This document shows positions 1-64,000 of a stretch of 64,000 nt of DNA, piece by piece. The translations under genes were made by a program, and so were the position numbers. Position 1 is the stretch's first letter. Every line of letters begins with the position of its first letter. Source of the DNA: Guyparkeria hydrothermalis (GTDB lineage: Bacteria > Pseudomonadota > Gammaproteobacteria > Halothiobacillales > Halothiobacillaceae); NCBI RefSeq assembly GCF_023555385.1, contig NZ_JAJSED010000001.1, forward strand, positions 1,178,001 through 1,242,000. The letters run 5' to 3'. Below the pieces are notes generated by a model that did not search any database, was not told the origin of the DNA, and worked only from the letters and a program-made list of their open reading frames with translations.

Positions 1-519
1 CAGTGCATGATGCTCACCGGCGACTCGAAGCCCGTCGCCCAGGCGGTGGCCGACGAACTGGGCCTGGACGATTTCTTCGCCGAGGTAATGCCCGACCAGA
101 AGGCCACCCGCATCCGCGAACTTAAGGAGAAGGGGCTGTCGGTGGCCATGGTGGGCGACGGCGTCAACGACGCGCCCGCACTGACCGAGGCGGATCTCGG
201 CATCGCCATCGGCGCCGGCACCGACGTGGCGGTCGAATCGGCCGACATCGTGCTGGTGAACTCCGACCCGCGTGACGTCGCCACCGTCACCGAGCTCTCC
301 GCGGCCACCTACCGCAAGATGATCCAGAACCTCTGGTGGGCCGCCGGCTACAACATCGTCGCCATCCCGCTCGCCGCCGGTGTCCTCTATGGCGTGGGTT
401 TCCTGATGCCACCGGCGATCGGCGCGGCAGTGATGTCGGTCTCCACCATCGTGGTCGCGATCAACGCCAAGCTGCTGGAGCGATTCCAGCCCGGCGACGC
501 GAAGGAGGCGATGACCTAG
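1..519 (+). CDS. copB: Copper-translocating P1B-type ATPase, C-terminal part (CopB-like)
   Basis: The reading frame is open at the left edge and 172 residues remain. They cover the end of the phosphorylation domain (TGDS at residues 6-9, hinge motif GDGVNDAPAL from about residue 52, then GAGTDVAVESAD) and the last two membrane helices. The final helix contains MSVSTIVVAINA. In P1B ATPases an MSxST motif here is typical of CopB, whereas CopA usually has MSxSS, so I favour the CopB subgroup. The family uses ATP to move copper out of the cytoplasm across the inner membrane. The aspartyl phosphorylation site, the CPx-type ligands and any N-terminal metal-binding region lie outside the window, so the metal specificity call is inference. 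Sequence ends with KEAMT and a TAG stop. Confidence 0.85.
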   Translation, partial: QCMMLTGDSKPVAQAVADELGLDDFFAEVMPDQKATRIRELKEKGLSVAMVGDGVNDAPALTEADLGIAIGAGTDVAVESADIVLVNSDPRDVATVTELSAATYRKMIQNLWWAAGYNIVAIPLAAGVLYGVGFLMPPAIGAAVMSVSTIVVAINAKLLERFQPGDAKEAMT

Positions 520-535
520 ACCGACCTCTTCACAC

Positions 536-576
536 ATCGTCCCTCGGCGTGGTGCCTTGCAACGCCGAGAGACGAT
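536..576 (+). other. Hairpin downstream of the copper ATPase gene
   Basis: Two 15-nt arms (536-550 and 562-576) pair with one mismatch: ATCGTC plus CTCGGCGT against ACGCCGAG plus GACGAT, with an 11-nt loop. It sits 16 nt after the stop codon. No run of T follows, so it is not a classical intrinsic terminator; it may protect the mRNA 3' end or mark a Rho-dependent stop. The rest of the 520-851 gap shows only the promoter and Fur-like box near 761-790. Confidence 0.4.
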
Positions 577-760
577 GCCGGTTACGCCCCTGCCTTGGCG
601 CGCGTCACAACCAGCGTCGCGCTTTCCCCTATCTGGCCTACTGAACCCTGTCTGCCGTTCGACCCAAAACGGCGACGGCCTTCCGGGTATTTGACCGCTA
701 CGTCCGCAGGGCACCCCCTTCCCCTGTGAGTCGCTGCATCGGCCAATCCATATCGTCATA

Positions 761-790
761 TTGCATATGCGAACCATTATCATGTAGATT
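761..790 (+). promoter_or_regulatory. Promoter of the siderophore receptor with Fur-like box
   Basis: A 19-bp element at 766-784 has a left half TATGCGAAC (8 of 9 matches to the idealised half-site AATGCGAAC), a central C and a weaker right half ATTATCATG (5 of 9). It lies between a -35-like TTGCAT (761-766) and a -10-like TAGATT (785-790), spacer 18 bp. A repressor bound here would block RNA polymerase. The same element recurs at four other sites in this window, always near iron-related genes or the small-RNA candidate, which supports a Fur assignment. Confidence 0.6.
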
Positions 791-851
791 GCTCACCGCG
801 ATCGCAGTCGCGACTGCATCTCATCCCTACAGAACCAGAGATTGACCGCAT

Positions 852-3023
852 ATGAAGATGACGACGAAGGTGCGACGCACCCCGACAAGTCGCGCCGTAC
901 GGCAAGCGCTTGCCTGGTCCGTGCCCTGTCTAGCGCTGGGCGCCACTGGCACCACCCTCGCCGAAGAAGCCGGCAGCGAAACAACCGTGCTCGAGAGCGT
1001 GGTGGTCGAGGGGGCCGGTTTCAGCCTGCCCACCGAGGAGACGGGCCAGTACGCCCCCACCGACTCGCAGACGGCGACCGGGCTGACCCTTTCCGCGCGC
1101 GAGACGCCGCAATCTCTCTCGGTCGTTACCAACCAGCAGATCGAGGACTTCAACCTCGACAGCGCCAACAAGGCGCTCGAAGCCACCCCGGGCGTGACGG
1201 TGGAGAAGGTCGAAACCGACCGCACCTACTACACCTCGCGCGGCTTCGACATCCAGAATTTCCAGATCGACGGCCTCGGGGCACCGTTCGCCTACGGCAA
1301 CGTCCAGGGCGACATCGACACGGCGGTGTACGACCGTATCGAGGTCATCCGTGGCGCCAATGGCCTGATGTCCGGTAGCGGCTCACCGTCGGCCACCGTC
1401 AACTTCATCCGCAAGCGCCCCACACCCGAAGCCCAGGCCGAGGTGGAGCTGAGTGCCGGCTCCTGGAACCGCCGCCGCGTGGAAGGCGACGTGTCCGGAC
1501 CAATCACCGAAGACAAACGCATCCGTGGCCGCCTGGTCGTCGCCGGCGAACAGGGCGAATCGTATCTCGACCGCTACGAGCGCGACCGCTACGTCGCCTA
1601 CGGGGTAGTCGAGGCGGACCTCACGGACAACACCATCCTGACCGCCGGCCACACCTGGCAGCAGAACAACGCCGATAGCCCGCTCTGGGGCGCCCTGCCG
1701 CTGTACTACACCGACGGCACCCAGACGGACTACGATCGTTCCACCGCCACGTCCTCGAACTGGGCCTACTGGGACAATCAGGACCGGCGCACCTTCGTCG
1801 AGCTCGAACACCATTTCACCAACGGCTGGCAGACGCGCGCGGCCATCAACCGCGTCGAAACCGAGGCGGACGCCAAGTTGTTCTACATGTACGGCACCCC
1901 GGACCCATCCACCGGACGCGGCCTGTACAGTTACCCGAGCCGCTATGACTACGACAACGAGCAGTGGATCGCCGACGTTCAGGCCAAGGGGCCGTTCGAT
2001 CTGCTCGGCCGCACGCACGAACTGGTCGCCGGCGTAAACTGGACCCGCTCGGAGACCGACGACATCTCGCACTACGGCGAGGACATCGGCACACCGCTGC
2101 CGCCGCTGGAGCAGTGGGACGGCAACTACCCGGAGCCTGACTTCACCGGCGGCACCGGCGGCAGCGAGTTCACCGACAGGGAAACGGCGGTCTACTCCGC
2201 GGCGCGACTGAACCTCAATGAGCGCACCACGGCGATCCTCGGCACGCGGGCGACCTGGCTGGACAACACCGGCGAGACCTACGGCACCACGCGCGAAACG
2301 TCCTACGACGCGGAGCTCACCCCCTACGCCGGCCTGGTCTACGACCTCAACGACCAGTTGTCCGCCTACGCGAGCTACACCGAGATCTTCGAGCCGCAGA
2401 CCGAGGTGGACATCAACCGACAGCGCCTCGATCCGATCGATGGCGTCAACTACGAGGTCGGTCTCAAGGCCGAACTGCTCGACAAGCGGCTGAACACCTC
2501 GTTCGCCGTGTTCCACACCGAGCAGGACAACGTCGCCGAGCCCGCGGGCACGATCCCGGGTACCGTGGACACCTACTACCGCGGTGCCGACGGGATCACC
2601 AGCCAGGGCATCGAGCTGACCGCCGCCGGCGAGATTCTGCCGGGCTGGCGAGCCATGGCCGGCTACACCTACGTGGACATCGAGAACGCCGACGGCGAGC
2701 GTGCGCGCAGCTTCATCCCGAAGCAGATGCTGCGGGCCAGCACGACGTACCGGCTGCCGTTCCTGCCGAAACTGACAGTTGGTGGCCAGCTGCGCTGGCA
2801 GAGCGACATCTCCCGGGAGCAGACCTCTGCCGACGGCACGACCCGCCAGGATGCCTACACGGTGGTCGACCTGATGGCCCGCTACGAGGTGAACAACCAG
2901 GTGGACGTCACGCTCAACCTGAACAACGTCACCGACGAGAAATACCTCACCAGCCTGCAGTGGGACCAGGGCTACTACGGCGCACCGCGCAACGCCATGC
3001 TGAGCGTCAACTGGCGCTACTGA
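852..3023 (+). CDS. TonB-dependent siderophore receptor
   Basis: A 723-residue outer-membrane receptor for ferric siderophores. A signal peptide occupies about residues 1-38, followed by a TonB-box-like stretch (LESVVVEG), the plug domain (RETPQSLSVVTNQQIED, then TSRGFDIQNFQIDG) and a 22-strand-type barrel. The end, with LNNVTDEKYLTSL and a final aromatic WRY, is typical of the FhuE/FpvA-like subfamily of siderophore receptors. The protein would pass a ferric hydroxamate or related chelate to the periplasmic binding protein encoded at 5243-6124, powered by the TonB-ExbB-ExbD genes nearby. A Fur-like box lies in its promoter and an intrinsic terminator follows, so it is probably a single-gene transcript convergent with the import operon. 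No strong ribosome binding site precedes the ATG at 852. The exact siderophore cannot be read from sequence. Confidence 0.93.
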   Translation: MKMTTKVRRTPTSRAVRQALAWSVPCLALGATGTTLAEEAGSETTVLESVVVEGAGFSLPTEETGQYAPTDSQTATGLTLSARETPQSLSVVTNQQIEDFNLDSANKALEATPGVTVEKVETDRTYYTSRGFDIQNFQIDGLGAPFAYGNVQGDIDTAVYDRIEVIRGANGLMSGSGSPSATVNFIRKRPTPEAQAEVELSAGSWNRRRVEGDVSGPITEDKRIRGRLVVAGEQGESYLDRYERDRYVAYGVVEADLTDNTILTAGHTWQQNNADSPLWGALPLYYTDGTQTDYDRSTATSSNWAYWDNQDRRTFVELEHHFTNGWQTRAAINRVETEADAKLFYMYGTPDPSTGRGLYSYPSRYDYDNEQWIADVQAKGPFDLLGRTHELVAGVNWTRSETDDISHYGEDIGTPLPPLEQWDGNYPEPDFTGGTGGSEFTDRETAVYSAARLNLNERTTAILGTRATWLDNTGETYGTTRETSYDAELTPYAGLVYDLNDQLSAYASYTEIFEPQTEVDINRQRLDPIDGVNYEVGLKAELLDKRLNTSFAVFHTEQDNVAEPAGTIPGTVDTYYRGADGITSQGIELTAAGEILPGWRAMAGYTYVDIENADGERARSFIPKQMLRASTTYRLPFLPKLTVGGQLRWQSDISREQTSADGTTRQDAYTVVDLMARYEVNNQVDVTLNLNNVTDEKYLTSLQWDQGYYGAPRNAMLSVNWRY

Positions 3024-3065
3024 CCCCTGCCCGGCGTCTTCGACGCCGGAACGATGACCGACAGT

Positions 3066-3090
3066 GCCCCGCCATTCGGCGGGGCTTTTT
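3066..3090 (+). terminator. Intrinsic terminator of the receptor gene
   Basis: Perfect 8-bp stem GCCCCGCC / GGCGGGGC with a 4-nt loop, followed directly by TTTTT (3086-3090). It begins 42 nt after the receptor stop codon. On the other strand there is no T-run, so it serves the plus strand. Confidence 0.9.
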
Positions 3091-3273
3091 CATGCCGGTT
3101 CGCCCGGCACCACGCTGCCGTACCACCAGGCCGCTGGCATAAACCCATTCCCCCTGCCCCGTTTGGCGGCCATGAAGGGCAAACGTCTTGTGGTCATGGA
3201 TGACGCGGAACGCGGATTGGCTGGTGGCGGACCGCGGGCATGCGACGCCACCCCGGCGCGGTCCACCGACGGG

Positions 3274-5253
3274 CTAGAGGCGCCGCAGCGCCCAGAGGAA
3301 GTAGGTGCCACCGATCAGGGAGGCCACCAGGCCGGCGGGGATCTCCTGCGGGAACTGGATCTGTCGTCCGATCCAGTCGGCGGCGATCATCAGCACGGCA
3401 CCGATCAGCGCCGCCCCGAGCACGTGATCGCGGGCACGCGACAGGCCCAGCAGGCGCGCCATGTGCGGGGCGAGAAGACCGACGAAGGACAGCGGCCCGA
3501 TCACGAGCGTGGCCGCGGCGGTCAAGACGGCCGCGACCGCCAGCACCGCCAGCCGCCCGGCACCCACCGGCACCCCCAGCGCCCGGCTGACCGAGGCGCC
3601 CAAAGGAAGCACATCCAGCCAGCGGGAAAGCAGCAGCACGCCGAGGGCGGCGAGTACGCCGAACCCCAGCACCAGCAATGCCTCGGTCGTGCCGACGAAA
3701 TAGGTCGAGCCGGACAGCCAGGCGACGATCTGCTGGCCACGCGGATCGCTTCCCGCCAGCACCAGCGCGCGCACCGCCTCGGCCAGCGCGGTGATCGCCA
3801 CCCCGGTCAGCAGCAGCCGCTCGGGGAGAAAGCCGCTGCGGGCATTGAGCAGCACCAGCAGCGCCAGGGCCGCGAAGGCGCCCATCACGCCCAGCAATAC
3901 CAACAACGGCAGATCCACGCCCGGCAACAGGACGATTCCGAGCAGCAGAAAGATCGTGACCCCGCTGCTGACACCCAGCACCTCCGGACTGGCCATCGGG
4001 TTGCCGGTCAGGCGCTGCAGCAGGGTGCCGGCGACGGCGAGCAGGATGCCGGCCCCGGCCGCCGCCAGCAGGCGGGGCACGCGCCACTCCCATACCCCCG
4101 CGGCGGCCCACCAGCGCCACGCGCCCGCCACATGGCCGCTGAACAGCGCCAGCAAGGCCACCGGCACGAGTGCCACGGCGCGCCATGCCAGCCCTGGCCC
4201 CGGACGAGACGCCCGGGGCCAGCCGGTCTCGACCGAGGCCGGTGACGCGGCTTCCAGGCGAAGGCGGGGGATCAGCCACAGCAGCATCGGCGCCCCGAGT
4301 GCCGCGGTCATCGCGCCGGTCGGGATCAGCGTCGGCAGCCAGGCGTCGGCGGACTGCAGCAACAGGTCGGTGACGGCCAGCAGCAGTGCCCCGATGATCG
4401 GCGCCCAGAGCAGCCGGGAACCGAGGCGCTCGGCGCCAAGCAAACGGGCGATGTTGGGTGCGGCCAGACCGATGAAACCGATCAGGCCGACCACGCTGAC
4501 CACGCTCCCCGTCAGGAACACCGCCGCGCCGAGGGCAGCCAGGCGAAGCCCGGCCAGGTTGACCCCGAGGCTGCGTCCGCTGGCATCGTCGAGTTCGAGC
4601 ACCCGTAGCGGCCGCAGCAGCAGCCACGCGACCAGCAGGCCAAGCGCCAGTCGCGGCAGCAGGAACACGGCATCATGCCACCCGTCCTGCGCCAGCGAGC
4701 CCGCCCCCCAGATCAACAGCCCCTGCAGGGTCTCCTGGTTGAACAGGAGCAAGACCATGGCCAGCGCGCCGAGATAGAGATTGACCACCAGGCCCGCCAG
4801 CACGACCACCAGCGGCGAGAGCGCCTGACGCCACGACAGCAGGAAGACCAGTCCCATGGCGGCCGCCCCACCGGCAAGCGCGACCCACTCGGAACCCGCG
4901 AGCATCAACGCCGGGGCAAACAGGCTGGCCGCCATCAGGGCAAGATTCGCCCCGCCGGCCACACCCAGGGTGGTTGGCGAGGCGAGCGGATTGCGCAGGA
5001 CCTGCTGCATCAACACGCCGGCAATCGCAAGCCCCGCCCCGGCGGCAAGCGCGGTCACCAGCCGAGGCCACCACGCCAGGGCCAGCAGCCATTCGGGCGG
5101 GGTAATGGCCCCGTCGCCGAGCCAGGGCCACCATTGCCCGGGCACGAACCCGCCGGTCCTGGCCTGCAGCTCCAGCACCATCAACCCCAGGAGGACGAAC
5201 AGCAGCAGGCCGCTCGCCCCGGCCGGCGAGATGGCGCCTCGCTCAGTCCGCAT
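3274..5253 (-). CDS. fhuB: Fused ferric-siderophore ABC permease (FhuB-like)
   Basis: At 659 residues this matches FhuB (about 660), in which two FecCD permease units are joined in one chain. The duplication is visible: RNPLASPTTLGV in the first half and GNPMASPEVLGV in the second occupy equivalent positions, and each half has about ten hydrophobic helices. It forms the whole inner-membrane channel for ferric hydroxamates with the ATPase encoded at 6129-6896. I chose the ATG at 5253 because GGAGG lies 6 nt upstream; an earlier in-frame start would extend it by 17 basic residues without a better site. The start overlaps the end of the binding-protein gene by 11 nt, indicating translational coupling. 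The order C-D-B is that of the enterobacterial fhuACDB operon. Confidence 0.93.
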   Translation of the reverse strand: MRTERGAISPAGASGLLLFVLLGLMVLELQARTGGFVPGQWWPWLGDGAITPPEWLLALAWWPRLVTALAAGAGLAIAGVLMQQVLRNPLASPTTLGVAGGANLALMAASLFAPALMLAGSEWVALAGGAAAMGLVFLLSWRQALSPLVVVLAGLVVNLYLGALAMVLLLFNQETLQGLLIWGAGSLAQDGWHDAVFLLPRLALGLLVAWLLLRPLRVLELDDASGRSLGVNLAGLRLAALGAAVFLTGSVVSVVGLIGFIGLAAPNIARLLGAERLGSRLLWAPIIGALLLAVTDLLLQSADAWLPTLIPTGAMTAALGAPMLLWLIPRLRLEAASPASVETGWPRASRPGPGLAWRAVALVPVALLALFSGHVAGAWRWWAAAGVWEWRVPRLLAAAGAGILLAVAGTLLQRLTGNPMASPEVLGVSSGVTIFLLLGIVLLPGVDLPLLVLLGVMGAFAALALLVLLNARSGFLPERLLLTGVAITALAEAVRALVLAGSDPRGQQIVAWLSGSTYFVGTTEALLVLGFGVLAALGVLLLSRWLDVLPLGASVSRALGVPVGAGRLAVLAVAAVLTAAATLVIGPLSFVGLLAPHMARLLGLSRARDHVLGAALIGAVLMIAADWIGRQIQFPQEIPAGLVASLIGGTYFLWALRRL

Positions 5254-6124
5254 CGAGCGCCTCCACCAGCGCCTCGGCGAAACGGGTCGCCGAGGGCAAG
5301 GCACCGAAACTCCAGACCGGATCGAGCTCGATCACTTCGCCGTGCGACCGGCTGGACAGCCGCGTCCAGAGCGCACTGTCGGCCAGCGACCGGGCTACGC
5401 CGACGGGGTACGGCCGCACCACCACCAGCCGACCGTCCAGTCGCGCCAGGGATTCCAGCCCGACCAGCGAGAAGCCCCAGCGATTGGTTTCCCCCGTCCA
5501 GCCGTTCTCGAGCCCCAGCCGCTCGAGCACCGCGTGATACAGCCCGTTCTCGCCGAACACGCGTACGTGGCGCGAATCCATGAACTGCACCACGATCAGC
5601 GGCGGGGTCCCGGCGGGCAGGCGTTGCGCCAGTTGATCGATCTTGGCCTCCGAGCGCGCGATCAGCGCCTCGGCTTCCCGCTCGCGGTCGGCAAAGGCAC
5701 CCAACTCACGCGTCAGGCGCCGGATCGCCGGCCACGTCTCGGCATCCGGACCATAGAGAGAGAAGGTGGTGACCGGGGCGATCGTCTCCAGTCGCGGCGC
5801 GAGACCAGCGAACATCGGGGACAGCGCGAGCCGGTCCGGCGCCAGCCCGGCCAGCTGCTCGAGATTCGGTTGCGCCCGCAGACCGAGGTCCAGCACGCTG
5901 GTGGGCACCGCCGGTTCACCGACCCAGGCGGCGTAGCCGTCGATCTGGGCAAGCCCAACCAGGCGGGCGTCGAGCGCGATCAGGGTCTCGGCAATGGTCC
6001 AGTCGAGCGTCGCAATCCGCGGCGCCCCGTCCGGCGTGGCCGCGACGACACTCGTCGTGGCAAGCCATGCCACGAGCGTGATCACCCACCGCCGCACGGC
6101 GTGACGAACCAGCGAGCCACCCAT
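5243..6124 (-). CDS. fhuD: Periplasmic ferric-siderophore binding protein (FhuD-like)
   Basis: A 293-residue class III substrate-binding protein; FhuD of enterobacteria has about 296. A signal peptide (basic start, then WVITLVAWLATTSVVAA) is followed by IATLDWTIAETLIALDARLVG, the usual opening strand and helix of this fold. No lipobox is present, so it should be soluble in the periplasm as in other Gram-negative FhuD proteins. The ATG at 6124 begins 4 nt after the stop of the ATPase gene; upstream in-frame starts would give a non-signal-like leader inside the ATPase gene. It delivers the ferric chelate to the fused permease encoded immediately downstream. Hydroxamate specificity is inferred from the FhuB-type fused permease and the FhuF reductase in the same operon. 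Confidence 0.9.
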   Translation of the reverse strand: MGGSLVRHAVRRWVITLVAWLATTSVVAATPDGAPRIATLDWTIAETLIALDARLVGLAQIDGYAAWVGEPAVPTSVLDLGLRAQPNLEQLAGLAPDRLALSPMFAGLAPRLETIAPVTTFSLYGPDAETWPAIRRLTRELGAFADREREAEALIARSEAKIDQLAQRLPAGTPPLIVVQFMDSRHVRVFGENGLYHAVLERLGLENGWTGETNRWGFSLVGLESLARLDGRLVVVRPYPVGVARSLADSALWTRLSSRSHGEVIELDPVWSFGALPSATRFAEALVEALDAD

Positions 6125-6128
6125 GGGA

Positions 6129-6896
6129 TCAGTCGACGATTGCCACGGGGCGGGACTGGCCCGGCGGCGTGACCACCTGCATCGAGACGCCGTAGATCGA
6201 TCGCAGCGTTGCGGCATCCATCAGTTCGTCCGGGGTGCCGCGCACCAGCAGGCGACCGCTGTGCATGGCGACCAGTTCGTCGCAGTAGCGCGCGGCCATG
6301 TTGATGTCGTGCAGGACGATCACGACGCTCAATCCCAGCTCGTGGGAGAGGCGACGGATCAAATGCAGCATCTCGACCTGGTGGGCGATATCGAGCGCCG
6401 AGAGTGGCTCGTCGAGGAGAAGGAAGTCACTTTCCTGGACGAGCAGCATCGCAAGCCAGACCCGTTGCCGCTCCCCACCGGAAAGCGTCTCGACACGCCG
6501 GTCGGCGAATGCGGTCGTCTGCGTCATCGCCATAGCCTGATCGACCTGCCGCCGATCGGTCGCGCCGAACCGTCCCAGCAGCCCATGCCAGGGATAGCGG
6601 CCGAAACCGACCAGCTCACGGCCGGTGAGATGCCCGGCGGCCGGCGGATGCTGCGGCAGGTAGGCCACGCGTCGGGCAAACGCCCGCGACGACCACTCGC
6701 CCAGCGGCCGTCCCTCAAACCGCAGTGTGCCGCCGGACGGTGGGGCCTGCCGAGCGAGCAGCTTGACCAGCGTCGACTTGCCCGAGCCGTTGTGCCCGAC
6801 CAGGCCGACGACGCGACCGGGCTCGAGACGCAGGTCGACCGGCTCGAGCAGCCGCTTGTGGTTGACGGAGAAGGTGACGTCCTCGAGCTCGAACAT
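6129..6896 (-). CDS. fhuC: Ferric-siderophore ABC transporter ATPase (FhuC-like)
   Basis: A 255-residue ABC ATPase with Walker A GHNGSGKST (near residue 33), Q-loop YLPQHPP, signature LSGGERQR, Walker B LLLDEPLSALD and switch histidine in VLHDIN. These features and the length fit the FhuC/FecE group, which energise FecCD-type permeases. The ATG at 6896 overlaps the TGA of the preceding fhuF-like gene by one base (TGATG), a typical coupling arrangement, and a G-rich tract lies upstream; longer in-frame extensions run into the C-terminal region of fhuF and make no domain sense. Genes on both sides belong to the same uptake system. Confidence 0.93.
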   Translation of the reverse strand: MFELEDVTFSVNHKRLLEPVDLRLEPGRVVGLVGHNGSGKSTLVKLLARQAPPSGGTLRFEGRPLGEWSSRAFARRVAYLPQHPPAAGHLTGRELVGFGRYPWHGLLGRFGATDRRQVDQAMAMTQTTAFADRRVETLSGGERQRVWLAMLLVQESDFLLLDEPLSALDIAHQVEMLHLIRRLSHELGLSVVIVLHDINMAARYCDELVAMHSGRLLVRGTPDELMDAATLRSIYGVSMQVVTPPGQSRPVAIVD

Positions 6897-7741
6897 CACG
6901 CCGCCCCCCGAGAGGGGTGCCGCACGGTGCGGCATGCTCCGCCCGTCGACGCCTCGTCGGTGCGGCGGCAAGCCAGCGGGCAGTTGGCACAATACGACAC
7001 CTCCGGCAGGAGGTACCGGATGCAGCAGACCCGCCGTTGCCGCTCGACGCCCCTGCTCTCGTCGGCAATCGCGCGGTAGCGCACCGGACGGGACAGCGGG
7101 TTGCGCAGCCCGTCGCCGAATCGCCGACACTCGAAAAAGGCATAGGCCACCTGGAGCGTTGCCGGCGTGATCGCCGGATGACGCGCCATTTCGCCGACCA
7201 GGTACTCGACCGAATTGCCGGCATTGCTCCAGAAGACATTGCGCGAGGCCCCGGATGCGACCGACAGGGCCTCGACCACGGGGGAAAGACGCTCACGAAC
7301 CAGCCGCTCCATGCCCGTCTCAACTGATACGGGATCGGTGATATCACCTGATTCCCGCAGCCAGAACCGACTGGGACGAGCGGAGGCATCGATGATCACG
7401 CCGACCGAGGCATCGTCGGCGATGCATGCCCGTCGCTCGGCAAGCAGAAGCCCGACGACGGGTGGCAGCACAGCGTTGAAGAACCACTTGGACCACATCG
7501 ATGCCACCGCGCGGCGGTCACCTCCCGGATAGTTGGGGGCAAACCGCTCCAGGATCACCGCCAGGGCCGACGGATCGCGCAGTTGTCGCAAAGTGAGCGA
7601 GACCCCCTCCCCCGACCACTCGCCCAGCACCGGGCGAGGCAGCCTTGCCAGCGGACCGGAGAATACCGATCGGAATATCGCCATGCCGCGGTCCTGAGGG
7701 GACAACGCGACAGGCAAAGCGGGACGGGTGGCTACGTTCAT
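6896..7741 (-). CDS. fhuF: Siderophore-iron reductase FhuF
   Basis: A 281-residue cytoplasmic protein whose C-terminal end carries VCCIRYLLPEVSYCANC, that is C-C-x10-C-x2-C, the unusual [2Fe-2S] ligand arrangement that defines FhuF. The family reduces Fe(III) bound to hydroxamate siderophores after import, releasing Fe(II) in the cytoplasm. I chose the ATG at 7741 because GGGGAGA lies 6 nt before it; two earlier in-frame ATGs at 7765 and 7762 lack a binding site and overlap the exbD stop. Placing the reductase between exbD and the ABC ATPase puts uptake, energy transduction and iron release in one transcript. Confidence 0.9.
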   Translation of the reverse strand: MNVATRPALPVALSPQDRGMAIFRSVFSGPLARLPRPVLGEWSGEGVSLTLRQLRDPSALAVILERFAPNYPGGDRRAVASMWSKWFFNAVLPPVVGLLLAERRACIADDASVGVIIDASARPSRFWLRESGDITDPVSVETGMERLVRERLSPVVEALSVASGASRNVFWSNAGNSVEYLVGEMARHPAITPATLQVAYAFFECRRFGDGLRNPLSRPVRYRAIADESRGVERQRRVCCIRYLLPEVSYCANCPLACRRTDEASTGGACRTVRHPSRGAA

Positions 7742-7761
7742 CGTGTCTCCCCGGGACGTCA

Positions 7762-8169
7762 TCATTCGGGACGGGAAACGAAGCCGAGCCGCTCGACCCC
7801 CGCCTGGCGGGCCTTGGCCATCGTCTCGGCCACGCGGCCGTAGGGGGTCGACTCGTCGGCACGCAGGTAGACGACCAGCTCGGGGTTCTCGCTCATCGCC
7901 TGCTCCAGGCGCGATTCGAGTCGCGTGGCACGAACCGGCTCGTCAGCCAGGTAGAGCTGCCCGGCGGCATCGAGTGAAATCGTCAGGCTGTCGGGGCGTT
8001 CGTCCTGTGGCGAGGCGTCGGCCGTCGGCAATTTCACGTTGACCGAGTGCGTGATCACGGGGGCGGTGACGATGAACACCACCAGCAGCACCAGCATCAC
8101 GTCGACCAGCGGGATGATGTTCATCTCCGCCATGGGCTCGCGCTGTTCGCCGAGGCGACCGAATGCCAT
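7762..8169 (-). CDS. exbD: Biopolymer transport protein ExbD
   Basis: A 135-residue ExbD/TolR protein. It has a short cytoplasmic N-terminus (MAEMNIIPLVD), one membrane helix starting with VDVMLVLLVVFIV that contains the conserved Asp needed for proton use, and a periplasmic domain ending VERLGFVSRPE. With ExbB it turns the proton gradient into work on TonB, which opens the outer-membrane receptor. It starts 4 nt after the exbB-like gene ends, and its stop lies about 20 nt before the fhuF start, so all belong to one operon. Confidence 0.94.
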   Translation of the reverse strand: MAFGRLGEQREPMAEMNIIPLVDVMLVLLVVFIVTAPVITHSVNVKLPTADASPQDERPDSLTISLDAAGQLYLADEPVRATRLESRLEQAMSENPELVVYLRADESTPYGRVAETMAKARQAGVERLGFVSRPE

Positions 8170-8173
8170 GGGA

Positions 8174-8902
8174 TCAGGCCTCTACCGTCGAGAGGGAGGC
8201 GGGTGTCGCCGCCGGCTCGCGCTCGCCGCGCGCCCAACGAGCCAGTTCCGGATCGTGCATCAACAGGGCGTGCACGTCGTGGGCACTCGCCTCCAGGGCC
8301 TGGGAGTACAACCGATGGCTGCGGTTGTAGAGGTTGAAGAACAGCACGGCGGGAATCGCGGCGGCAAGCCCTGCCGCGGTCGCGACCAGCGCCTCGCCGA
8401 GGGGGCCGGCGACGAGATCCATGGTGACGCGTTCGGCATCGGCAAGTCCCACGAGAGCCCCATGAATCCCCCAGACGGTGCCGAACAGACCCACGAACGG
8501 TGCCAACGAGCCGACGCTGGCGAACAGCGTCTGCCCGGCTTGTACCCGTGCTTCCTGTCGGTCGAGCTCCTGGCGAATCCCGCGGATCAGCGACTCGTCG
8601 AGCCGCTGGTTGTCGACCAGGCTGCCATCAAGGCGACCGCGGAACGCGCGCGCCGATTGGAGCCCTGCCCGCGCGATGGCAGCCACCGGATTCTTCCGGC
8701 CGGCAACCCGCTGCGAGAGGGTCGAGGCCGAGCGGGACTCGGCAATCTCCCGTTGGGACCGACTGCTCGAGCGAGCCCGTTCGAACCAGGCCATCAACTT
8801 GGCTACGGCCACGGCCCAGGTCGCCACCGACATCGCGGCGAGAATCAGGAACACAGCCACCAGGACGGCATCGCCTTGATGAAAAACACTGAACAGGTCC
8901 AC
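8174..8902 (-). CDS. exbB: Biopolymer transport protein ExbB
   Basis: A MotA/TolQ/ExbB proton-channel protein of about 242 residues with three hydrophobic segments: near the N-terminus (LVAVFLILAAMSVATWAVAV), mid-protein (SVGSLAPFVGLFGTVWGIHGA, the family signature) and LVATAAGLAAAIPAVLFFNL. It forms the inner-membrane motor with ExbD. There is no ATG; I favour the GTG at 8902 because AAGGGG lies 8 nt upstream, whereas the GTG at 8911 overlaps that sequence. This is the first gene of the exbB-exbD-fhuF-fhuC-fhuD-fhuB operon; a near-perfect Fur-like palindrome lies 56 nt upstream. Confidence 0.92.
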   Translation of the reverse strand: MDLFSVFHQGDAVLVAVFLILAAMSVATWAVAVAKLMAWFERARSSSRSQREIAESRSASTLSQRVAGRKNPVAAIARAGLQSARAFRGRLDGSLVDNQRLDESLIRGIRQELDRQEARVQAGQTLFASVGSLAPFVGLFGTVWGIHGALVGLADAERVTMDLVAGPLGEALVATAAGLAAAIPAVLFFNLYNRSHRLYSQALEASAHDVHALLMHDPELARWARGEREPAATPASLSTVEA

Positions 8903-8957
8903 GGGAAACACCCCTTGCCGGAGAAAACAGGGCGAATCCTATTGGATTGATCATGCC

Positions 8958-8976
8958 AATGCAAACCGTTCGCATT
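8958..8976 (-). promoter_or_regulatory. Fur-like operator of the exbB-fhu operon
   Basis: The 19-bp AATGCAAACCGTTCGCATT is the best palindrome of its kind in the window: the half-sites AATGCAAAC and AATGCGAAC (reverse complement of the right half) agree at 8 of 9 positions. On the minus strand TTTGCA inside the box can serve as a -35, with a -10-like TAGGAT 18 nt on, so binding would occlude the promoter. Fur boxes of gammaproteobacteria commonly take this form; that assignment is inference. Confidence 0.75.
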
Positions 8977-9013
8977 TCGGTTGTTGATCTCACCCTCGCC
9001 CGCCAGCCATCGG

Positions 9014-9814
9014 TTAGCGCAGGCGGAAGGTCAGCGGCACGATCACGTCACCCGCGACGGGGCGCCCTCCCTTTGTGGCCGGATCGAAGCGCCACTGTTC
9101 GATGACCGCCATCGCCGCCCGGTCGAGCCGTTCGTGACCGCTGGAACGCTCGATCGACCAGTCCACCGGTCGTCCGTCGGGGCCGACCTGCACCCGGATG
9201 CGTACCGTCCCCTCCTGCCGCAACCGTAGCGACGCGCGCGGATAGGTCGGCGGCGGGTTGTCGAGATACCCCGCGGAGAAACTCGGCGGCGAAACGGGCT
9301 CCGGCTCCGGCCGAGCCGGCTCGGTCGGTGACGCCCCATCACTGGCCGACGGAGCACTCGCCTCAGCGGGCGCCCCAGTCCCGACTTCCTGGCGGGCTGG
9401 CTCAGGATCCGATTTCGGCTCTGGCTTCGGCTCCGGCTTGGGTTCTGGTTCGGGCTTCGGTTCCGGTTCGGGCTTGGACTCCGGTTCGGGCTTGGACTCC
9501 GGTTCAGGCTTGGACTCCGGTTCAGGCTTCGGTTCGAGCTTGGGCTCCATGCTGGCCGCCGGAGAGGATTTCGCCGCCAGTGGCGTGGACGGCATAGCCT
9601 GCGCAGCGGAAGCCGAGGGCCGGGAGACGGTGTCAGGCGATTGATTCGCCTCGGCCCGGGCCAGATCGATCCACTGGACGTGAGGAGCATTCTCGGCTGC
9701 GGACGAATCGGGCGTCTGTGCCGGCTGATCGAGCACAAACCAGGCGAGAGCCGCGTGCAACAAGGCACTGACCGTCACCCCGATCACGACCAACCGAGTT
9801 GTTTGTCTTGGCAT
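9014..9814 (-). CDS. tonB: Energy-transducing protein TonB
   Basis: A 266-residue TonB. One N-terminal membrane anchor (TRLVVIGVTVSALLHAALAW, with the usual SxxxH-type polar face) is followed by a periplasm-spanning segment of Lys-Pro-Glu-Pro repeats (about residues 89-140) and a C-terminal TonB domain beginning YLDNPPPTYPRASLRLRQEG and ending PLTFRLR. It links the ExbB-ExbD motor to outer-membrane receptors. The ATG at 9814 gives a normal anchor; a longer in-frame start would add an unlikely leader. It is on the same strand as, and upstream of, exbB but separated by a Fur-like box, so it probably has its own promoter, with another weaker Fur-like box at 9913-9931. Confidence 0.93.
   Translation of the reverse strand: MPRQTTRLVVIGVTVSALLHAALAWFVLDQPAQTPDSSAAENAPHVQWIDLARAEANQSPDTVSRPSASAAQAMPSTPLAAKSSPAASMEPKLEPKPEPESKPEPESKPEPESKPEPEPKPEPEPKPEPKPEPKSDPEPARQEVGTGAPAEASAPSASDGASPTEPARPEPEPVSPPSFSAGYLDNPPPTYPRASLRLRQEGTVRIRVQVGPDGRPVDWSIERSSGHERLDRAAMAVIEQWRFDPATKGGRPVAGDVIVPLTFRLR
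9411..9550 (-). repeat. In-gene repeats coding for the TonB Pro/Glu/Lys linker
   Basis: Degenerate tandem 12-18-bp units (plus-strand core GGCTTGGACTCCGGTTC, repeated about four times with small changes) encode KPEPES/KPEPEP blocks. Low-complexity repeats of this kind are normal in TonB linkers and prone to length change by slippage. This is not a CRISPR array: there are no spacers. Confidence 0.85.
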
Positions 9815-9912
9815 GGCTGAAGAACACCGGATTACGACGAGCGCGGCCGATTCGATCGTGGCCGATCGAACCCAGCGGGCCGCCACGGTAATCCAAACGA
9901 ATCACGGGCGCA

Positions 9913-9931
9913 AATAGCAATGATTCGCAGT
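9913..9931 (-). promoter_or_regulatory. Weaker Fur-like box upstream of tonB
   Basis: AATAGCAATGATTCGCAGT matches the idealised Fur-like palindrome at about 12 of 19 positions, better in the right half (ATTCGCAGT, 7 of 9). It lies 99 nt upstream of the tonB ATG. Location and pattern suggest iron control, but the match alone would not be significant. Confidence 0.4.
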
Positions 9932-10009
9932 TCTATTGAAGCCGGCATCAATCAGTCGCGGCGCCTACCGCCTGGCCACGATCACCCCGCAACGAGAACC
10001 GGTGGGTGC

Positions 10010-10597
10010 CTACCGCAGGCCGGGCCGGTTACTCATCTGCTGGCATTCCTCGGCCCCCATGTCGCGGGCACAGCGCTCGGCGAGGTCAACATTGCGTTCG
10101 AGGTAGTGGTTGTAGAACCCGGGCGCGGTGCCGGTGATCTCGCCGATCCGCTGGCCGTTCGGTGCAAAGAACAGGACGTAAGGCACGCCTCGCACGTCTA
10201 GGCGGTCGGCGAAGGCCTCCGGTTGCTGGGTGGTACCGTCGACACCGGTGAATGTCTGGTCGCCGTCGATCTGCACCCGGCGGATGATCAATCGCCCCTG
10301 GTACTTGGGGCTCAGCCGCATCGGGATGATGAACTCGTCGTCGATCTTCTGGCAGTAGCCACAGTAGCTGGCATGGAAGAACACCATCATCGGCTTGTCG
10401 TGTTCCTGCATCCAGGCCAGGTCCGCCGGCAGATCGTTGAGGTGATCGACGAATGCGACCTCGTCGGTATAGGGGTCGGAATCACCCGCCTGCGCCAGCC
10501 CGACCAGCGGCAGGAACAGGGTCAGCGCGACCAACCGCGCCAGCCCCCTGCCCTGCCGTTTGATGCCGTTCCCGCGACTTGCTGCCTGTCCCTTCAT
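10010..10597 (-). CDS. Exported thioredoxin-fold protein (SoxW-like)
   Basis: A 195-residue protein with a signal peptide (basic N-terminus, ARLVALTLFLPLVGLAQA) and a thioredoxin-like domain containing ASYCGYCQK, a CxxC active site, and the cis-proline region VRGVPYVLFF. It resembles SoxW/DsbC-type periplasmic thiol-disulfide proteins, which keep partner cysteines or haem-binding cysteines reduced. The ATG at 10597 follows GGGAGAGAG at a normal distance, which decides the start. Two extra cysteines (AERCARDMGAEECQQ) near the end could form a structural disulfide. No partner gene is adjacent, so the redox substrate is unknown; c-type cytochrome genes elsewhere in the window are possible beneficiaries. 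Confidence 0.75.
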   Translation of the reverse strand: MKGQAASRGNGIKRQGRGLARLVALTLFLPLVGLAQAGDSDPYTDEVAFVDHLNDLPADLAWMQEHDKPMMVFFHASYCGYCQKIDDEFIIPMRLSPKYQGRLIIRRVQIDGDQTFTGVDGTTQQPEAFADRLDVRGVPYVLFFAPNGQRIGEITGTAPGFYNHYLERNVDLAERCARDMGAEECQQMSNRPGLR

Positions 10598-10703
10598 CGA
10601 TGCTCTCTCCCTGTCACGTCCGCCGGACACGCCGGCATGATTCGTAGTCCGGCGATAGTCGCACGTTTTGTGACCGGCACTCCATCACACCGCTCGTCAA
10701 CAC

Positions 10704-10732
10704 AAAAAAATCCCCCTTTGCCACAAGGGGGA
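10704..10732 (-). terminator. Intrinsic terminator after the OB-fold protein gene
   Basis: Reading the minus strand: TCCCCCTT, 6-nt loop, AAGGGGGA (8-bp stem, 10711-10732) followed by TTTTTTT (10710-10704). It starts 31 nt after the stop codon at 10763. Confidence 0.88.
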
Positions 10733-10762
10733 TGAAAGCAAGGGATCGTTTCGGAATAGCGC

Positions 10763-11404
10763 TTAGTAATAACCTTGGGCGAAGGTGACGACCGAGTCGG
10801 CCTTCAACTCCATGCTCTCCAGGAAGTCGTTTTCCATGTAGCCGTTGACGGCAACGAGATCACCCTTGTCGATCTGCTGGAAACCCTGATCATCCAGCAC
10901 GTCGTAGTTCAACTCGGTGGTATCCACGGTGATCTGTCGGGCGCCCGAATCGATGGTGAACTCCTTCTCGCCCGGCGAGACAGATGTCACCTTGCCGGTG
11001 ACGTCCATCCCGGAGTCGACGTTGAACACCAGCGTCGGGATAACCGAAACGTCTTCCCCGTCGCCTGGCTCGGCAGTGAAGTAGGTGCCGAGATTCTCGA
11101 CGTACAGGCTGCTGGCCTCGATCGTCCGGGCCTCGCTGAAGTCGTCGTCGATGCGGCCGTATACCGTCACTTCATCACCTTCGATCAGGCCGCGGGCCTC
11201 CTTCTCGACCCACTCCCAATCGTCGACCTCGACCGTGATCAGGCCCTGGCCGTAATCCATCACGAACGAACTCGGCGTGGTCTCGACCGCCGTGCCCGAC
11301 AACACCAGGGCGGACTGATCCGGCAGCCCGGACGGACTCTCGGCAGCCAGACTGCCGCTGGCAAAGGACAGCATCAGCGCGGTGGTAATCAGATTGCGTT
11401 TCAT
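10763..11404 (-). CDS. Exported tandem OB-fold (BOF/DUF5666-like) protein
   Basis: A 213-residue periplasmic protein of unconfirmed function. Signal peptide MKRNLITTALMLSFASGSLAA, then two related beta-rich units. The first includes VLSGTAVETTPSSFVMDYG and GDEVTVYGRIDDDF; the second includes GMDVTGKVTSVSPGEKEFTI and GDLVAVNGYMENDF. Each unit opens with a G-x-V strand and closes with a GD-x-V-x-V-x-G turn, as in bacterial OB-fold (BOF, DUF5666) proteins. Very acidic overall. The start at 11404 is firm: AAGGAGG lies 6 nt upstream. A TTGACA at 11520-11515 may be its -35, but the matching -10 is weak. The repeat points to internal duplication; ligand unknown. Confidence 0.65.
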   Translation of the reverse strand: MKRNLITTALMLSFASGSLAAESPSGLPDQSALVLSGTAVETTPSSFVMDYGQGLITVEVDDWEWVEKEARGLIEGDEVTVYGRIDDDFSEARTIEASSLYVENLGTYFTAEPGDGEDVSVIPTLVFNVDSGMDVTGKVTSVSPGEKEFTIDSGARQITVDTTELNYDVLDDQGFQQIDKGDLVAVNGYMENDFLESMELKADSVVTFAQGYY

Positions 11405-11599
11405 GTGCGCCTCCTTCCCTAACCAGGGATATCGGCAAATGGGATGGAGCACTTCCTCGTCTCCCGACAAGTCGTGCCCCAACTGCCACTGACGCTAGAA
11501 AACCGACGCGTATGTGTCAAAGAAACAACAAGTTACGATCGATCACCGTTTGACGGCACACGCCTTTGCCTGCCGGTAGCACGACCGACAGACGGCCCC

Positions 11600-12463
11600 C
11601 TAGTCCCAGCGAGCGTCCTCGACCACCTCGGGGTTGAGCAACCGGATCTGCTGGATCGATGGATCGGGATGCTCGCGTTCGGGCTCGATCTGCATCAGCC
11701 GCAGGAAGTACGGCACCATCGCGCGGCGCACCGGGTACACGACCCGCCCGTCGCTCATGCCGTAATCCGCGGCGATCACCGCTTGCTGCGTCGCCGGCAG
11801 ATCCGGATGCACTCCGACGGCCAGATCGACCTCCTCGAACCAGTCGCGATCGCCGTCGCGCGACTCGCCGGCCAGCTCCGGCAACGACTCGGCCCGCTTG
11901 ATACGGGCGAGCACGAAATCGCGGTATTCGTCATGCGCGTGGCTGTAGGCACGGACGTGCCAGCGGAACCCGCTGTAGACGAGCGTGTGCGGCGAGAGCA
12001 CCACGCGCCGGGGCTCCGGGCGCCGCATCGACTGATAATCGACCTCCACCCGATGGCCATTGCTCGCCGCGGCGCTGACCGAACGGAACACCGCCAGGTC
12101 CAGCTCGCGCTCCATGGGGCGGAGAATCTCGACACTGGGCCCGAGTGCCGCCAGTGCCAGTACCGGGCTGTCCTCTCCCGGCAGCGCGGCCAGCACGTCC
12201 AGCATTTCCGAGGTCCGCCCGGACAACAACACCGGAGCGAATGCCGAAGAAGCCTCGTACCGTTTCTGCGATCGGTCGTAGATGAGGTTCTCGGGGGCCA
12301 GCGACTGGTAGACGGCGAAATCCTTGGAGGCCTGGGCCCGACTGATGCCGAAGCTCTCGGTCAGGGCCTGGGTGCGCACCCAGCCATTGAGGAGCAAGGT
12401 GCATTCGAGCAGCTTGAGCCGCTGGCGCAGATCCCACTTGAGGGTGTCGACGGAAGGTTCCAT
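11600..12463 (-). CDS. WYL-domain transcriptional regulator
   Basis: A 287-residue regulator. Residues about 10-65 form a winged helix-turn-helix (LLNGWVRTQALTESFGISRAQASKDF). A WYL domain follows (GHRVEVDYQSM, then RRVVLSPHTLVYSGFRWHVRAYS and FVLARIKRAE). The C-terminal extension resembles that of BrxR/CapW-type regulators, which act as homodimers on palindromic operators and often control defence or stress genes. It diverges from a small gene at 12590, and inverted repeats in the 126-bp space between them are plausible operators for both. No ribosome binding site precedes the ATG at 12463, so the mRNA may be nearly leaderless. No recognisable defence genes are adjacent. Confidence 0.85.
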   Translation of the reverse strand: MEPSVDTLKWDLRQRLKLLECTLLLNGWVRTQALTESFGISRAQASKDFAVYQSLAPENLIYDRSQKRYEASSAFAPVLLSGRTSEMLDVLAALPGEDSPVLALAALGPSVEILRPMERELDLAVFRSVSAAASNGHRVEVDYQSMRRPEPRRVVLSPHTLVYSGFRWHVRAYSHAHDEYRDFVLARIKRAESLPELAGESRDGDRDWFEEVDLAVGVHPDLPATQQAVIAADYGMSDGRVVYPVRRAMVPYFLRLMQIEPEREHPDPSIQQIRLLNPEVVEDARWD

Positions 12464-12490
12464 GCGGTCATTTTGCGGCAGGCGAATCGT

Positions 12491-12523
12491 GTGTCAATAA
12501 AAACGACACGATTTTGTTGACAC
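12491..12523. promoter_or_regulatory. Symmetric inverted repeat with back-to-back -35 elements
   Basis: GTGTCAA (12491-12497) and TTGACAC (12517-12523) are perfect inverted copies; nested inside them are TCGTGT (12488-12493) and ACACGA (12506-12511). The right arm supplies a perfect TTGACA -35 for the rightward gene; the left arm supplies TTGACA on the minus strand pointing at the WYL gene. One dimer or tetramer bound here could control both directions. Likely ligand: the WYL regulator itself (inference). Confidence 0.6.
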
Positions 12524-12545
12524 GCCCATATTGTATGCATACTAT
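12517..12545 (+). promoter_or_regulatory. Promoter of the small gene at 12590
   Basis: Perfect -35 TTGACA (12517-12522), 17-bp spacer, -10 TACTAT (12540-12545). The spacer and -10 overlap the 10-bp perfect palindrome GTATGCATAC (12533-12542), a possible second operator. Confidence 0.65.
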
Positions 12546-12552
12546 CTGGACA

Positions 12553-12569
12553 TGCCTATTTTGTAGGCA
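12553..12569 (+). promoter_or_regulatory. Inverted repeat in the 5' leader of the small gene
   Basis: TGCCTA (12553-12558) and TAGGCA (12564-12569) are perfect inverted copies 5 bp apart, just downstream of the -10. It could be a third protein-binding site or a small mRNA hairpin close to the ribosome binding site AGAGGAG. Confidence 0.4.
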
Positions 12570-12589
12570 GTCAACAGAGGAGCACAGTC

Positions 12590-12895
12590 ATGCATACCTA
12601 CCGCGACGAAGTGATCGATTTCTGGGCCAACATCTTTCGGGCCTGCCGCCTCTCGACGGCCGGGCTGGATCTCGAGACCTTTCTCGAGGATCCCCAGCAG
12701 CATCTCGATCAGCTCGGCTTGTCCGATGCCGTCGAGATGCTCGCCGGCGGTCACCTGCCGCTACTGCCCGAGCAGGCCGCGGTACGGCGCGAGATCGATG
12801 CCCGCTATCCCCTGCCCGAGGCACCGGCAACGCCGGCGCCGGCGGCACGCCGCCTGATTGCTCCGTTGCCGACGCTGGTCGCCCAACCGATCTGA
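12590..12895 (+). CDS. Small acidic protein divergent from the WYL regulator, function unknown
   Basis: I do not recognise this 101-residue protein. The ATG at 12590 follows AGAGGAG at 8 nt, and a near-consensus promoter lies upstream, so expression is convincing. Residues 1-70 look mainly helical and acidic (YRDEVIDFWANIF, LDLETFLEDPQQHLDQLGL, EMLAGGHLPLL); the last 30 are rich in Ala and Pro and probably unstructured. There is no signal peptide, membrane helix or metal motif; one cysteine (residue 19). Its only apparent partner is the divergent WYL regulator, suggesting a regulator-effector pair. The possible operators overlapping its promoter imply tight repression under normal conditions. 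Confidence 0.75.
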   Translation: MHTYRDEVIDFWANIFRACRLSTAGLDLETFLEDPQQHLDQLGLSDAVEMLAGGHLPLLPEQAAVRREIDARYPLPEAPATPAPAARRLIAPLPTLVAQPI

Positions 12896-12996
12896 GCCTG
12901 CCGCAATACCGACCAGAACGCTCCCCCGGCGCCAACACGCCGGGGGAGCTCGCGTATGATGGAACCGATCGGCCCGCACGGTTTCTCAAGGACGCT

Positions 12997-14727
12997 ATGG
13001 ACGCGACCAATTCCTTCATTCTGCTCGGTGCCCTGCTGCTGTTCACCAGCATTCTCGCCGGCATGGCCTCGTCGCGTTTCGGCTTCCCGCTGCTGCTGAT
13101 CTTCCTTGGCGTGGGCATGCTCGCCGGCCAGGACGGCATCGGCGGCGTGGTTTTCGACGATTTCCAGACCGCCTTCCTGATCGGCAACATCGCGCTGGCC
13201 ATCATCCTGCTCGACGGCGGCCTGCGCACCCACATCCGCACCTTCCGGGTCGCCCTGAAGCCCGCACTGTCTCTCGCCACCGTCGGTGTAATGATCACGG
13301 CCGGCGCCATGGGGGCACTGGCCGCCTGGCTGATGGGCTTCGGCTGGCACTACGGGCTGCTGATGGGGGCGATCATCGGCTCAACCGACGCCGCGGCGGT
13401 GTTCTCACTGTTGAAGGGCAGCGGCACACGGCTCAACGAGCGGGTCGGCTCGACGCTTGAGATCGAGTCGGGCATCAACGACCCGATGGCGATATTCCTC
13501 ACCATCACGCTGCTGGAGGTCATCTCGACCGACCAGTCCCTGTTCGATCCCTGGACCGGGCTGTTCCTGATCCAGCAGTTCGGCATCGGCGCGGTGCTCG
13601 GCGTCGCCTTCGGTTTCATACTGCGCGAGACGCTGCGGCGCATCGAACTGGCCGAGGGCCTCTATGCCCTGCTGATCGCTTCCGGGGGCCTGCTCTCCTT
13701 CGCGCTGATCAACGAGCTCGGCGGCAGCGGCTTTCTCGGCGTCTATCTCACTGGCTTGGTGATCGGCACGGCAAAGAACCGGGGCACCTTCCACGTCCTG
13801 CGCATCATGGACGGGCTAGCGTGGCTCGCGCAGGCCGGCATGTTCCTCATCCTCGGTCTGCTGGTCACACCCACGGCGGTGCTCGACCAGATCGTGCCGG
13901 CCCTGATCCTTGCCTTCGCCCTGCTGCTGGTCGCCCGGCCGCTCGCGGTGACCATCGGTCTGTGGCCCTTCCACTTCAACTGGCGAGAGACGGCCTTCAT
14001 CGCCTGGGTCGGACTGCGCGGGGCGGTGCCGATCGTGCTGGCCCTGTTCCCGATGATCTACGGCATCGACGAGGCCGACCGCTTCTTCGAGGTGGCCTAC
14101 GTGGTCGTGATCACCTCGCTCCTGATCCAGGGCAGCACCGTGCCGCTTGCTGCCCGCCTGCTCAAGGTCGAGGTGCCGCCGCTGGCAGAACCCCGCCAGC
14201 GGGCGGATCTCAACCTGCCGATCGAACCCAGGCTGGAGATGGTGCAGTTCGTCGTGGGCGAACACACCGATGCCGACGGCGTCGGGCTCGACCGTCTGCC
14301 GTTCGGCGAGTCGGTGACGGTGGCGGGGGTGGTCCGCAACCTCGGGCTGCGCACGCCCGAACGCGGCTTTCGTTTCCGGGCTGGCGACATCGTGCTGACC
14401 ATCATCCCCGAGGACATGATCAACGACCTCAACCGCTTCTTCACCGGCGAACGCAGGAAAAAGCCGGCGCTCGCCGAGCAGACCTTCTTCGGCGCCTTCT
14501 CCCTGCGCGGCGGCGCCCGCGTGAGCGATCTCGCCCAGGTCTACGGCATCGACCCGCCGGCAGAGCTGCGCGAGACAACGCTCGACGAAGCGATCAAAGC
14601 CCTACTGCGCAATCCGCCGGTAGTGGGCGATGCCGTGCTGCTCGACCGGGTCGAGTTGACCGTGCGCGAGATGGAAGGATCGACCATCACCCAGGTGGGC
14701 CTGAAGTTCCGTGAGACCAGCGGGTAG
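12997..14727 (+). CDS. nhaP2: Potassium/proton antiporter NhaP2/CvrA type
   Basis: At 576 residues this equals the usual length of CvrA/NhaP2 (about 578). The first 390 residues are a CPA1 Na+/H+ exchanger domain with about 12 helices and the acidic transport motif ESGINDPMAIFL; GSTDAAAVFSLL and WVGLRGAVPIVLALFP are further family signatures. Next comes an RCK_C (TrkA-C) segment (about 425-485, VVGEHTDADGVGLDRLPFGESV) and a CorC/HlyC-like C-terminal domain. The family exports K+ (or Na+) in exchange for protons and is regulated through its cytoplasmic tail. A TATGAT (12955-12960) is a likely -10; just before it a 12-bp GC-rich stem (12920-12949) without a T-run may end the upstream transcript. 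The 3' end overlaps the convergent glycosylase gene by 41 nt. Confidence 0.92.
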   Translation: MDATNSFILLGALLLFTSILAGMASSRFGFPLLLIFLGVGMLAGQDGIGGVVFDDFQTAFLIGNIALAIILLDGGLRTHIRTFRVALKPALSLATVGVMITAGAMGALAAWLMGFGWHYGLLMGAIIGSTDAAAVFSLLKGSGTRLNERVGSTLEIESGINDPMAIFLTITLLEVISTDQSLFDPWTGLFLIQQFGIGAVLGVAFGFILRETLRRIELAEGLYALLIASGGLLSFALINELGGSGFLGVYLTGLVIGTAKNRGTFHVLRIMDGLAWLAQAGMFLILGLLVTPTAVLDQIVPALILAFALLLVARPLAVTIGLWPFHFNWRETAFIAWVGLRGAVPIVLALFPMIYGIDEADRFFEVAYVVVITSLLIQGSTVPLAARLLKVEVPPLAEPRQRADLNLPIEPRLEMVQFVVGEHTDADGVGLDRLPFGESVTVAGVVRNLGLRTPERGFRFRAGDIVLTIIPEDMINDLNRFFTGERRKKPALAEQTFFGAFSLRGGARVSDLAQVYGIDPPAELRETTLDEAIKALLRNPPVVGDAVLLDRVELTVREMEGSTITQVGLKFRETSG

Positions 14728-15328
14728 CCCACGACGTCTCGAGCAGGGACGCCACCCGCGCCCGCAGGGCGGGAACCACCTCGGCCTCGAACCATGGGTT
14801 GTTGCGCAACCAGCGATTGTTGCGCGGACTGGGGTGCGGTAGCGGGAACTGCGTTGGCGCAAGGCGGCGCCAGTCGGCCACCAGGTCGGTGACGCGCTGT
14901 CCGCGCTTCAGCCCGAGGTGCCAACCCAGCGCATAGCGGCCGATCACCACGGTGGTCTCGACCCGCGGCATGGCTTCCAGTAGCGGTCGACGCCAGGTCG
15001 GGGCGCATTCCGGTCGTGGTGGCAGATCCCCTCCCCGCCCCGTACCCGGATAGCAGAACCCCATCGGCACGATGGCGATCGACGGGTGGTGGTAGAAGGT
15101 TTCGCGATCGATGCCGAGCCAGTCGCGCAACCGGTCGCCGCTGGGGTCGTTGAACGGCAAGCCGGTCTCGTGGACCCGTCGCCCCGGCGCCTGGGCGGCG
15201 ATCAGCAGACGCGCTTCGGGACGGGCGATGAACACCGGCCGGGGGCCGAGCGGCAGCTCGGCCTCGCACAGCCGGCAGGCCCGGATCTCGGCCTCGAGCG
15301 CGTTGAGTTCCAGCGGCTCAGCCGACAT
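14687..15328 (-). CDS. Uracil-DNA glycosylase superfamily protein
   Basis: A 213-residue UDG-fold protein. It has IAAQAPGRRVHETGLPFND (motif A region, with the water-activating loop), the DWLG segment, and the C-terminal HPSPRNNRWLRNNPWF (motif B, HPS). A cysteine pair near the N-terminus (RACRLCEAE) resembles the Fe-S ligand region of family 4/5 enzymes, but the second pair of cysteines is not obvious (one at GFCYPG, one at PECAPT), so cluster binding is uncertain. These enzymes remove uracil or other deaminated bases. Its last 41 nt overlap the end of the antiporter gene on the other strand, and its start overlaps the deacetylase-like gene end by 11 nt. Confidence 0.8.
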   Translation of the reverse strand: MSAEPLELNALEAEIRACRLCEAELPLGPRPVFIARPEARLLIAAQAPGRRVHETGLPFNDPSGDRLRDWLGIDRETFYHHPSIAIVPMGFCYPGTGRGGDLPPRPECAPTWRRPLLEAMPRVETTVVIGRYALGWHLGLKRGQRVTDLVADWRRLAPTQFPLPHPSPRNNRWLRNNPWFEAEVVPALRARVASLLETSWATRWSHGTSGPPG

Positions 15329-16247
15329 CCAGTGCGGTCAGGTGCGCGAGCACGGAATCCTCGAGCGCCTGGAGGTCGTAGCCCCCTTCCAGCAGGGAAA
15401 CCACCGGCAGATCGTCGCCGCCTGCCGCGGCGATCACCTCGCGCGTGATCCAGGCGAAATCCTCCTCCAGGAGCAGCAGTCCACCGAGGAGGTCCTGCTT
15501 GTGCGCATCGAAGCCCGCGGAGAACAGCAGCAGCTGCGGTTGGAACTCGGCCAGCGTGTCGAACCAGACCGAGTCACGGATCGCCCGACGGAAGCCCTCG
15601 CCGTCGGTGAGGTTCTCCAGCGGCACCGGCAGGCAGTTGTCCGCGAGCGGCGGGATGCCCGAATAGGGGTAGTACGGGTGCTGGAAACACGAGAACAAGC
15701 GCACCGGCGCGCTGTTGGCGACGATCTGCTCGGTGCCGTCACCGTGATGCACGTCGAAATCGACGATCGCCACCCGTTCGAGGCCGTGATGACGAATGGC
15801 GTGGTAGGCGGCGATCGCCACGTTGTTAAACACGCAGAACCCCGCCGGCTGGCACGGGGCGGCGTGGTGGCCCGGCGGGCGCGTGGCGAGAAAGGCACGG
15901 CGATCCGGTCCCGCCAGCACCCGATCGACCGCGTCCATGGCCCCGCCGACCACCCGCCGGCTGGCATCGAGGGTGTACTCGTTGAGCGAGGTGTCGCCGT
16001 CGACGCGCAGCACGCCGAAGTCCTTGGGCGCCTGGGTGAAGATGGCATCGACGTAGCGCGGGTCGTGCGCCAGTTCGTAGTCGGCCTTGTCGGCCAGTGG
16101 CGGCTCGAGGCGCTGGTAACGGTCGGCCGGGAACCGGTCGATGGCGGCCATCACCGCATCCAGGCGCTCGGGGCGCTCGGGGTGCGGCAGCATCACGTCG
16201 TTCTCGTTCTCGTGCTTCCAGCAGACCGGATGGCTGTAGATCAACAT
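15318..16247 (-). CDS. Histone deacetylase family hydrolase (AcuC/acetylpolyamine amidohydrolase-like)
   Basis: A 309-residue arginase-fold Zn hydrolase. The catalytic motifs are present: TRPPGHHA (active-site His pair), DFDVHHGDGT (Zn-binding Asp and His), SAGFDAHKQD (second Zn Asp) and LEGGYD. Bacterial members remove acetyl groups from polyamines, small amides or proteins such as acetyl-CoA synthetase. The start ATG at 16247 follows GAGGAA. It is transcribed with the UDG-like gene (11-nt overlap). No acetyl-CoA synthetase or polyamine gene is near, so the substrate is unknown. Confidence 0.88.
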   Translation of the reverse strand: MLIYSHPVCWKHENENDVMLPHPERPERLDAVMAAIDRFPADRYQRLEPPLADKADYELAHDPRYVDAIFTQAPKDFGVLRVDGDTSLNEYTLDASRRVVGGAMDAVDRVLAGPDRRAFLATRPPGHHAAPCQPAGFCVFNNVAIAAYHAIRHHGLERVAIVDFDVHHGDGTEQIVANSAPVRLFSCFQHPYYPYSGIPPLADNCLPVPLENLTDGEGFRRAIRDSVWFDTLAEFQPQLLLFSAGFDAHKQDLLGGLLLLEEDFAWITREVIAAAGGDDLPVVSLLEGGYDLQALEDSVLAHLTALDVG

Positions 16248-16356
16248 GGCGGCATTCCTCGGCTCGGGATATCGCTCAAATCAAGCATGCGCCCCCGGGT
16301 TTGTAAACCGGAAAAGGCTGGCCAACCCAGTCAACGCAAAGCCCGCCACAAGCGAC

Positions 16357-17256
16357 TCAGCCCCCGGCACTCGATGCCCTGACCGCGAGCACGTCGGTCC
16401 CCGCGGAGCGCAGTATATGCTGGGCAACGCTGCCGAGCAGCAGGTGCCGCAGGCCGGTCTCCCCCTGGGTGCCGCAGACGACCAGATCGGCCTCGAACGC
16501 ATGGGCGGCATCAAGCACTGCCACCCCCGGCAGCCCCGCCACCACCTGGTAGTCGACGTCCTGTCCTTCACGCACACCGGCATCGTGGGCAAAGGCCCTC
16601 AGTCGCTCATGCAAGGCTTCTTCCTGTTCGTAACGAAGCCGCTCGTAGGTTGCCGGGTCGATGTACGTCTCGAACCAGGTCTCGTAGGAATGAATCAAGG
16701 TGAATGAGGCCTCCGGTGCCAGAGCGAGCGCCTCGGCCAGGGCCTCGCGGCTGGCCGGCGAGAAGTCGACGGCGGCCGCAATACGCGCGTATCCCGGCCC
16801 GGGAGAGTGACGGACGACCAGCACCGGGCAACTGCCGGCGCGTACCAGCTTTTCCGCCGTCGAACCGATGATCCAGCGACTCGCATCGGGTCGTGTATCG
16901 GTGCCGGCGACGATCAGTTCCGCCTCGCGAGACTCTGCCGCTTCGGTAATCAGCGCTGCCGGCTTGCCCCAACGCACCACGATCTCGACTCGAGGCGAGG
17001 CGATCCCCAGTTGGGATACGCCCTGACGCACCTGGTCCTGCAGGCCGGCTGTCGCTTCGCGCGCCAGCGCCGCGCGCAACTCCTCGGGATCGAGCTCCCG
17101 GCTCATGATCACCCACCACAGGGGCTCCTCGCGGATAACATGCAGCAGGATGACCGAGCACCCGCGCTGATCGGCCAGTTGCAGACCGCGCGTGACTGCC
17201 GCGTCACTGGCCGGCGAGAGGTCACTGGCGATCAGGATCGGGCGTGGCTGGCTCAT
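16357..17256 (-). CDS. Tandem universal stress protein (UspA x2)
   Basis: A 299-residue protein with two Usp domains (about 1-148 and 152-299), each opening with a PILIASDLSPAS or RIAAAVDFSPAS strand. The second domain keeps the ATP-binding pattern G-2x-G-9x-G-S (GTQGETGLRHLLLGS). In the first the second glycine is replaced (GTDTRPDASRWIIGS), so only the C-terminal half may bind nucleotide. UspE-like tandem proteins act in stress resistance and motility. I start at 17256 because GAGGAAG precedes it at 9 nt; an ATG 21 nt further upstream lacks a site. Apparently monocistronic. Confidence 0.88.
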   Translation of the reverse strand: MSQPRPILIASDLSPASDAAVTRGLQLADQRGCSVILLHVIREEPLWWVIMSRELDPEELRAALAREATAGLQDQVRQGVSQLGIASPRVEIVVRWGKPAALITEAAESREAELIVAGTDTRPDASRWIIGSTAEKLVRAGSCPVLVVRHSPGPGYARIAAAVDFSPASREALAEALALAPEASFTLIHSYETWFETYIDPATYERLRYEQEEALHERLRAFAHDAGVREGQDVDYQVVAGLPGVAVLDAAHAFEADLVVCGTQGETGLRHLLLGSVAQHILRSAGTDVLAVRASSAGG

Positions 17257-17344
17257 GGCTGCTTCCTCGTCTGCCATCGATCAATGCAAAAACAGTAGCA
17301 CCTGCGAATCGCTTTCCCACCAGCGGAATGCGCCGGCACGAACG

Positions 17345-17370
17345 AAAACGGCGGCCCCGGGAGGCCGCCG
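17345..17370 (-). terminator. Intrinsic terminator of the exported hydrolase gene
   Basis: On the minus strand CGGCGGCC, 6-nt loop, GGCCGCCG (8-bp perfect stem) is followed by TTTTCGTT. It lies 38 nt after the stop at 17408. Confidence 0.75.
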
Positions 17371-17407
17371 TGTGGACGCGAGTATGCCCCGGTGGGGCGA
17401 AGACTCG

Positions 17408-18313
17408 TCAGTGCCAGCCGATGAAGGCGGTGGCCGCATCCGCCGCGTCGTAGAGGAACAGGTCACGGAACATGTGATCCGAGCCCGAGACGACCGTCAT
17501 CTCGATGTGCTCTTCCTTGGCCGGCTCGGCCATCTTCTCCTCGAGGTCGGTAATCGTGGTATCCGCCCCGGCTACGATCACCAGGGTGGGCACCGAAACC
17601 GCGCCCAGCACGGTGGGGGTATCCATCAGCGGGTCCTCGCGGTAGTAGCTGACCACACTGGCGGCCGTGGCCGTGGTGTCCTCGCAGTAGATGAAGTCCA
17701 TCTCCATCACCTCGTCGCCGCTGCCCTCGGCGACCAGGGTCTTGGCCTTCTCGAGGAGCGGCGCCAGTTCAGCGTCGTAACGCTTCTGGTAGTCCTTGGC
17801 GTGATAGCCCGCCGTCCAGGTCTGAGGCGCGAGCAGCACCGCCTTCTCGACGGCCGGATCGGGCTCGCCGGCGAGATAGCGCGCCACCTGGTTGCCACCA
17901 CGGGAGTGGCCCATCACCGCCAGTCGGTCGGCGCCCTCGCCTTTCAGCCATTCGGCCCAGGCGGCAATCTCGTCGACGGCGTTCTCGTGCTTGTGGCGGT
18001 GGGTGCTGGCGCAGTCGTACATGCCTTCGCGCGCATCCTGCCCCAGGCTGAGGTTGATGGCGAGCGCGTTGTAGCCCGACTCGGCCAGCAGGGACTGCAT
18101 GCTGCGCATGATCTCCATCTGGCCGTGGGCAAGCGTGCCATGGACCATCAGGACCACGCCGTCGGCGATCTCGCTGCCCGGCGCGATTTCCATGTGGCCG
18201 ACCAGTGTCGTGCCGTCGTGGTCCAGTTCGACCCGCTCGGCCGCCTGCGCGAGGCCACCGAGAAGCGGCAGACTCAAGGCGACGGCGGTCAGGGTCCGGA
18301 AGATGCTTTTCAT
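17408..18313 (-). CDS. Exported alpha/beta hydrolase
   Basis: A 301-residue secreted hydrolase. Signal peptide MKSIFRTLTAVALSLPLLGGLAQA, then an alpha/beta fold with oxyanion region VLMVHGTLAHG, nucleophile elbow GHSRGG (Ser about residue 137), a possible acid in VAGADTT and catalytic His in SGSDHMF. This is the DUF3530/BAAT-like or esterase-type architecture; the substrate is unknown. Two cysteines (YDCAST, YCEDTT) may form a disulfide in the periplasm. Ribosome binding site AAGGAGCC lies 9 nt upstream of the ATG. Upstream, on the same strand, the candidate small RNA ends at a strong terminator, so this gene has its own promoter. Confidence 0.8.
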   Translation of the reverse strand: MKSIFRTLTAVALSLPLLGGLAQAAERVELDHDGTTLVGHMEIAPGSEIADGVVLMVHGTLAHGQMEIMRSMQSLLAESGYNALAINLSLGQDAREGMYDCASTHRHKHENAVDEIAAWAEWLKGEGADRLAVMGHSRGGNQVARYLAGEPDPAVEKAVLLAPQTWTAGYHAKDYQKRYDAELAPLLEKAKTLVAEGSGDEVMEMDFIYCEDTTATAASVVSYYREDPLMDTPTVLGAVSVPTLVIVAGADTTITDLEEKMAEPAKEEHIEMTVVSGSDHMFRDLFLYDAADAATAFIGWH

Positions 18314-18421
18314 TGTTGTTGGCTCCTTTGGTGAATACCGGTTCCGCCGGAAAGTCTAGCCGGACGAAAGGGGAAATAATGCCCCGTAGGCAGGCCCGGG
18401 CGAGGAAAATCGATAAGCCAT

Positions 18422-18630
18422 GCCACAAAAAAATGGGCAGGCCGTTCCCCAAAAGGGATCGGCCTGCCCGAAAACTCACCGCAGGAGGAGTCAATAAAAA
18501 CGAAGAGAAGAAGCTCTCAACGCGACCCACATGCTTTGACCGGAAAAAGATTCAGGAGTTCCCCGGATCGATACATCGTGAGCGGCTGGGTTGGCTGACT
18601 TGGCCTGCCTCACTTCGTTTTCATGTGACG
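18422..18630 (-). ncRNA. Candidate Fur-repressed small RNA (RyhB/PrrF-like in arrangement)
   Basis: About 205 nt with no credible gene lie between an iron-box promoter and an intrinsic terminator. The minus strand has a perfect-quality -10 TATACT (18642-18637), a -35-like TTTGCA 17 nt before it inside a Fur-like box (18658-18676), a predicted start near 18629, and a 10-bp stem terminator with seven Ts ending about 18427. The transcript holds a U-rich, Hfq-site-like stretch (TTCTTCTCTTCGTTTTTATT, in plus coordinates 18511-18492) directly followed by CTCCTCCT (18490-18483), an exact anti-Shine-Dalgarno. The only open frames are of 4-19 codons without ribosome sites. No sequence similarity to RyhB or PrrF is claimed; the call rests on architecture. 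Confidence 0.6.
18427..18469 (-). terminator. Strong intrinsic terminator of the small-RNA candidate
   Basis: Minus strand: GGGCAGGCCG stem arm (18469-18460 complement), an internal loop able to add CCC/GGG pairs, the matching arm CGGCCTGCCC (complement of 18444-18435), then A and seven Ts (18433-18427). The 10-bp perfect stem is the strongest terminator in the window, yet no protein-coding gene ends next to it: dnaE2 stops 234 nt upstream. Confidence 0.9.
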
Positions 18631-18636
18631 GGGAGA

Positions 18637-18676
18637 AGTATATCAATCACACATGCAAATGCAAACGTTTCGCGTT
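18637..18676 (-). promoter_or_regulatory. Small-RNA promoter overlapped by a Fur-like box
   Basis: The 19-bp AATGCAAACGTTTCGCGTT (18658-18676) matches the Fur-like palindrome of the exbB promoter at 15 of 19 positions, including the whole left half AATGCAAAC. On the minus strand it contains the -35-like TTTGCA; TATACT (18642-18637) follows at 17 bp. It begins 27 nt downstream of the dnaE2 stop and directs transcription leftwards into the non-coding region. Confidence 0.65.
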
Positions 18677-18702
18677 TCCGTTTGCGAGACGCGTGGGGCT
18701 CG

Positions 18703-21700
18703 TCAGTGAAAGTCGCGTGAGCGCGCCGGCAGGCGCCCCAGCCACTCGCTGTGATCGACCAGCACCCGCGCGACCAGATGCGCCACGCCCTCGCGATGCT
18801 GCCACTGGCCGCGCACCTCCAGCAGGCGGGCACCCACCACCACTTGCTGGTATTCGGCCACCCGATCGGGCCAGACGATCACGTTGACCGTGCCCGCTTC
18901 GTCCTCGAGCGTCATAAACACCGTCCCCTTGGCCGTACCGGGGCGCTGGCGCATGGTCACCAGCCCGCAGTAGCGCGTGTGTGCGCCGTCATGTCGGGTC
19001 TTGAGCTCGTCGCTGCGTCGCAGCCGCAGCCGGCGCAACCGCTCGCGCAGCAATGCCAGCGGATGACCATTCAGCGACAGCCCCAGCCGCTGATAGTCCG
19101 CAAGGATGGTCTGTGCGGCATCGGGGGCGGGCAACTCGACGGCCGGCTCGCCGACCGAGCGGTCGGCAGGCAGACCCGCCTCGAGCGCGAGATCGTCCGG
19201 AATGCCGGTCGCCGACCAGTGGGCGGCATGCCGGTTGCCTTCCAGCGCGGCGAAGGCACCGGCCTGCGCCAGCACCCGCCGGTCACGCGCATCCAGCCGG
19301 GCACGGCGCACGCAGTCGGCCACCTGCCGGAACGGCGCGACCCGACGAGCGGCCAGCAGGCGCTCGATACCGCCGGCGGACAGCCCGCGGATGCGGTCCA
19401 GCCCCAGACGCAAGGCGTGGGTCGCGGTGGCACCGCCACCCCCTGCCAGCGGCTCGAGCGTGCTCTCGTCCTGACTGGCCAGCACGCAGGGCGGACGCAC
19501 CACCACGCCGTGGCGACGGGCGTCCTGCACCAGCTGCGATGGCCCGTAGAAGCCCATCGGCTGGCTGTTAAGCAACGCGCAGTAGAAGGCGACCGGCTCG
19601 TGGCACTTGAGCCAGGCCGAGGCGTAGGCGATCACGGCAAAGCTGGCCGAGTGCGATTCGGGGAAGCCGTACTCGCCGAAACCGAGGATCTGGCGGTAGA
19701 CCCGGTCGGCAAAATCGGGCGTGAAGCCGCGCGCGGTCATGCCGTCATACAGCTTCTTGCGAAAGTCCTCGAGCGTGCCGCGCTTTCGCCATGCCCCCAG
19801 CGCCCGGCGCAGCTGGTCGGCCTCGCCGGCGGAAAAGCCCGCCGCCACCATGGCCAGCTCGATCACCTGTTCCTGGAAGATCGGCACGCCCAGGGTGCGC
19901 CCCAGCACCCGCCGGATCTCCTCGTTCGGATACTCCTCGGGCTCGAGACCCTGACGGCGCTTGAGGTACGGGTGAACCATCTCGCCCTGGATCGGGCCGG
20001 GGCGGACGATCGCGATCTCGATCACCAGATCGTAGAACGAGCGCGGCTGCAGGCGCGGCAGCATGCTCATCTGCGCGCGCGACTCGATCTGGAACACGCC
20101 GACGGTATCGGCACGACTGATCATCTCGAAGGTCGCGGCGTCCTCGCGCGGGATCGACCACAGCGCCAGCGGCAGTTCGCGCGGCCGATGCCGGTTGGCC
20201 AGCTCGAACGCCCGGCGCACCGCCGAGAACATGCCCAGTGCGAGCACGTCGATCTTCATCAGGCCGACGGCATCGAGGTCGTCCTTGTCCCACTGGATCA
20301 CGGTGCGGTCGGCCATCGAGGCGTTCTCCACCGGCACCAGGTCGGCCAGCTGCCCGCGGGCGATGACGAAACCGCCGACGTGCTGCGAGAGATGACGTGG
20401 CATGCCGGTCAGCTGCCGGGCGATCGCAAGCCACCAGCGGATGCGTCGCTGCTCGCCGTCGATGCCGGCCGCGGCCAGCTTCTCGGCGCTCACCTCGCGA
20501 TCCCACCAGGCCAGCTGCTCATTGACCCGTTCCTGCACGTCCTCGCCGATACCCAGCGCCCGAGCGGCGTCGCGCAGGGCCGAGCGGCGCCGGTAGCGGA
20601 TCACCGTGGCCGCGAGCGCCGCCCGTTCGCGGCCGTAGCGCCGGTAGATGTACTGCATCACTTCCTCGCGGCGGTGATGCTCGAAGTCGACATCGATGTC
20701 CGGCGGCTCGGCACGTTCCTTGGAGATGAAGCGCTCGAACAGCATCGAGGACTCGGCCGGGTTGACCGCCGTGATGCCGAGCGCGAAGCACACCGCCGAG
20801 TTGGCCGCCGAGCCACGTCCCTGGCAGAGGATCCCGCGCGAGCGGGCGAAGCGGACGATGTCGTGGACGGTGAGAAAGTACGGCTCGAAGGCCATCTCGC
20901 GGATGATACCGAGCTCGCGCTCGATCTGCGCGGCCACCTTCGGCGGCACACCGTCGGGCCAGCGCTTCGCCGCCCCCTCGAAGGTCAGCCGTCGCAGGTG
21001 CTCATGGCCCGGCACGCCCGGCGGGATGTCGTCGAGCGGGTACTCGTAGGCCAGCTCGTCGATCGAGAACCGGCACGTGCCGGCCAGCCGCAGCGCCTCG
21101 GCACGCCATTCGGCAGGGAACAGCTCGGCCAGTGCCTCGAGCGGGCGCAGGTGGCGCTCGGCATTGCGCGGCAGGCGGTCGGCCGCCGCCATCACCGTGG
21201 TGCGATGGCGCAGGGCCGTAACCACATCCAACAGCGGCTTTTCCTCGGACTCGGCCATCAGCGTGTCGCCCAGCGCCGTGACCGGCAGGCCGTGCGCCGC
21301 AGCCAGCCGCCGCGCGTTTGCGGCGCGCGCACCATCGAGCCCGTCGAGCCAGGCCACCACGCCGAGCCAGGGACGGGTGGCGGCCAGCAGCCACGCCGGG
21401 CCAAGGCGGTCGTCGGCCGGCACCTGCCAGATCACGCGCACCCCGGCTGCGAGCCCGTCGAGTACCGCCGCCCGATCGAGGCGGTACTCGCCCTTGGCCG
21501 CCGCCCGCCGACCGCGGGTGATCAGCTGGCTGATCGCGGCATAGCCGGCCCGGTCGGCCGCCAGCAGCACCAGCTCGTCGCCCTCCTCCAGCACCAGCCG
21601 CGCACCGAGAATCAGCTGCGGCCGGTCATCCGCCGGCAGCGCCTTCCAGCCCTGCTGGGCGCGCACCACCCCAGCGAACGAGCACTCGTCGCAGATGGCG

Positions 21701-21810
21701 ATGGCCGCATAGCCGCGCTCGACCGCCGTCGCCACCAGTTGCTCGGGATCGGCGGTGGCGGCGAGAAAACTGAAGTTGGAGCGGGCAGACAATTCGGCAT
21801 AGGCATTCAT
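18703..21810 (-). CDS. dnaE2: Error-prone DNA polymerase DnaE2
   Basis: A 1035-residue C-family polymerase alpha subunit. It shows an N-terminal PHP domain (about 1-200) whose usual His-x-His start is replaced by YAELSARSNFSFL, as is common in DnaE2. The catalytic aspartates are in PPDIDVDFEHH (about D371, D373) and GLMKIDVLALGM (about D521). RPGPIQGEMVHPYL and FPESHSASFA are further signatures, and an OB domain lies near 950. DnaE2 carries out damage-tolerant synthesis in SOS mutagenesis. The ATG at 21810 is 7 nt from a perfect LexA box and lacks a ribosome site; a 46-residue upstream extension would cover that box, so I reject it. imuA and imuB, its normal partners, are not adjacent. Confidence 0.93.
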   Translation of the reverse strand: MNAYAELSARSNFSFLAATADPEQLVATAVERGYAAIAICDECSFAGVVRAQQGWKALPADDRPQLILGARLVLEEGDELVLLAADRAGYAAISQLITRGRRAAAKGEYRLDRAAVLDGLAAGVRVIWQVPADDRLGPAWLLAATRPWLGVVAWLDGLDGARAANARRLAAAHGLPVTALGDTLMAESEEKPLLDVVTALRHRTTVMAAADRLPRNAERHLRPLEALAELFPAEWRAEALRLAGTCRFSIDELAYEYPLDDIPPGVPGHEHLRRLTFEGAAKRWPDGVPPKVAAQIERELGIIREMAFEPYFLTVHDIVRFARSRGILCQGRGSAANSAVCFALGITAVNPAESSMLFERFISKERAEPPDIDVDFEHHRREEVMQYIYRRYGRERAALAATVIRYRRRSALRDAARALGIGEDVQERVNEQLAWWDREVSAEKLAAAGIDGEQRRIRWWLAIARQLTGMPRHLSQHVGGFVIARGQLADLVPVENASMADRTVIQWDKDDLDAVGLMKIDVLALGMFSAVRRAFELANRHRPRELPLALWSIPREDAATFEMISRADTVGVFQIESRAQMSMLPRLQPRSFYDLVIEIAIVRPGPIQGEMVHPYLKRRQGLEPEEYPNEEIRRVLGRTLGVPIFQEQVIELAMVAAGFSAGEADQLRRALGAWRKRGTLEDFRKKLYDGMTARGFTPDFADRVYRQILGFGEYGFPESHSASFAVIAYASAWLKCHEPVAFYCALLNSQPMGFYGPSQLVQDARRHGVVVRPPCVLASQDESTLEPLAGGGGATATHALRLGLDRIRGLSAGGIERLLAARRVAPFRQVADCVRRARLDARDRRVLAQAGAFAALEGNRHAAHWSATGIPDDLALEAGLPADRSVGEPAVELPAPDAAQTILADYQRLGLSLNGHPLALLRERLRRLRLRRSDELKTRHDGAHTRYCGLVTMRQRPGTAKGTVFMTLEDEAGTVNVIVWPDRVAEYQQVVVGARLLEVRGQWQHREGVAHLVARVLVDHSEWLGRLPARSRDFH

Positions 21811-21817
21811 ACCGATA

Positions 21818-21833
21818 CTGTATATCTGTACAG
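21818..21833 (-). promoter_or_regulatory. LexA (SOS) box of dnaE2
   Basis: CTGTATATCTGTACAG fits the gammaproteobacterial LexA consensus CTG-N10-CAG with an AT-rich core and flanking A/T pairs (ACTG...CAGT). It ends 7 bp before the dnaE2 ATG, so the core promoter must overlap it and the message would be leaderless or nearly so. This makes DNA-damage induction of dnaE2 very likely. Confidence 0.88.
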
Positions 21834-21953
21834 TTACCGAAATCCACCCTGTCGTCGGGCGGTATCGACCCGCACCGAATGGGGCTACCATCACCTGATC
21901 GCCGCAGCGGAAGGCGGCGCGAAAGCTCCTCGGATACTTCAAGGACATGACTC

Positions 21954-24550
21954 ATGGGCGAGCTGCTGCTGTTTGCCGTGCTTTCATTCCTGGCCCTGCT
22001 CACCGGTGGCGTGCTCGGCTGGATCAGCTTTTTCAAACTGCGCCGACTGGAGGAGCGCCTCGACCGGCTCGAGGCCCGTCAACGCCCCGCAGAACCGGAA
22101 CCCCAACCGGAGCACGAGACGCCCCCGCCACGGCACGCCCCACCCAAGTGGGCCGAAGGACGCCGACACCCCGCCCCGACCGAAAAAACGGCTGCCAGCA
22201 CACCCGCTGCCGCGCCGGGCCGGGCCGCCGGGGTCGTCGGCCGCGTACGCGAGCACTGGATGATCTGGCTCGGCGGGCTGTCGGTGGGTCTCGCCGGCGT
22301 CTTCCTGGTGCGCTACTCGATCGAGCAGGGCTATCTCGGTCCGGCCGCCCGCATCACGGCGGGACTGGTCACGGGGCTTGGCCTGCATGCACTGGCCGAA
22401 TGGCTGCGCCGGCGCTCGGACTGGCGATCGGACGCCGTCGCCGCACTGGCCGGCGGTGCGAGCCTGACCCTCTACGCGGCCGCCCTGGCCGCCCTGCACC
22501 TGTACCAGCTCTGGCCGGTGGGACTGGTCTTCGCCGTGCTGGCGTTGATCTCGCTCGCCACCCTCGTACTGGCCCTGTGGCACGGCCCGGTGCTCGCAAT
22601 CCTCGGCCTGCTGGGCGGCTATGCGGTCCCGGCCCTCCTGGGCACACAGTCCGACCAGCTGGTCACGACGCTGGTCTACAGCACGGTAATCGCCCTGTCA
22701 GGCTTCACGCTGATGCGCTATGTCTACCGCGACTGGCTGTGGTGGGGCACCATCGGCGGCGCCCTGTTCTGGTGGTGGGTGGCCCTGATGACGGGCAAGC
22801 ACAGCGAAGCCTGGCTGGGCAGTTATCTCGCCGTGCTCGCCTGGGGCATGCTTGCCATCCGCTCGAGCAACTGGCGGCTAGACCAGGTCGTCGCAGCCGA
22901 CAACCCGCCCCACTGGCGCGACTGGCTGCGCCTGATACCGACAGAACAGCGCGGTCTCCTCCTGGGCCTGCTGGTGCTGCTGGCTGGCTTGGGACTCAGC
23001 CTGGGCCGCGACCCGCACTGGGCCGGGGGACCGCTGGTCTGGCTACCCCTGCCCGCCGTACTCTTGATTGCGGCACGCTACAACGATCATCTGCGGCCGC
23101 TGCCGTGGCTGACCTTGGCCGTCATCACCGTCGGGCTGATCGCCGCCCAGATCGCGCCACTGCCCACCCAAAAGCCCACGCTGATGGTCGACCCGGTCTC
23201 CGCGGAGCATCACGGCACGCTATTCGCCTTCCTCGCCCTGCTGGCCGGCCTGTTCTCGGGTGCCGGGCTATGGCACCTGCGCAATCGGCCGGGTTCGGCG
23301 CTGGATGCCTCGCTGGCCGTGGTGGCACCGCTGGTGGCCGTGGCACTGGCCTACCTGCTGGCCCGCGCGGCGCTGCCCCCCTGGGGGCTTGCCGTCGCCT
23401 GCATCGTCTACGGGGGATTGCTGCTGAACCTGGCCGTCTGGCGACTGCGCCACGGGTCGACCGACGGCGTCGCCTTCTGGCTGGTCACCGGTGGTCATCT
23501 GGCCTATTCGCTGGCCGCGGTGATCGCGCTCGACGACGCCACCCTCACGCTCGCGCTGGCCGCCCAGCTGGTGTCGCTCACCTGGGTGATGCGACGCGTG
23601 CCGATGGACAACCTGCACTGGCTGGTCAAGCTGGTGCTGGCCGTGGTGGTGATCCGCCTGACACTCAACCCGTGGCTACTCACCTACGCGGGCGAAGGCC
23701 ACTGGACGCTGTGGACCTATGGCGGCAGCCTGCTGCTGGCCGTGCTGGCCAGCCGGCAGGTGCCACCCGATGTTCCGCTGCGACGCTGGCTGGAAGGCGG
23801 GGCGCTGCACTTGCTGCTGCTGTTCCTGGTGGTCGAACTGCGCTACTGGCTCTACGACGGCGCGGTGTTCGCGCCGCGCTTCGACTTCCTCGAGGCGGCC
23901 ATCGACGTCAACCTCACCGCCGCGCTGGGGCTGGTCTATCACTGGCGTGGCCAGCTTTCGACCCAGCTGCAGGTCGTCTATCGGCTGGCCGGCCGGGTGA
24001 TGATGGTGCTTGCGCTGCTCGCCTATGCCTACCTGCTCATCCACGCCAATCCGCTGTGGGGCGGGCCGCAGGCCGGCACCATCGGTGACACGCCGCTGTT
24101 CAACCTGCTGCTGCTCGCCTACGGCCTACCGGTGGTGCTGTTCGCTCTGGCCAGCCGCATCTACGAACCGATGACCCGACGCCAGTTCGCCGTGGTGGCC
24201 GGCATCGGCCTGTGGCTGTTCGCAAGCTTCGAGATCCGCCATATCTGGCAGGGCGAGCTTTCCCTGGTCGACGCTACCTCCAACGGCGAGCTCTACACCT
24301 ATTCGGCCGTGTGGCTGCTGATGGCGATGGCGGCCCTGCTCACCGGCATAGTGCGGGAACGCCCTGCGCTATACCGCGGCGGCCTGGCATTGCTGACACT
24401 GGTGATCGTCAAGATCTTCCTGGTGGACATGAGCGGGCTGACCGGCCTGTTGCGGGCGGTCTCGTTCATGGGGCTGGGGCTGTCGCTCCTGGCCCTGGCC
24501 TACGTCCACCAGCTGCTGGCGCGACCACGCACGCCGGCCGACGAGGCGGC

Positions 24551-24554
<4 letters not shown>
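21954..24554 (+). CDS. DUF2339 family multi-spanning membrane protein
   Basis: An 866-residue inner-membrane protein of unknown function. After one N-terminal helix (LLLFAVLSFLALLTGGVLGW) comes a charged, proline-rich linker with a short coiled-coil start (RRLEERLDRLEARQ, residues about 30-43) to residue 95. Next is the DUF2339 core beginning HWMIWLGGLSVGLAGVFLVRY with more than 20 predicted helices to the end. The family is widespread in Proteobacteria with no established activity; an envelope-related role is often guessed. AAGGAC lies about 9 nt before the ATG. Its TAG overlaps the TAG of convergent recQ in the palindrome CTAG. Confidence 0.85.
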
Positions 24555-26359
<1,805 letters not shown>

Positions 26360-26448
26360 GGCGGCTATTGGGCCAGATTCCTCACATGAAAGGAACCGCT
26401 GCGACCGGCGATGGACGACCGCGACGGTCTGGGCTAGGGTCGTCCGGG

Positions 26449-26469
26449 TGACAACATGACAGGATGACA
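26449..26469 (+). promoter_or_regulatory. Three TGACA direct repeats before the phosphate transporter gene
   Basis: TGACA occurs at 26449-26453, 26457-26461 and 26465-26469, an exact 8-bp period, ending 11 nt before the ATG. A Pho box would have 11-bp spaced CTGTCAT repeats, so this is not a standard one. It could bind a tandem-repeat regulator or be chance. Confidence 0.3.
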
Positions 26470-26480
26470 GGCGCCCCGAC

Positions 26481-28055
26481 ATGGATCTCGATGAAGTAGA
26501 CGCATTCGACAAGGTTCCCCGCTCCACCCGCCACGAACTGCTGCGCTTCGGCCTGGCTGTGCTGTTCGTGATCGGGGTGGCGCTGTTCACCTGGATCACG
26601 CAGGGCCACGTCAGCGTGGTAATGGTGATCGCCGCCGTGATCGGCGCCTACATGGCGATGAACATCGGCGCCAACGATGTGGCCAACAACGTCGGCCCGG
26701 CGGTGGGCTCCCGCGCCCTGACCCTCGGCGGGGCGATCGTCATTGCCGCGATCTTCGAGGCGGCCGGTGCGCTGATCGCCGGCGGCGAGGTGGTCTCCAC
26801 CATCAAGGGCGGCATCATCGATCCCACGGCGATCGGCGATCCGATGACCTTCGTCTGGCTGATGATGGCTGCCCTGTTGGCCGCGGCCATCTGGCTCAAC
26901 CTCGCCACTGCCCTGGGCGCGCCGGTCTCCACCACGCATTCGATCGTCGGTGGCGTGATGGGCGGCGGCATCGCCGCGGCCGGCTGGGGCATCGCCAACT
27001 GGGGCACGGTAGGTCAGATCGCCGCCAGCTGGGTGATCTCGCCGCTGCTGGGCGGTCTGCTGGCCGCCGCCCTGCTCTACTTGATCAAGCGCAGCATCAC
27101 CTATCAGGACGACCTGATCGCGGCTGCCAAGCGCCGCGTACCCTGGTTCCTCGCGCTGATGGCCTGGGCGTTCGCCACCTATCTTGCCGTCAAGGGCCTC
27201 AAGCGGATCACCGATATCCCCTTCCTCGGGGCGGCGGCCGTCGGGCTGGTAATCGCGGCGCTGGTGTATGTCGCCGTGCGTCCGCTGGTGGCGCGCGCCG
27301 CCGACGGAATGCAGGAGAACAGCAAGGCGAGCGTGAACCGTCTGTTCACCCTGCCGCTGGTTTTCGCCGCCGCCCTGCTGAGCTTCGCCCATGGCTCGAA
27401 CGACGTGGCCAACGCCGTCGGCCCGCTCGCCGCGATCAACGAGGCGCTCACCCACGCCGGTACCGCAGCCAAGGCGGCCATCCCGTTGTGGGTGATGGCG
27501 ATCGGGGCGCTGGGCCTCGCGGTGGGGCTCGCGCTCTATGGCCCGAAGCTGATCCGCACCGTCGGCCACGAGATCACCGACATCGACCCGATGCGTGCCT
27601 TCTGCATCGCCCTGGCAGCGACGCTGACCGTCATCCTCGCCTCGCAGTTGGGCCTGCCGGTTTCCACCACCCATGTGACCATCGGTGCGGTGTTCGGCGT
27701 GGGGTTCCTGCGCGAACACCTCAAGTCCAACTACGACCGCCTCGAACAACAGGTGCGCGACCTGCACCCGAACGGTGACGACGACGAGGTGATGCAGGAC
27801 TACCTGGAGCGGTTCCGGGCCGCTTCGCTCAAGCAGAAGAAGCTGATGCTGCAGGAACTCAAGAGCAAGAGCACCCGGCGAGAGGTCCACATCAGCAAGC
27901 GTCAGCGCAAGGGACTGAAGAAGATCTACAAGCGCGAACTGGTCAAGCGCTCGCTAGTGCTGAAGGTCGCTGCAGCCTGGGTGATCACCGTACCGGCCGC
28001 CGCTCTGCTCGCCGCCCTGTTCTTCGTCCTGATTCGCGCCATCGCATCCGGCTGA
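26481..28055 (+). CDS. pit: Low-affinity inorganic phosphate transporter (PiT family)
   Basis: A 524-residue PiT-family permease. The duplicated signature is clear: GANDVANNVGPAVGS near residue 63 and GSNDVANAVGPLAA near 310, each at the start of a PHO4 repeat, plus the paired APVSTTHSIVGG and LPVSTTHVTIGA. Ten to twelve helices are predicted, with a charged cytoplasmic segment at about 425-490 (KQKKLMLQELKSK, RKGLKKIYKREL) before the last helix. It imports metal-phosphate with protons. Upstream are three TGACA repeats; the gene is divergent from recQ. A PhoU-like partner, sometimes linked to pit genes, is absent. Confidence 0.92.
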   Translation: MDLDEVDAFDKVPRSTRHELLRFGLAVLFVIGVALFTWITQGHVSVVMVIAAVIGAYMAMNIGANDVANNVGPAVGSRALTLGGAIVIAAIFEAAGALIAGGEVVSTIKGGIIDPTAIGDPMTFVWLMMAALLAAAIWLNLATALGAPVSTTHSIVGGVMGGGIAAAGWGIANWGTVGQIAASWVISPLLGGLLAAALLYLIKRSITYQDDLIAAAKRRVPWFLALMAWAFATYLAVKGLKRITDIPFLGAAAVGLVIAALVYVAVRPLVARAADGMQENSKASVNRLFTLPLVFAAALLSFAHGSNDVANAVGPLAAINEALTHAGTAAKAAIPLWVMAIGALGLAVGLALYGPKLIRTVGHEITDIDPMRAFCIALAATLTVILASQLGLPVSTTHVTIGAVFGVGFLREHLKSNYDRLEQQVRDLHPNGDDDEVMQDYLERFRAASLKQKKLMLQELKSKSTRREVHISKRQRKGLKKIYKRELVKRSLVLKVAAAWVITVPAAALLAALFFVLIRAIASG

Positions 28056-28093
28056 TACGCCGCCGCACGGGCGGGGACAGTACAATCCTTGCC

Positions 28094-30256
28094 ATGGCTG
28101 CCACCACTCTTCGCGAAGACGAGCTGCGCGACGCGCTCGATGCCGCCCTGCCCGCCTGGCGCCGGGCCGGGCACCGGCTGCCGATCCTGATCAGCGGCTG
28201 CCGCGACTGGGCCCTGAGCGCGGCGCAGTCGCTCGTCAGTGACGACACGCTCTGGGTCGGCCCGGATGCCCCCGCGTCGGTGCGATCGACGAGCTTGCGC
28301 CGCGCACGCGAATCGCTGGGCGGGGAATGCGACCGGATCGTGTTCAATGCCCTCTCGGGCTTCGATCCCGACGCCCTCGGTGCAGTCGCCGGCCTGCCCC
28401 GCGCCGGCGGCTGCCTGATCCTGCTCGCCCCGCCATTGGCCGACTGGTCCGACCGGGAGGACCCGGAACTCGCCCGGATCACGCCCTACCCGTTCACCCC
28501 GGCGGATGCCGGCTCGGCCTATATCCACCGCCTGATTCGCCTCTTGGCCGAACAGCCCGTGTTATGGAGGGTGAGCGAAGGCCAGCCGCTGCCACCGGCA
28601 CCGCTTCCCGCCACGCATGTCGGCGAACCGAAACTGGCCGAGGCACCCTGCCGCACGCCCGAGCAGGCCGAAGCGGTCGAGCGTATTCTTGCCGTAGCCA
28701 ACGGGCGCCCACGCCGACCGCTGGTGCTGCGCTCACACCGTGGTCGGGGGAAGAGCTCGGCGCTCGGCATCGCCGCGGCTCGAACCCTGCAGATGGGGCT
28801 GGGTGACGTACTGGTCACCGCACCTCGCCGCGAAGCGGCCAGGCCACTATTCGAACGAGCCGCCGAACTCCTCGGTGTCGGGATGGACGCCAACGGGGCA
28901 ATCCCTCTCGGCGAACACCAGCTGCGCTTTGTGCCGCCCGATGTATTGATCGAGCAAGGTCCCTCGGGCCGCCTGCTGCTGGTCGACGAGGCCGCGGCCC
29001 TGCCCGCCGGCCTGCTCGACGACCTGTTCGAGAGCCACTCGCGTTGCGTGTTCGCCACCACCGAACACGGCTACGAGGGCAGCGGCCGCGGCTTCGCGCT
29101 GCGGTTCCTGCCACGTCTCGAGGATCGGGCGGTCTCGGTGTATCACCAACGGCTCACCGCACCGATACGCTGGGCGGCAGACGACCCGCTCGAGACCCTG
29201 ATCGACCGACTGCTGCTTCTCGATGCCGAGCCGGCCGACCTGCCGGCGGATGGACCGCTCGACCCCGGCCCGCCACGGCAACTGGATCGCAACGCCCTGG
29301 CCGTCGACGAGGCCCGGCTGGTCGAGCTGTTCGGTCTGCTGGTCAGCGCCCATTACCGCACCACACCACGCGATCTGCGCCAGTTGCTCGAGGCACCCGG
29401 CACCCAGCTGTGGGCAATCGAGGCGGACGCCCGAATCCTGGCAACCGCCGTGGTACAGGACGAGGGCGGCTTGCCCGCATCGCTGGCCGAGGCGGTGTTT
29501 GCCGGCGAGCGGCGCCTGCACGGCCACCTGCTGCCGCAGACCCTCGCGGCACACGCCGGCCAGATCGACTGGCCGACGCTGTCCGGCCGACGGATCCAGC
29601 GCATCGCCGTGCATCCGTCGGCCCGCCTGCGCGGACTCGGCCGGCAGTTGGTGGCGGCCATCGCCAAGGCGGCCCGTGCCGACGGCCAGGATTTCCTCGG
29701 CGTGAGTTTCGGCGCACAGGACGACCTGGTCGACTTCTGGCAGGCCTGCAATCTCGTCGGCCTGCACCTCGGCCAGCACCGCGACCCGGCCTCCGGCGAA
29801 CAGGCCATGGTCATGGCCACGGGGCTCTCGCCGGCCGGGAAAAAGGCGATCGACCACACTGCGCGCCGTCTGGTCGATGCCTTCGCCGACCGGGCCGCCG
29901 GCCCGCTGCGCCATGCCGACCCGGCCCGACTGGTACGGCTACTGGCAAGCACGCCGCCAATCCCCCTGCCGTCGCTCGACGACCTCGAACGCCGGCAAAT
30001 CGAGGCCTGCGCCTACCGTCAGCATCATCTGGATGCCGCACTCGGCCCGTTGCGTCGCCTGCTGCCGGCGGCCCTGACACGACCGGCCGTGGTCGAGGCC
30101 GTCACTCCGGATGATCGCGCCCTGCTGGTCGGGCGCTTTCTGCAGCTTGGCGAGGAAGCAGCACTGGCCCGCCGCTTCGATCTTGCCGGACGACGCCAGA
30201 TCGAGGCGGCCTGCCGACAAACCCTCGGCCAGATACTCGCGGTGCTGTCGCACTAG
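28094..30256 (+). CDS. tmcA: tRNA(Met) cytidine acetyltransferase TmcA
   Basis: A 720-residue protein with the three-part TmcA layout: an N-terminal DUF1726 domain (1-170), a RecD-like helicase/ATPase domain (Walker A SHRGRGKSSA near 214; Walker B LLLVDEAAALP) and a GNAT acetyltransferase domain (RIQRIAVHPSARLRGLGRQLV). A tRNA-binding C-terminal tail follows. It makes N4-acetylcytidine at the wobble base C34 of elongator tRNA-Met using acetyl-CoA and ATP. A TACAAT (28081-28086) ends 7 nt before the ATG, so the transcript is probably leaderless. Confidence 0.93.
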   Translation: MAATTLREDELRDALDAALPAWRRAGHRLPILISGCRDWALSAAQSLVSDDTLWVGPDAPASVRSTSLRRARESLGGECDRIVFNALSGFDPDALGAVAGLPRAGGCLILLAPPLADWSDREDPELARITPYPFTPADAGSAYIHRLIRLLAEQPVLWRVSEGQPLPPAPLPATHVGEPKLAEAPCRTPEQAEAVERILAVANGRPRRPLVLRSHRGRGKSSALGIAAARTLQMGLGDVLVTAPRREAARPLFERAAELLGVGMDANGAIPLGEHQLRFVPPDVLIEQGPSGRLLLVDEAAALPAGLLDDLFESHSRCVFATTEHGYEGSGRGFALRFLPRLEDRAVSVYHQRLTAPIRWAADDPLETLIDRLLLLDAEPADLPADGPLDPGPPRQLDRNALAVDEARLVELFGLLVSAHYRTTPRDLRQLLEAPGTQLWAIEADARILATAVVQDEGGLPASLAEAVFAGERRLHGHLLPQTLAAHAGQIDWPTLSGRRIQRIAVHPSARLRGLGRQLVAAIAKAARADGQDFLGVSFGAQDDLVDFWQACNLVGLHLGQHRDPASGEQAMVMATGLSPAGKKAIDHTARRLVDAFADRAAGPLRHADPARLVRLLASTPPIPLPSLDDLERRQIEACAYRQHHLDAALGPLRRLLPAALTRPAVVEAVTPDDRALLVGRFLQLGEEAALARRFDLAGRRQIEAACRQTLGQILAVLSH

Positions 30257-30377
30257 GGGCGCGGTCACGCGCTATGCTTGGAACCAGTGCCAACCGTGAG
30301 CTGGGCCCATCAGCCAGCGACCGGCCGGCCGGCACCACCGTTGCAGACAAGAACATCGTTGCGGGGACCACACTGTT

Positions 30378-31373
30378 ATGAAAGTCGCTTTCTTCCATAC
30401 CAAGCCCTACGATCGCGAGGCCTTCGAGGCCGAACGGAAAGGCCATGAGATCGACTACTTCGACCAGCGCCTGAGCGAAGAAACCGTCCATCTGGCCCAG
30501 GGCTATCCGGCGGTCTGCGTCTTCGCCAACGACATCCTTAATGCGCGGGTGATCCACGCCCTGGTCGAGGGCGGTACCAAGGTGCTCGCCCTGCGATGCG
30601 CCGGCTGCAACCACGTCGATTTCGACGCGGTCGGCGAGACCGGTCTGCGCGTGGTGAACGTTCCCGCCTACTCGCCCAACGCGGTCGCCGAACACGCCGT
30701 GGCACTGATGCAGGCCGTCAACCGCCACCTGCCGCGCGCCGTCTCGCAGGTCCGTATGGGCAACTACGCCCTGCACGGACTGGTCGGCATGGACGTGGTC
30801 GACAAGACGGTCGGCGTGGTCGGTACCGGGCGCATCGGCACGGTGTTCGCCCGCATTCTCAAGCAGGGATTTGGCGCCGAGGTCATCGCCCACGACCCGT
30901 ATCCCAACGACGAATGTCGTGCGATGGGCATCGATTACGTCCCGCTGGAAGATCTGCTGGCGCGCTCGGACATCATCAGCCTGCACTGCCCGCTGACCGA
31001 GGACAGCCACCACCTGATCGACGCAGCGGCGATCTCGCGGCTCAAGCGAGGCGTGCTGATCGTCAACACCAGCCGCGGTGCGGTCATCGACACGCAGGCG
31101 GCCATCGACGGACTGAAATCCGGACAGATCGGCGGACTCGGCATCGACGTCTACGAGAACGAGGGTCCCCTCTTCTGGGAGGATCGCAGCGACGAGCCGC
31201 TCACCGATGACCAGTTCGCCCGGCTACTGGGGTTCCAGAACGCGGTGGTCACCGGCCACCAGGCCTTTCTGACCCGCGAGGCGCTGGACCAGATCGCGAA
31301 GCAGACGCTGGAAAACCTGACCTGCATCGAGACCGGCGTGGCTTGCGAGCGGGAACTCACCCTGGCGGCGTAG
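30378..31373 (+). CDS. ldhA: D-lactate dehydrogenase (2-hydroxyacid dehydrogenase family)
   Basis: A 331-residue NAD-dependent D-2-hydroxyacid dehydrogenase. Nucleotide site GVVGTGRIGTVFARIL (about 150-165), catalytic Arg in VNTSRGAVID, Glu in DVYENEGPLFWED, and His in VVTGHQAFLT. Length and the characteristic LRCAGCNHVDFDAV and PAYSPNAVAEHAV segments fit fermentative LdhA (329 in E. coli) rather than phosphoglycerate dehydrogenase. It would reduce pyruvate to D-lactate and reoxidise NADH when respiration is limited. Neighbouring genes give no pathway context. Confidence 0.9.
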   Translation: MKVAFFHTKPYDREAFEAERKGHEIDYFDQRLSEETVHLAQGYPAVCVFANDILNARVIHALVEGGTKVLALRCAGCNHVDFDAVGETGLRVVNVPAYSPNAVAEHAVALMQAVNRHLPRAVSQVRMGNYALHGLVGMDVVDKTVGVVGTGRIGTVFARILKQGFGAEVIAHDPYPNDECRAMGIDYVPLEDLLARSDIISLHCPLTEDSHHLIDAAAISRLKRGVLIVNTSRGAVIDTQAAIDGLKSGQIGGLGIDVYENEGPLFWEDRSDEPLTDDQFARLLGFQNAVVTGHQAFLTREALDQIAKQTLENLTCIETGVACERELTLAA

Positions 31374-31379
31374 CGCGGG

Positions 31380-31385
31380 TATAAT
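31380..31385 (+). promoter_or_regulatory. Consensus -10 box before the YrbL-like gene
   Basis: A perfect TATAAT lies 31 nt upstream of the ATG at 31417, just past the ldhA stop. No good -35 is visible at 16-18 bp upstream, so it may need an activator. Confidence 0.5.
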
Positions 31386-31416
31386 CCGCCGCTTTGCTCC
31401 GATACCGCGCTTGCCC

Positions 31417-32136
31417 ATGGACCTGCTCGCCCCACTGACACTCGCTCCGCTCGACCCGATCGGTCGCGGGGCGCAGAAACTCGTCTACCGGCACCCGGAG
31501 GATCCGCGGGTGCTGGTGAAGGTGGTGAACCCCGATTTCATCACGCGCCATGACCGCAAGGACGCCTTCTACAAGCGCCGCCGGCGGATCGGCCACTACC
31601 GCGCCTTCGAGCGTGAAGTCCGCGAGCACCTCGCCTCGCGAGCCCGCCATGCGGGCCGTTATGCCCCCTGTCGCCACCTGCAGAACATCCTCGGCATGGT
31701 CGACACCGACCTGGGCGCCGCCCTGCTGGTCGAGGCCGTTCTCGACGAGAACGGACAGCCGGCGCCAAGCCTCGCCGACTTGCGGCGGCGCGGCGAGTTC
31801 GGGCCGCGCGAGCAACAGGCGCTCGACACCTTCGCCGACTGGGCGCTGACCTCGAACGTGCTGATCAACGACCTCTCCCCCGACAACCTCGTCTGGCACC
31901 AGGATGGGCATTTCGTCCTGATCGACGGCATGGGAGACCGCGCCGCCATTCCGGTCCGCTCGCACAGCCAGTGGCTAAACCGTCGCTACAAGCGCAAGAA
32001 GATCGAACGGCTGGTGCAGCAAATCGGTCCGGAAGCCGAACCGGCCCGCCGCAAGCATCCGGTCGCGATCGCCATCGCTATCCTGGTGGCGCTGCTCGGC
32101 CTGATCGCCACCCAGATCGACCTGCTGCTCGACTAA
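31417..32136 (+). CDS. YrbL-like kinase-fold protein with C-terminal membrane helix
   Basis: A 239-residue protein resembling YrbL (PhoP-regulated network protein, PF10707), a compact protein-kinase-like fold of unknown activity. Conserved parts include GRGAQKLVYRHPEDPRVLVKV (nucleotide-loop and Lys region), INDLSPDNLVW (catalytic-loop-like) and FVLIDGMGDR (DFG-like Asp). Unlike ordinary YrbL, it ends in a hydrophobic helix (PVAIAIAILVALLGLIATQI) after a basic stretch, so it is probably anchored to the inner membrane with the kinase-like part inside. ATG at 31417; a TTG 6 nt earlier is less likely. Confidence 0.75.
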   Translation: MDLLAPLTLAPLDPIGRGAQKLVYRHPEDPRVLVKVVNPDFITRHDRKDAFYKRRRRIGHYRAFEREVREHLASRARHAGRYAPCRHLQNILGMVDTDLGAALLVEAVLDENGQPAPSLADLRRRGEFGPREQQALDTFADWALTSNVLINDLSPDNLVWHQDGHFVLIDGMGDRAAIPVRSHSQWLNRRYKRKKIERLVQQIGPEAEPARRKHPVAIAIAILVALLGLIATQIDLLLD

Positions 32137-32177
32137 CGTCCCGCCCGTCGGCTGGCTAGCAAACCGGCAACACCACC

Positions 32178-32831
32178 TCAGGCCAGCAGCACCGCCAGAA
32201 TGCCGGTGATAAAGATGCCGTCGAAGGTGCCCGCCCCGCCGATCGAGGCCACCGGCGAACCCAGCTTGCGCACGTCCTTCAATCGCAGAATGTCCGCACC
32301 GATCAGCACCCCCACCGTCCCGCCGACATAGGCCAGCGCCGGGCTGTGCTCGGGGTCGAGCATCAACCCTGCCGCAGCCGCCGCCAGCGGGGCGACCAGC
32401 ACCGGCATGCCGATGCCCAGACCGGGCACCGGTCGGCTGGAAACATAGGCGACCGCCGAGACGAATCCCACCGCGACCAGGTAGTCGAACAGGCCCGCGC
32501 CGGCATGCATGACCAGATAGGCGGAGAACGTCATCGGCAGCAGACAACCGCCCAGGTTGACCGCCACCGTCGTGAAGCCCTCGAACGGCTGCTGGCTGTG
32601 GCTCAGGATGCGACGGATGGGTTCGGGCAGCGGCTGCTCCGGCCCCTCGGCACTCATGCGGAACAGGGGCACATTGACCAGGCTGCCCATCAGGGAGACG
32701 AACAGCAGCGTGACTCCGGCCTGCGGGTCCAACCCCAGTTTGCCGAACGCCAGCTGCAACGCCCCAAGCTGGATCAGCGTGAACAGGACGATCAGGCCGA
32801 GCGCGGCAAACAGGAAGGCGGGATTGGGCAT
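32178..32831 (-). CDS. DUF1614 family membrane protein
   Basis: A 217-residue integral membrane protein with six or seven hydrophobic segments. Its C-terminal ASIGGAGTFDGIFITGILAV is the hallmark of DUF1614. The internal SAEGPEQPLPEPIRRI loop is probably cytoplasmic. The family is common in chemolithoautotrophs and archaea; function unknown. The Shine-Dalgarno GAGGAG is partly inside a hairpin (32836-32868), suggesting translational control. It lies downstream of the di-haem cytochrome gene on the same strand, 75 nt away, and may be co-transcribed. Confidence 0.8.
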   Translation of the reverse strand: MPNPAFLFAALGLIVLFTLIQLGALQLAFGKLGLDPQAGVTLLFVSLMGSLVNVPLFRMSAEGPEQPLPEPIRRILSHSQQPFEGFTTVAVNLGGCLLPMTFSAYLVMHAGAGLFDYLVAVGFVSAVAYVSSRPVPGLGIGMPVLVAPLAAAAAGLMLDPEHSPALAYVGGTVGVLIGADILRLKDVRKLGSPVASIGGAGTFDGIFITGILAVLLA

Positions 32832-32833
32832 GG

Positions 32834-32868
32834 CTCCTCGGGAACGCTTGCGATCAACGTCCCCGAGG
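32834..32868 (-). promoter_or_regulatory. Hairpin masking the ribosome site of the DUF1614 gene
   Basis: CCTCGGG-A-ACG (32836-32846) pairs with CGT-C-CCCGAGG (32858-32868): 7 bp, a mismatch, 3 bp, and an 11-nt loop. On the minus strand the 3' arm contains most of the GAGGAG (32839-32834) that precedes the start codon by 2 nt. It might instead be a remnant terminator of the upstream operon, but no T-run follows on the minus strand. Confidence 0.45.
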
Positions 32869-32906
32869 ATGGCAGAGTTTTGCCGCGCCGGACACGGCCT
32901 GCACGA

Positions 32907-34388
32907 TCAGAGACTGCGCAGGAAGGCGAGCAGTGCCTCGCGGTCCCCGGCGGACAGTCGGCGGAAACGCTCGCGCGCCGGCTCGGCCTCGCCACCGTGC
33001 CACAGGATCGCCTCGGCCAGCCCGCGCGCCCGGCCATCGTGCAGAAAGAATCGGTGGCCGGTGACCAGCTCCGTCAGGCCGATGCCCCATAGCGGCGGCG
33101 TGCGCCATTCGCGCCCGCTGGCAAGGAAGTCACCGCGGCCATCCGCCAGCCCCTCGCCCATGTCGTGCAGCAGGAAGTCCGAGTACGGCTCGATCTCGCG
33201 GTCGGACAGCACGGCAATGCCGTCCGGGTGCTCGCCGGTACGCATCTGCGGAACGTGGCAGGCCGCGCAGCCGGCCTGCCGGAACAGCCCCTCCCCGCGC
33301 CGAACGCGCGGGTTGTCGACGAAACGGCGCGACGGCACCGCCAGCGTCTGGGTGTAGAAGGTCACCTCGTCGAGTATCCGTTTCGCTGCCTCGGGGTCGA
33401 TCTGTCCGGCGGCACTGTCCCAGCCGAGCTCGGGGTCGTCGGCAACGGCATCCCGACTGGCGGCCTTACCCCCACTCTCCTCCGGGTAGACCGAGTTGGT
33501 TACCCCCATGTCCTGGTGGTAGGCACCCGCGTTCTGCAGCAGCAGATCGGGATTATTGGCCTTGAGACCGATCCGGCCGACCCGGGTCTCGCCAGTCACC
33601 GGGTCCCGCACGCGGTTGATACGCCCGCTGATACCGTCGCCGTCGGCATCATCCGGATCTGCCAGGGCTTCGAGGGTTGCCGCCGGGACCGCCTCGATCA
33701 GGCCCCGCCCGTGCAGCGGCGGGGCCACGCGCGGCGAGATGCGGATGTCGTCGATATCGAGCCCCGCCTCGGCGAGTGCATCCGGGTCGGCCGGCTGCGA
33801 AAGGTGAATGGTCGGCCAACGCAGTTGGTAGGCCTCGCCGTCGGCGTACTGCCCGGTGCGGTGATGCCAGTGCACCTCGACATCGGCCTCGGGGACGGCG
33901 CCGGCAACCGCCTGGTGCTGAAGCTGGGTGCCCATGCCCGGCACGGGAATCGGCCCGGTTCGCGGATCGTTGCCAATACTTACCCGAAGCAGCATCGACT
34001 CGGCATCCGCGAGGTTGCTGCGGTGATCGGCGGGATCCGGAGGCGGCGCGCCACGCGAGTCGCGCGGGTGGCAGCCCTCGCAGCTCGAGGCGTTGAATAC
34101 CGGCCCGAGGCCGGGGCGGATGGCATTGCCGCTGCTGACGAACGGCGTCTCGAAATCGGCATCGCCTCGCGTGAACCGGGCCAGCTCCTCGTCGTCCATC
34201 CCCGGTGTGGGGTGGGAGAACGCATTGCTGCTGGCCGAGTCGACCGTCACCGGCGGCCGTTCGGCAACAGCCAATCCCGGCGCAAGTGCCAGCAGCACAC
34301 CCAGCAACAAGGAACGGCGACAGCGGTGCCCCGGACCCCCTGCTGCGTCGCAGACCGACCTCGCGTCGGGAACAAGCGATTCCGCCAT
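32907..34388 (-). CDS. Exported di-haem c-type cytochrome (DUF1111, thiol-oxidoreductase-like)
   Basis: A 493-residue periplasmic protein. Signal segment (RRSLLLGVLLALAPGLAVA, ends near residue 42), then two c-haem sites: CEGCH (103-107) and CAACH (374-378), separated by the large DUF1111 core typical of di-haem oxidoreductases related to MauG-type peroxidases. Ca-site-like DPDDADGDGISG lies near 245. The gene is preceded by imelysin and an LbtU-type porin; this trio is known from iron-regulated loci in which the imelysin protein (IrpA/algP7-like) and the cytochrome are proposed to handle iron oxidation or uptake. AGGAGAG lies 8 nt before the ATG at 34388. Confidence 0.88.
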   Translation of the reverse strand: MAESLVPDARSVCDAAGGPGHRCRRSLLLGVLLALAPGLAVAERPPVTVDSASSNAFSHPTPGMDDEELARFTRGDADFETPFVSSGNAIRPGLGPVFNASSCEGCHPRDSRGAPPPDPADHRSNLADAESMLLRVSIGNDPRTGPIPVPGMGTQLQHQAVAGAVPEADVEVHWHHRTGQYADGEAYQLRWPTIHLSQPADPDALAEAGLDIDDIRISPRVAPPLHGRGLIEAVPAATLEALADPDDADGDGISGRINRVRDPVTGETRVGRIGLKANNPDLLLQNAGAYHQDMGVTNSVYPEESGGKAASRDAVADDPELGWDSAAGQIDPEAAKRILDEVTFYTQTLAVPSRRFVDNPRVRRGEGLFRQAGCAACHVPQMRTGEHPDGIAVLSDREIEPYSDFLLHDMGEGLADGRGDFLASGREWRTPPLWGIGLTELVTGHRFFLHDGRARGLAEAILWHGGEAEPARERFRRLSAGDREALLAFLRSL

Positions 34389-34398
34389 CTCGACTCTC

Positions 34399-35496
34399 CT
34401 AGTGCAGGGCCTTGTTGAGTCGGTCCTGCAGGTCCCGCACCGCCGCGACGGCCGCCTCGATGCGAGCACGCTGCGCCGGGGCGTCCGAGGCGATCGCCTC
34501 GGCGAACGCAAGCCGTCCCTCCTTAGCGTCGACCTCTCCGATGGCAGCCAAGTGCCCTTCGGCGGCCAGCAGGGCGCGGTCGACACCGGAAGGATCCGAG
34601 GCCAGTGCCCGCAGGCCGAGACCGGAATCGATCCCGTCGAGCGAGCCAAACCACAGGTTGCGGATACCTTCGACGTTGAAGCGCATGTCGGCGCGGGTGT
34701 TGCGCGAGTACGGCGACTCGACCCCGTCCAGTCGTCCGGAAATAAGCGGTTCGCCGAGCTTGGCGGCAGCCAGTTCGTCGGCGATGCCGTCCACGCCTTC
34801 CGTCAGTTCCTGGAGCGCCCCTTTTTGCCCCGGATAGAGACGGGATTCCGGGGTGCCCGCGCGGGCCAGTTGGACGGCGTAACCCTGATCGCCCTGCCAG
34901 GCCTCGGCCATGGCACGGGCATGCGAGTGGAGATCGCCTCCGAGGGCGGCAAGCATCGCCCGCTGGCGCGGTGAGGCGGCCAGACGCTCGGCAGCGGCCT
35001 GGGCCGACTCGCGGCCATCGACGACAGCGCTGTGCCAGAGCAGGTACTCGATGGCATGGAAGCCCTTCAGGTCACCGTCGAGCCCGGCGACCGTTTCGGC
35101 ATCGATCGCCGCATCGCCGCTCAGCAGGCCCGCGAGCTCCTGCTGGTCGAGCGGCCAGGAATCCATCGCCGGGTCGTGGCCGTCGGTATCGACCGGCCCG
35201 AACAGGTGCGCCTCGCCCGTCTCCCAGTAGGCACGCGCGCTGCGCCATGCCTCGCGGGCGGAAATCACATTCCCCGGCAGCGGCTCCCTCTCCAGGGCCG
35301 CAAGCCGGTCGGCGAGCCGATCGGTGGCGCCGGCCAAACGCCGATAGTTGCGTGCGATGACGTCGGTGGCCACGTGTTCGAGAACGACCTTCGTGTCCGG
35401 CGCGGTGGAGGCCGTCGTGCCCGCTTGGGCGACCGGGGCGACAAGGATGAAGGCCGAAGCCAGGACCAGGCCGTGCATGGGTACGTGAATGCTCAT
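34399..35496 (-). CDS. Imelysin-family periplasmic iron-regulated protein
   Basis: A 365-residue periplasmic protein. Signal peptide ends near residue 25 (VLASAFILVAPVAQAG). The imelysin GxHxxE motif is GFHAIE (145-150), followed by the conserved YLLW; a second helical half ends KALH. Imelysins form a double four-helix bundle and are iron-regulated, possibly binding iron through the GxHxxE site, though peptidase activity once proposed is doubtful. GAGGAA lies 8 nt upstream of the ATG at 35496. Spacing of 31 nt from the porin and 10 nt to the cytochrome gene indicates one operon. Confidence 0.9.
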   Translation of the reverse strand: MSIHVPMHGLVLASAFILVAPVAQAGTTASTAPDTKVVLEHVATDVIARNYRRLAGATDRLADRLAALEREPLPGNVISAREAWRSARAYWETGEAHLFGPVDTDGHDPAMDSWPLDQQELAGLLSGDAAIDAETVAGLDGDLKGFHAIEYLLWHSAVVDGRESAQAAAERLAASPRQRAMLAALGGDLHSHARAMAEAWQGDQGYAVQLARAGTPESRLYPGQKGALQELTEGVDGIADELAAAKLGEPLISGRLDGVESPYSRNTRADMRFNVEGIRNLWFGSLDGIDSGLGLRALASDPSGVDRALLAAEGHLAAIGEVDAKEGRLAFAEAIASDAPAQRARIEAAVAAVRDLQDRLNKALH

Positions 35497-35527
35497 GGAT
35501 CGTTCCTCGTGAACTCGGCAGGGTGAC

Positions 35528-36562
35528 TTAGAAGGACAGCGCCAGCTGGGTGGTGAACGTGCCGGCCGTCTCGCCGGTACCGCCCTCGGCGGGGTCGTAG
35601 TCATGATCGTGGGCGTACTCGAAGCCGAGCGTGGTGTTGCGCCAGACATCCACCGAGAAAGCCGCCAGGGCCCGGCGTCTCGGCAGGCCCACCTCGACCG
35701 CCTCCTCGCTGCCCTGGTAGCCAAGTGCGACCTGGGCCGGCCGGCCATGGATATGAAAGCCGTAGCCAACCTCGACGTTCCAGGCGGCCGGGCGAGCCCC
35801 GACGCCATGAAAGGCGAGCTGCCCCGCGGCGAAGTCGTCGATCGCGGCCAGGTATTCCCCCACCAGGGTGAATCCATGGAAGTCGAGCACCGTGGTGGCC
35901 GTCCAGGCGCCGACCTCCTCGCCCCGGCCCTCGTCGGAAGCGGCGACCTGCTCCTGAAGCGCGTCGGATTCACCCAAGTGGTTGAGGTAGCCGCCGGCGA
36001 CCAGCACGTCGACCTCCCCGAGATCCGCCTCGTAATCGACGGTCGCGCCCCAGTTGTCGACCCGGGTCTCACCGTCCGCATCGCCATTGAAGGTGTAAAC
36101 CCCAACGCGGAAGCCACCGGCACCGGCCTGAGCCGAGATGGCCGTTTCGCGCGCCTCGCCCAGTTCCAGCGTCAGCGGGTCGGACACCATAGCGGTTTCG
36201 AAAAGCCCGAACGGCACGTAAAACTGGCCGGCACGCAGTGACCAGACCTGATCCGGATGGATCACGGAGACGCTCGCCGTGTCGATCTCCAGCGGCGTCG
36301 CGTTTTCCTCGTAGAGCGTGGTGACCTCGGCGCTCAACCACTCGTTGAGGATCGCCTCAACCCCGAGTGCCCCGGTTGCCAGCACAATGTCGCTTTCGTC
36401 CGCCCCGGTGTAGGGCGTGGCGTGGTACGCCTCGATCTCCCCCAGCCCCTCGACGGCGATTCTCGGGAAGGATGGGGTCTTCTCGGCGATAGCCGGTGCG
36501 GCCAACGCCAGCGAGAGAGGCAGGGAAACAGCCAGTCGGCCGGCAGGTTTGATCTGCTGCAT
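35528..36562 (-). CDS. LbtU-like outer-membrane siderophore porin
   Basis: A 344-residue predicted outer-membrane beta-barrel. Signal peptide (LAVSLPLSLALAAPAIA, cleaved near residue 26) and alternating amphipathic strands through to a terminal TFTTQLALSF ending in Phe. Segments such as LYEENATPLEIDTASVSV, LRAGQFYVPFGLFET and FGFEYAHDHDY-type strands resemble the LbtU family, a TonB-independent legiobactin receptor of Legionella. Outer-membrane location is solid; the siderophore role is inferred from family and from the Fur-like box upstream. First gene of the operon with imelysin and the di-haem cytochrome. Confidence 0.75.
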   Translation of the reverse strand: MQQIKPAGRLAVSLPLSLALAAPAIAEKTPSFPRIAVEGLGEIEAYHATPYTGADESDIVLATGALGVEAILNEWLSAEVTTLYEENATPLEIDTASVSVIHPDQVWSLRAGQFYVPFGLFETAMVSDPLTLELGEARETAISAQAGAGGFRVGVYTFNGDADGETRVDNWGATVDYEADLGEVDVLVAGGYLNHLGESDALQEQVAASDEGRGEEVGAWTATTVLDFHGFTLVGEYLAAIDDFAAGQLAFHGVGARPAAWNVEVGYGFHIHGRPAQVALGYQGSEEAVEVGLPRRRALAAFSVDVWRNTTLGFEYAHDHDYDPAEGGTGETAGTFTTQLALSF

Positions 36563-36680
36563 GACAACTCCTGATCGTCATTCGCCCCTATTGAGAGGCG
36601 ACTGTTGGTCAGGGCTGGCTGGCGACGGCTGGCTTGCCCTTTAGAGAAAACGCACGAGTCGGGCCGTGCGCTGGCCCCGC

Positions 36681-36704
36681 ATTGTAATGCAAATCGTTCG
36701 TATT
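36681..36704 (-). promoter_or_regulatory. Fur-like box and -10 of the LbtU operon
   Basis: AATGCAAATCGTTCGTATT (36686-36704) differs from the exbB operator at only two positions. On the minus strand TACAAT (36686-36681) abuts it and is a good -10 (5 of 6), so a bound repressor would sit on the spacer and -35 region. Its distance to the porin ATG is about 120 nt. Confidence 0.7.
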
Positions 36705-36751
36705 GCACCTATTGGTGCGATTCCCGGAAGGGCACAGCCCTAGCGTCGGGA

Positions 36752-37678
36752 TCAGCGATCGGCGGTAACGCCGCTACCCCGGCGAGACGGGGCATAGAGC
36801 GCGGCGATGGCCAACACCAGGCCCGCGACGGTGGCGATCATGCCGGCCGCGCTGACGGCATCCTCGGCGCCCAGCCACAGCGGTCCATAACCGGCCGCCA
36901 CGTAGCCGACCACCGCGGAGAACACCGCGAAGGCCACCGACCAGAGCACCTGATGCTCGAGGCGGTTGGTCATCAGGCGGGCGGCGGCAGGTGGGCAGAT
37001 GAACATGGCGATGACGATGATCGAACCAACCGCATCGAAGGCGGCGACCGCCGCCACCGCCGCCATGATCACAAGACCGAAGCCGATCAGGTTGGTGCGC
37101 ATGCCCAGCACCTGGGCGAAGCCCTCGTCGAAGGTCGAGATCTTGAGCGGCCGCCAGAACACCACCGTGAAGATCAGCATCAGGGCGGCAACAATGGCGA
37201 TGCGGGGCAGCTCCGGAGGCAACTCGGCCAGCGCGGCCGGATCGAGCAGCGAACCCCAGCCGCGAGCGTCCACCCAGATCAGGCTCTCGAGGTTGCCGTA
37301 GAGCGCATGCTGGACGTCGAGGTGCACCGAGGAGGTATCCGATTGCTCGAGCAAGAGCACGCCAAAGGCAAACATCGCGGTGAAGGCCACCCCCATGGCT
37401 GCCCCCGGCTCGATCCGGCCAAGCCGCCGGATCAACTCGATCAGCACCACGGCGACCACCGCCGATCCGGCCGCTCCAGCCATCATCGCCCAGGAACTGA
37501 CCGTGCCGCTCAACAGGAAGCCGACCACGATCCCGGGCAGCACCACGTGGCTGATGGCATCGCCGATCAGGGCCTGACGACGCAAGACCAGGAAGTTGCC
37601 CGGCAACGCGCAGGCAATCGCTGCCAGCACACCGATCAGGATCGGCGCCAGGGAAAGCATCACGAATTCGGCACCCAT
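36752..37678 (-). CDS. Metal ABC transporter permease (MntB/ZnuB/SitD family), second subunit
   Basis: A 308-residue ABC-3 permease with eight or nine helices. It carries the family signature LRRQALIGDAISHVVLPGIV near residue 37 and KISTFDEGFAQVLGMR near 195. Start at 37678: the ATG overlaps the stop of the preceding permease by one base (TGATG). It pairs with that permease to form the channel for Mn2+, Fe2+ or Zn2+, driven by the ATPase encoded at 38893-39708. It is the last gene of the operon; the LbtU operon promoter begins about 50 nt beyond its end. Confidence 0.88.
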   Translation of the reverse strand: MGAEFVMLSLAPILIGVLAAIACALPGNFLVLRRQALIGDAISHVVLPGIVVGFLLSGTVSSWAMMAGAAGSAVVAVVLIELIRRLGRIEPGAAMGVAFTAMFAFGVLLLEQSDTSSVHLDVQHALYGNLESLIWVDARGWGSLLDPAALAELPPELPRIAIVAALMLIFTVVFWRPLKISTFDEGFAQVLGMRTNLIGFGLVIMAAVAAVAAFDAVGSIIVIAMFICPPAAARLMTNRLEHQVLWSVAFAVFSAVVGYVAAGYGPLWLGAEDAVSAAGMIATVAGLVLAIAALYAPSRRGSGVTADR

Positions 37679-38883
37679 CACGCGCAGCCCTCCTCGTCTT
37701 CGGCGAGCTGCCGGTCGATCTCGCGAATCTCGTCTCCGGTCAGCACCGCCTCGATCGGGCGCAGGCCGTCGTAGCGCGACACGGTCGCCTCGTGGGAATG
37801 CATCCGTCGCGCCACGGCCCAGCGCGACTCGTCACGGCAGGCCTTGGTTGCCCGCAACCGCCCCAACTCGGTGGCCACGCCGTCGGGCCGGGCAAGACCG
37901 GCCTTGACCAGCAGATTGAGCGTGTACCGCTCGTAGATGGGCAGATCCTGGGCGATGGCCAGCAGCCCCTGGCGCAGGTGGATGCGCCGCTGCTGACGGC
38001 GATGGCGCAGCCAGCCGACCAAGAGCCCCCGGCCGGGCGCGAACAGCATCGACAGCGTGAACAGTACGAACGCGGTCAGAACGATGATCGGCCCGGTCGG
38101 CAGCGACGGTGCCGTGGCCGAAATAGCCGCACCGATGAAACCCGACAAGCCACCGAACACACCGGCGATACCGAGCACCCGGTCGCTGCGGTCGCTCCAG
38201 AAGCGAGCGGCCACCGGCGGGATGATCAACAGCGCGACGATCAACACCAGCCCGACCACCTTCAGGCCGATGATGGTCACGGCCATTACCAGCCCCATCA
38301 TGGCGAGGTCGACCCGGCGCACGTCGATGCCCGAGGCCGCGGCGAAACCGGCATCGAAGGCGACCAGCGTCATCGGACGGCGCAGCGCCCATACCGCGAG
38401 CACCGCCAACGCCCCGGCGACTGCAATCAGCACGGCATCGCCGAAGAGCATGCCCGCGGTCGCCCCGAGCAGAAAGTCCGCCAGCCCCGCCGGCCGGCCG
38501 ATCGAGACCGTCTGGATCACGGTCAGCAGCACCACGCCGAAGCCGAAGAACACCGACAGCACCGCACCGATGGCAGCATCCTCAGCCAACCGCGTATGGC
38601 GTGTAAGCCAGTGCATGCACAACAGCCCCGCACCCGCGGTGAGTGCCGCGCCCAGCATCAAGCCGGCCAGATGTCGGCCGTCACCACCGAAAGCCGCCAT
38701 CACCAGGAAGGCGAGACCCACCCCAGGCAGGGTCGAGTGGCTGATGGCATCCGAGACCAGCGCGCGCTTGCGCAGAAACAGGAAGGTACCGGCCGCCCCG
38801 GCGGCAATACCCAGCAGCGCCGCCCCGATGGCGACCAGCGTGGCGTTGTAGCCCAGTTGCAGGGTGAGCGCATCAATCAACAT
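37678..38883 (-). CDS. Metal ABC transporter permease with winged-helix-like C-terminal extension
   Basis: A 401-residue protein: an ABC-3 permease (residues about 1-290, FLRKRALVSDAISHSTLPGV near 36; eight helices) fused to a roughly 110-residue soluble tail. The tail (RQGLLAIAQDLPIYERYTLNLL, then VATELGRLRATKACRDESRW, then LRPIEAVLTGDEIREIDRQL) looks like a winged helix related to the DNA-binding part of DtxR/MntR repressors. This fusion is reminiscent of chlamydial YtgCR, where a permease carries a DtxR-like repressor. I did not see the metal ligands of DtxR, so regulation by this tail is inference. An ATG at 38883 follows a weak site; the ATPase gene ends 9 nt upstream. Confidence 0.82.
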   Translation of the reverse strand: MLIDALTLQLGYNATLVAIGAALLGIAAGAAGTFLFLRKRALVSDAISHSTLPGVGLAFLVMAAFGGDGRHLAGLMLGAALTAGAGLLCMHWLTRHTRLAEDAAIGAVLSVFFGFGVVLLTVIQTVSIGRPAGLADFLLGATAGMLFGDAVLIAVAGALAVLAVWALRRPMTLVAFDAGFAAASGIDVRRVDLAMMGLVMAVTIIGLKVVGLVLIVALLIIPPVAARFWSDRSDRVLGIAGVFGGLSGFIGAAISATAPSLPTGPIIVLTAFVLFTLSMLFAPGRGLLVGWLRHRRQQRRIHLRQGLLAIAQDLPIYERYTLNLLVKAGLARPDGVATELGRLRATKACRDESRWAVARRMHSHEATVSRYDGLRPIEAVLTGDEIREIDRQLAEDEEGCA

Positions 38884-38892
38884 CAAAGCGCC

Positions 38893-39708
38893 TCAGTGGC
38901 CACCGAGTTGGAGCTGGTCCATCAGGTTGGCGGCCAGCCGCCCGCCGTAGGCCTTCTGCAGGTGATCCTCGGTGAACGCCTCGGCGACCGGCCCTTCGGC
39001 CACCTTGTGCACGTTGATCATCATCACGTGGTCGAAATAGTCACGGACGGTGGAGAGATCGTGGTGCACCGCGACCACGGTGCGCCCCTCGGCCTTGAGG
39101 GTCTTCAGGACGTCGATGATGGCCCGCTCGGTGGCGGCATCCACGCCGGCGAACGGCTCATCGAGGAGATACAGATCGGCGCCCTGGGCCAGCGCGCGGG
39201 CGAGAAACACCCGCTGCTGCTGACCGCCGGAGAGCTGGCCGATCTGCCGATCGGCGAAGTCGCGCATGCCGACCCGGTCGAGACAGTCGAACGCCCGCTG
39301 GCGATGAGTGGCGCTCACCCGGCGCAGCAGGCCGAGCTCGCGGGCCAGTCCCATCAGGACCACGTCGATCACGCGGGTGGGGAAGTCCCAGTCGACCGAG
39401 GCACGCTGCGGTACGTAGGCGATGCGCTGACGACTTTTCGCCAGCGGCTGACCGTAGACGGCCATCACCCCCGACAAGCGCGGCACGATGCCCAGCACGG
39501 CCTTGAGCGTGGTCGACTTGCCGGCGCCGTTCGGCCCGATGATCGCGGTCATCGAACCGTCCTCGATGGTCATGTCGAGCGAGAACACCGCCGGCTTCTG
39601 CCCGTAGGCCACCGTCAGGCCACGGACGGCGAGTGGCTTGTCAGAGAGTTCGGCAAGCGGGGCGGCAGCGGCCGGCTCACTACGGCCGAACGGCAGGCGA
39701 AGACTCAT
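38893..39708 (-). CDS. Metal ABC transporter ATPase (MntA/SitB/ZnuC family)
   Basis: A 271-residue ABC ATPase: Walker A GPNGAGKSTT (about 59), Q-loop YVPQRASVDWDFP, signature LSGGQQQR, Walker B YLLDEPFAGVD, switch VHHDLS. WDFP after the Q-loop is characteristic of the Mn/Zn/Fe importer ATPases. The first 24 residues (Ala/Pro-rich) are an unusual N-terminal extension. The gene overlaps the upstream binding-protein gene by 4 nt (ATGA), so translation is coupled. Confidence 0.92.
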   Translation of the reverse strand: MSLRLPFGRSEPAAAAPLAELSDKPLAVRGLTVAYGQKPAVFSLDMTIEDGSMTAIIGPNGAGKSTTLKAVLGIVPRLSGVMAVYGQPLAKSRQRIAYVPQRASVDWDFPTRVIDVVLMGLARELGLLRRVSATHRQRAFDCLDRVGMRDFADRQIGQLSGGQQQRVFLARALAQGADLYLLDEPFAGVDAATERAIIDVLKTLKAEGRTVVAVHHDLSTVRDYFDHVMMINVHKVAEGPVAEAFTEDHLQKAYGGRLAANLMDQLQLGGH

Positions 39709-40706
39709 CGCGCCTCCTCACCCAGTCGGCCCTGCATGCCGTCCTCCGGTGCTTCACCGCCGAGGGCGCGAACGATGGTGGTGACGTTGTGATCGATCAT
39801 GCCCAGATAGGTGCCCTCGTAGGTGCCCACCGGGCCCATGGCATCCGAGTAGAGTGTACCGGCGACACGCACCTCGTGACCGCGGGCGCCGGCGCCCTCG
39901 ACCAGGGCGCGGACATTGCGCTCAGGCACCGAGCTCTCGACAAATACCGCGCCGATGTCGCGCTCGACCAGCAGGTCGACCAGGTCGCGAATGCGGCGCA
40001 GGCCGGCTTCGGACTCGGTCGAGATACCCTGGATGCCGATCACCTCGAAGTCGAAGGCCCGACCGAAGTAGGCAAAGGCATCGTGAGCGGTCAGCAGCAC
40101 ACGGCTGTCGGCAGGCACGCTGGCCGTCGCCTTCTCGGCGTAGGCGGACAGCTGCTCGATCTCCTCGAGGTATGCATCGGCCCGCTCGCCAAAGTGCTCG
40201 GCCTGCTCGGGCCGGGCCTCGGCCAGGGCATCGCGGATGGCGCCCACGACATCGGCCCACAGGGTCGGGGCCATCCAGACGTGCGGGTCGAATTTGTTCT
40301 CGTAATCCGTGTGGCCGAGCAGACGGTCCCGCGACAATCCCTCGGCCACCGCGACCACCGTCTGGCGGCCGGACAGGCGATGCAGGAATTCCTCCATCTG
40401 CGCCTCGAGGTACAGCCCGTGCGAGAGCACCAGGTCGGCCTGGGCCAGCGCTACGATATCGCTGCGCGTCTGACGATAGCTGTGCGGATCGACCCCCGGG
40501 CCCATCAGCCCCTTGACGCTGACGGACTCACCGCCGATTTCGCGGGCCGCGTCGGCGATCATCCCGGTAGTGGCAACCACCGCCAGCGGCTCCTGGGCCG
40601 GAGCGACGGGTGCCAGGAACAAAGTCGCCAGAAACACGACCAATCGCCATCCCGGCACGGCACGGCTGGCACCCGCCCTTCTGTCTGGAATTCCCGCTGT
40701 TCGCAT
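39705..40706 (-). CDS. Periplasmic metal-binding protein of TroA/ZnuA family
   Basis: A 333-residue cluster A-I substrate-binding protein with a signal peptide (LVVFLATLFLAPVAPAQ, cut near 38). The probable metal ligands are His75 (VDPHSY), His142 (FDPHVWM), His208 (LTAHDAF) and Asp288 (YSDAMG): the His-His-His-Asp set of TroA, whereas dedicated Mn proteins such as PsaA have Glu at the third position. The long His-rich loop of ZnuA is absent. It may therefore carry Zn, Mn or Fe; the DtxR/MntR-like operator upstream favours Mn or Fe. ATG at 40706. Confidence 0.88.
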   Translation of the reverse strand: MRTAGIPDRRAGASRAVPGWRLVVFLATLFLAPVAPAQEPLAVVATTGMIADAAREIGGESVSVKGLMGPGVDPHSYRQTRSDIVALAQADLVLSHGLYLEAQMEEFLHRLSGRQTVVAVAEGLSRDRLLGHTDYENKFDPHVWMAPTLWADVVGAIRDALAEARPEQAEHFGERADAYLEEIEQLSAYAEKATASVPADSRVLLTAHDAFAYFGRAFDFEVIGIQGISTESEAGLRRIRDLVDLLVERDIGAVFVESSVPERNVRALVEGAGARGHEVRVAGTLYSDAMGPVGTYEGTYLGMIDHNVTTIVRALGGEAPEDGMQGRLGEEAR

Positions 40707-40720
40707 GTCACCGCCCGATA

Positions 40721-40742
40721 AAAGTTAGATAAGACTAACTTT
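40721..40742 (-). promoter_or_regulatory. DtxR/MntR-like palindromic operator of the metal importer operon
   Basis: AAAGTTAG and CTAACTTT are perfect 8-bp inverted copies separated by ATAAGA: a 22-bp site with AAA/TTT ends, the same overall geometry as MntR operators. It ends 15 nt before the start codon of the binding-protein gene. Metal-dependent repression is the natural reading; the regulator gene is not in the window unless it is the permease tail. Confidence 0.65.
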
Positions 40743-40861
40743 GCACTTTAGCGAGGCCGCGGGCCTGCCGTCAATGTCTCAGCACGGCATTAAGGTTTGC
40801 ACCACAACGGGGCATTCGGCGTAGAATCCGGCTCCAAATTCATAGCCAGGGAAACCTTTCC

Positions 40862-41695
40862 ATGAACGAGCGCCTCGGGAAACTGATCGGTCCGGGCACC
40901 ACGGCGGTCGGCTTGGCAGAAATCGTCATCGCCGGCATTGCTGCCCTGATCGGCATCGCGGCAGTCCATACGCTGACAAGCTGGATTGCGGGCCCTCAGG
41001 CCGCGATCTTCATGGTGGGCTCGATGGGCGCGGCGGCAGTGCTGCTATTCGCGGTGCCGCACGGGGCGCTTTCCCAGCCCTGGCCGGTGTTCGGTGGGCA
41101 AGTGGCGTCCGCGGTGATCGGGGTTGCCGCGGCGCAGTGGATCGCCGACCCGGGACTGGCAGCCGGCCTGGCCGTTGGCGGAGCTATCGCGGCCATGCAG
41201 GCACTGCGCTGTATCCACCCGCCCGGCGGGGCGACGGCACTGATCGCGGTAATCGGCGGGCCGGCGGTCCACGAGCTAAATTACGGCTACGTGCTGCTGC
41301 CGGTGCTGGCCAATACCGCGATCATCTTTCTCGTGGCCGTCGCCGCGAACTACCCGTTCCCATGGCGCCGTTATCCGATCGGTCTGGCGCACTGGGACGA
41401 GCCGCCCGCGCCACCGCTGACATCGCAACATCTGCAGGCCGCCGTGCGCGATCTGAACGTGGTGGTCGACATAACACCCGCGGAACTCGACGCGATCGCG
41501 AGGAGCGCCATCGCTCATGCCACCCAGGACAACTCGCCCCTACAGGTCCCGATCGGCGAGCGCTACGTACACGCCGAGAAGGGCGAGTCGGTCACCATTC
41601 ACAAGCGGATTGACGAGACGGAGGAGTCTCAAGGGCGCGGTCGCATTACTCTCAACGTGGTTGGCAAGCAAAACGCAGGCGACTCCCGGGACTAG
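40862..41695 (+). CDS. HPP family integral membrane protein
   Basis: A 277-residue protein with four or five helices in the first 165 residues and a soluble tail. The family-defining motif is ALRCIHPPGGATAL (HPP about residue 120). Related plant proteins have been linked to nitrite transport; bacterial roles are mostly unproven. The C-terminal 110 residues (QAAVRDLNVVVDITPAELDAI) resemble the cytoplasmic extension seen in many HPP proteins. A -10-like TAGAAT (40822-40827) and AGGGAA before the ATG support expression. It is divergent from the metal importer, so the DtxR-like palindrome could also affect it. Confidence 0.82.
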   Translation: MNERLGKLIGPGTTAVGLAEIVIAGIAALIGIAAVHTLTSWIAGPQAAIFMVGSMGAAAVLLFAVPHGALSQPWPVFGGQVASAVIGVAAAQWIADPGLAAGLAVGGAIAAMQALRCIHPPGGATALIAVIGGPAVHELNYGYVLLPVLANTAIIFLVAVAANYPFPWRRYPIGLAHWDEPPAPPLTSQHLQAAVRDLNVVVDITPAELDAIARSAIAHATQDNSPLQVPIGERYVHAEKGESVTIHKRIDETEESQGRGRITLNVVGKQNAGDSRD

Positions 41696-41705
41696 GCCGG
41701 CGCGA

Positions 41706-42371
41706 TTACTTCAGCGGCTCGCGCACCCGCAGGGCCGCCCGGCCGTTCTCGGTCGAGAGCTGGTTGGTGATGTGGCAGAACAGCTTGGCCGTCATCTGCG
41801 CGTCATAGAGCGCGCCGTGGGCGCGGCTGTTGTCCCAATCGAAGCCGGCCGCAGTGCAGGCGCGCGCCAGGACGGTCTCGCCCACCGCCACGGCGGCAGC
41901 GGTGACCGTATCGAGCGTGGAAAACGGGTGGAAGGGATTGCGCTTGTAGCCGGTACGCTCGCAGGCGGCCTTGACCACCGCCAGGTCGAACGGGGCGTTG
42001 TGCCCTACCAGGATCGCGCGGCGCGCGTTGAGCGACTTTACCTGGCGGCGGATCGGACGGAAGAAGTCTTCCAGGGCCGCCCGCTCCTCGAGCGCCTCGC
42101 GCTCGGGGTCGTCCGGGTCGATACCGTGAATCTTGATCGAGACCGGGTCGACCTCAGTGAGGCTACTGGGATGCACCGAGACCGCGATCTCCTCGGTCGG
42201 GTACAGCCGGCCGTGCTCGTCGACGTCGAGCAGGACCGCGGCGAGTTCCAGCAGCGCATGCCCCTGCGGGTCGAGTCCGCCGGTTTCGACGTCCACCACC
42301 ACCGGCACAAAACCGCGGAAGCGGCGCGCGACGGTCCAGTCGGATTGGTCGGCGACAGCCTCGCTCATCAT
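41706..42371 (-). CDS. rnt: Ribonuclease T
   Basis: A 221-residue DEDDh exonuclease; E. coli RNase T has 215. Exo I VVVDVETGGLDPQ, Exo II LVGHNAPFDLAVV, Exo III AHGALYDAQMTA. The family-specific FRGFVPVVVD opening and KRNPFHPFSTLDT are present. It trims 3' ends of tRNA and other stable RNAs. ATG at 42371 lies 4 nt from the folD stop; a TTG 12 nt earlier would overlap it. Operon with folD. Confidence 0.93.
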   Translation of the reverse strand: MMSEAVADQSDWTVARRFRGFVPVVVDVETGGLDPQGHALLELAAVLLDVDEHGRLYPTEEIAVSVHPSSLTEVDPVSIKIHGIDPDDPEREALEERAALEDFFRPIRRQVKSLNARRAILVGHNAPFDLAVVKAACERTGYKRNPFHPFSTLDTVTAAAVAVGETVLARACTAAGFDWDNSRAHGALYDAQMTAKLFCHITNQLSTENGRAALRVREPLK

Positions 42372-42375
42372 CTGC

Positions 42376-43236
42376 TCAGTCAAGGCCCAGCCGGCCCCGC
42401 CAGGAGACCACCGTGTTGTGCATCAGCATGGCGATGGTCATCGGCCCCACCCCACCGGGCACCGGCGTGATGTAACCGGCTCGCTCGGAGGCGGCCTCGA
42501 AGTCGAGGTCGCCGTGCAGCGTGCCATCCTCGCGGCGGTGGATACCAACATCGATCACGATCGCCCCGTCCTTGATCCACTCGCCCTTGACCAGCCCCGG
42601 CTTACCGGCGGCGACCACGACCAAATCGGCACGCTGGACGTGCGCGGCCAGATCCTCGGTGAAGCGATGGCAAACGGTGACGGTGGCCCCGGCGAGCAGC
42701 AGCTCGAGGGCCATCGGCCGACCGACGATGTTCGACGCCCCGACGATGACCGCCTCGACGCCACGCAGATCGCGACCGGTCTCCTCGAGCAGCCGCATCA
42801 CGCCGTAGGGCGTACAGGGGCGCAGCCCCGGCTGACGGATGGCCAGCCGGCCGATGTTGGTCGGGTGAAAGCCATCGACGTCCTTGTCCGGATCGATGCG
42901 GTTGATGATCGACTCGGCGCTCAGGTGCTCGGGCAGCGGCAGCTGGACCAGGATGCCGTCGACGCGCTCGTCGGCATTGAGTTCGTCGACCAGCGCATCG
43001 AGCTCGGCCTGACTGATGCCGGCATCGAGATCGTGCGAGAACGATTCGATACCGAGCTTGGCGCAGGCCTTGCGCTTGTTGGCCACGTACACCGACGAGG
43101 CGGGGTCGCCTCCCACCTGCACCACCGCCAGGCCGGGCGGACGATGGCCGTTCTCGGTATAGGCGGCGATGGTCTCGGCAAGCCCGGCGCGCACATTGGC
43201 GCCGACGGCTTTGCCATCGAGAAGTCTTGCAGTCAT
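42376..43236 (-). CDS. folD: Bifunctional methylenetetrahydrofolate dehydrogenase/cyclohydrolase FolD
   Basis: A 286-residue FolD (usual 285-290). Catalytic Lys in [15 protein letters not shown], motif [15 protein letters not shown]-binding [17 protein letters not shown], and the C-terminal [18 protein letters not shown]. It interconverts methylene-, methenyl- and 10-formyl-tetrahydrofolate in the cytoplasm. Start ATG at 43236; 13 more residues upstream would be possible but unlike the family. Confidence 0.96.
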
Positions 43237-43313
43237 GGGACGTGTCACATGCGGGGAAAGGCGCGATTGTCGCACGCGCCCCGGAGCGACTCAACGCCGC
43301 GCACGTCGCCGGC

Positions 43314-45908
43314 CTAGTCGACCGTCGCCACCAGGTAGCGCATGGGCGACGGATCCGGCCGGCCGATCAGGAAGCCCTGCGCGTAGTCGATGCCGAGCCG
43401 ATGGACCTGCTCGAGAACCTCGTCGCTCTCGACAAATTCGGCCACGGTGAGAATCGACAGTTCGCGGGCCAGTTCGGCGATCAGTCGGACAAAGGCCCGG
43501 TCACGCGGATCATCGAGCAGGCTGAGAATGAAGTCGCCCTCGATCTTGAGGAAGTCGATCGGGAAGTGCTTGAGGTAGTGGAACGAGGAGAAGCCCGAAC
43601 CGAAGTCGTCGACAGCGAACTTGAAGCCTTCCATGCGCAGCTCCTGGACGAACTTTTCCAGCAGCTGGATGTTCTTGACCGTGTCGCGCTCGGTCAGCTC
43701 GAACACGATCCGTTCCTTGGCCACGCCGGCCCGCTCGACGATGCCGCGCACCGTGGGCAGGAATTCGGACAGCACCAGGGCTCGTGGCGAGAGGTTGATG
43801 AACACCATCCCGTCGAAGCCGCTGCGATCGATCTCGGCCAGCGCTTTCTCGATCACGATGTAGTCGATCCGGTCGATCACGCCCATCTTCTCGGCGATCT
43901 CGATGAACTCGCCCGCGCCCATGACGGTATCGCCCAGGTCAATACGCGACAGGACCTCGACCGCCTCGATGCGATCGTCCGCGGTGGCCAGGATCGGCTG
44001 GAAGTACGGCACGATGCGGCGCTCCTCGACCGCGCGCTGAATGGTCAGCCCCTTCTCGCTGATCGAGCGGAACACGTCCATGACGTCTTCCTCGCTCGGA
44101 ACGGCCACGCGCGCCTTACCCTCCGCCTTGGCCTTGTACATCATGTTGTCGGCGAACAGGAACAGGTCCTTGGGTTCGACCGCGTGGTCGGGGAACACGG
44201 CCACCCCGATGGAGGCAGAAGCGGAAACCTGCTCGCCGTCCGGCGCGGAGAGCGCGATGCGGTCGGTCTCGGCCAGCACCCGGTTGGCGACCACGCAGGC
44301 CTGCTCCAGGTCCGTCTCGGGCAGCACCACCACGAACTCGTCGCCGCCGTACCGGGCGAAGATGTCGCCGCGTTTGAGGCCCTTGCCGATTGCACTGGCG
44401 AAGGCCTTGAGGAAGGAGTCGCCGAAGGCGTGGCCGTAGCCGTCGTTGACTAGCTTGAAATTGTCCAAGTCGATCAGCAGCAGCGCGAACCGCTGGTCGT
44501 GGCGCTGGGCCCGGTCGATCTCGTAGCCGATCAGCTCCCAGAAAACCCGCTGGTTGTAGAGATCGGTCAGCGGATCGCGGGTGGCGTAGTACTCGAGATC
44601 ACGGGTGTATTTGAAGATCGCCTTGACCGAACCGACCACGTTAAGCAGCGTCGAAAGCACGCTCTCGATCACCAGCAGGCGGGTCTCGTCGTTGACCGTC
44701 TCGGCCTGCACCCCGATACCGACGATCCCGCCGATCTTGGGCGAGTCGACCAGCAGCGACTTGACCTGCACCCGCACGTCCTCCGGGTCGAGTTCGATCT
44801 CGGGCCCGTCCGGATTGGCGACGTGGTGATTGATGTGCACCAGGGCGGAATCGCCGAAACTGGGGTGGGCACTCATGTGCTCGCGGACCGATGCCTCCAG
44901 CAGTTCCTTGCTGGACTGGGCGGGCGGTGAGCGCCAGAACACGTCCAGGTCGAACAGTTCGTCGTCGACCTTGAAGATCGAGAACAGCGTGTAGGTGTCG
45001 ATCACCTCGTTTATGTCGGTCATCAGCCGGCAGACATAGTCGTGCCAGTCGCGCACCACCTCCGAGGTGATAATGAACTTCTCGAGAAGCTTGATCTCGA
45101 ATTCGAGCAGATCCCGGTCGACCGCCACCGATCGGAACTTGCCCACCAGCTCCTCGAAACTGCGGAACACGCGATTGAGCTCGTCGAAGCCGAGATCGGT
45201 ATCGCCTAACGACAGCTTGCGCAGATCGGCGACCCGATTGACCTTCTCGGCGTTCTCCTCGAGCAGCTCCACCGAACGCGTGATGCGACTGTTGACCAGT
45301 AGCGTGATCAACCCGGCGCCGATGACCGGCAGCGGCGCAAGCAGGATCAGCCAGAAGAAGAAATTCTCGCGCGCCTCGGCGACCGCACCGGAGAAATCCT
45401 GCTCAACGTCGATCACGCCGAGCACGTCGCCTCGCTCGGCGGTCGCGTGGCAGGACAGACATTTCTCCTCGGCCTTGAGCGGGAAGATGTAGCGGATGGC
45501 GTGCTCGGATACGACCTGCTCGCGGGTCTCGCCGGAATCGAACACCGCCGCCACCGTGTCGTCGATCGGCGCCTGGTCGATCTCGCCATACTGGCGTTCA
45601 ACTGCAGGCGCGCGAAAAATGTCCAGCTCGTAGCCACTGCCGGCGAGCGCCTCGCGATTCGCCTGCACGAACTGTTCGAGCTGCTCACGGGTCCAGCCGG
45701 TGCTCATCAGCTGGTACATCGAGGCGAAGGTCGAGCGCGCCAGCAGATCGGAATCCTTGAGCGCGCTTTGCTGCACGGACTGATTGAAGATGCTGGAAAC
45801 GATCAGGTAGGCCCCGCCGAAGAACAGCAGGGAGACAAGCAGGGACATCGCGAGGATGAACGACTTGATGGTGCGCATGCGGATGATGTTGCGGTAGCCG
45901 TGGATCAA
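43314..45908 (-). CDS. Membrane GGDEF-EAL protein with periplasmic haem-c sensor domain
   Basis: An 864-residue c-di-GMP enzyme. TM1 (17-40), a periplasmic domain with one c-haem motif CLSCH (150-154) in a Tll0287/DUF3365-like context (ERQYGEID, IRYIFPLKAEEKC), TM2 (183-205), HAMP-like linker, a roughly 150-residue unassigned cytoplasmic region, GGDEF (RYGGDEF, 519-525) and EAL. The cyclase motif is intact; the inhibitory I-site reads KRGD rather than RxxD. In the EAL domain the name-giving motif is EVL (651-653), but the other phosphodiesterase residues remain (NLSPRAL, FELTER, DDFGSG, LKIEG, AEFVES, QGFLIGRP). The start is TTG at 45908: a strong GGGAGGTGA lies 6 nt upstream (45923-45915), while the ATG at 45878 has none. 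Confidence 0.88.
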   Translation of the reverse strand: MIHGYRNIIRMRTIKSFILAMSLLVSLLFFGGAYLIVSSIFNQSVQQSALKDSDLLARSTFASMYQLMSTGWTREQLEQFVQANREALAGSGYELDIFRAPAVERQYGEIDQAPIDDTVAAVFDSGETREQVVSEHAIRYIFPLKAEEKCLSCHATAERGDVLGVIDVEQDFSGAVAEARENFFFWLILLAPLPVIGAGLITLLVNSRITRSVELLEENAEKVNRVADLRKLSLGDTDLGFDELNRVFRSFEELVGKFRSVAVDRDLLEFEIKLLEKFIITSEVVRDWHDYVCRLMTDINEVIDTYTLFSIFKVDDELFDLDVFWRSPPAQSSKELLEASVREHMSAHPSFGDSALVHINHHVANPDGPEIELDPEDVRVQVKSLLVDSPKIGGIVGIGVQAETVNDETRLLVIESVLSTLLNVVGSVKAIFKYTRDLEYYATRDPLTDLYNQRVFWELIGYEIDRAQRHDQRFALLLIDLDNFKLVNDGYGHAFGDSFLKAFASAIGKGLKRGDIFARYGGDEFVVVLPETDLEQACVVANRVLAETDRIALSAPDGEQVSASASIGVAVFPDHAVEPKDLFLFADNMMYKAKAEGKARVAVPSEEDVMDVFRSISEKGLTIQRAVEERRIVPYFQPILATADDRIEAVEVLSRIDLGDTVMGAGEFIEIAEKMGVIDRIDYIVIEKALAEIDRSGFDGMVFINLSPRALVLSEFLPTVRGIVERAGVAKERIVFELTERDTVKNIQLLEKFVQELRMEGFKFAVDDFGSGFSSFHYLKHFPIDFLKIEGDFILSLLDDPRDRAFVRLIAELARELSILTVAEFVESDEVLEQVHRLGIDYAQGFLIGRPDPSPMRYLVATVD

Positions 45909-45942
45909 TCCGGTTCACCTCCCTGCCCCGGTCTGATCGGCG

Positions 45943-45971
45943 ATAGTAGGGAGAGCCGGCGGACCGCTCAA
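45943..45971 (-). promoter_or_regulatory. Promoter of the GGDEF-EAL gene
   Basis: On the minus strand TTGAGC (45971-45966), 17-bp spacer, TACTAT (45948-45943), giving a start near 45936 and a short leader with the strong ribosome site. Confidence 0.5.
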
Positions 45972-45997
45972 CGCACTGTTTTTCTCGGTTAATGGAA

Positions 45998-46011
45998 CGC
46001 TTATATAAGCG
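45998..46011. promoter_or_regulatory. 14-bp perfect palindrome in the GGDEF/helicase gap
   Basis: CGCTTATATAAGCG reads identically on both strands and lies 27 nt upstream of the promoter above. Possible operator; TATAAG inside it could also be an alternative -10. Confidence 0.35.
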
Positions 46012-46049
46012 CCATCTGACGGAGAACGCCCTGGAGAGGCGCAACTCGC

Positions 46050-46075
46050 TGATTATTGGAATTGATTATTGGAAT
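46050..46075. repeat. Tandem duplication of 13 bp
   Basis: TGATTATTGGAAT occurs twice with no gap (46050-46062, 46063-46075), ending exactly at the stop codon of the helicase gene. Looks like a recent slippage duplication in the 3' untranslated region. Confidence 0.75.
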
Positions 46076-48055
46076 TCAGGCGGACTCGCCGGAAACGCGC
46101 ACCAGCATGTCGCGGGCAACTCGTCCATCGCGGGTTCGACGCATGGGAGGCAACGCGTCGAGGATCGTTCGCCCATACCCCTTGGTCTGCAGACGGGGAT
46201 CACAGAGCACCATCACGCCGGTATCGGCGGTGTCGCGGATGAGCCGGCCGACGCCCTGCTTGAGGGTGATGATCGCCTCGGGCAGGGCCATGTGCACGAA
46301 CGGCACCAGCCCCTTGTCCTTCAATCGCTGCTCGCGGGCTGCACGCACCGGATCGCCGGGGGCGGCGAAGGGGATGCGATCGATCATCACCAGCGACAGC
46401 GCCTCGCCACGCACGTCGACCCCCTCCCAGAAGCTCTGCGTACCGAGCAGCACCCCGTTGCCGGCGGCACGGAAGTCCTCGAGCAGGGCCGACTTGGCCC
46501 GGGTGCCTTGCACGAACAGCGGCAACTCGGTCAGGTGCTCACCCAGCGTCTCGGCCGCAAGCTTCAATGCCCGGTGCGACGTGAACAGCAGAAAGGCGCG
46601 ACCACCGCTGGCCTTGAGCAACGGGTAGACCGCCCGCAACGAGGCAAGCGTGTGCTCGCGCGGCCCGCCTGGCCCGGACGGTTCGGGCAGATTGGGCGGC
46701 AAATACAGCACCGCCTGGTTGGGAAAGTCGAATGGCGACTCCACCTGTTCGCAGCGGGCGTCATCAAGATTCATCCGGCGGGTAAAGTGACTGAAGTCCT
46801 TTCCCGCCGCCAGCGTCGCCGAGGTCATGATCCAGGCGCGCGGCGCCGATTCGACGTGCGACTTGAGCTGCCCGGCAGCATTGACCGGGGTGGTGTGAAG
46901 GGTGAACGAGCGCGGCCGGCGCTCCACCCAGCGAACCGCGTGCCCTTCCGCCTCCGATTTGCCCTCGCGGAAGGCGGTGAGCTCCTCGCGCAGCCCCTGT
47001 GCCCGACCGAGCAGCGCCTGCAAGCCCTTGCCTCGCGGCGCACCGATCTCCAACTCGTGGATCAGGCCATCCAGGGCCTCGGTCAGCCGGTCGAGTGCCC
47101 CGGTCATCACCGCATCCTCGGCGACCTCCGTCCAGGGCAGACGGTCGACCTCGACCCGGCCCAGCGCTTCCAGCACCGGGTCGGTCGCCCCCTTGAGGGT
47201 ATCGGCCGCCTCGGCCAGACCCGGCTGATCGCGCGCTTCGTGCTTCTGCTCGACCCGGGTATCGGCCGCCAGATCCCGCAACTGGCGCGAGCCGATCGAT
47301 TCGCCGAAGAACATCGAGGCAACCTCCGGCACCTGGTGCGCCTCGTCGAGGACCACCACGTCGGTATCGGGCAGCAGTTCGGCAAACCCGGTCTGGCGCA
47401 GAGCGAGGTCGGCACAGAACAGGTGGTGGTTGATCACCACGATATCCGCCTTCTGTGCGCGGTCGCGCGCCTTGACGACGAAACACTCGTCGTAGAGCGG
47501 GCACTCGCGCCCCAGACAGTTGTCGTTGGTCGAGGTGACCAGCGGCCAGATCTCGTGGTCGTCTGCCACGCCCGGGCAGTCGGCCCGGTCACCGTCGATG
47601 GTGCGGGCGGCCCAGTCACGGACACGACTCAGAGCCCGGGCATCCTCGCGGCGCGGCAGACGCGCCTGCTCCTCGGCCAGCTCCAGCCGGTACTTGCAGA
47701 GGTAGTTCGCCCGCCCCTTGAGGAGCGCCACCTGTGCCTTGACCCCGAGCAGTTCGCGCATCTGCGGCAGATCGCGGTCGAACAACTGGTCCTGCAGGTG
47801 CTTGGTGCCGGTGGAGATCAGGGCCCGCTTGCCCGAGAGCAGCACCGGGGCGAGGTAGCCGAACGTCTTGCCGACACCGGTGCCCGCCTCGATCACCAGA
47901 GTGTGCTGGTCGTTGATCGCGTCACGGATGCGCTCGGCCATCCGTTGCTGGCCGGCACGCGGCTGGTAGCCCTCGAAGGCCTCGGCCAGGCGACCGCCGG
48001 CACCGAAGACCTCGTCCAGCCCCAGCCGGGGCGGGCGCTCGGCCGTTTCGCTCAT
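46076..48055 (-). CDS. yoaA: DinG-family Fe-S DNA helicase (YoaA-like)
   Basis: A 659-residue XPD/DinG-type 5'-3' helicase. Walker A IEAGTGVGKTFGYL (about 58), four Fe-S cysteines between motifs Ia and II (NYLCKYR, RADCPGV, DNCLGRECPLYDEC), DEAH-type box VVLDEAHQVPE, SATLAAGKDF and QGVGRLIRDTADTG. Length and motif set fit YoaA (about 636), which works with HolC in replication fork repair, rather than the longer DinG. Its ATG overlaps by 4 nt the stop region of a downstream-oriented lipoprotein gene that precedes it, so it is co-transcribed with that gene and probably mrcB. Confidence 0.9.
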   Translation of the reverse strand: MSETAERPPRLGLDEVFGAGGRLAEAFEGYQPRAGQQRMAERIRDAINDQHTLVIEAGTGVGKTFGYLAPVLLSGKRALISTGTKHLQDQLFDRDLPQMRELLGVKAQVALLKGRANYLCKYRLELAEEQARLPRREDARALSRVRDWAARTIDGDRADCPGVADDHEIWPLVTSTNDNCLGRECPLYDECFVVKARDRAQKADIVVINHHLFCADLALRQTGFAELLPDTDVVVLDEAHQVPEVASMFFGESIGSRQLRDLAADTRVEQKHEARDQPGLAEAADTLKGATDPVLEALGRVEVDRLPWTEVAEDAVMTGALDRLTEALDGLIHELEIGAPRGKGLQALLGRAQGLREELTAFREGKSEAEGHAVRWVERRPRSFTLHTTPVNAAGQLKSHVESAPRAWIMTSATLAAGKDFSHFTRRMNLDDARCEQVESPFDFPNQAVLYLPPNLPEPSGPGGPREHTLASLRAVYPLLKASGGRAFLLFTSHRALKLAAETLGEHLTELPLFVQGTRAKSALLEDFRAAGNGVLLGTQSFWEGVDVRGEALSLVMIDRIPFAAPGDPVRAAREQRLKDKGLVPFVHMALPEAIITLKQGVGRLIRDTADTGVMVLCDPRLQTKGYGRTILDALPPMRRTRDGRVARDMLVRVSGESA

Positions 48056-48648
48056 GCGCGCGCGGCGCGGCGCGTCAGTGCTGCGGAGTGGCCCCCGGCA
48101 CGTTCCTCGGCCTCGCGAGCCCCGGCCTCGTCACCCAGTGCGCGACGGGCTTTCGCAACCAAGGACCAGGCGGCGGAAAGCGTCTCGGTGTCGGCCGCGT
48201 GCTCGACGGCGCGCAGGGCCAGCTGCTCGGCCTGGGCCGGCTGATTCTGCGCGAGACGCACCTGGGCCAGATCCAGCCACAGACGCGCATTGGTCGGCTC
48301 GATCTGCACAGCCCGCTCGAGGGTCGACTGGGCGCCGGCGAGATCACCGGCGCGACGGCGCTGATCGGCCTGAGTCACCAGGGCAAGCACCGCCGGGGAG
48401 GTTTTCGAGGGTTGCTGTTCGCGCTCGGAGGCACTCGGCAGTTGCTCCTGGCGAACGGTCGGCTCTTGCAGCGGCGAGGCGCGCACGTCCGATTCGGATT
48501 CCGGCTCAGGCGCCGGTGGCGGAGTCGTCTGACGAGACGGCATCGGTGCACAGCCGGCCAGTACGAGACCCGCCACCGCCATCGACAGGAGAGGCCGACG
48601 CCAGGAGGCGCCCACGAGAAGTCTTGTTGTGTTCATGCTGCTATCCAT
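48052..48648 (-). CDS. Outer-membrane lipoprotein with TPR domain
   Basis: A 198-residue lipoprotein: signal sequence with lipobox LVLAGC (Cys about residue 33), a Pro/Glu/Ser-rich linker to residue 80, and two or three TPR helices (AQSTLERAVQIEPTNARLWLDLAQ, then AEQLALRAVEHAADTETLSAAW). The residues after the Cys are Ala-Pro, compatible with sorting to the outer membrane. Directly downstream of the mrcB gene on the same strand: small TPR or unstructured lipoproteins (LpoB, YgeR-like) often activate PBP1B, so a regulator role is tempting but unproven. An ATG at 48648 follows AGGA; 48636 is an alternative. Confidence 0.78.
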   Translation of the reverse strand: MDSSMNTTRLLVGASWRRPLLSMAVAGLVLAGCAPMPSRQTTPPPAPEPESESDVRASPLQEPTVRQEQLPSASEREQQPSKTSPAVLALVTQADQRRRAGDLAGAQSTLERAVQIEPTNARLWLDLAQVRLAQNQPAQAEQLALRAVEHAADTETLSAAWSLVAKARRALGDEAGAREAEERAGGHSAALTRRAARA

Positions 48649-48667
48649 TGGGTCCTAATAGTACTAC

Positions 48668-51070
48668 TCAGCGAAACCAGTCCCAGACGCTGCCCCGATC
48701 TCGGGACGACTCGCCATCGCAGGTCTCGGCCATCTCGGGCACATGCCCGGCGATGAATGGCAACTGCTCGCCGGGGCAGTCGTCGGGCACGACAAATTTC
48801 CGTTCCGGGTCCACGTTGACCATACGCACCCCGCGCGGCACCAGCCGGTCGCGAGGCTGGTTGTCGAGTCGCTCGAAGGTCGCCGCCCACAGCGGCAGGG
48901 CGGCGCTCGCCCCGGTCAGGTTCGCCGGTCGGTCGTCGTCGCGACCGACCCAGATCACCCCGACCCGGTTGCCGGTGAAGCCCGCGAACCAGGCGTCACG
49001 GCCGTCGTTGGTCGTACCGGTCTTGCCGGCCACGCCCAGCGAGGGCGGGATCACCTGATTCAGCCGGGTGGAGGTGCCTTCGGCCACCACCGTCTGCAGG
49101 CCGTGCTGGAGGAGATACAACGGCTCACGGTCCACCGCGCGGCGCACATCCAGCGAGTAGCGCGACAACTCGTTGCCCTGCTGGTCGACCACGCTGCGAA
49201 TCGCCCGCAGCGGTGTGACGAAGCCGTCGCCGGACAGCGTCTGGTACATCTGCGCGACCTCGAAAGGCGTCATGCCCATCGAGCCGAGCAGCATCGACGG
49301 ATAGAACGGCGACGGCCTCGGCGCACCGAGGCGCTCGAGCGTGTCGGCCACCGAGTCGAGACCCAGGTCCATCCCGAGGCGCACGCTCGGCACGTTGCGC
49401 GAGTGTGCCAGTGCCTCGATCAGCGGGGTAGGCCCGTGGAACGTGTCGCTGTAGTTCACCGGCTCCCAAGTATCCGACCCCTTCTGCTCGACCGCGATCG
49501 GCTCGTCGGCGAGCGAGGTGATCAGGTTGTACTCCGCCGGGCGCGACAGCGCGGTGAGATAGATCGCCGGCTTGATCAGCGAGCCGATCTGACGCCGAGC
49601 ATCCAGTGCCCGATCGTAGCCGTCAAAATCGGCATCGCGGCCGCCGATCATGGCCTCGACCTCGCCGGTGCTCACCGAGGCGATCACGCCGGCGGTTTCG
49701 AGGGTCTCCTCGTCGAGCCCCCGGCTTGCCTCGACGTCGCCGAGCCGCTCGGTGCTCCGCTCCAGAGCCGCCTGCACCCGCGGGCGCAGTGTGGTGAAGA
49801 TGTTCAGTCCGCGGGTTCTAAGGTCCTCGGCCTCGTACTGCTCGACCAGCTGCCGGCGCACCAGGTCGACGAAGGCCGGATGCCGGTCACGCGACCCGGC
49901 CCGCTCGAGCACGCCCAGCGGACGCGACTGCCACTCGGCCGCGGTGGTCGGATCGGTCAGCCCCAGGTCGACCATCACGTCGATCACGAGGTTGCGGCGC
50001 GCGAGCGCCCGTTCGGGGTTGCGGCGCGGGTTGTAGTAGTTCGCCCCCTTGACCATGCCGACCAGCAGCGCGACCTGCTCGGGCTTGAGTTCGCTTACCG
50101 GTCGACCGAAATAGAAGCTGGCCGCGAGACCGAAGCCGTGGATGGCACGGTTGCCGTCCTGACCAAGGTAGACCTCGTTCAGATAGGCCTCGAGGATCTT
50201 GTCCTTCGAATAATGAGTTTCCATCTCGAGCGCCATGATCATCTCGGCAAGCTTTCGCCGGTAGGTGCGCTCGTGAGTGAGGAACAGGTTCTTCGCCAGC
50301 TGCTGGGTGATGGTGCTGCCACCCTGCACGCGCTCGCCCGACACCAGATTGGTCAGGAACGCCCGCAGGATCGCGGTAGGCACCACGCCGCCGTGGTCGT
50401 AGAAGGCCCGGTCCTCAACGGCCAGGAGGGAGTCGATCAGCAGCGGCGCCTGGTCACGAACCTCGTCGATCGACAGCAGGACTCGATCCTCGGTCCGATT
50501 GGGATAGAGCGTACCGATCGAACGGGGCTCGAGGCGGATGATGCCGACGGATTCACCATTGGGATCATCGAGTTCGACGACCTGCCCGTCCACGATGCGG
50601 GCTTCGACCCGCCGCGACGGCTGCTGCCCGTCCGGGAAGGCGAACGCGCGCCGATGGAAGGCCACCTGGTTACCGCGTCGCTGAAAGGTACCGGTGCCAT
50701 CGAGCGAATCCGCCGATTCGTAATTCAACCGTTCGAGCGACGCCACCAGCTGGTCGACATCCAGCGACTGCCCGACATAGATCTCGTCCGGCGCCGCGTA
50801 GACCGTAGCCGGGAGGGTAAACAACGCCCCCTCGAAGCGTTCGGTCACGCGCTCGTTCAGGTACCACGCCCAGGCGGCGAGCAGCGGCAGACCAATGGCG
50901 GCCACAAGCAGGACACCGCGCAAAAGCCAACCGACCGCACGGCGGCGCCAACTGCGCCGCGGCGTGCGCTTGCTCGACCGGCCACGCGCCGGCGTGCTCT
51001 TCTTCGCCGGGCCACGACGCGCCTGGCGCGTCTTGCCCTTACCGCTTCCCTTGCTGGATGCCACCGTCAA
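48668..51070 (-). CDS. mrcB: Penicillin-binding protein 1B (bifunctional transglycosylase/transpeptidase)
   Basis: An 800-residue class A PBP. Basic cytoplasmic start rich in Lys/Arg/Ser, one TM (about 48-70), UB2H domain (about 85-175, with YAAPDEIYVGQSLD), GT51 transglycosylase (EDRAFYDHGG 219-228, catalytic Glu219; GGSTITQQLAKN; RKLAEMIMALEME) and transpeptidase (SLIK, Ser497; SRN; KTGTTND). UB2H identifies PBP1B rather than 1A. It polymerises and cross-links peptidoglycan. No ATG: TTG at 51070 or GTG at 51064; neither has a strong ribosome site. Followed by a TPR lipoprotein that could be its LpoB-like partner. Confidence 0.95.
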   Translation of the reverse strand: MTVASSKGSGKGKTRQARRGPAKKSTPARGRSSKRTPRRSWRRRAVGWLLRGVLLVAAIGLPLLAAWAWYLNERVTERFEGALFTLPATVYAAPDEIYVGQSLDVDQLVASLERLNYESADSLDGTGTFQRRGNQVAFHRRAFAFPDGQQPSRRVEARIVDGQVVELDDPNGESVGIIRLEPRSIGTLYPNRTEDRVLLSIDEVRDQAPLLIDSLLAVEDRAFYDHGGVVPTAILRAFLTNLVSGERVQGGSTITQQLAKNLFLTHERTYRRKLAEMIMALEMETHYSKDKILEAYLNEVYLGQDGNRAIHGFGLAASFYFGRPVSELKPEQVALLVGMVKGANYYNPRRNPERALARRNLVIDVMVDLGLTDPTTAAEWQSRPLGVLERAGSRDRHPAFVDLVRRQLVEQYEAEDLRTRGLNIFTTLRPRVQAALERSTERLGDVEASRGLDEETLETAGVIASVSTGEVEAMIGGRDADFDGYDRALDARRQIGSLIKPAIYLTALSRPAEYNLITSLADEPIAVEQKGSDTWEPVNYSDTFHGPTPLIEALAHSRNVPSVRLGMDLGLDSVADTLERLGAPRPSPFYPSMLLGSMGMTPFEVAQMYQTLSGDGFVTPLRAIRSVVDQQGNELSRYSLDVRRAVDREPLYLLQHGLQTVVAEGTSTRLNQVIPPSLGVAGKTGTTNDGRDAWFAGFTGNRVGVIWVGRDDDRPANLTGASAALPLWAATFERLDNQPRDRLVPRGVRMVNVDPERKFVVPDDCPGEQLPFIAGHVPEMAETCDGESSRDRGSVWDWFR

Positions 51071-51237
51071 CCCACACTGTTACACTTGGTGAATGATCCC
51101 GGTCCGCATGCTGATGCGGCCCGAGCGCCAGTCTATCAGGCCGGCGAGACCGGCGGGCACGCGCCCGGAACGAGCCGCCCTCCCCGTCACGCCGTCCGAT
51201 GCGTTCGCATCCGAATCGATCCAATCCAGGAGCGCCC

Positions 51238-52752
51238 ATGGCCGAGCATCCGCAAGAGCGACTCATCGAACGGTTCAAGGAGAACCTCGCCGCCGACGAC
51301 CCGTCACTCGAACATATGCAGACGCATATCTCGCACGTGTTCCTGACCGGTCCCTGGGCCTACAAGGTGAAAAAGCCGATGAATTTCGGTTTTCTCGACT
51401 TCTCCACCCTCGATCGACGCCGCCACTTCTGCGAGGAAGAGCTTCGGCTCAACGCCCGACTGGCTCCCGAGTTATACGACTCGGTGCTTGGCCTGGACGC
51501 CGACGGCAAGTTGATCGAGTCGAGTGAGGCGGCCGAGGAATTCGTCATTCGAATGCGCCGCTTCGATCAGGCCGACCGGCTCGACCACCTCGCCCGACAC
51601 AAGGGCCTCGACGAGGAGCTCGTCGATCAGATCGCCGACCAGATTGCCGCTTTCCACGCCCGGGCCGAGGTCGCCCCGGCCGAGACGCACTTCGGCACCC
51701 CCGAAACGGCGTGGGCACCGATGCAGCAGAATCTCGACCAGATCGGGCCCTTGCTGGAAACCGACGAGGATCGTGCACGCCTCGACGAGATGGCCCGCCT
51801 GTCCCGCTCCGCCTTCGAGGCGGTTCGCCCGACCCTCGAGCGTCGCAAGCGCGAAGGTCACATCCGCGAATGCCATGGCGACATGCATCTGGCCAACATG
51901 GCGTTGCAGGACGGGGTTGTGACCATCTTTGACGGTATCGAGTTCAACGACGATTTCCGCTGGACCGATACCGCCAACGACCTTGCCTTCGCCCTGATGG
52001 ACCTCAACAAGCGGCGCTTCATTGCCGCGGCGCGCCAGCTGCTGAACCGCTACCTCGAGATCAGCGGCGACTACGAGGCCCTGCCCACCCTGCGCTACTA
52101 CCAGGGCTACCGTGCGGCGGTGCGCGCCAAGATCGCGCTGTTGAGCCTTCGCGACGGCATGCCCGACGAGGAGCGCGAGGCCGCATGGCAGGACTTCCGC
52201 GACTACGCGGACCTCGCCAATGCGTTCTTCACCCCGAGTCAGGGGCAGATCTACATCACCATGGGCGTCAGTGGCAGCGGCAAGTCGCTCGCCAGCCAGG
52301 AACTGGTCATCGGCCGCGGCGCGGTGCGGGTCCGCTCGGACGCCGAGCGCCAGCGCATGTTCACCGACCCGGCCGAACGCTACACGCAGATGGCGAGCGA
52401 TCGCACCTACGACCGCCTGGCCGAGATCGCCCGACTGGGCGCGGAGACCGGCTGGCCGATGGCCATCGACGCCACCTTCCTGGAGCGTGAGCGTCGCGCC
52501 CAGTTCGAGTCGCTGGCAGAAGAGATCGGCACGCCCTACACGATCCTGTTCATCGAGTGCGACAACGAGCAGCTCTTGAAGTACCTGCGCGACCGTCAGG
52601 CTCACGGTGGCGACATCTCCGAGGCCGACGAGCAGGTCCTCGAGCATCAGCTGCAGAAACTCGAGGCCCTCGGCCCGGACGAGGCAAGGCACTGCGTCCG
52701 CCTGAAATGCGACGTTCCTTTCGGGGCACAGATCGCCGAGCGCCTCCCCTGA
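51238..52752 (+). CDS. Fused aminoglycoside-phosphotransferase-like/AAA kinase protein
   Basis: A 504-residue protein of two halves. Residues 1-320 have an APH/choline-kinase-like fold (AYKVKKPMNFGFLD for the nucleotide Lys; HGDMHLAN 213-220 catalytic loop; TIFDGIEFND for the metal Asp). Residues 335-504 are a P-loop kinase (GVSGSGKS 343-350; IDATFLERERRAQFESLA) of the AAA_33/zeta-toxin-like group. This architecture is widespread in Proteobacteria as a COG0645/COG2187 fusion of unknown substrate. AGGAG lies 7 nt before the ATG at 51238. Divergent from mrcB. Confidence 0.82.
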   Translation: MAEHPQERLIERFKENLAADDPSLEHMQTHISHVFLTGPWAYKVKKPMNFGFLDFSTLDRRRHFCEEELRLNARLAPELYDSVLGLDADGKLIESSEAAEEFVIRMRRFDQADRLDHLARHKGLDEELVDQIADQIAAFHARAEVAPAETHFGTPETAWAPMQQNLDQIGPLLETDEDRARLDEMARLSRSAFEAVRPTLERRKREGHIRECHGDMHLANMALQDGVVTIFDGIEFNDDFRWTDTANDLAFALMDLNKRRFIAAARQLLNRYLEISGDYEALPTLRYYQGYRAAVRAKIALLSLRDGMPDEEREAAWQDFRDYADLANAFFTPSQGQIYITMGVSGSGKSLASQELVIGRGAVRVRSDAERQRMFTDPAERYTQMASDRTYDRLAEIARLGAETGWPMAIDATFLERERRAQFESLAEEIGTPYTILFIECDNEQLLKYLRDRQAHGGDISEADEQVLEHQLQKLEALGPDEARHCVRLKCDVPFGAQIAERLP

Positions 52753-52768
52753 GGCGACCGACCGGCCA

Positions 52769-54178
52769 TCACTCCAGCGGCTCGACCGTCGCCCCACCCC
52801 GGACCGCGTCGACCGCCAGCCGATACATGTCGATATCCAGCGGCGGCTCGGCATCCACGCCATGCAGTATCTCTTCCACCTCACCGGGCGCTCGCGCCGT
52901 GCCCAGATAGCGCCAGTGCCGGAACAGGTGCCGCTCCTCCCTGCCGTCTCGCGACTCGAGGATGGCGATGGCGCCCGGGTACGGCCAGGCCTCGAACGCC
53001 AGCGGCGCCAGCGCCAGCTTCAACCGCAGGCGATGGGCGATTTCCGGTTCGGCCCCGGCGCACAACCCTCGACACGTACCGATCTGGTGGGCGAAGCAGG
53101 CCCGCCCCTTGCCTGACTCCAGTCCGAGAAACTGCGGGCACAGACCATGCTCCCGCGCCAGCTCGGTCAGGCGTTCGCGCGCCTTGTGACGGGAACGGAA
53201 CATGCCGTGGGCGCGACGCAGGTCGGCCGGATCGATCTCGTCGATCGCGCGCAGCTGCGGCGGCCGGTCGCTCTCGTCGTCCCAGTACCAGGTCAGAAGC
53301 GAACGCTGGGCACGCAGGCGGCGATTAAAAATCGGCTGGTCGCGCTTGACCAGCCAGGCCTCGGTCAGCAACGCACCGAACTCGCCGGCGGTCTCGATCC
53401 AGTCGAGATGATAAGTCTGCTGAGCGATGCGCATCTCGCGATCGTTGCGGTGGTCGTCAGAGAAGTGCGAGCGTACCCGCGAGCGCAGATTGACGCTCTT
53501 GCCGACGTACAGGAGCGCCCCCTCCTCACCGTAGAAGCGATACACGCCCGGCACAGCCGGCACGGCATCAAGGACCGCCGGGTCGAGGTTGGGCGGCGTG
53601 CTGGCGCGGGGGACCTGCCGGGCGAGCGCTTCGATCACCGCTTCAACCCCGTCGCGTTCGACAAAGCGCGCCATCAGGGCCGGCAGCGCCTGGCAGTCGC
53701 CCATCGCCCGGTGGCGGTCGCCCACCGGCAGCTGGTGCCTGGCGACCAGGCTGTCGAGGTTGTGACGTCGCTCACCCCGGTCCAGCCGTCGCGACAGCTT
53801 CACCGTGCACAGCTCGCGGAGCGTGAGCACCTCACCGACCGCCCGAAACGCATTGCGCAAGAAACCGGCATCGAAGCGGGCGTTGTGCGCCACCAGCCAG
53901 CGGCCTTCGAGCCGCTCCGCGATCGCCTCGATCAGGCGGGAAAACACGGGCGCCCCTTCGACCATGGCATCGGAAATGCCGGTCAGGCGGGTGATAGTGG
54001 GGGGAATGGCCACGCCCGGATCGACCAGGCTCTGCAGCGGCTCGCCGACCACGCCGTTATCGACCGGGATGATGGCGACCTCGGTGATGCGGTCACGCGT
54101 CGGCCGCGTGCCGGTGGTCTCGAGATCGACGAACGCCAGACGGTCAAAAGGCACTGGCAGGGATGCCAGCGCCTCCAT
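52769..54178 (-). CDS. DnaQ-like exonuclease fused to a GIY-YIG nuclease (UvrC/Cho-like)
   Basis: A 469-residue repair protein. N-terminal DEDDh exonuclease: FVDLETTG, VAHNARFDAGFL, HRAMGDCQALP. From about residue 205 a GIY-YIG nuclease: VPGVYRFYGEEGALLYVGKS, then LRSRVRSHF. Beyond it four cysteines spaced C-x13-C-x7-C-x3-C (LCPQ...RACFAHQIGTCRGLC) match the iron-sulfur ligands of UvrC in order and spacing of the last three. The combination of proofreading-type exonuclease and UvrC-type endonuclease suggests excision of damaged DNA ends. ATG at 54178; a TTG 30 nt earlier is possible. It sits where threonine synthase often follows hom. Confidence 0.85.
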   Translation of the reverse strand: MEALASLPVPFDRLAFVDLETTGTRPTRDRITEVAIIPVDNGVVGEPLQSLVDPGVAIPPTITRLTGISDAMVEGAPVFSRLIEAIAERLEGRWLVAHNARFDAGFLRNAFRAVGEVLTLRELCTVKLSRRLDRGERRHNLDSLVARHQLPVGDRHRAMGDCQALPALMARFVERDGVEAVIEALARQVPRASTPPNLDPAVLDAVPAVPGVYRFYGEEGALLYVGKSVNLRSRVRSHFSDDHRNDREMRIAQQTYHLDWIETAGEFGALLTEAWLVKRDQPIFNRRLRAQRSLLTWYWDDESDRPPQLRAIDEIDPADLRRAHGMFRSRHKARERLTELAREHGLCPQFLGLESGKGRACFAHQIGTCRGLCAGAEPEIAHRLRLKLALAPLAFEAWPYPGAIAILESRDGREERHLFRHWRYLGTARAPGEVEEILHGVDAEPPLDIDMYRLAVDAVRGGATVEPLE

Positions 54179-54212
54179 GCGCTCACCGGGTTGGGGAAGA
54201 CCGATCAACGCC

Positions 54213-55559
54213 CTACCCGTCGAGCGTCTCCACGCGCATGCGCACCACCGGCGCCCGGACGGTATCGAGTGCCTCGATCTCGGCGATCGCCTCGTTCATC
54301 GCCTTCTCGCGCACCTGGTGCGTGAGCATGACGATCGGCAGGGTCCGCTCGTCCTCGCTCATCTCCTTCTGCATCATCGCCTCGATGGAGACCTCGTGGT
54401 CGGCAAGGATCTGGGCGATGCGCGCGAGCACGCCCGGCTTGTCCTGCACCGCAATGCGCAAGTAGTAGGCCGTCTCGATCGACTCCATCGGCGCGACCGG
54501 CATGTCACTGATCTGATCGGGGACCACCGCGAGATGCGGCACGCGGTGCATCGGGTCGGCGGTGAGCGTGCGCACAACATCGACCAGATCGGCGACCACC
54601 GCCGAGGCGGTCGGATCGGCGCCGGCACCGGCGCCGTAGTACATGGTCGGACCGACTGCATCGCCCCAGGCGAGCACGGCGTTCTGCACGCCGTCGACGT
54701 TCGCCAGCAGGCGACGCTCGGGGATCAGGGTCGGGTGGACGCGCAGCTCGACGCCGTCGTCACGCTGTCGGGCAATGCCCAAGTGCTTGATCTGGTAGCC
54801 GAACTCGCGGGCGTACTGGACGTCCTCGGTCTCGATGCCGGAGATGCCTTCCGTGTAGACCTCGTCGAACTTCAGCGGCATGCCGAAGGCGATCGCGGCC
54901 AGGATGGTCAGCTTGTGCGCCGCGTCGATGCCCTCGACGTCGAAGGTCGGATCGGCCTCGGCAAAGCCAAGATACTGGGCTTCGGCGAGCACCTCGGCGA
55001 ACGCCCGACCCTCATCGCGCATGGCGGTGAGGATGTAGTTGCCCGTGCCGTTGATGATGCCCGCCAGCCACTCGATGCGATTGCCGGCCAGACCCTCGCG
55101 GATCGCCTTGATGATCGGGATGCCGCCGGCCACGGCCGCCTCGAAGGCGACCATGGTGTGATGCTTCTGGGCCAGCTCGAACAACTCCATGCCCTCGTGG
55201 GCGATCAGCGCCTTGTTGGCCGTCACCACCGGCTTGCCCAGCTCGAGCGCGCGCCGCATCAGGTCGCCGGCCGGACGCATGCCGCCGATCAACTCGACCA
55301 CCACGTCCACTTCCGGATTCTCGACCACTTCCATCGGATCGGTGGTCAGCGTGATGCCTTCCAGCGGGCAGATGCGCGGCGCGTCGAGATTGCGGGCCGA
55401 GGCGTGCACCACCTCGATACGCCGGCCGGCGCGGCGGGCGATCTCCTCGGCATTGCGGGTCAGGACGTTGACCACGCCGCCACCAACGGTACCCAGGCCC
55501 AGCAGCCCGATACGTACTGGCGGCAGCGCCTCTGTCTCGTGTGTCTGCATCTGGCTCAT
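54213..55559 (-). CDS. hom: Homoserine dehydrogenase
   Basis: A 448-residue enzyme, standard length for the single-function form with an ACT domain. NAD(P)-binding [13 protein letters not shown] (about 18-30), substrate segment [31 protein letters not shown] and catalytic region [16 protein letters not shown]-terminal ACT domain (about 365-445, [19 protein letters not shown]) binds threonine for feedback inhibition. It makes homoserine for threonine and methionine. The ATG overlaps the aminotransferase TGA by 4 nt. Confidence 0.96.
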
Positions 55560-56764
55560 TGACCTCCCTCCGACGGCGGGGTGATCCCGTGGGCGCGAAA
55601 CATCGCCTTGATGCCGCGGATCGCCTGTCGGGTGCGGTGTTCGTTCTCGATCAGCGAGAAGCGCACGTGGTCGTCGCCGTAGGCGCCGAAACCGATGCCC
55701 GGCGAGACGGCCACCTTGGCCTCGGCCAGCAATAGCTTGGAGAACTCCAGCGACCCCAGGTGCGCGAACTGCTCCGGAATCTTCGCCCAGACGAACATCG
55801 TCGCCTTGGGCGGCTCGACCGGCCAGCCGGCGGCGTTCAGCCCCTCGCAGAGCACGTCGCGGCGGCGACGGTACATGTCGCAGATCTCGTCGACGCACGT
55901 CTGGTCGCCCTCGAGCGCGAGGATCGAGGCAACCTGGATCGGGGTGAACGTGCCGTAGTCGAAGTACGACTTGATCCGCGACAACGCGCCGACCAGCGTC
56001 GGGTTGCCCACCATGAAGCCGACACGCCAGCCGGGCATGTTGTAGCTCTTCGACAGGGTGAAGAACTCAACCGCCACGTCCTTCGCCCCGGGCACCTCCA
56101 TGATCGACGGCGCCTTGTAGCCGTCGAAGACGATGTCGGCATACGCGAGATCGTGGATCACCCAGATACCGGCCTCGCGGCAGATCCCGACCACCTTCTC
56201 GAAGAACTCCAGATCCACGCACTGCGTGGTCGGATTCGCCGGGAAGTTGAGGATCAGCATCTTCGGCTTGGGCCAGGTCTCCTTGATCGCCCGGGTGAGC
56301 TCCTCGAAGAAGTCCACGTCCGGCGTGAGTTGCACGTGACGAATGTCCGCATCGGCGATCACCGAGCCATAGGGGTGGATCGGGTAGGCCGGGTTGGGCA
56401 CCAGCACCGTATCGCCCGCGGACAGGGTCGCCATCGCCAGGTGGCCAAGACCTTCCTTCGAGCCTATGGTGACGATCGCCTCGGACTCCGGATCGATCTC
56501 GACGTCATAGCGATTGCGGTACCAATTGGCGATCGCGCGACGCAGACGCGGAATGCCCTTCGACTGCGAGTAGCGATGCGTGTCGCCGCGGCGAGCCGCC
56601 TCGACCATCTTCTCGACAATGTGCGGCGGGGTCGGCTGGTCCGGGTTGCCCATGCCGAAATCGACGATGTCCTCGCCGGCGGCTCGCGCCTTCGCCTTGA
56701 GTTCGCCGGTGATGTTGAAGACGTAGGGCGGCAGTCGCTTGATGCGGGCGAAATGTTCGTTCAC
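55556..56764 (-). CDS. alaC: Aminotransferase class I (AlaC-like)
   Basis: A 402-residue PLP enzyme of fold type [42 protein letters not shown], the [12 protein letters not shown] Asp/Tyr pair and the PLP lysine in [15 protein letters not shown] identify the AlaC/YfdZ group, glutamate-pyruvate transaminases that make alanine. This group is often encoded next to hom in gammaproteobacteria. The start is GTG at 56764 ([16 protein letters not shown], a conserved opening); no ribosome site is evident. First gene of an operon with hom, to which it is translationally coupled. Confidence 0.92.
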
Positions 56765-56843
56765 TTGGACTCTGGTGCGTCTGGGATGGTGGACAAAACG
56801 CGGCTGGCTCGACTCAAGGGCCGAGCTCGGGCAAAGGGTACAA

Positions 56844-56872
56844 ACAGTAAGGAGAGGCGGGCTGACTGTCAA
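56844..56872 (-). promoter_or_regulatory. Possible promoter of the alaC-hom operon
   Basis: On the minus strand a perfect TTGACA (56872-56867), 17-bp spacer and TACTGT (56849-56844). The rest of the 381-bp gap 56765-57145 shows no gene; a TGC-preceded TAAGGT (57065-57070) could be an extended -10 for the rightward BCCT gene. I see no attenuator or riboswitch. Confidence 0.45.
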
Positions 56873-57145
56873 TGTTCGAGCCGCCTTCCCGAGCGGCTCG
56901 GACGAGCATCTGCAGAGCAGAATGCGGACGGGCCCACGCCCCCCTCGATCAGACCTGCCGGTCCGGTCCGGAGAAGCACGCACACCGCCTGCCTGTCGGC
57001 ACCGATTGGCTCGCCTCTGCCCCGATCGATCGCCAACGCCCCTCCGCACCACGACTCCGCATGCTAAGGTTCAGACACATCCAAACGGGACAGGAATGGG
57101 CGGGCTTCCCCGTCCTGGCCGTCGAATACGGAAGGGACTCCCCTC

Positions 57146-58714
57146 ATGATGAACGATCCGTCGCTGTCGCGTCGAGACACAGAAACCGGGATGCGCCGTC
57201 TCGGCGACCCCCTGGTGCTCGTGCTGACCATTGGCTTCGTCGTCACCTTCATCGGCCTGAGCCTGTACGACATGGATCGGGTCGCCGATGGCATCGGCGC
57301 GGGCTTTGCCTGGACGGCCCGCGTGCTCGGCTCCTACTTCCAGCTGTTCCTGCTGTTGACCTTCTTCATCGCGATCGGGGTGGCTCTGTCGCCGGCGGCC
57401 AAGGCCACGGTGGGCGATCTCGAGACCCCCGAGATGAGCACCTTCAAGTGGCTGTCGATCATCATGTGCACCCTGCTCGCCGGTGGCGGGGTGTTCTTCG
57501 CCGCCGGCGAGCCGGTCTACCACTTCCTGGTCACGCCACCGGCGTTCGATACCGAGGCGGGCACGCCCGGCGCAATCGCCGGCGCCCTGGCGCAGTCATT
57601 CATGCACTGGGGCTTTCTCGCCTGGGCGGTGCTCGGCTCGCTCACCGCCGTGGTGCTCGCCTACGCGCACTACATCAAGGGCCAGCCGCTACGCCCGCGC
57701 ACCCTGCTCTACCCGGTGTTCGGCGAACGCATCATGCGCGGCTGGTTCGGCGGCGTGGTGGATACCTTCTGTGTAATCGCGGTGGTCGCGGGCACGGTCG
57801 GGCCGATCGGCTTTCTCGCCACGCAGCTGAGTTACGGCCTGCACGAGCTGTTCGGCCTGCCGGCGACCTTTTCAACGCAGCTGGGGATCCTGGCGTTTCT
57901 CGGCGCGATCTACATCACCTCGGCGGTCACCGGGGTGCACCGCGGCATCCAGTGGCTGAGCCGCTTCAACGTGATCCTGGCCATGGTCATCGGCGCGGTG
58001 ATCTTCGTCTTCGGCCCAACTCTATTCCTCGCCAACATCTACGTGCAGGGCATGGGCGAATACGTCTCGTCGTTCTTCACCATGGCGACGATGACCGCCG
58101 AGACCGCGCCGGGCTGGTGGATGCAGTGGTGGACGGTGTTCTTCTTCGCCTGGTTCATCGGCTACGCGCCGCTGATGGCGGTGTTCGTCGCGCGCATCTC
58201 GCGCGGGCGGACTATTCGCCAGATGATCCTCGCCGTGGCGGTGATGGCGCCGATCGCCACCACCATCTGGTTCACCCTGCTGGGCGGCTCGGGCATCTTC
58301 TACCAGCTCGACGGCGCGATCGACCTGACCGAACCGCTGAACAACTTCCAGTTCGACGTCGCCACCCTGACCGTCGCCCAGGCCCTTCCGGGCGGCACCT
58401 GGATGGCCGGGGCGATCATGGTGCTGACCCTGATCTTCGTCGCCACCACCGGGGACTCGATGAGCTACTCGATCGCCATGGTTGGCTCGGGACACGATGC
58501 GCCCCACCCGCTGGTACGCGCCTTCTGGGGCGGCGTAATGGCCGTAATGGCGGCGATGCTCCTGTACATGGGATCGGGCCAGATCAGCGTGCTGCAGCAG
58601 TTCATCGTCATTACCGCGATACCGGTGTCACTGATCCTGCTGCCCTCCCTCTGGACCGGCCCAAAGACGGCCTATGCAATGGCACGCGCCCAAGGTTTGC
58701 TCCCCGAGGACTAG
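57146..58714 (+). CDS. BCCT family osmolyte transporter
   Basis: A 522-residue betaine/carnitine/choline transporter with 12 predicted helices. After helix 1 (LVLVLTIGFVVTFIGLSLYD) it has the tight Gly-rich FVVPG-equivalent GAGFAWTARVLGSY region. The helix 8 tryptophan-rich signature WWMQWWTVFFFAWFIGYAP is followed by FVARISRGRTIRQ, the conserved loop of the family. It probably imports glycine betaine or choline with Na+ or H+ for osmoprotection. Short N- and C-terminal tails (no long regulatory extension as in BetP). AAGGGA lies about 10 nt before ATG 57146; a second ATG follows immediately. Confidence 0.9.
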   Translation: MMNDPSLSRRDTETGMRRLGDPLVLVLTIGFVVTFIGLSLYDMDRVADGIGAGFAWTARVLGSYFQLFLLLTFFIAIGVALSPAAKATVGDLETPEMSTFKWLSIIMCTLLAGGGVFFAAGEPVYHFLVTPPAFDTEAGTPGAIAGALAQSFMHWGFLAWAVLGSLTAVVLAYAHYIKGQPLRPRTLLYPVFGERIMRGWFGGVVDTFCVIAVVAGTVGPIGFLATQLSYGLHELFGLPATFSTQLGILAFLGAIYITSAVTGVHRGIQWLSRFNVILAMVIGAVIFVFGPTLFLANIYVQGMGEYVSSFFTMATMTAETAPGWWMQWWTVFFFAWFIGYAPLMAVFVARISRGRTIRQMILAVAVMAPIATTIWFTLLGGSGIFYQLDGAIDLTEPLNNFQFDVATLTVAQALPGGTWMAGAIMVLTLIFVATTGDSMSYSIAMVGSGHDAPHPLVRAFWGGVMAVMAAMLLYMGSGQISVLQQFIVITAIPVSLILLPSLWTGPKTAYAMARAQGLLPED

Positions 58715-58715
58715 C

Positions 58716-58745
58716 CCGACAGGCACCTGTCGCGGTGTCTATACT
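58716..58745 (+). promoter_or_regulatory. Promoter of the exported dienelactone hydrolase gene
   Basis: CCGACA (58716-58721), 18-bp spacer, TATACT (58740-58745), start near 58752, 23 nt before the ATG. The inverted repeat CGACAGG/CCTGTCG (58717-58732) overlaps the -35. Confidence 0.5.
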
Positions 58746-58774
58746 CCCGGATTGCCCACCGGGAGGAACCGATC

Positions 58775-59566
58775 ATGCACGTACAATGGATCTCTGCCGC
58801 GCGCCTCCTCCGGACCGTGGTACTGCTGGGTGCCGGTCTGGGTTGGCAAGCACCGGCCGTCGCCCAGGGCGACTTCAAACCGGCCGGGGAGACAGTCGAC
58901 TACCGGGTCGGCAACGAGACCTTCAGCGGGTACTTCAGTCCGGCCGCCGGGATGGCGCGCGGGACCGTTCTGGTGATCCACGACTGGGATGGGATCGACG
59001 ACTACGAGCGCAAACGGGCCGACATGGTGTCGAAGATGGGTTTCGATGCGTTCGCCGTCGATATCTACGGCAAGGGCAATCGCCCTCAGGAAACCGGGGC
59101 GAAGAAGGCCGAAACCCAGCGGCTCTACCAGGATCGCGAACGCATGCGCCGCCTCGCTCTCGCCGGGCTTGATGTTGCCCGCGAACAGGGAGCGGAACGC
59201 GAGACGGTTGTGATGGGCTACTGCTTCGGCGGTGCGGTGGTACTGGAGATGGCCCGCAATGGCCTGGGCGATTCCATCCGAGGCTTCGCCACGTTCCATG
59301 GCACGCTGGCAACGCCGGATGACCAGGAGTGGAGCGATCCGGGCGTGCCGATCCTGGTCACGCACGGGGGCGCGGACACGGCCATTCCCATGACGGACGT
59401 CACGACCCTGAGCCGCGATCTCGAATCAGTCGGGGCGAGCTACGAAATCGAGATCTATTCGGGCGCACCGCACGCGTTCACCGTCTTCGGCACGCCCCGC
59501 TACCAGAAGCGGGCCGACGAGAAATCCTGGGACGCCTTCACCGACCTGCTCGACACGGCGCTCTGA
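58775..59566 (+). CDS. Exported dienelactone hydrolase family protein
   Basis: A 263-residue secreted alpha/beta hydrolase. Signal peptide LLRTVVLLGAGLGWQAPAVA, then GTVLVIHDWDGID, the nucleophile elbow GYCFGG with Cys in place of Ser (as in dienelactone hydrolase, Cys about residue 149), acid in HGGADTAIP and His in GAPHAFTVFG. Periplasmic DLH-like proteins act on esters or lactones of unknown identity. GGAGGAA precedes the ATG by about 8 nt. Confidence 0.88.
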   Translation: MHVQWISAARLLRTVVLLGAGLGWQAPAVAQGDFKPAGETVDYRVGNETFSGYFSPAAGMARGTVLVIHDWDGIDDYERKRADMVSKMGFDAFAVDIYGKGNRPQETGAKKAETQRLYQDRERMRRLALAGLDVAREQGAERETVVMGYCFGGAVVLEMARNGLGDSIRGFATFHGTLATPDDQEWSDPGVPILVTHGGADTAIPMTDVTTLSRDLESVGASYEIEIYSGAPHAFTVFGTPRYQKRADEKSWDAFTDLLDTAL

Positions 59567-59569
59567 CGC

Positions 59570-59818
59570 TCAGGCGCGCGTCCATTCGAACCGCCGTGCC
59601 TTGAGTCGCTCGATGTGCTGGCGCACGGCGCGCGAGGCGGCCAGTTCGACGATCGCCTCGCACTGGGCCCTGGGCACCCGTTGGGCGTAATCCCAGCGCT
59701 CCATCTCGGCGGCGACGGCCCGCTTGAGCGGCTCGATCTCCACCCGGTTCTCGGCAAGCCAGTCCAGGGCAAACTTGATGGCCTGACTGGTCAGGATTTC
59801 TCTCGTACTGGTACTCAT
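59570..59818 (-). CDS. Small helical protein of unknown function
   Basis: I do not recognise this 82-residue protein. It is charged and mostly helical (AIKFALDWLAENRVEIEPLKRAVAAEME, then IVELAASRAVRQHIERLKARRF), with no signal peptide or membrane helix and one cysteine. ATG at 59818 is the first good start; a 17-residue extension is possible. Its stop lies 3 nt from that of the convergent dienelactone hydrolase gene. Coding is likely from codon pattern, but weak evidence otherwise. Confidence 0.6.
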   Translation of the reverse strand: MSTSTREILTSQAIKFALDWLAENRVEIEPLKRAVAAEMERWDYAQRVPRAQCEAIVELAASRAVRQHIERLKARRFEWTRA

Positions 59819-59998
59819 CGGATCAGGGGCAACACGCAGGACGTTTGGTTGTGGCTCGGGGATGGCCACGACGGGGGCGGCATCCTACCGGCTCGGCTTG
59901 CCCGGAGCCAGCTCATTCGCCCACCACGATGTCTTCCGCGTCTAGACTTAACGAAGGGGTTCGCCCCCTGACCGCCACCCCGTCGTGATGACCTGGCC

Positions 59999-62983
59999 AT
60001 GCTGCACGCCCTGCTCAATCGCCGCGCGCTCCGATTCCTGCCTCCCGCCCTGGCTCTCATGGCGGCCACGGCAACCGGGATCACTGTCGCGGACGAGGCG
60101 GTTTCCGCGACCCCTGCGGAGATGCGCGCCTGGATAGAGACCATGAAGAACGCGCCGCGAGGGCCGTTCGAACGCATCCGCTGGTTCTGCGAAGACGGCA
60201 CCGTCCTCCCCCCGACGCCCTATGCGTGCCGCCCGCATGGTGGGGGGATACAACACGGCCAATGGAACGAGCGGGCCATGGCGATCCGGGCACAGGGCTA
60301 CCCCTTCGCCACCCTGCTGGCCGAGCTCGAAGCCGAGGATTTCCTCGGGCCCGACGGCCAGCACCAACGGTTACGCGAGATACTGGTCGAGCGCTTCCTG
60401 ATCCGCTTCGATGACGGCTGGGTCTTCCGTCGCGCCCGGTTCTACCGTGGCGCCATCCAGCTTGAGGACGAGCAACGCCAGACACGGACACTGCTGCTCG
60501 CCCTGCTCGACGATCCATACTGGCGCGACCCGCAGCGCTTTCTCACGCTGCGCGAGGCTACTCGCCTCCTGCCGGTAGAGGGAGGCAGAAGCGACGCCAC
60601 CCTCGCCCGCGACCTTGCCATCGAAATCGCCGAGGTTGACCCCAATTTCCAGCCACTTCGCAGCAAGATACACGGCCTTCCAGATGCCGGCGATGCTGAA
60701 CGGGTACGCGACTACGCCGAGGCCCATGGCGATCCGGCACTCGACGAACGATTCGACGAGCTGGTGGCGGCTCTCGAGCGCCTGCATGCGCCGCAGACCG
60801 CCGTGCACCGGCTGGAACAGCTGGCAAGCGACACCCGCGACCCAGCGCTCCGTTCGTGGCTAGGTGACGCGGCACAACGGCTGACCGCAAGCCACGACCT
60901 GGGCAAGCGCCTCACCGCCACCGGCGAACTGGCTGCCACGGCACGCGAGTTGATTCTCGCGGACAACGACCTGTCGGCGGAGAACCGCCTGCTTCTCATG
61001 CGGGCCAGTCTCGCGCTCGAGAACGAGGCCTATGCCATCGGCAGCCAGCTCACTGCCCGCCAACAGCAAGTGCCGTCCAGCCGCGCCGAGCGCCTCGACT
61101 GGCTGGCCGCCTTGGGCCAGAGCCTCTATGGAACAGGTTTGCTGTCCGCCCGCCAGCAGAAATATCTGGAAGAGGCCGTGGCAGACCTTCGCGAAACCCC
61201 GCTCGAGGCCAGCCACTACGCCGACCGGCTGGCCTACCTGTCGCGTGTCGTGACCTGGGCGCAACGGGCCATGGCGTTCGAGTTCGGCCCGGCACTGGAT
61301 CATTGGGCGGAACTCGCGCCGTCGGTTCGCTACTACATCCCCGACCGGCTGCGTGACAGCCCGTTGCTGGTCTTCAGCCGGGTGATCGATCCGCTGCGTG
61401 CCGATGCCTCGCGGCTGCTGGGCACACCGGACGAGTTATTCGGCACGTCGGTCAGCGGCGGCTTGCGCGCCCTCAACCCCGGGCTGCGCCGCGGGGTGCT
61501 CCGTCGTGCGCCCGATGCCCCCAACCAGATCGGCGCCTTCCAGGCCGACGGCATCTACGTCTTGCCGGAGACGACCGCCGACCTGCCGCCGATCGCCGGC
61601 ATCCTCACCCGGGACGAGGGCAGTTCGCTGTCGCACGTGCAACTGCTCGCCCGCAACCTCGGCATTCCCAACGTGGTGATCGACTTCGAGCTACTCGACC
61701 GAATCGAGCCGTTCTTCGGCAAACCGGTGGTGTTGGCCGTCAGCCCCGGCGGACGAGTGCAGCTGGCACGCGACAGCCCGGAATGGGACCGGTTCTTCCC
61801 ACGATCGGACCAGCCATCCGAGAGCAAACTGGAGGTCGACACCGAAAAACTCGATCTCGACCACACCGAGCTGATCCGGCTGCATTCCCTTCGGGCGGCC
61901 GACTCGGGGCGTCGGGTCGGACCGAAGGCGGCCAATCTCGGCGAACTGGCCCACCATTACCCGCAGCAGGTCAGTCCCGGGGTGGTGATTCCCTTCGGCG
62001 TCTTCCGACAACTCCTCGCCCAGCCGATCGAGGCCGGTGGCCCATCCGCCCGGGAATGGCTCAAGGCCGAGTACCGTCGACTCGACCGGATCGGCAACCC
62101 CGACCGTCGCCGTCAGGAGGCTCGCGCGACACTGGAACGGCTGCGCGCATGGATCGGCCGCACCGAACTTCCCGCCGGCTTTCTGCGTGCACTGCGCGCC
62201 GCGCTGACCGGAACATTCGGAACTGCCGATACCGACGGCATCTTCGTCCGGAGCGACACCAACGTCGAGGATCTGCCGGGATTCAGCGGCGCCGGCCTGA
62301 ATCGCACCGTAGCCCATGTCGTCGGGTTCGAATCGATCGTGGCCGCCATCCGCGAGGTCTGGGCCTCGCCATTTACCGAACGGGCCTTCGCATGGCGACA
62401 AGCGCGCATGGACAGCCCCGAACACGTCTACCCCTCCGTCCTGCTACAGGCGACGGTGCCGGTGGACAAGTCGGGAGTGATGGTGACGGTCGATCTCGAC
62501 AGCGGCGACCCGCACTGGCTGAGCGTCGCCACCAGCGAGGGCCTGGGGGGTGTCGTCGAGGGACAGGCCGCCGAGGAGCTGCGCATCCACCGTCAAACCG
62601 GCGCCGTGCGCCTGCTGAGCGAGGCAACTGCCCCCTATCGCCGCGAGGCAGTCGCCAGCGGCGGGTTGCGGCAAGTGCGGGCCGCGGGTCCGTCACGCCT
62701 GTTGAGCGAGGGGGAAATCGAACGCCTGCGGGCGCTGGCGAATGATGTCGACCGCCGCTCGTTGGTGACCGGAGAGGACGGGTCGCCCGCACCGGCGGAC
62801 ATCGAGTTCGGCTTCGTTGACGGCCGGCTGGCGCTGTTCCAGACCCGCCCGCTGGTTGAGAACCGCCACGCCCGGGCGAGCGCCTATCTGGCCGACATGG
62901 ACGCCCCGCTCCGGCACGGCCGCCCGACGCATGTCACCTTATCCGAACCGCCGCGCAGCGGTCCGTTCGGCGGCGCCCCATGA
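59999..62983 (+). CDS. Exported PEP-synthase/glucan-dikinase-like phosphotransferase
   Basis: A 994-residue protein with an apparent signal peptide (RRALRFLPPALALMAATATG, cut near 31). Residues 40-480 are helical and unassigned. At about 510-600 there is a swivelling phosphohistidine domain with the site GSSLSHVQLLARNLGIPNVV (His546). At 630-980 follows a PPDK_N/ATP-grasp domain (GPKAANLGEL; FVRSDTNVEDLPGFSGAG near 747; SEGLGGVVEGQA; the metal-binding ALFQTRP). The His domain preceding the ATP domain is the order of plant glucan water dikinase, not PEP synthase. Export of an ATP-using enzyme is odd: either the N-terminus is an anchor or ATP is not the donor. An SxxK hydrolase gene follows 40 nt later. 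Confidence 0.75.
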   Translation: MLHALLNRRALRFLPPALALMAATATGITVADEAVSATPAEMRAWIETMKNAPRGPFERIRWFCEDGTVLPPTPYACRPHGGGIQHGQWNERAMAIRAQGYPFATLLAELEAEDFLGPDGQHQRLREILVERFLIRFDDGWVFRRARFYRGAIQLEDEQRQTRTLLLALLDDPYWRDPQRFLTLREATRLLPVEGGRSDATLARDLAIEIAEVDPNFQPLRSKIHGLPDAGDAERVRDYAEAHGDPALDERFDELVAALERLHAPQTAVHRLEQLASDTRDPALRSWLGDAAQRLTASHDLGKRLTATGELAATARELILADNDLSAENRLLLMRASLALENEAYAIGSQLTARQQQVPSSRAERLDWLAALGQSLYGTGLLSARQQKYLEEAVADLRETPLEASHYADRLAYLSRVVTWAQRAMAFEFGPALDHWAELAPSVRYYIPDRLRDSPLLVFSRVIDPLRADASRLLGTPDELFGTSVSGGLRALNPGLRRGVLRRAPDAPNQIGAFQADGIYVLPETTADLPPIAGILTRDEGSSLSHVQLLARNLGIPNVVIDFELLDRIEPFFGKPVVLAVSPGGRVQLARDSPEWDRFFPRSDQPSESKLEVDTEKLDLDHTELIRLHSLRAADSGRRVGPKAANLGELAHHYPQQVSPGVVIPFGVFRQLLAQPIEAGGPSAREWLKAEYRRLDRIGNPDRRRQEARATLERLRAWIGRTELPAGFLRALRAALTGTFGTADTDGIFVRSDTNVEDLPGFSGAGLNRTVAHVVGFESIVAAIREVWASPFTERAFAWRQARMDSPEHVYPSVLLQATVPVDKSGVMVTVDLDSGDPHWLSVATSEGLGGVVEGQAAEELRIHRQTGAVRLLSEATAPYRREAVASGGLRQVRAAGPSRLLSEGEIERLRALANDVDRRSLVTGEDGSPAPADIEFGFVDGRLALFQTRPLVENRHARASAYLADMDAPLRHGRPTHVTLSEPPRSGPFGGAP

Positions 62984-63023
62984 ACGGCAGGCACCATCCT
63001 GTGCACTGGCCTACGCTCAGTTC

Positions 63024-64000
63024 ATGAGCCCGTGGAACGGACAGTCAGCCTCTGGTCGCCTGCCGGGCATCCTGCTCGCCGTATTGGCGGCAGCGATCGC
63101 GCCCGGCACGGTGAGCGCCTACCCACTGGATGCCGCCGAGGAAACCGGCATCGAGCGGCTGACCGGCTATCGTCTGGCCAACGACGGCGTCATCCCGGGC
63201 AATCGGGTCCACCCCGGCGCCCTGCTCGATCGGGATCAGATTCAACTACGACTGACCGATCAGCCCGGCTTCTCGCTGCCGCCGAAAGACCCGGAGCTCA
63301 CCCGGCGAATCGTTGGGCTGCTGGGATCGGATGCACCGCGATACAGCCTCAGCGTCCTCGACATCAGCGATCCCGACGCTCCGCTCTATGCCGAACACAA
63401 CGGCCATGCCCGCCGCACGCCCGGTAGCGTCGGCAAGGTAATGCTGGCCGTCGCCCTGCTGCAGGCAATCGCCGACCGCTACCCAGACGACATCGAGGCC
63501 CGCAAGCGCCTGCTGCGCGAAACGCAGGTGACGGCCGACGAGTTCATCCATTGGGACAGCCACAAGGTGCCGCTGTGGAGCGCCGAGCGACAACGCTTCA
63601 CGCGCCGCCCGCTGCGGGTGGGCGACACCGCCAACCTGTGGACCTATCTCGACTGGACCCTCTCCGCTAGCTCCAATGCCGCGGCCAGCGCGGTGATGAA
63701 GCAGCTAGTGCTGCTCCACTACTTCGGCGACGCCTATCCGGTGCCCCCGGAGCGCGAATCGGAACTGTTCGAGGAGCTGTCGTGGAGCGAGCGGCGCGAG
63801 GTGCTGCTGGACGCCCTGCTCACCCCGCTGGCGCGCAACGGCTTCGACACGGAAACCCTGCGTCAGGGGGCGTTCTTCACCTCGAAAGGCAAGCAGCGCA
63901 TGCCCGGCACCAACAGCCTCGCGACCACGCGAACGCTGATGGAGCTGCTGGTGAAGATGGAAAAGGGTGAGCTGGTGGATGCCTGGTCGAGCCGCGAGCT
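63024..64000 (+). CDS. Exported SxxK serine hydrolase (beta-lactamase/PBP-like), 5' part
   Basis: The gene runs off the right edge; 325 codons are visible. A signal peptide (GRLPGILLAVLAAAIAPGTVSA, cut near 32) is followed by a class A beta-lactamase-like fold: nucleophile motif SVGK (Ser135, Lys138) and SSN (216-218, the SxN motif). A KGK near the end of the visible part may be the KTG equivalent, or that motif lies beyond the window. Members bind or hydrolyse beta-lactams or act on peptidoglycan. ATG at 63024, 40 nt after the dikinase-like gene, so co-transcription is likely. Confidence 0.7.
   Translation, partial: MSPWNGQSASGRLPGILLAVLAAAIAPGTVSAYPLDAAEETGIERLTGYRLANDGVIPGNRVHPGALLDRDQIQLRLTDQPGFSLPPKDPELTRRIVGLLGSDAPRYSLSVLDISDPDAPLYAEHNGHARRTPGSVGKVMLAVALLQAIADRYPDDIEARKRLLRETQVTADEFIHWDSHKVPLWSAERQRFTRRPLRVGDTANLWTYLDWTLSASSNAAASAVMKQLVLLHYFGDAYPVPPERESELFEELSWSERREVLLDALLTPLARNGFDTETLRQGAFFTSKGKQRMPGTNSLATTRTLMELLVKMEKGELVDAWSSRE

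Follow-up and report, generated by a model that had tools for sequence, protein, structure and literature searches.

A stretch of 64,000 nucleotides of Guyparkeria hydrothermalis DNA (the window) contains, between the genes for an error-prone DNA polymerase, dnaE2, and an alpha/beta hydrolase, an intergenic region from which a candidate small RNA (sRNA) of about 203 nt would be transcribed from the minus strand, from 18629 to 18427 (Table 1). Its likely transcription start is G18629, beyond which some 160 nt lack any shared ORF before an invariant linker is reached. The promoter is the one sigma-70-like site found between 13000 and 25000, where 0.8 would be expected, and its -10 element is kept as TATAMT in all ten homologues. 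At the other end is the terminator, which folds at -32.1 kcal/mol; no hairpin followed by a T-run elsewhere in the window is as strong, the closest reaching -21.5. The original prediction, which was made from the letters alone, had listed a Fur-like box with a -35 inside it, a TATACT, a gene-free stretch of about 205 nt, the window's strongest terminator and the anti-Shine-Dalgarno string CTCCTCCT, all on one strand; each is where it was said to be on the minus strand, and the box (18676..18658) does cover the -35 of TTTGCA-17-TATACT. The stretch holds no convincing gene: no ORF of at least 20 aa is shared across the ten homologues, and a protein-coding reading was rejected as the ORFs of that size differ among them.

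Table 1. Features of the sRNA locus and related sites, in window coordinates
Feature	Position	Strand	Remarks
sRNA gene	18427..18629	-	5′ end estimated 7 nt past the -10; 3′ end is the T-run
Sigma-70-type promoter, TTTGCA-17-TATACT	18637..18665	-	-35 within the predicted Fur box
Predicted Fur box, 19-bp palindrome AACGCGAAACGTTTGCATT	18658..18676	-	overlaps the -35; conserved in 10 homologues
Helix P1, 5′ arm	18610..18629	-	start of the RNA; pairs with CUUCGUUUUCAUYGAC
Proposed seed, loop GGGGAACUCCUGAAUC	18549..18564	-	13 bp to the c-type cytochrome RBS
Helix P1, 3′ arm, about CUUCUUCUCUUCGUUUUUAUUGAC	18490..18512	-	pairs with the 5′ arm
Invariant linker CUCCUCCUGCGGUGAGUUUU	18471..18490	-	homologue alignment; holds the anti-Shine-Dalgarno string of the original prediction
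Intrinsic terminator, stem GGGCAGGCCG..CGGCCUGCCC + U7	18427..18469	-	12 pairs kept in 10/10 homologues
dnaE2 (error-prone DNA polymerase)	18703..21810	-	upstream neighbour; NCBIfam PRK05672, 1362 bits
Alpha/beta hydrolase	17408..18313	-	downstream neighbour, past the sRNA terminator; Pfam
Second box copy	8958..8976	-	upstream of exbB-exbD-fhuF-fhuC-fhuD-fhuB (8911 to 3274)
Third box copy	36686..36704	-	upstream of LbtU siderophore porin and imelysin genes (36562 to 34399)

The unit, box included, is present in 10 of 11 Guyparkeria genomes at 68-86% identity, the sole genome without it being 64% complete, and in all ten loci it lies downstream of dnaE2, the 3′ end of which is readable in each. 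A covariance model of the sRNA scores 176-239 bits in these ten genomes and finds no match in 16 genomes, at least 12 of them over 90% complete, from three other genera of Halothiobacillaceae; a search for the motif in viral contigs also found none. Halothiobacillus seems to be without the sRNA. The predicted fold is 5 SD better than that of dinucleotide shuffles (z-score -5.0). For helix P1 and the terminator taken together, 98.9% of cells are paired in the homologues, compared with 40-57% for slid controls, and 4 pairs have changed on both sides so that the helices are kept by substitution. Conservation of 18420-18680 in relatives had been proposed as a check, with a coding pattern counting against an RNA; what is kept in 10 of 11 genomes is stems and seed-like elements, with no coding pattern. 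Sequence and conservation thus describe a stand-alone non-coding unit with an intrinsic terminator, and given its genus-wide recurrence downstream of dnaE2 and its fold, the sRNA gene is more than a product of chance.

The part of such an RNA that would make contact with mRNAs was first placed at CTCCTCCT (18490-18483). This string is invariant in the homologues and belongs to the linker CTCCTCCTGCGGTGAGTTTT, which directly precedes the terminator and is better conserved than any other part of the sRNA. A search of the whole genome for the extended linker complement, allowing up to 3 mismatches, gave no other occurrence, hence none at an RBS; matches to a shorter form of the complement were never at RBSs, and CAGGAGGA-N-ATG was found for the most part before spurious ORFs and never before the gene of an iron protein. 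Among 1007 start regions the longest run complementary to the linker is 10 nt, a length that 87% of core-keeping shuffles reach. Neither in the genome nor in these start regions, then, does CTCCTCCT as a targeting seed have a target above chance, and an anti-Shine-Dalgarno string may be invariant without being the seed that is used. The CUCCUCC linker may serve further mRNAs. Pairing of the linker to codons 2-6 of the cytochrome mRNA discussed below, which was seen on cofolding, was rejected, the linker-cytochrome energy ranking 389 of 719. Duplex energies for the full-length RNA had no meaning and were left aside.

A second anti-Shine-Dalgarno-like patch, ACTCCT at about 18559-18554, is absent from the original prediction. 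It lies in a hairpin loop with the core GGGGAACUCCUGA (18564-18552, minus strand), of which GGGGAAC and GAA are invariant while CUCCU varies in one genome only. The loop is presumed to be accessible: in the predicted folds it is unpaired in two homologues (L001 and L002) but partly paired in most of the others, which counts against the proposed pairing. The stem of its hairpin (alignment columns 101-106/122-127) has no two-sided changes. When the genus was searched for TTCAGGAG followed by ATG, there emerged, besides the sRNA itself, TTCAGGAGTTCCCC-ATG before the gene for a 113-aa c-type cytochrome in one genome (G008). Its orthologues in the ten genomes have UCAGGAGUUCCCC or UCAGGAGUUCCUC either immediately or one A before the AUG, and the RBS UCAGGAGUUCCYC is found in 10 of the 10 genomes that carry the sRNA. 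Paired with the cytochrome RBS of its own genome, the loop forms 13 pairs in nine of the ten, all of them Watson-Crick in six genomes and including a single G-U in the other three, with the pairing weakened in G007; in G008 it extends to 18 bp and spans the AUG. Among 190 loci the 13-mer is confined to sRNA loci and cytochrome RBSs. A run of 13 nt is reached by 1.7% of the loop shuffles that keep CUCCU. By loop energy the cytochrome comes first of the 1007 start regions (-31.3, against a mean of -14.7 and SD of 3.2), these having been drawn from 1.18 Mb, with the cytochrome-bearing stretch included on purpose, by a simple gene caller that miscalled some starts.

The protein encoded has a signal peptide-like start and one CxxCH, i.e. 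it is mono-haem, and matches Pfam Cytochrom_C at 55.5 bits, its best solved relative being 8yts, ‘Cytochrome C’. As a haem protein it fits an iron-sparing role. The loop GGGGAACUCCUGA, with the c-type cytochrome mRNA as its target, is a better supported seed than CTCCTCCT, and the earlier suggestion that any mRNA with AGGAGG might be a target is, for that reason, too broad. Judging from this complementarity, the sRNA probably prevents the synthesis of an electron carrier that contains haem.

An unlikely reading is that the Fur-regulated sRNA is real and its match to the cytochrome coincidental, the true targets being reached through the CUCCUCCUGYGGUGAGUUU linker or through several short contacts. 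The superior conservation of the linker would be understandable in those terms. So would the outcome of the energy criterion, by which 13 of 116 CUCCU-keeping loop shuffles find an equally good partner (p about 0.11), and that of swapping partners among species, which did not weaken the pairing (p = 0.44), the cytochrome leader being conserved in general; because of the latter result no co-evolution of loop and cytochrome is claimed. Both outcomes also weigh against the main reading. The coincidence, however, would have to have been kept in ten species, weakened in one, exactly on the RBS of a gene with a haem protein as product, and the linker that would replace the loop lacks extended RBS complementarity in the genome, its best run being an ordinary one.

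The case for control by iron comes from the box, which, by computation, lies over the promoter within a conserved stretch from about 18651 to 18687 (the minus strand reads CGCAAACGGAAACGCGAAACGTTTGCATTTGCAT from 18687). With up to 3 mismatches the 19-mer AATGCRAAACGTTTGCATT occurs at three places in the 2.39 Mb genome, all within the window, and a reversed control pattern has zero sites. Apart from the sRNA promoter it is thus present only before iron-uptake operons, which bears out the proposal of a Fur-like box; the LbtU porin and imelysin genes are followed by one for a di-haem oxidoreductase. A matrix of these boxes run over 1.18 Mb, about half of the genome, ranks the sRNA, exbB and LbtU sites at the top, and fourth is one located 19 bp upstream of an operon for a cupredoxin and an FTR1 iron permease. 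Weaker sites precede tonB (site at 9913; gene 9014-9886) and a TonB-dependent receptor gene (site at 766; gene 921-3023). Since the matrix was built partly from sites that it recovers, those of FTR1, tonB and the TonB receptor are the sole independent ones. By hand count about 10 of 19 positions of the sRNA box match the E. coli Fur consensus, and so the attribution of the box to Fur depends on the genes that have it in common. The LbtU box is Fur-type in three relatives, where it drifts to AATACGAATGATTTGTATT and AATAATAACGATTCGTATT, nearer the classical Fur sequence. The genome encodes one Fur, which scores above its curated cut-off, and a single Zur-like protein that stays below cut-off. 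The position of the box over the -35 fits repression. On these grounds Fur very probably binds the sRNA box, and transcription of the sRNA probably sets in once iron becomes scarce. The window itself begins with an apparent siderophore-uptake island, to which the weaker Fur-like sites at 766 and 9913 belong.

That the sRNA is real and the box that of another regulator, such as Zur or a LacI-type protein, in which case there would be no control by iron, is quite improbable. The modest agreement with the E. coli consensus, the existence of the second, Zur-like member of the Fur family and the fact that one box adjoins a ZnuA-type ABC operon would suit it; that operon, however, ends at the box instead of starting there, and sites of the same matrix precede genes for siderophore uptake, TonB, a TonB receptor and FTR1. 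Still more improbable, and chiefly because its start codon is missing from this very genome (and from L010), is a plus-strand leader peptide or small protein, for which the ‘anti-Shine-Dalgarno’ would be just the complement of a true Shine-Dalgarno: AGGAGGA-GTC-ATG followed by some 13 codons (MKTKKHLNATHGL in several relatives) can be discerned, and AGGAGGAGTCRATG with an ORF of 13-14 codons is present in 6 of 10 homologues and a longer ORF in two more, but ORF lengths and frames differ among homologues, the upstream plus-side sequence is not conserved, a conserved promoter, box and terminator exist only in the opposite direction, and helix P1 accounts for the conserved start region. On the plus strand at 18477-18530, eight of the ten homologues (L002-L009) have AGGAGGAGTC-(A/G)ATG, a Shine-Dalgarno and then ATG, and this pattern is probably a by-product of helix P1.

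The locus is, with good likelihood, that of a Fur-repressed, base-pairing, trans-acting sRNA that spares iron. Iron-loaded Fur bound to the box over the -35 would block transcription, for which the computational evidence is strong, and iron starvation would free the promoter. The transcript of about 203 nt, as read from the sequence, would end at the strong intrinsic terminator with its U7 tail. Such a tail after a terminator is typical of Hfq-bound sRNAs, and the genome encodes Hfq. The loop GGGGAACUCCUGA is predicted to form 13 bp with the cytochrome mRNA around its Shine-Dalgarno and to block ribosome binding, with the predicted pairing in G008 reaching 18 bp and including the AUG. The target mRNA would be that of the 113-aa mono-haem c-type cytochrome, presumed periplasmic, and the haem iron thereby saved would be available for essential uses. 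The promoter, box, terminator, conserved RNA, complementarity and Hfq gene can be read from the sequence; Fur repression, induction at low iron, Hfq binding, the block of cytochrome translation and the saving of iron are inferred from it. A narrower version, in which a genus-specific Fur-controlled sRNA mainly shuts off one respiratory c-type cytochrome by 13-18 bp of RBS pairing while the second, invariant anti-Shine-Dalgarno linker is left unexplained, is put forward tentatively, at somewhat less than even chance. Of the iron-sparing design originally envisaged, a Fur-controlled, stand-alone, terminated RNA of unrecognised family has held up, while the seed CTCCTCCT has not.

That the sequence belongs to no recognised family is supported by a covariance search of the window with Rfam, which gave no match at gathering thresholds; RyhB, PrrF and NrrF are absent even among the best weak matches for the sRNA (E up to 10). 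Known Rfam families were rejected, the weak matches being noise: NmsRb (RF02877) reaches 18.7 bits against a cut-off of 52, and in the case of 6S RNA (RF00013) the canonical 6S of this genome sits elsewhere, at 83.8 bits. With RyhB of E. coli, PrrF of Pseudomonas and NrrF of Neisseria the Guyparkeria sRNA has in common a Fur box at the promoter, an independent unit, an intrinsic terminator, Hfq in the genome and a predicted repression of iron-protein mRNAs; it differs in being about twice the length of RyhB, in its long P1 helix and in having a c-type cytochrome as its predicted target. Closest in style is IsrR of Staphylococcus, a Fur-repressed RNA whose single-stranded C-rich patches bind mRNAs of iron proteins at their Shine-Dalgarno and start codon (PMC9410917), and Shine-Dalgarno binding is stated in the same paper for FsrA of Bacillus. 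FsrA, too, is repressed by Fur. These two are Firmicute RNAs with other sequences, other folds and no synteny in common with the Guyparkeria sRNA, and in contrast to them the best pairing of the latter is one long match of 13-18 bp. BrrF, a low-iron sRNA of Burkholderia, is confined to its lineage and does not resemble other Fur-regulated sRNAs in sequence (PMC7377471). It is located downstream of hemP without a Fur box of its own, whereas the Guyparkeria sRNA has a predicted one on its own promoter. Anti-Shine-Dalgarno seed sequences like those of the Guyparkeria sRNA are also present in NmsR/RcoF of Neisseria and in alpha-proteobacterial anti-Shine-Dalgarno sRNAs such as SisA-D, none of which is known to be under Fur control. 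By analogy the sRNA would work like RyhB, PrrF, NrrF, FsrA and IsrR, without detected homology to them.

Iron-sparing sRNAs that are unrelated in sequence seem to have evolved on many occasions, and that of Guyparkeria is likely an independent case. Members of the genus are halophilic sulfur-oxidising chemolithoautotrophs with an energy metabolism that depends on c-type cytochromes; if the proposal is right, such an organism would rewire a carrier of its electron transport when iron is short. In the open-access literature searched, subscription journals being outside its scope, no description of a regulatory RNA of Guyparkeria was found, and the genome papers on the genus that were examined do not use the term small RNA. 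Since a single mRNA stands out as partner, the proposed seed is delimited and ten species supply natural variants, the predicted link from iron to respiration is testable.

Other potential partners of the loop were considered. Second by length of run is the RBS of argG (G000:C1:619158 and orthologues), where ATTCAGGAGTTC offers 12 nt of complementarity, and it was set aside as the 12-nt match is present in 5 of 11 genomes only. SerC, DapD and GrpE have TTCAGGAG in most genomes with a match of just 8 nt, and were taken to have ordinary RBSs. The partial complementarity of a multi-haem cytochrome gene adjoining the target is uninformative, because its whole leader is conserved. The LbtU porin gene has at its RBS (36549-36576, minus strand) 9 nt, TCAGGAGTT, complementary to the sRNA loop; lying behind a Fur box, this gene would be Fur-induced and so an odd target for the sRNA.

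Two single cases among the cytochrome leaders are suggestive: in G009 AUUUC in the sRNA faces GAAAU in the leader, and in G008 the 18 bp are found although the flanking leader has diverged. Some 25 nt upstream of the RBS, all ten leaders also have a hairpin with a perfect stem of 6 bp, CCGAGC-AGGAGUNN-GCUCGG (L097 1420-1500; G000:C1 about 1700110-1700190). The AGGAGU that it displays is the complement of ACUCCU, a string with two occurrences in the sRNA, and the hairpin could be a second docking site.
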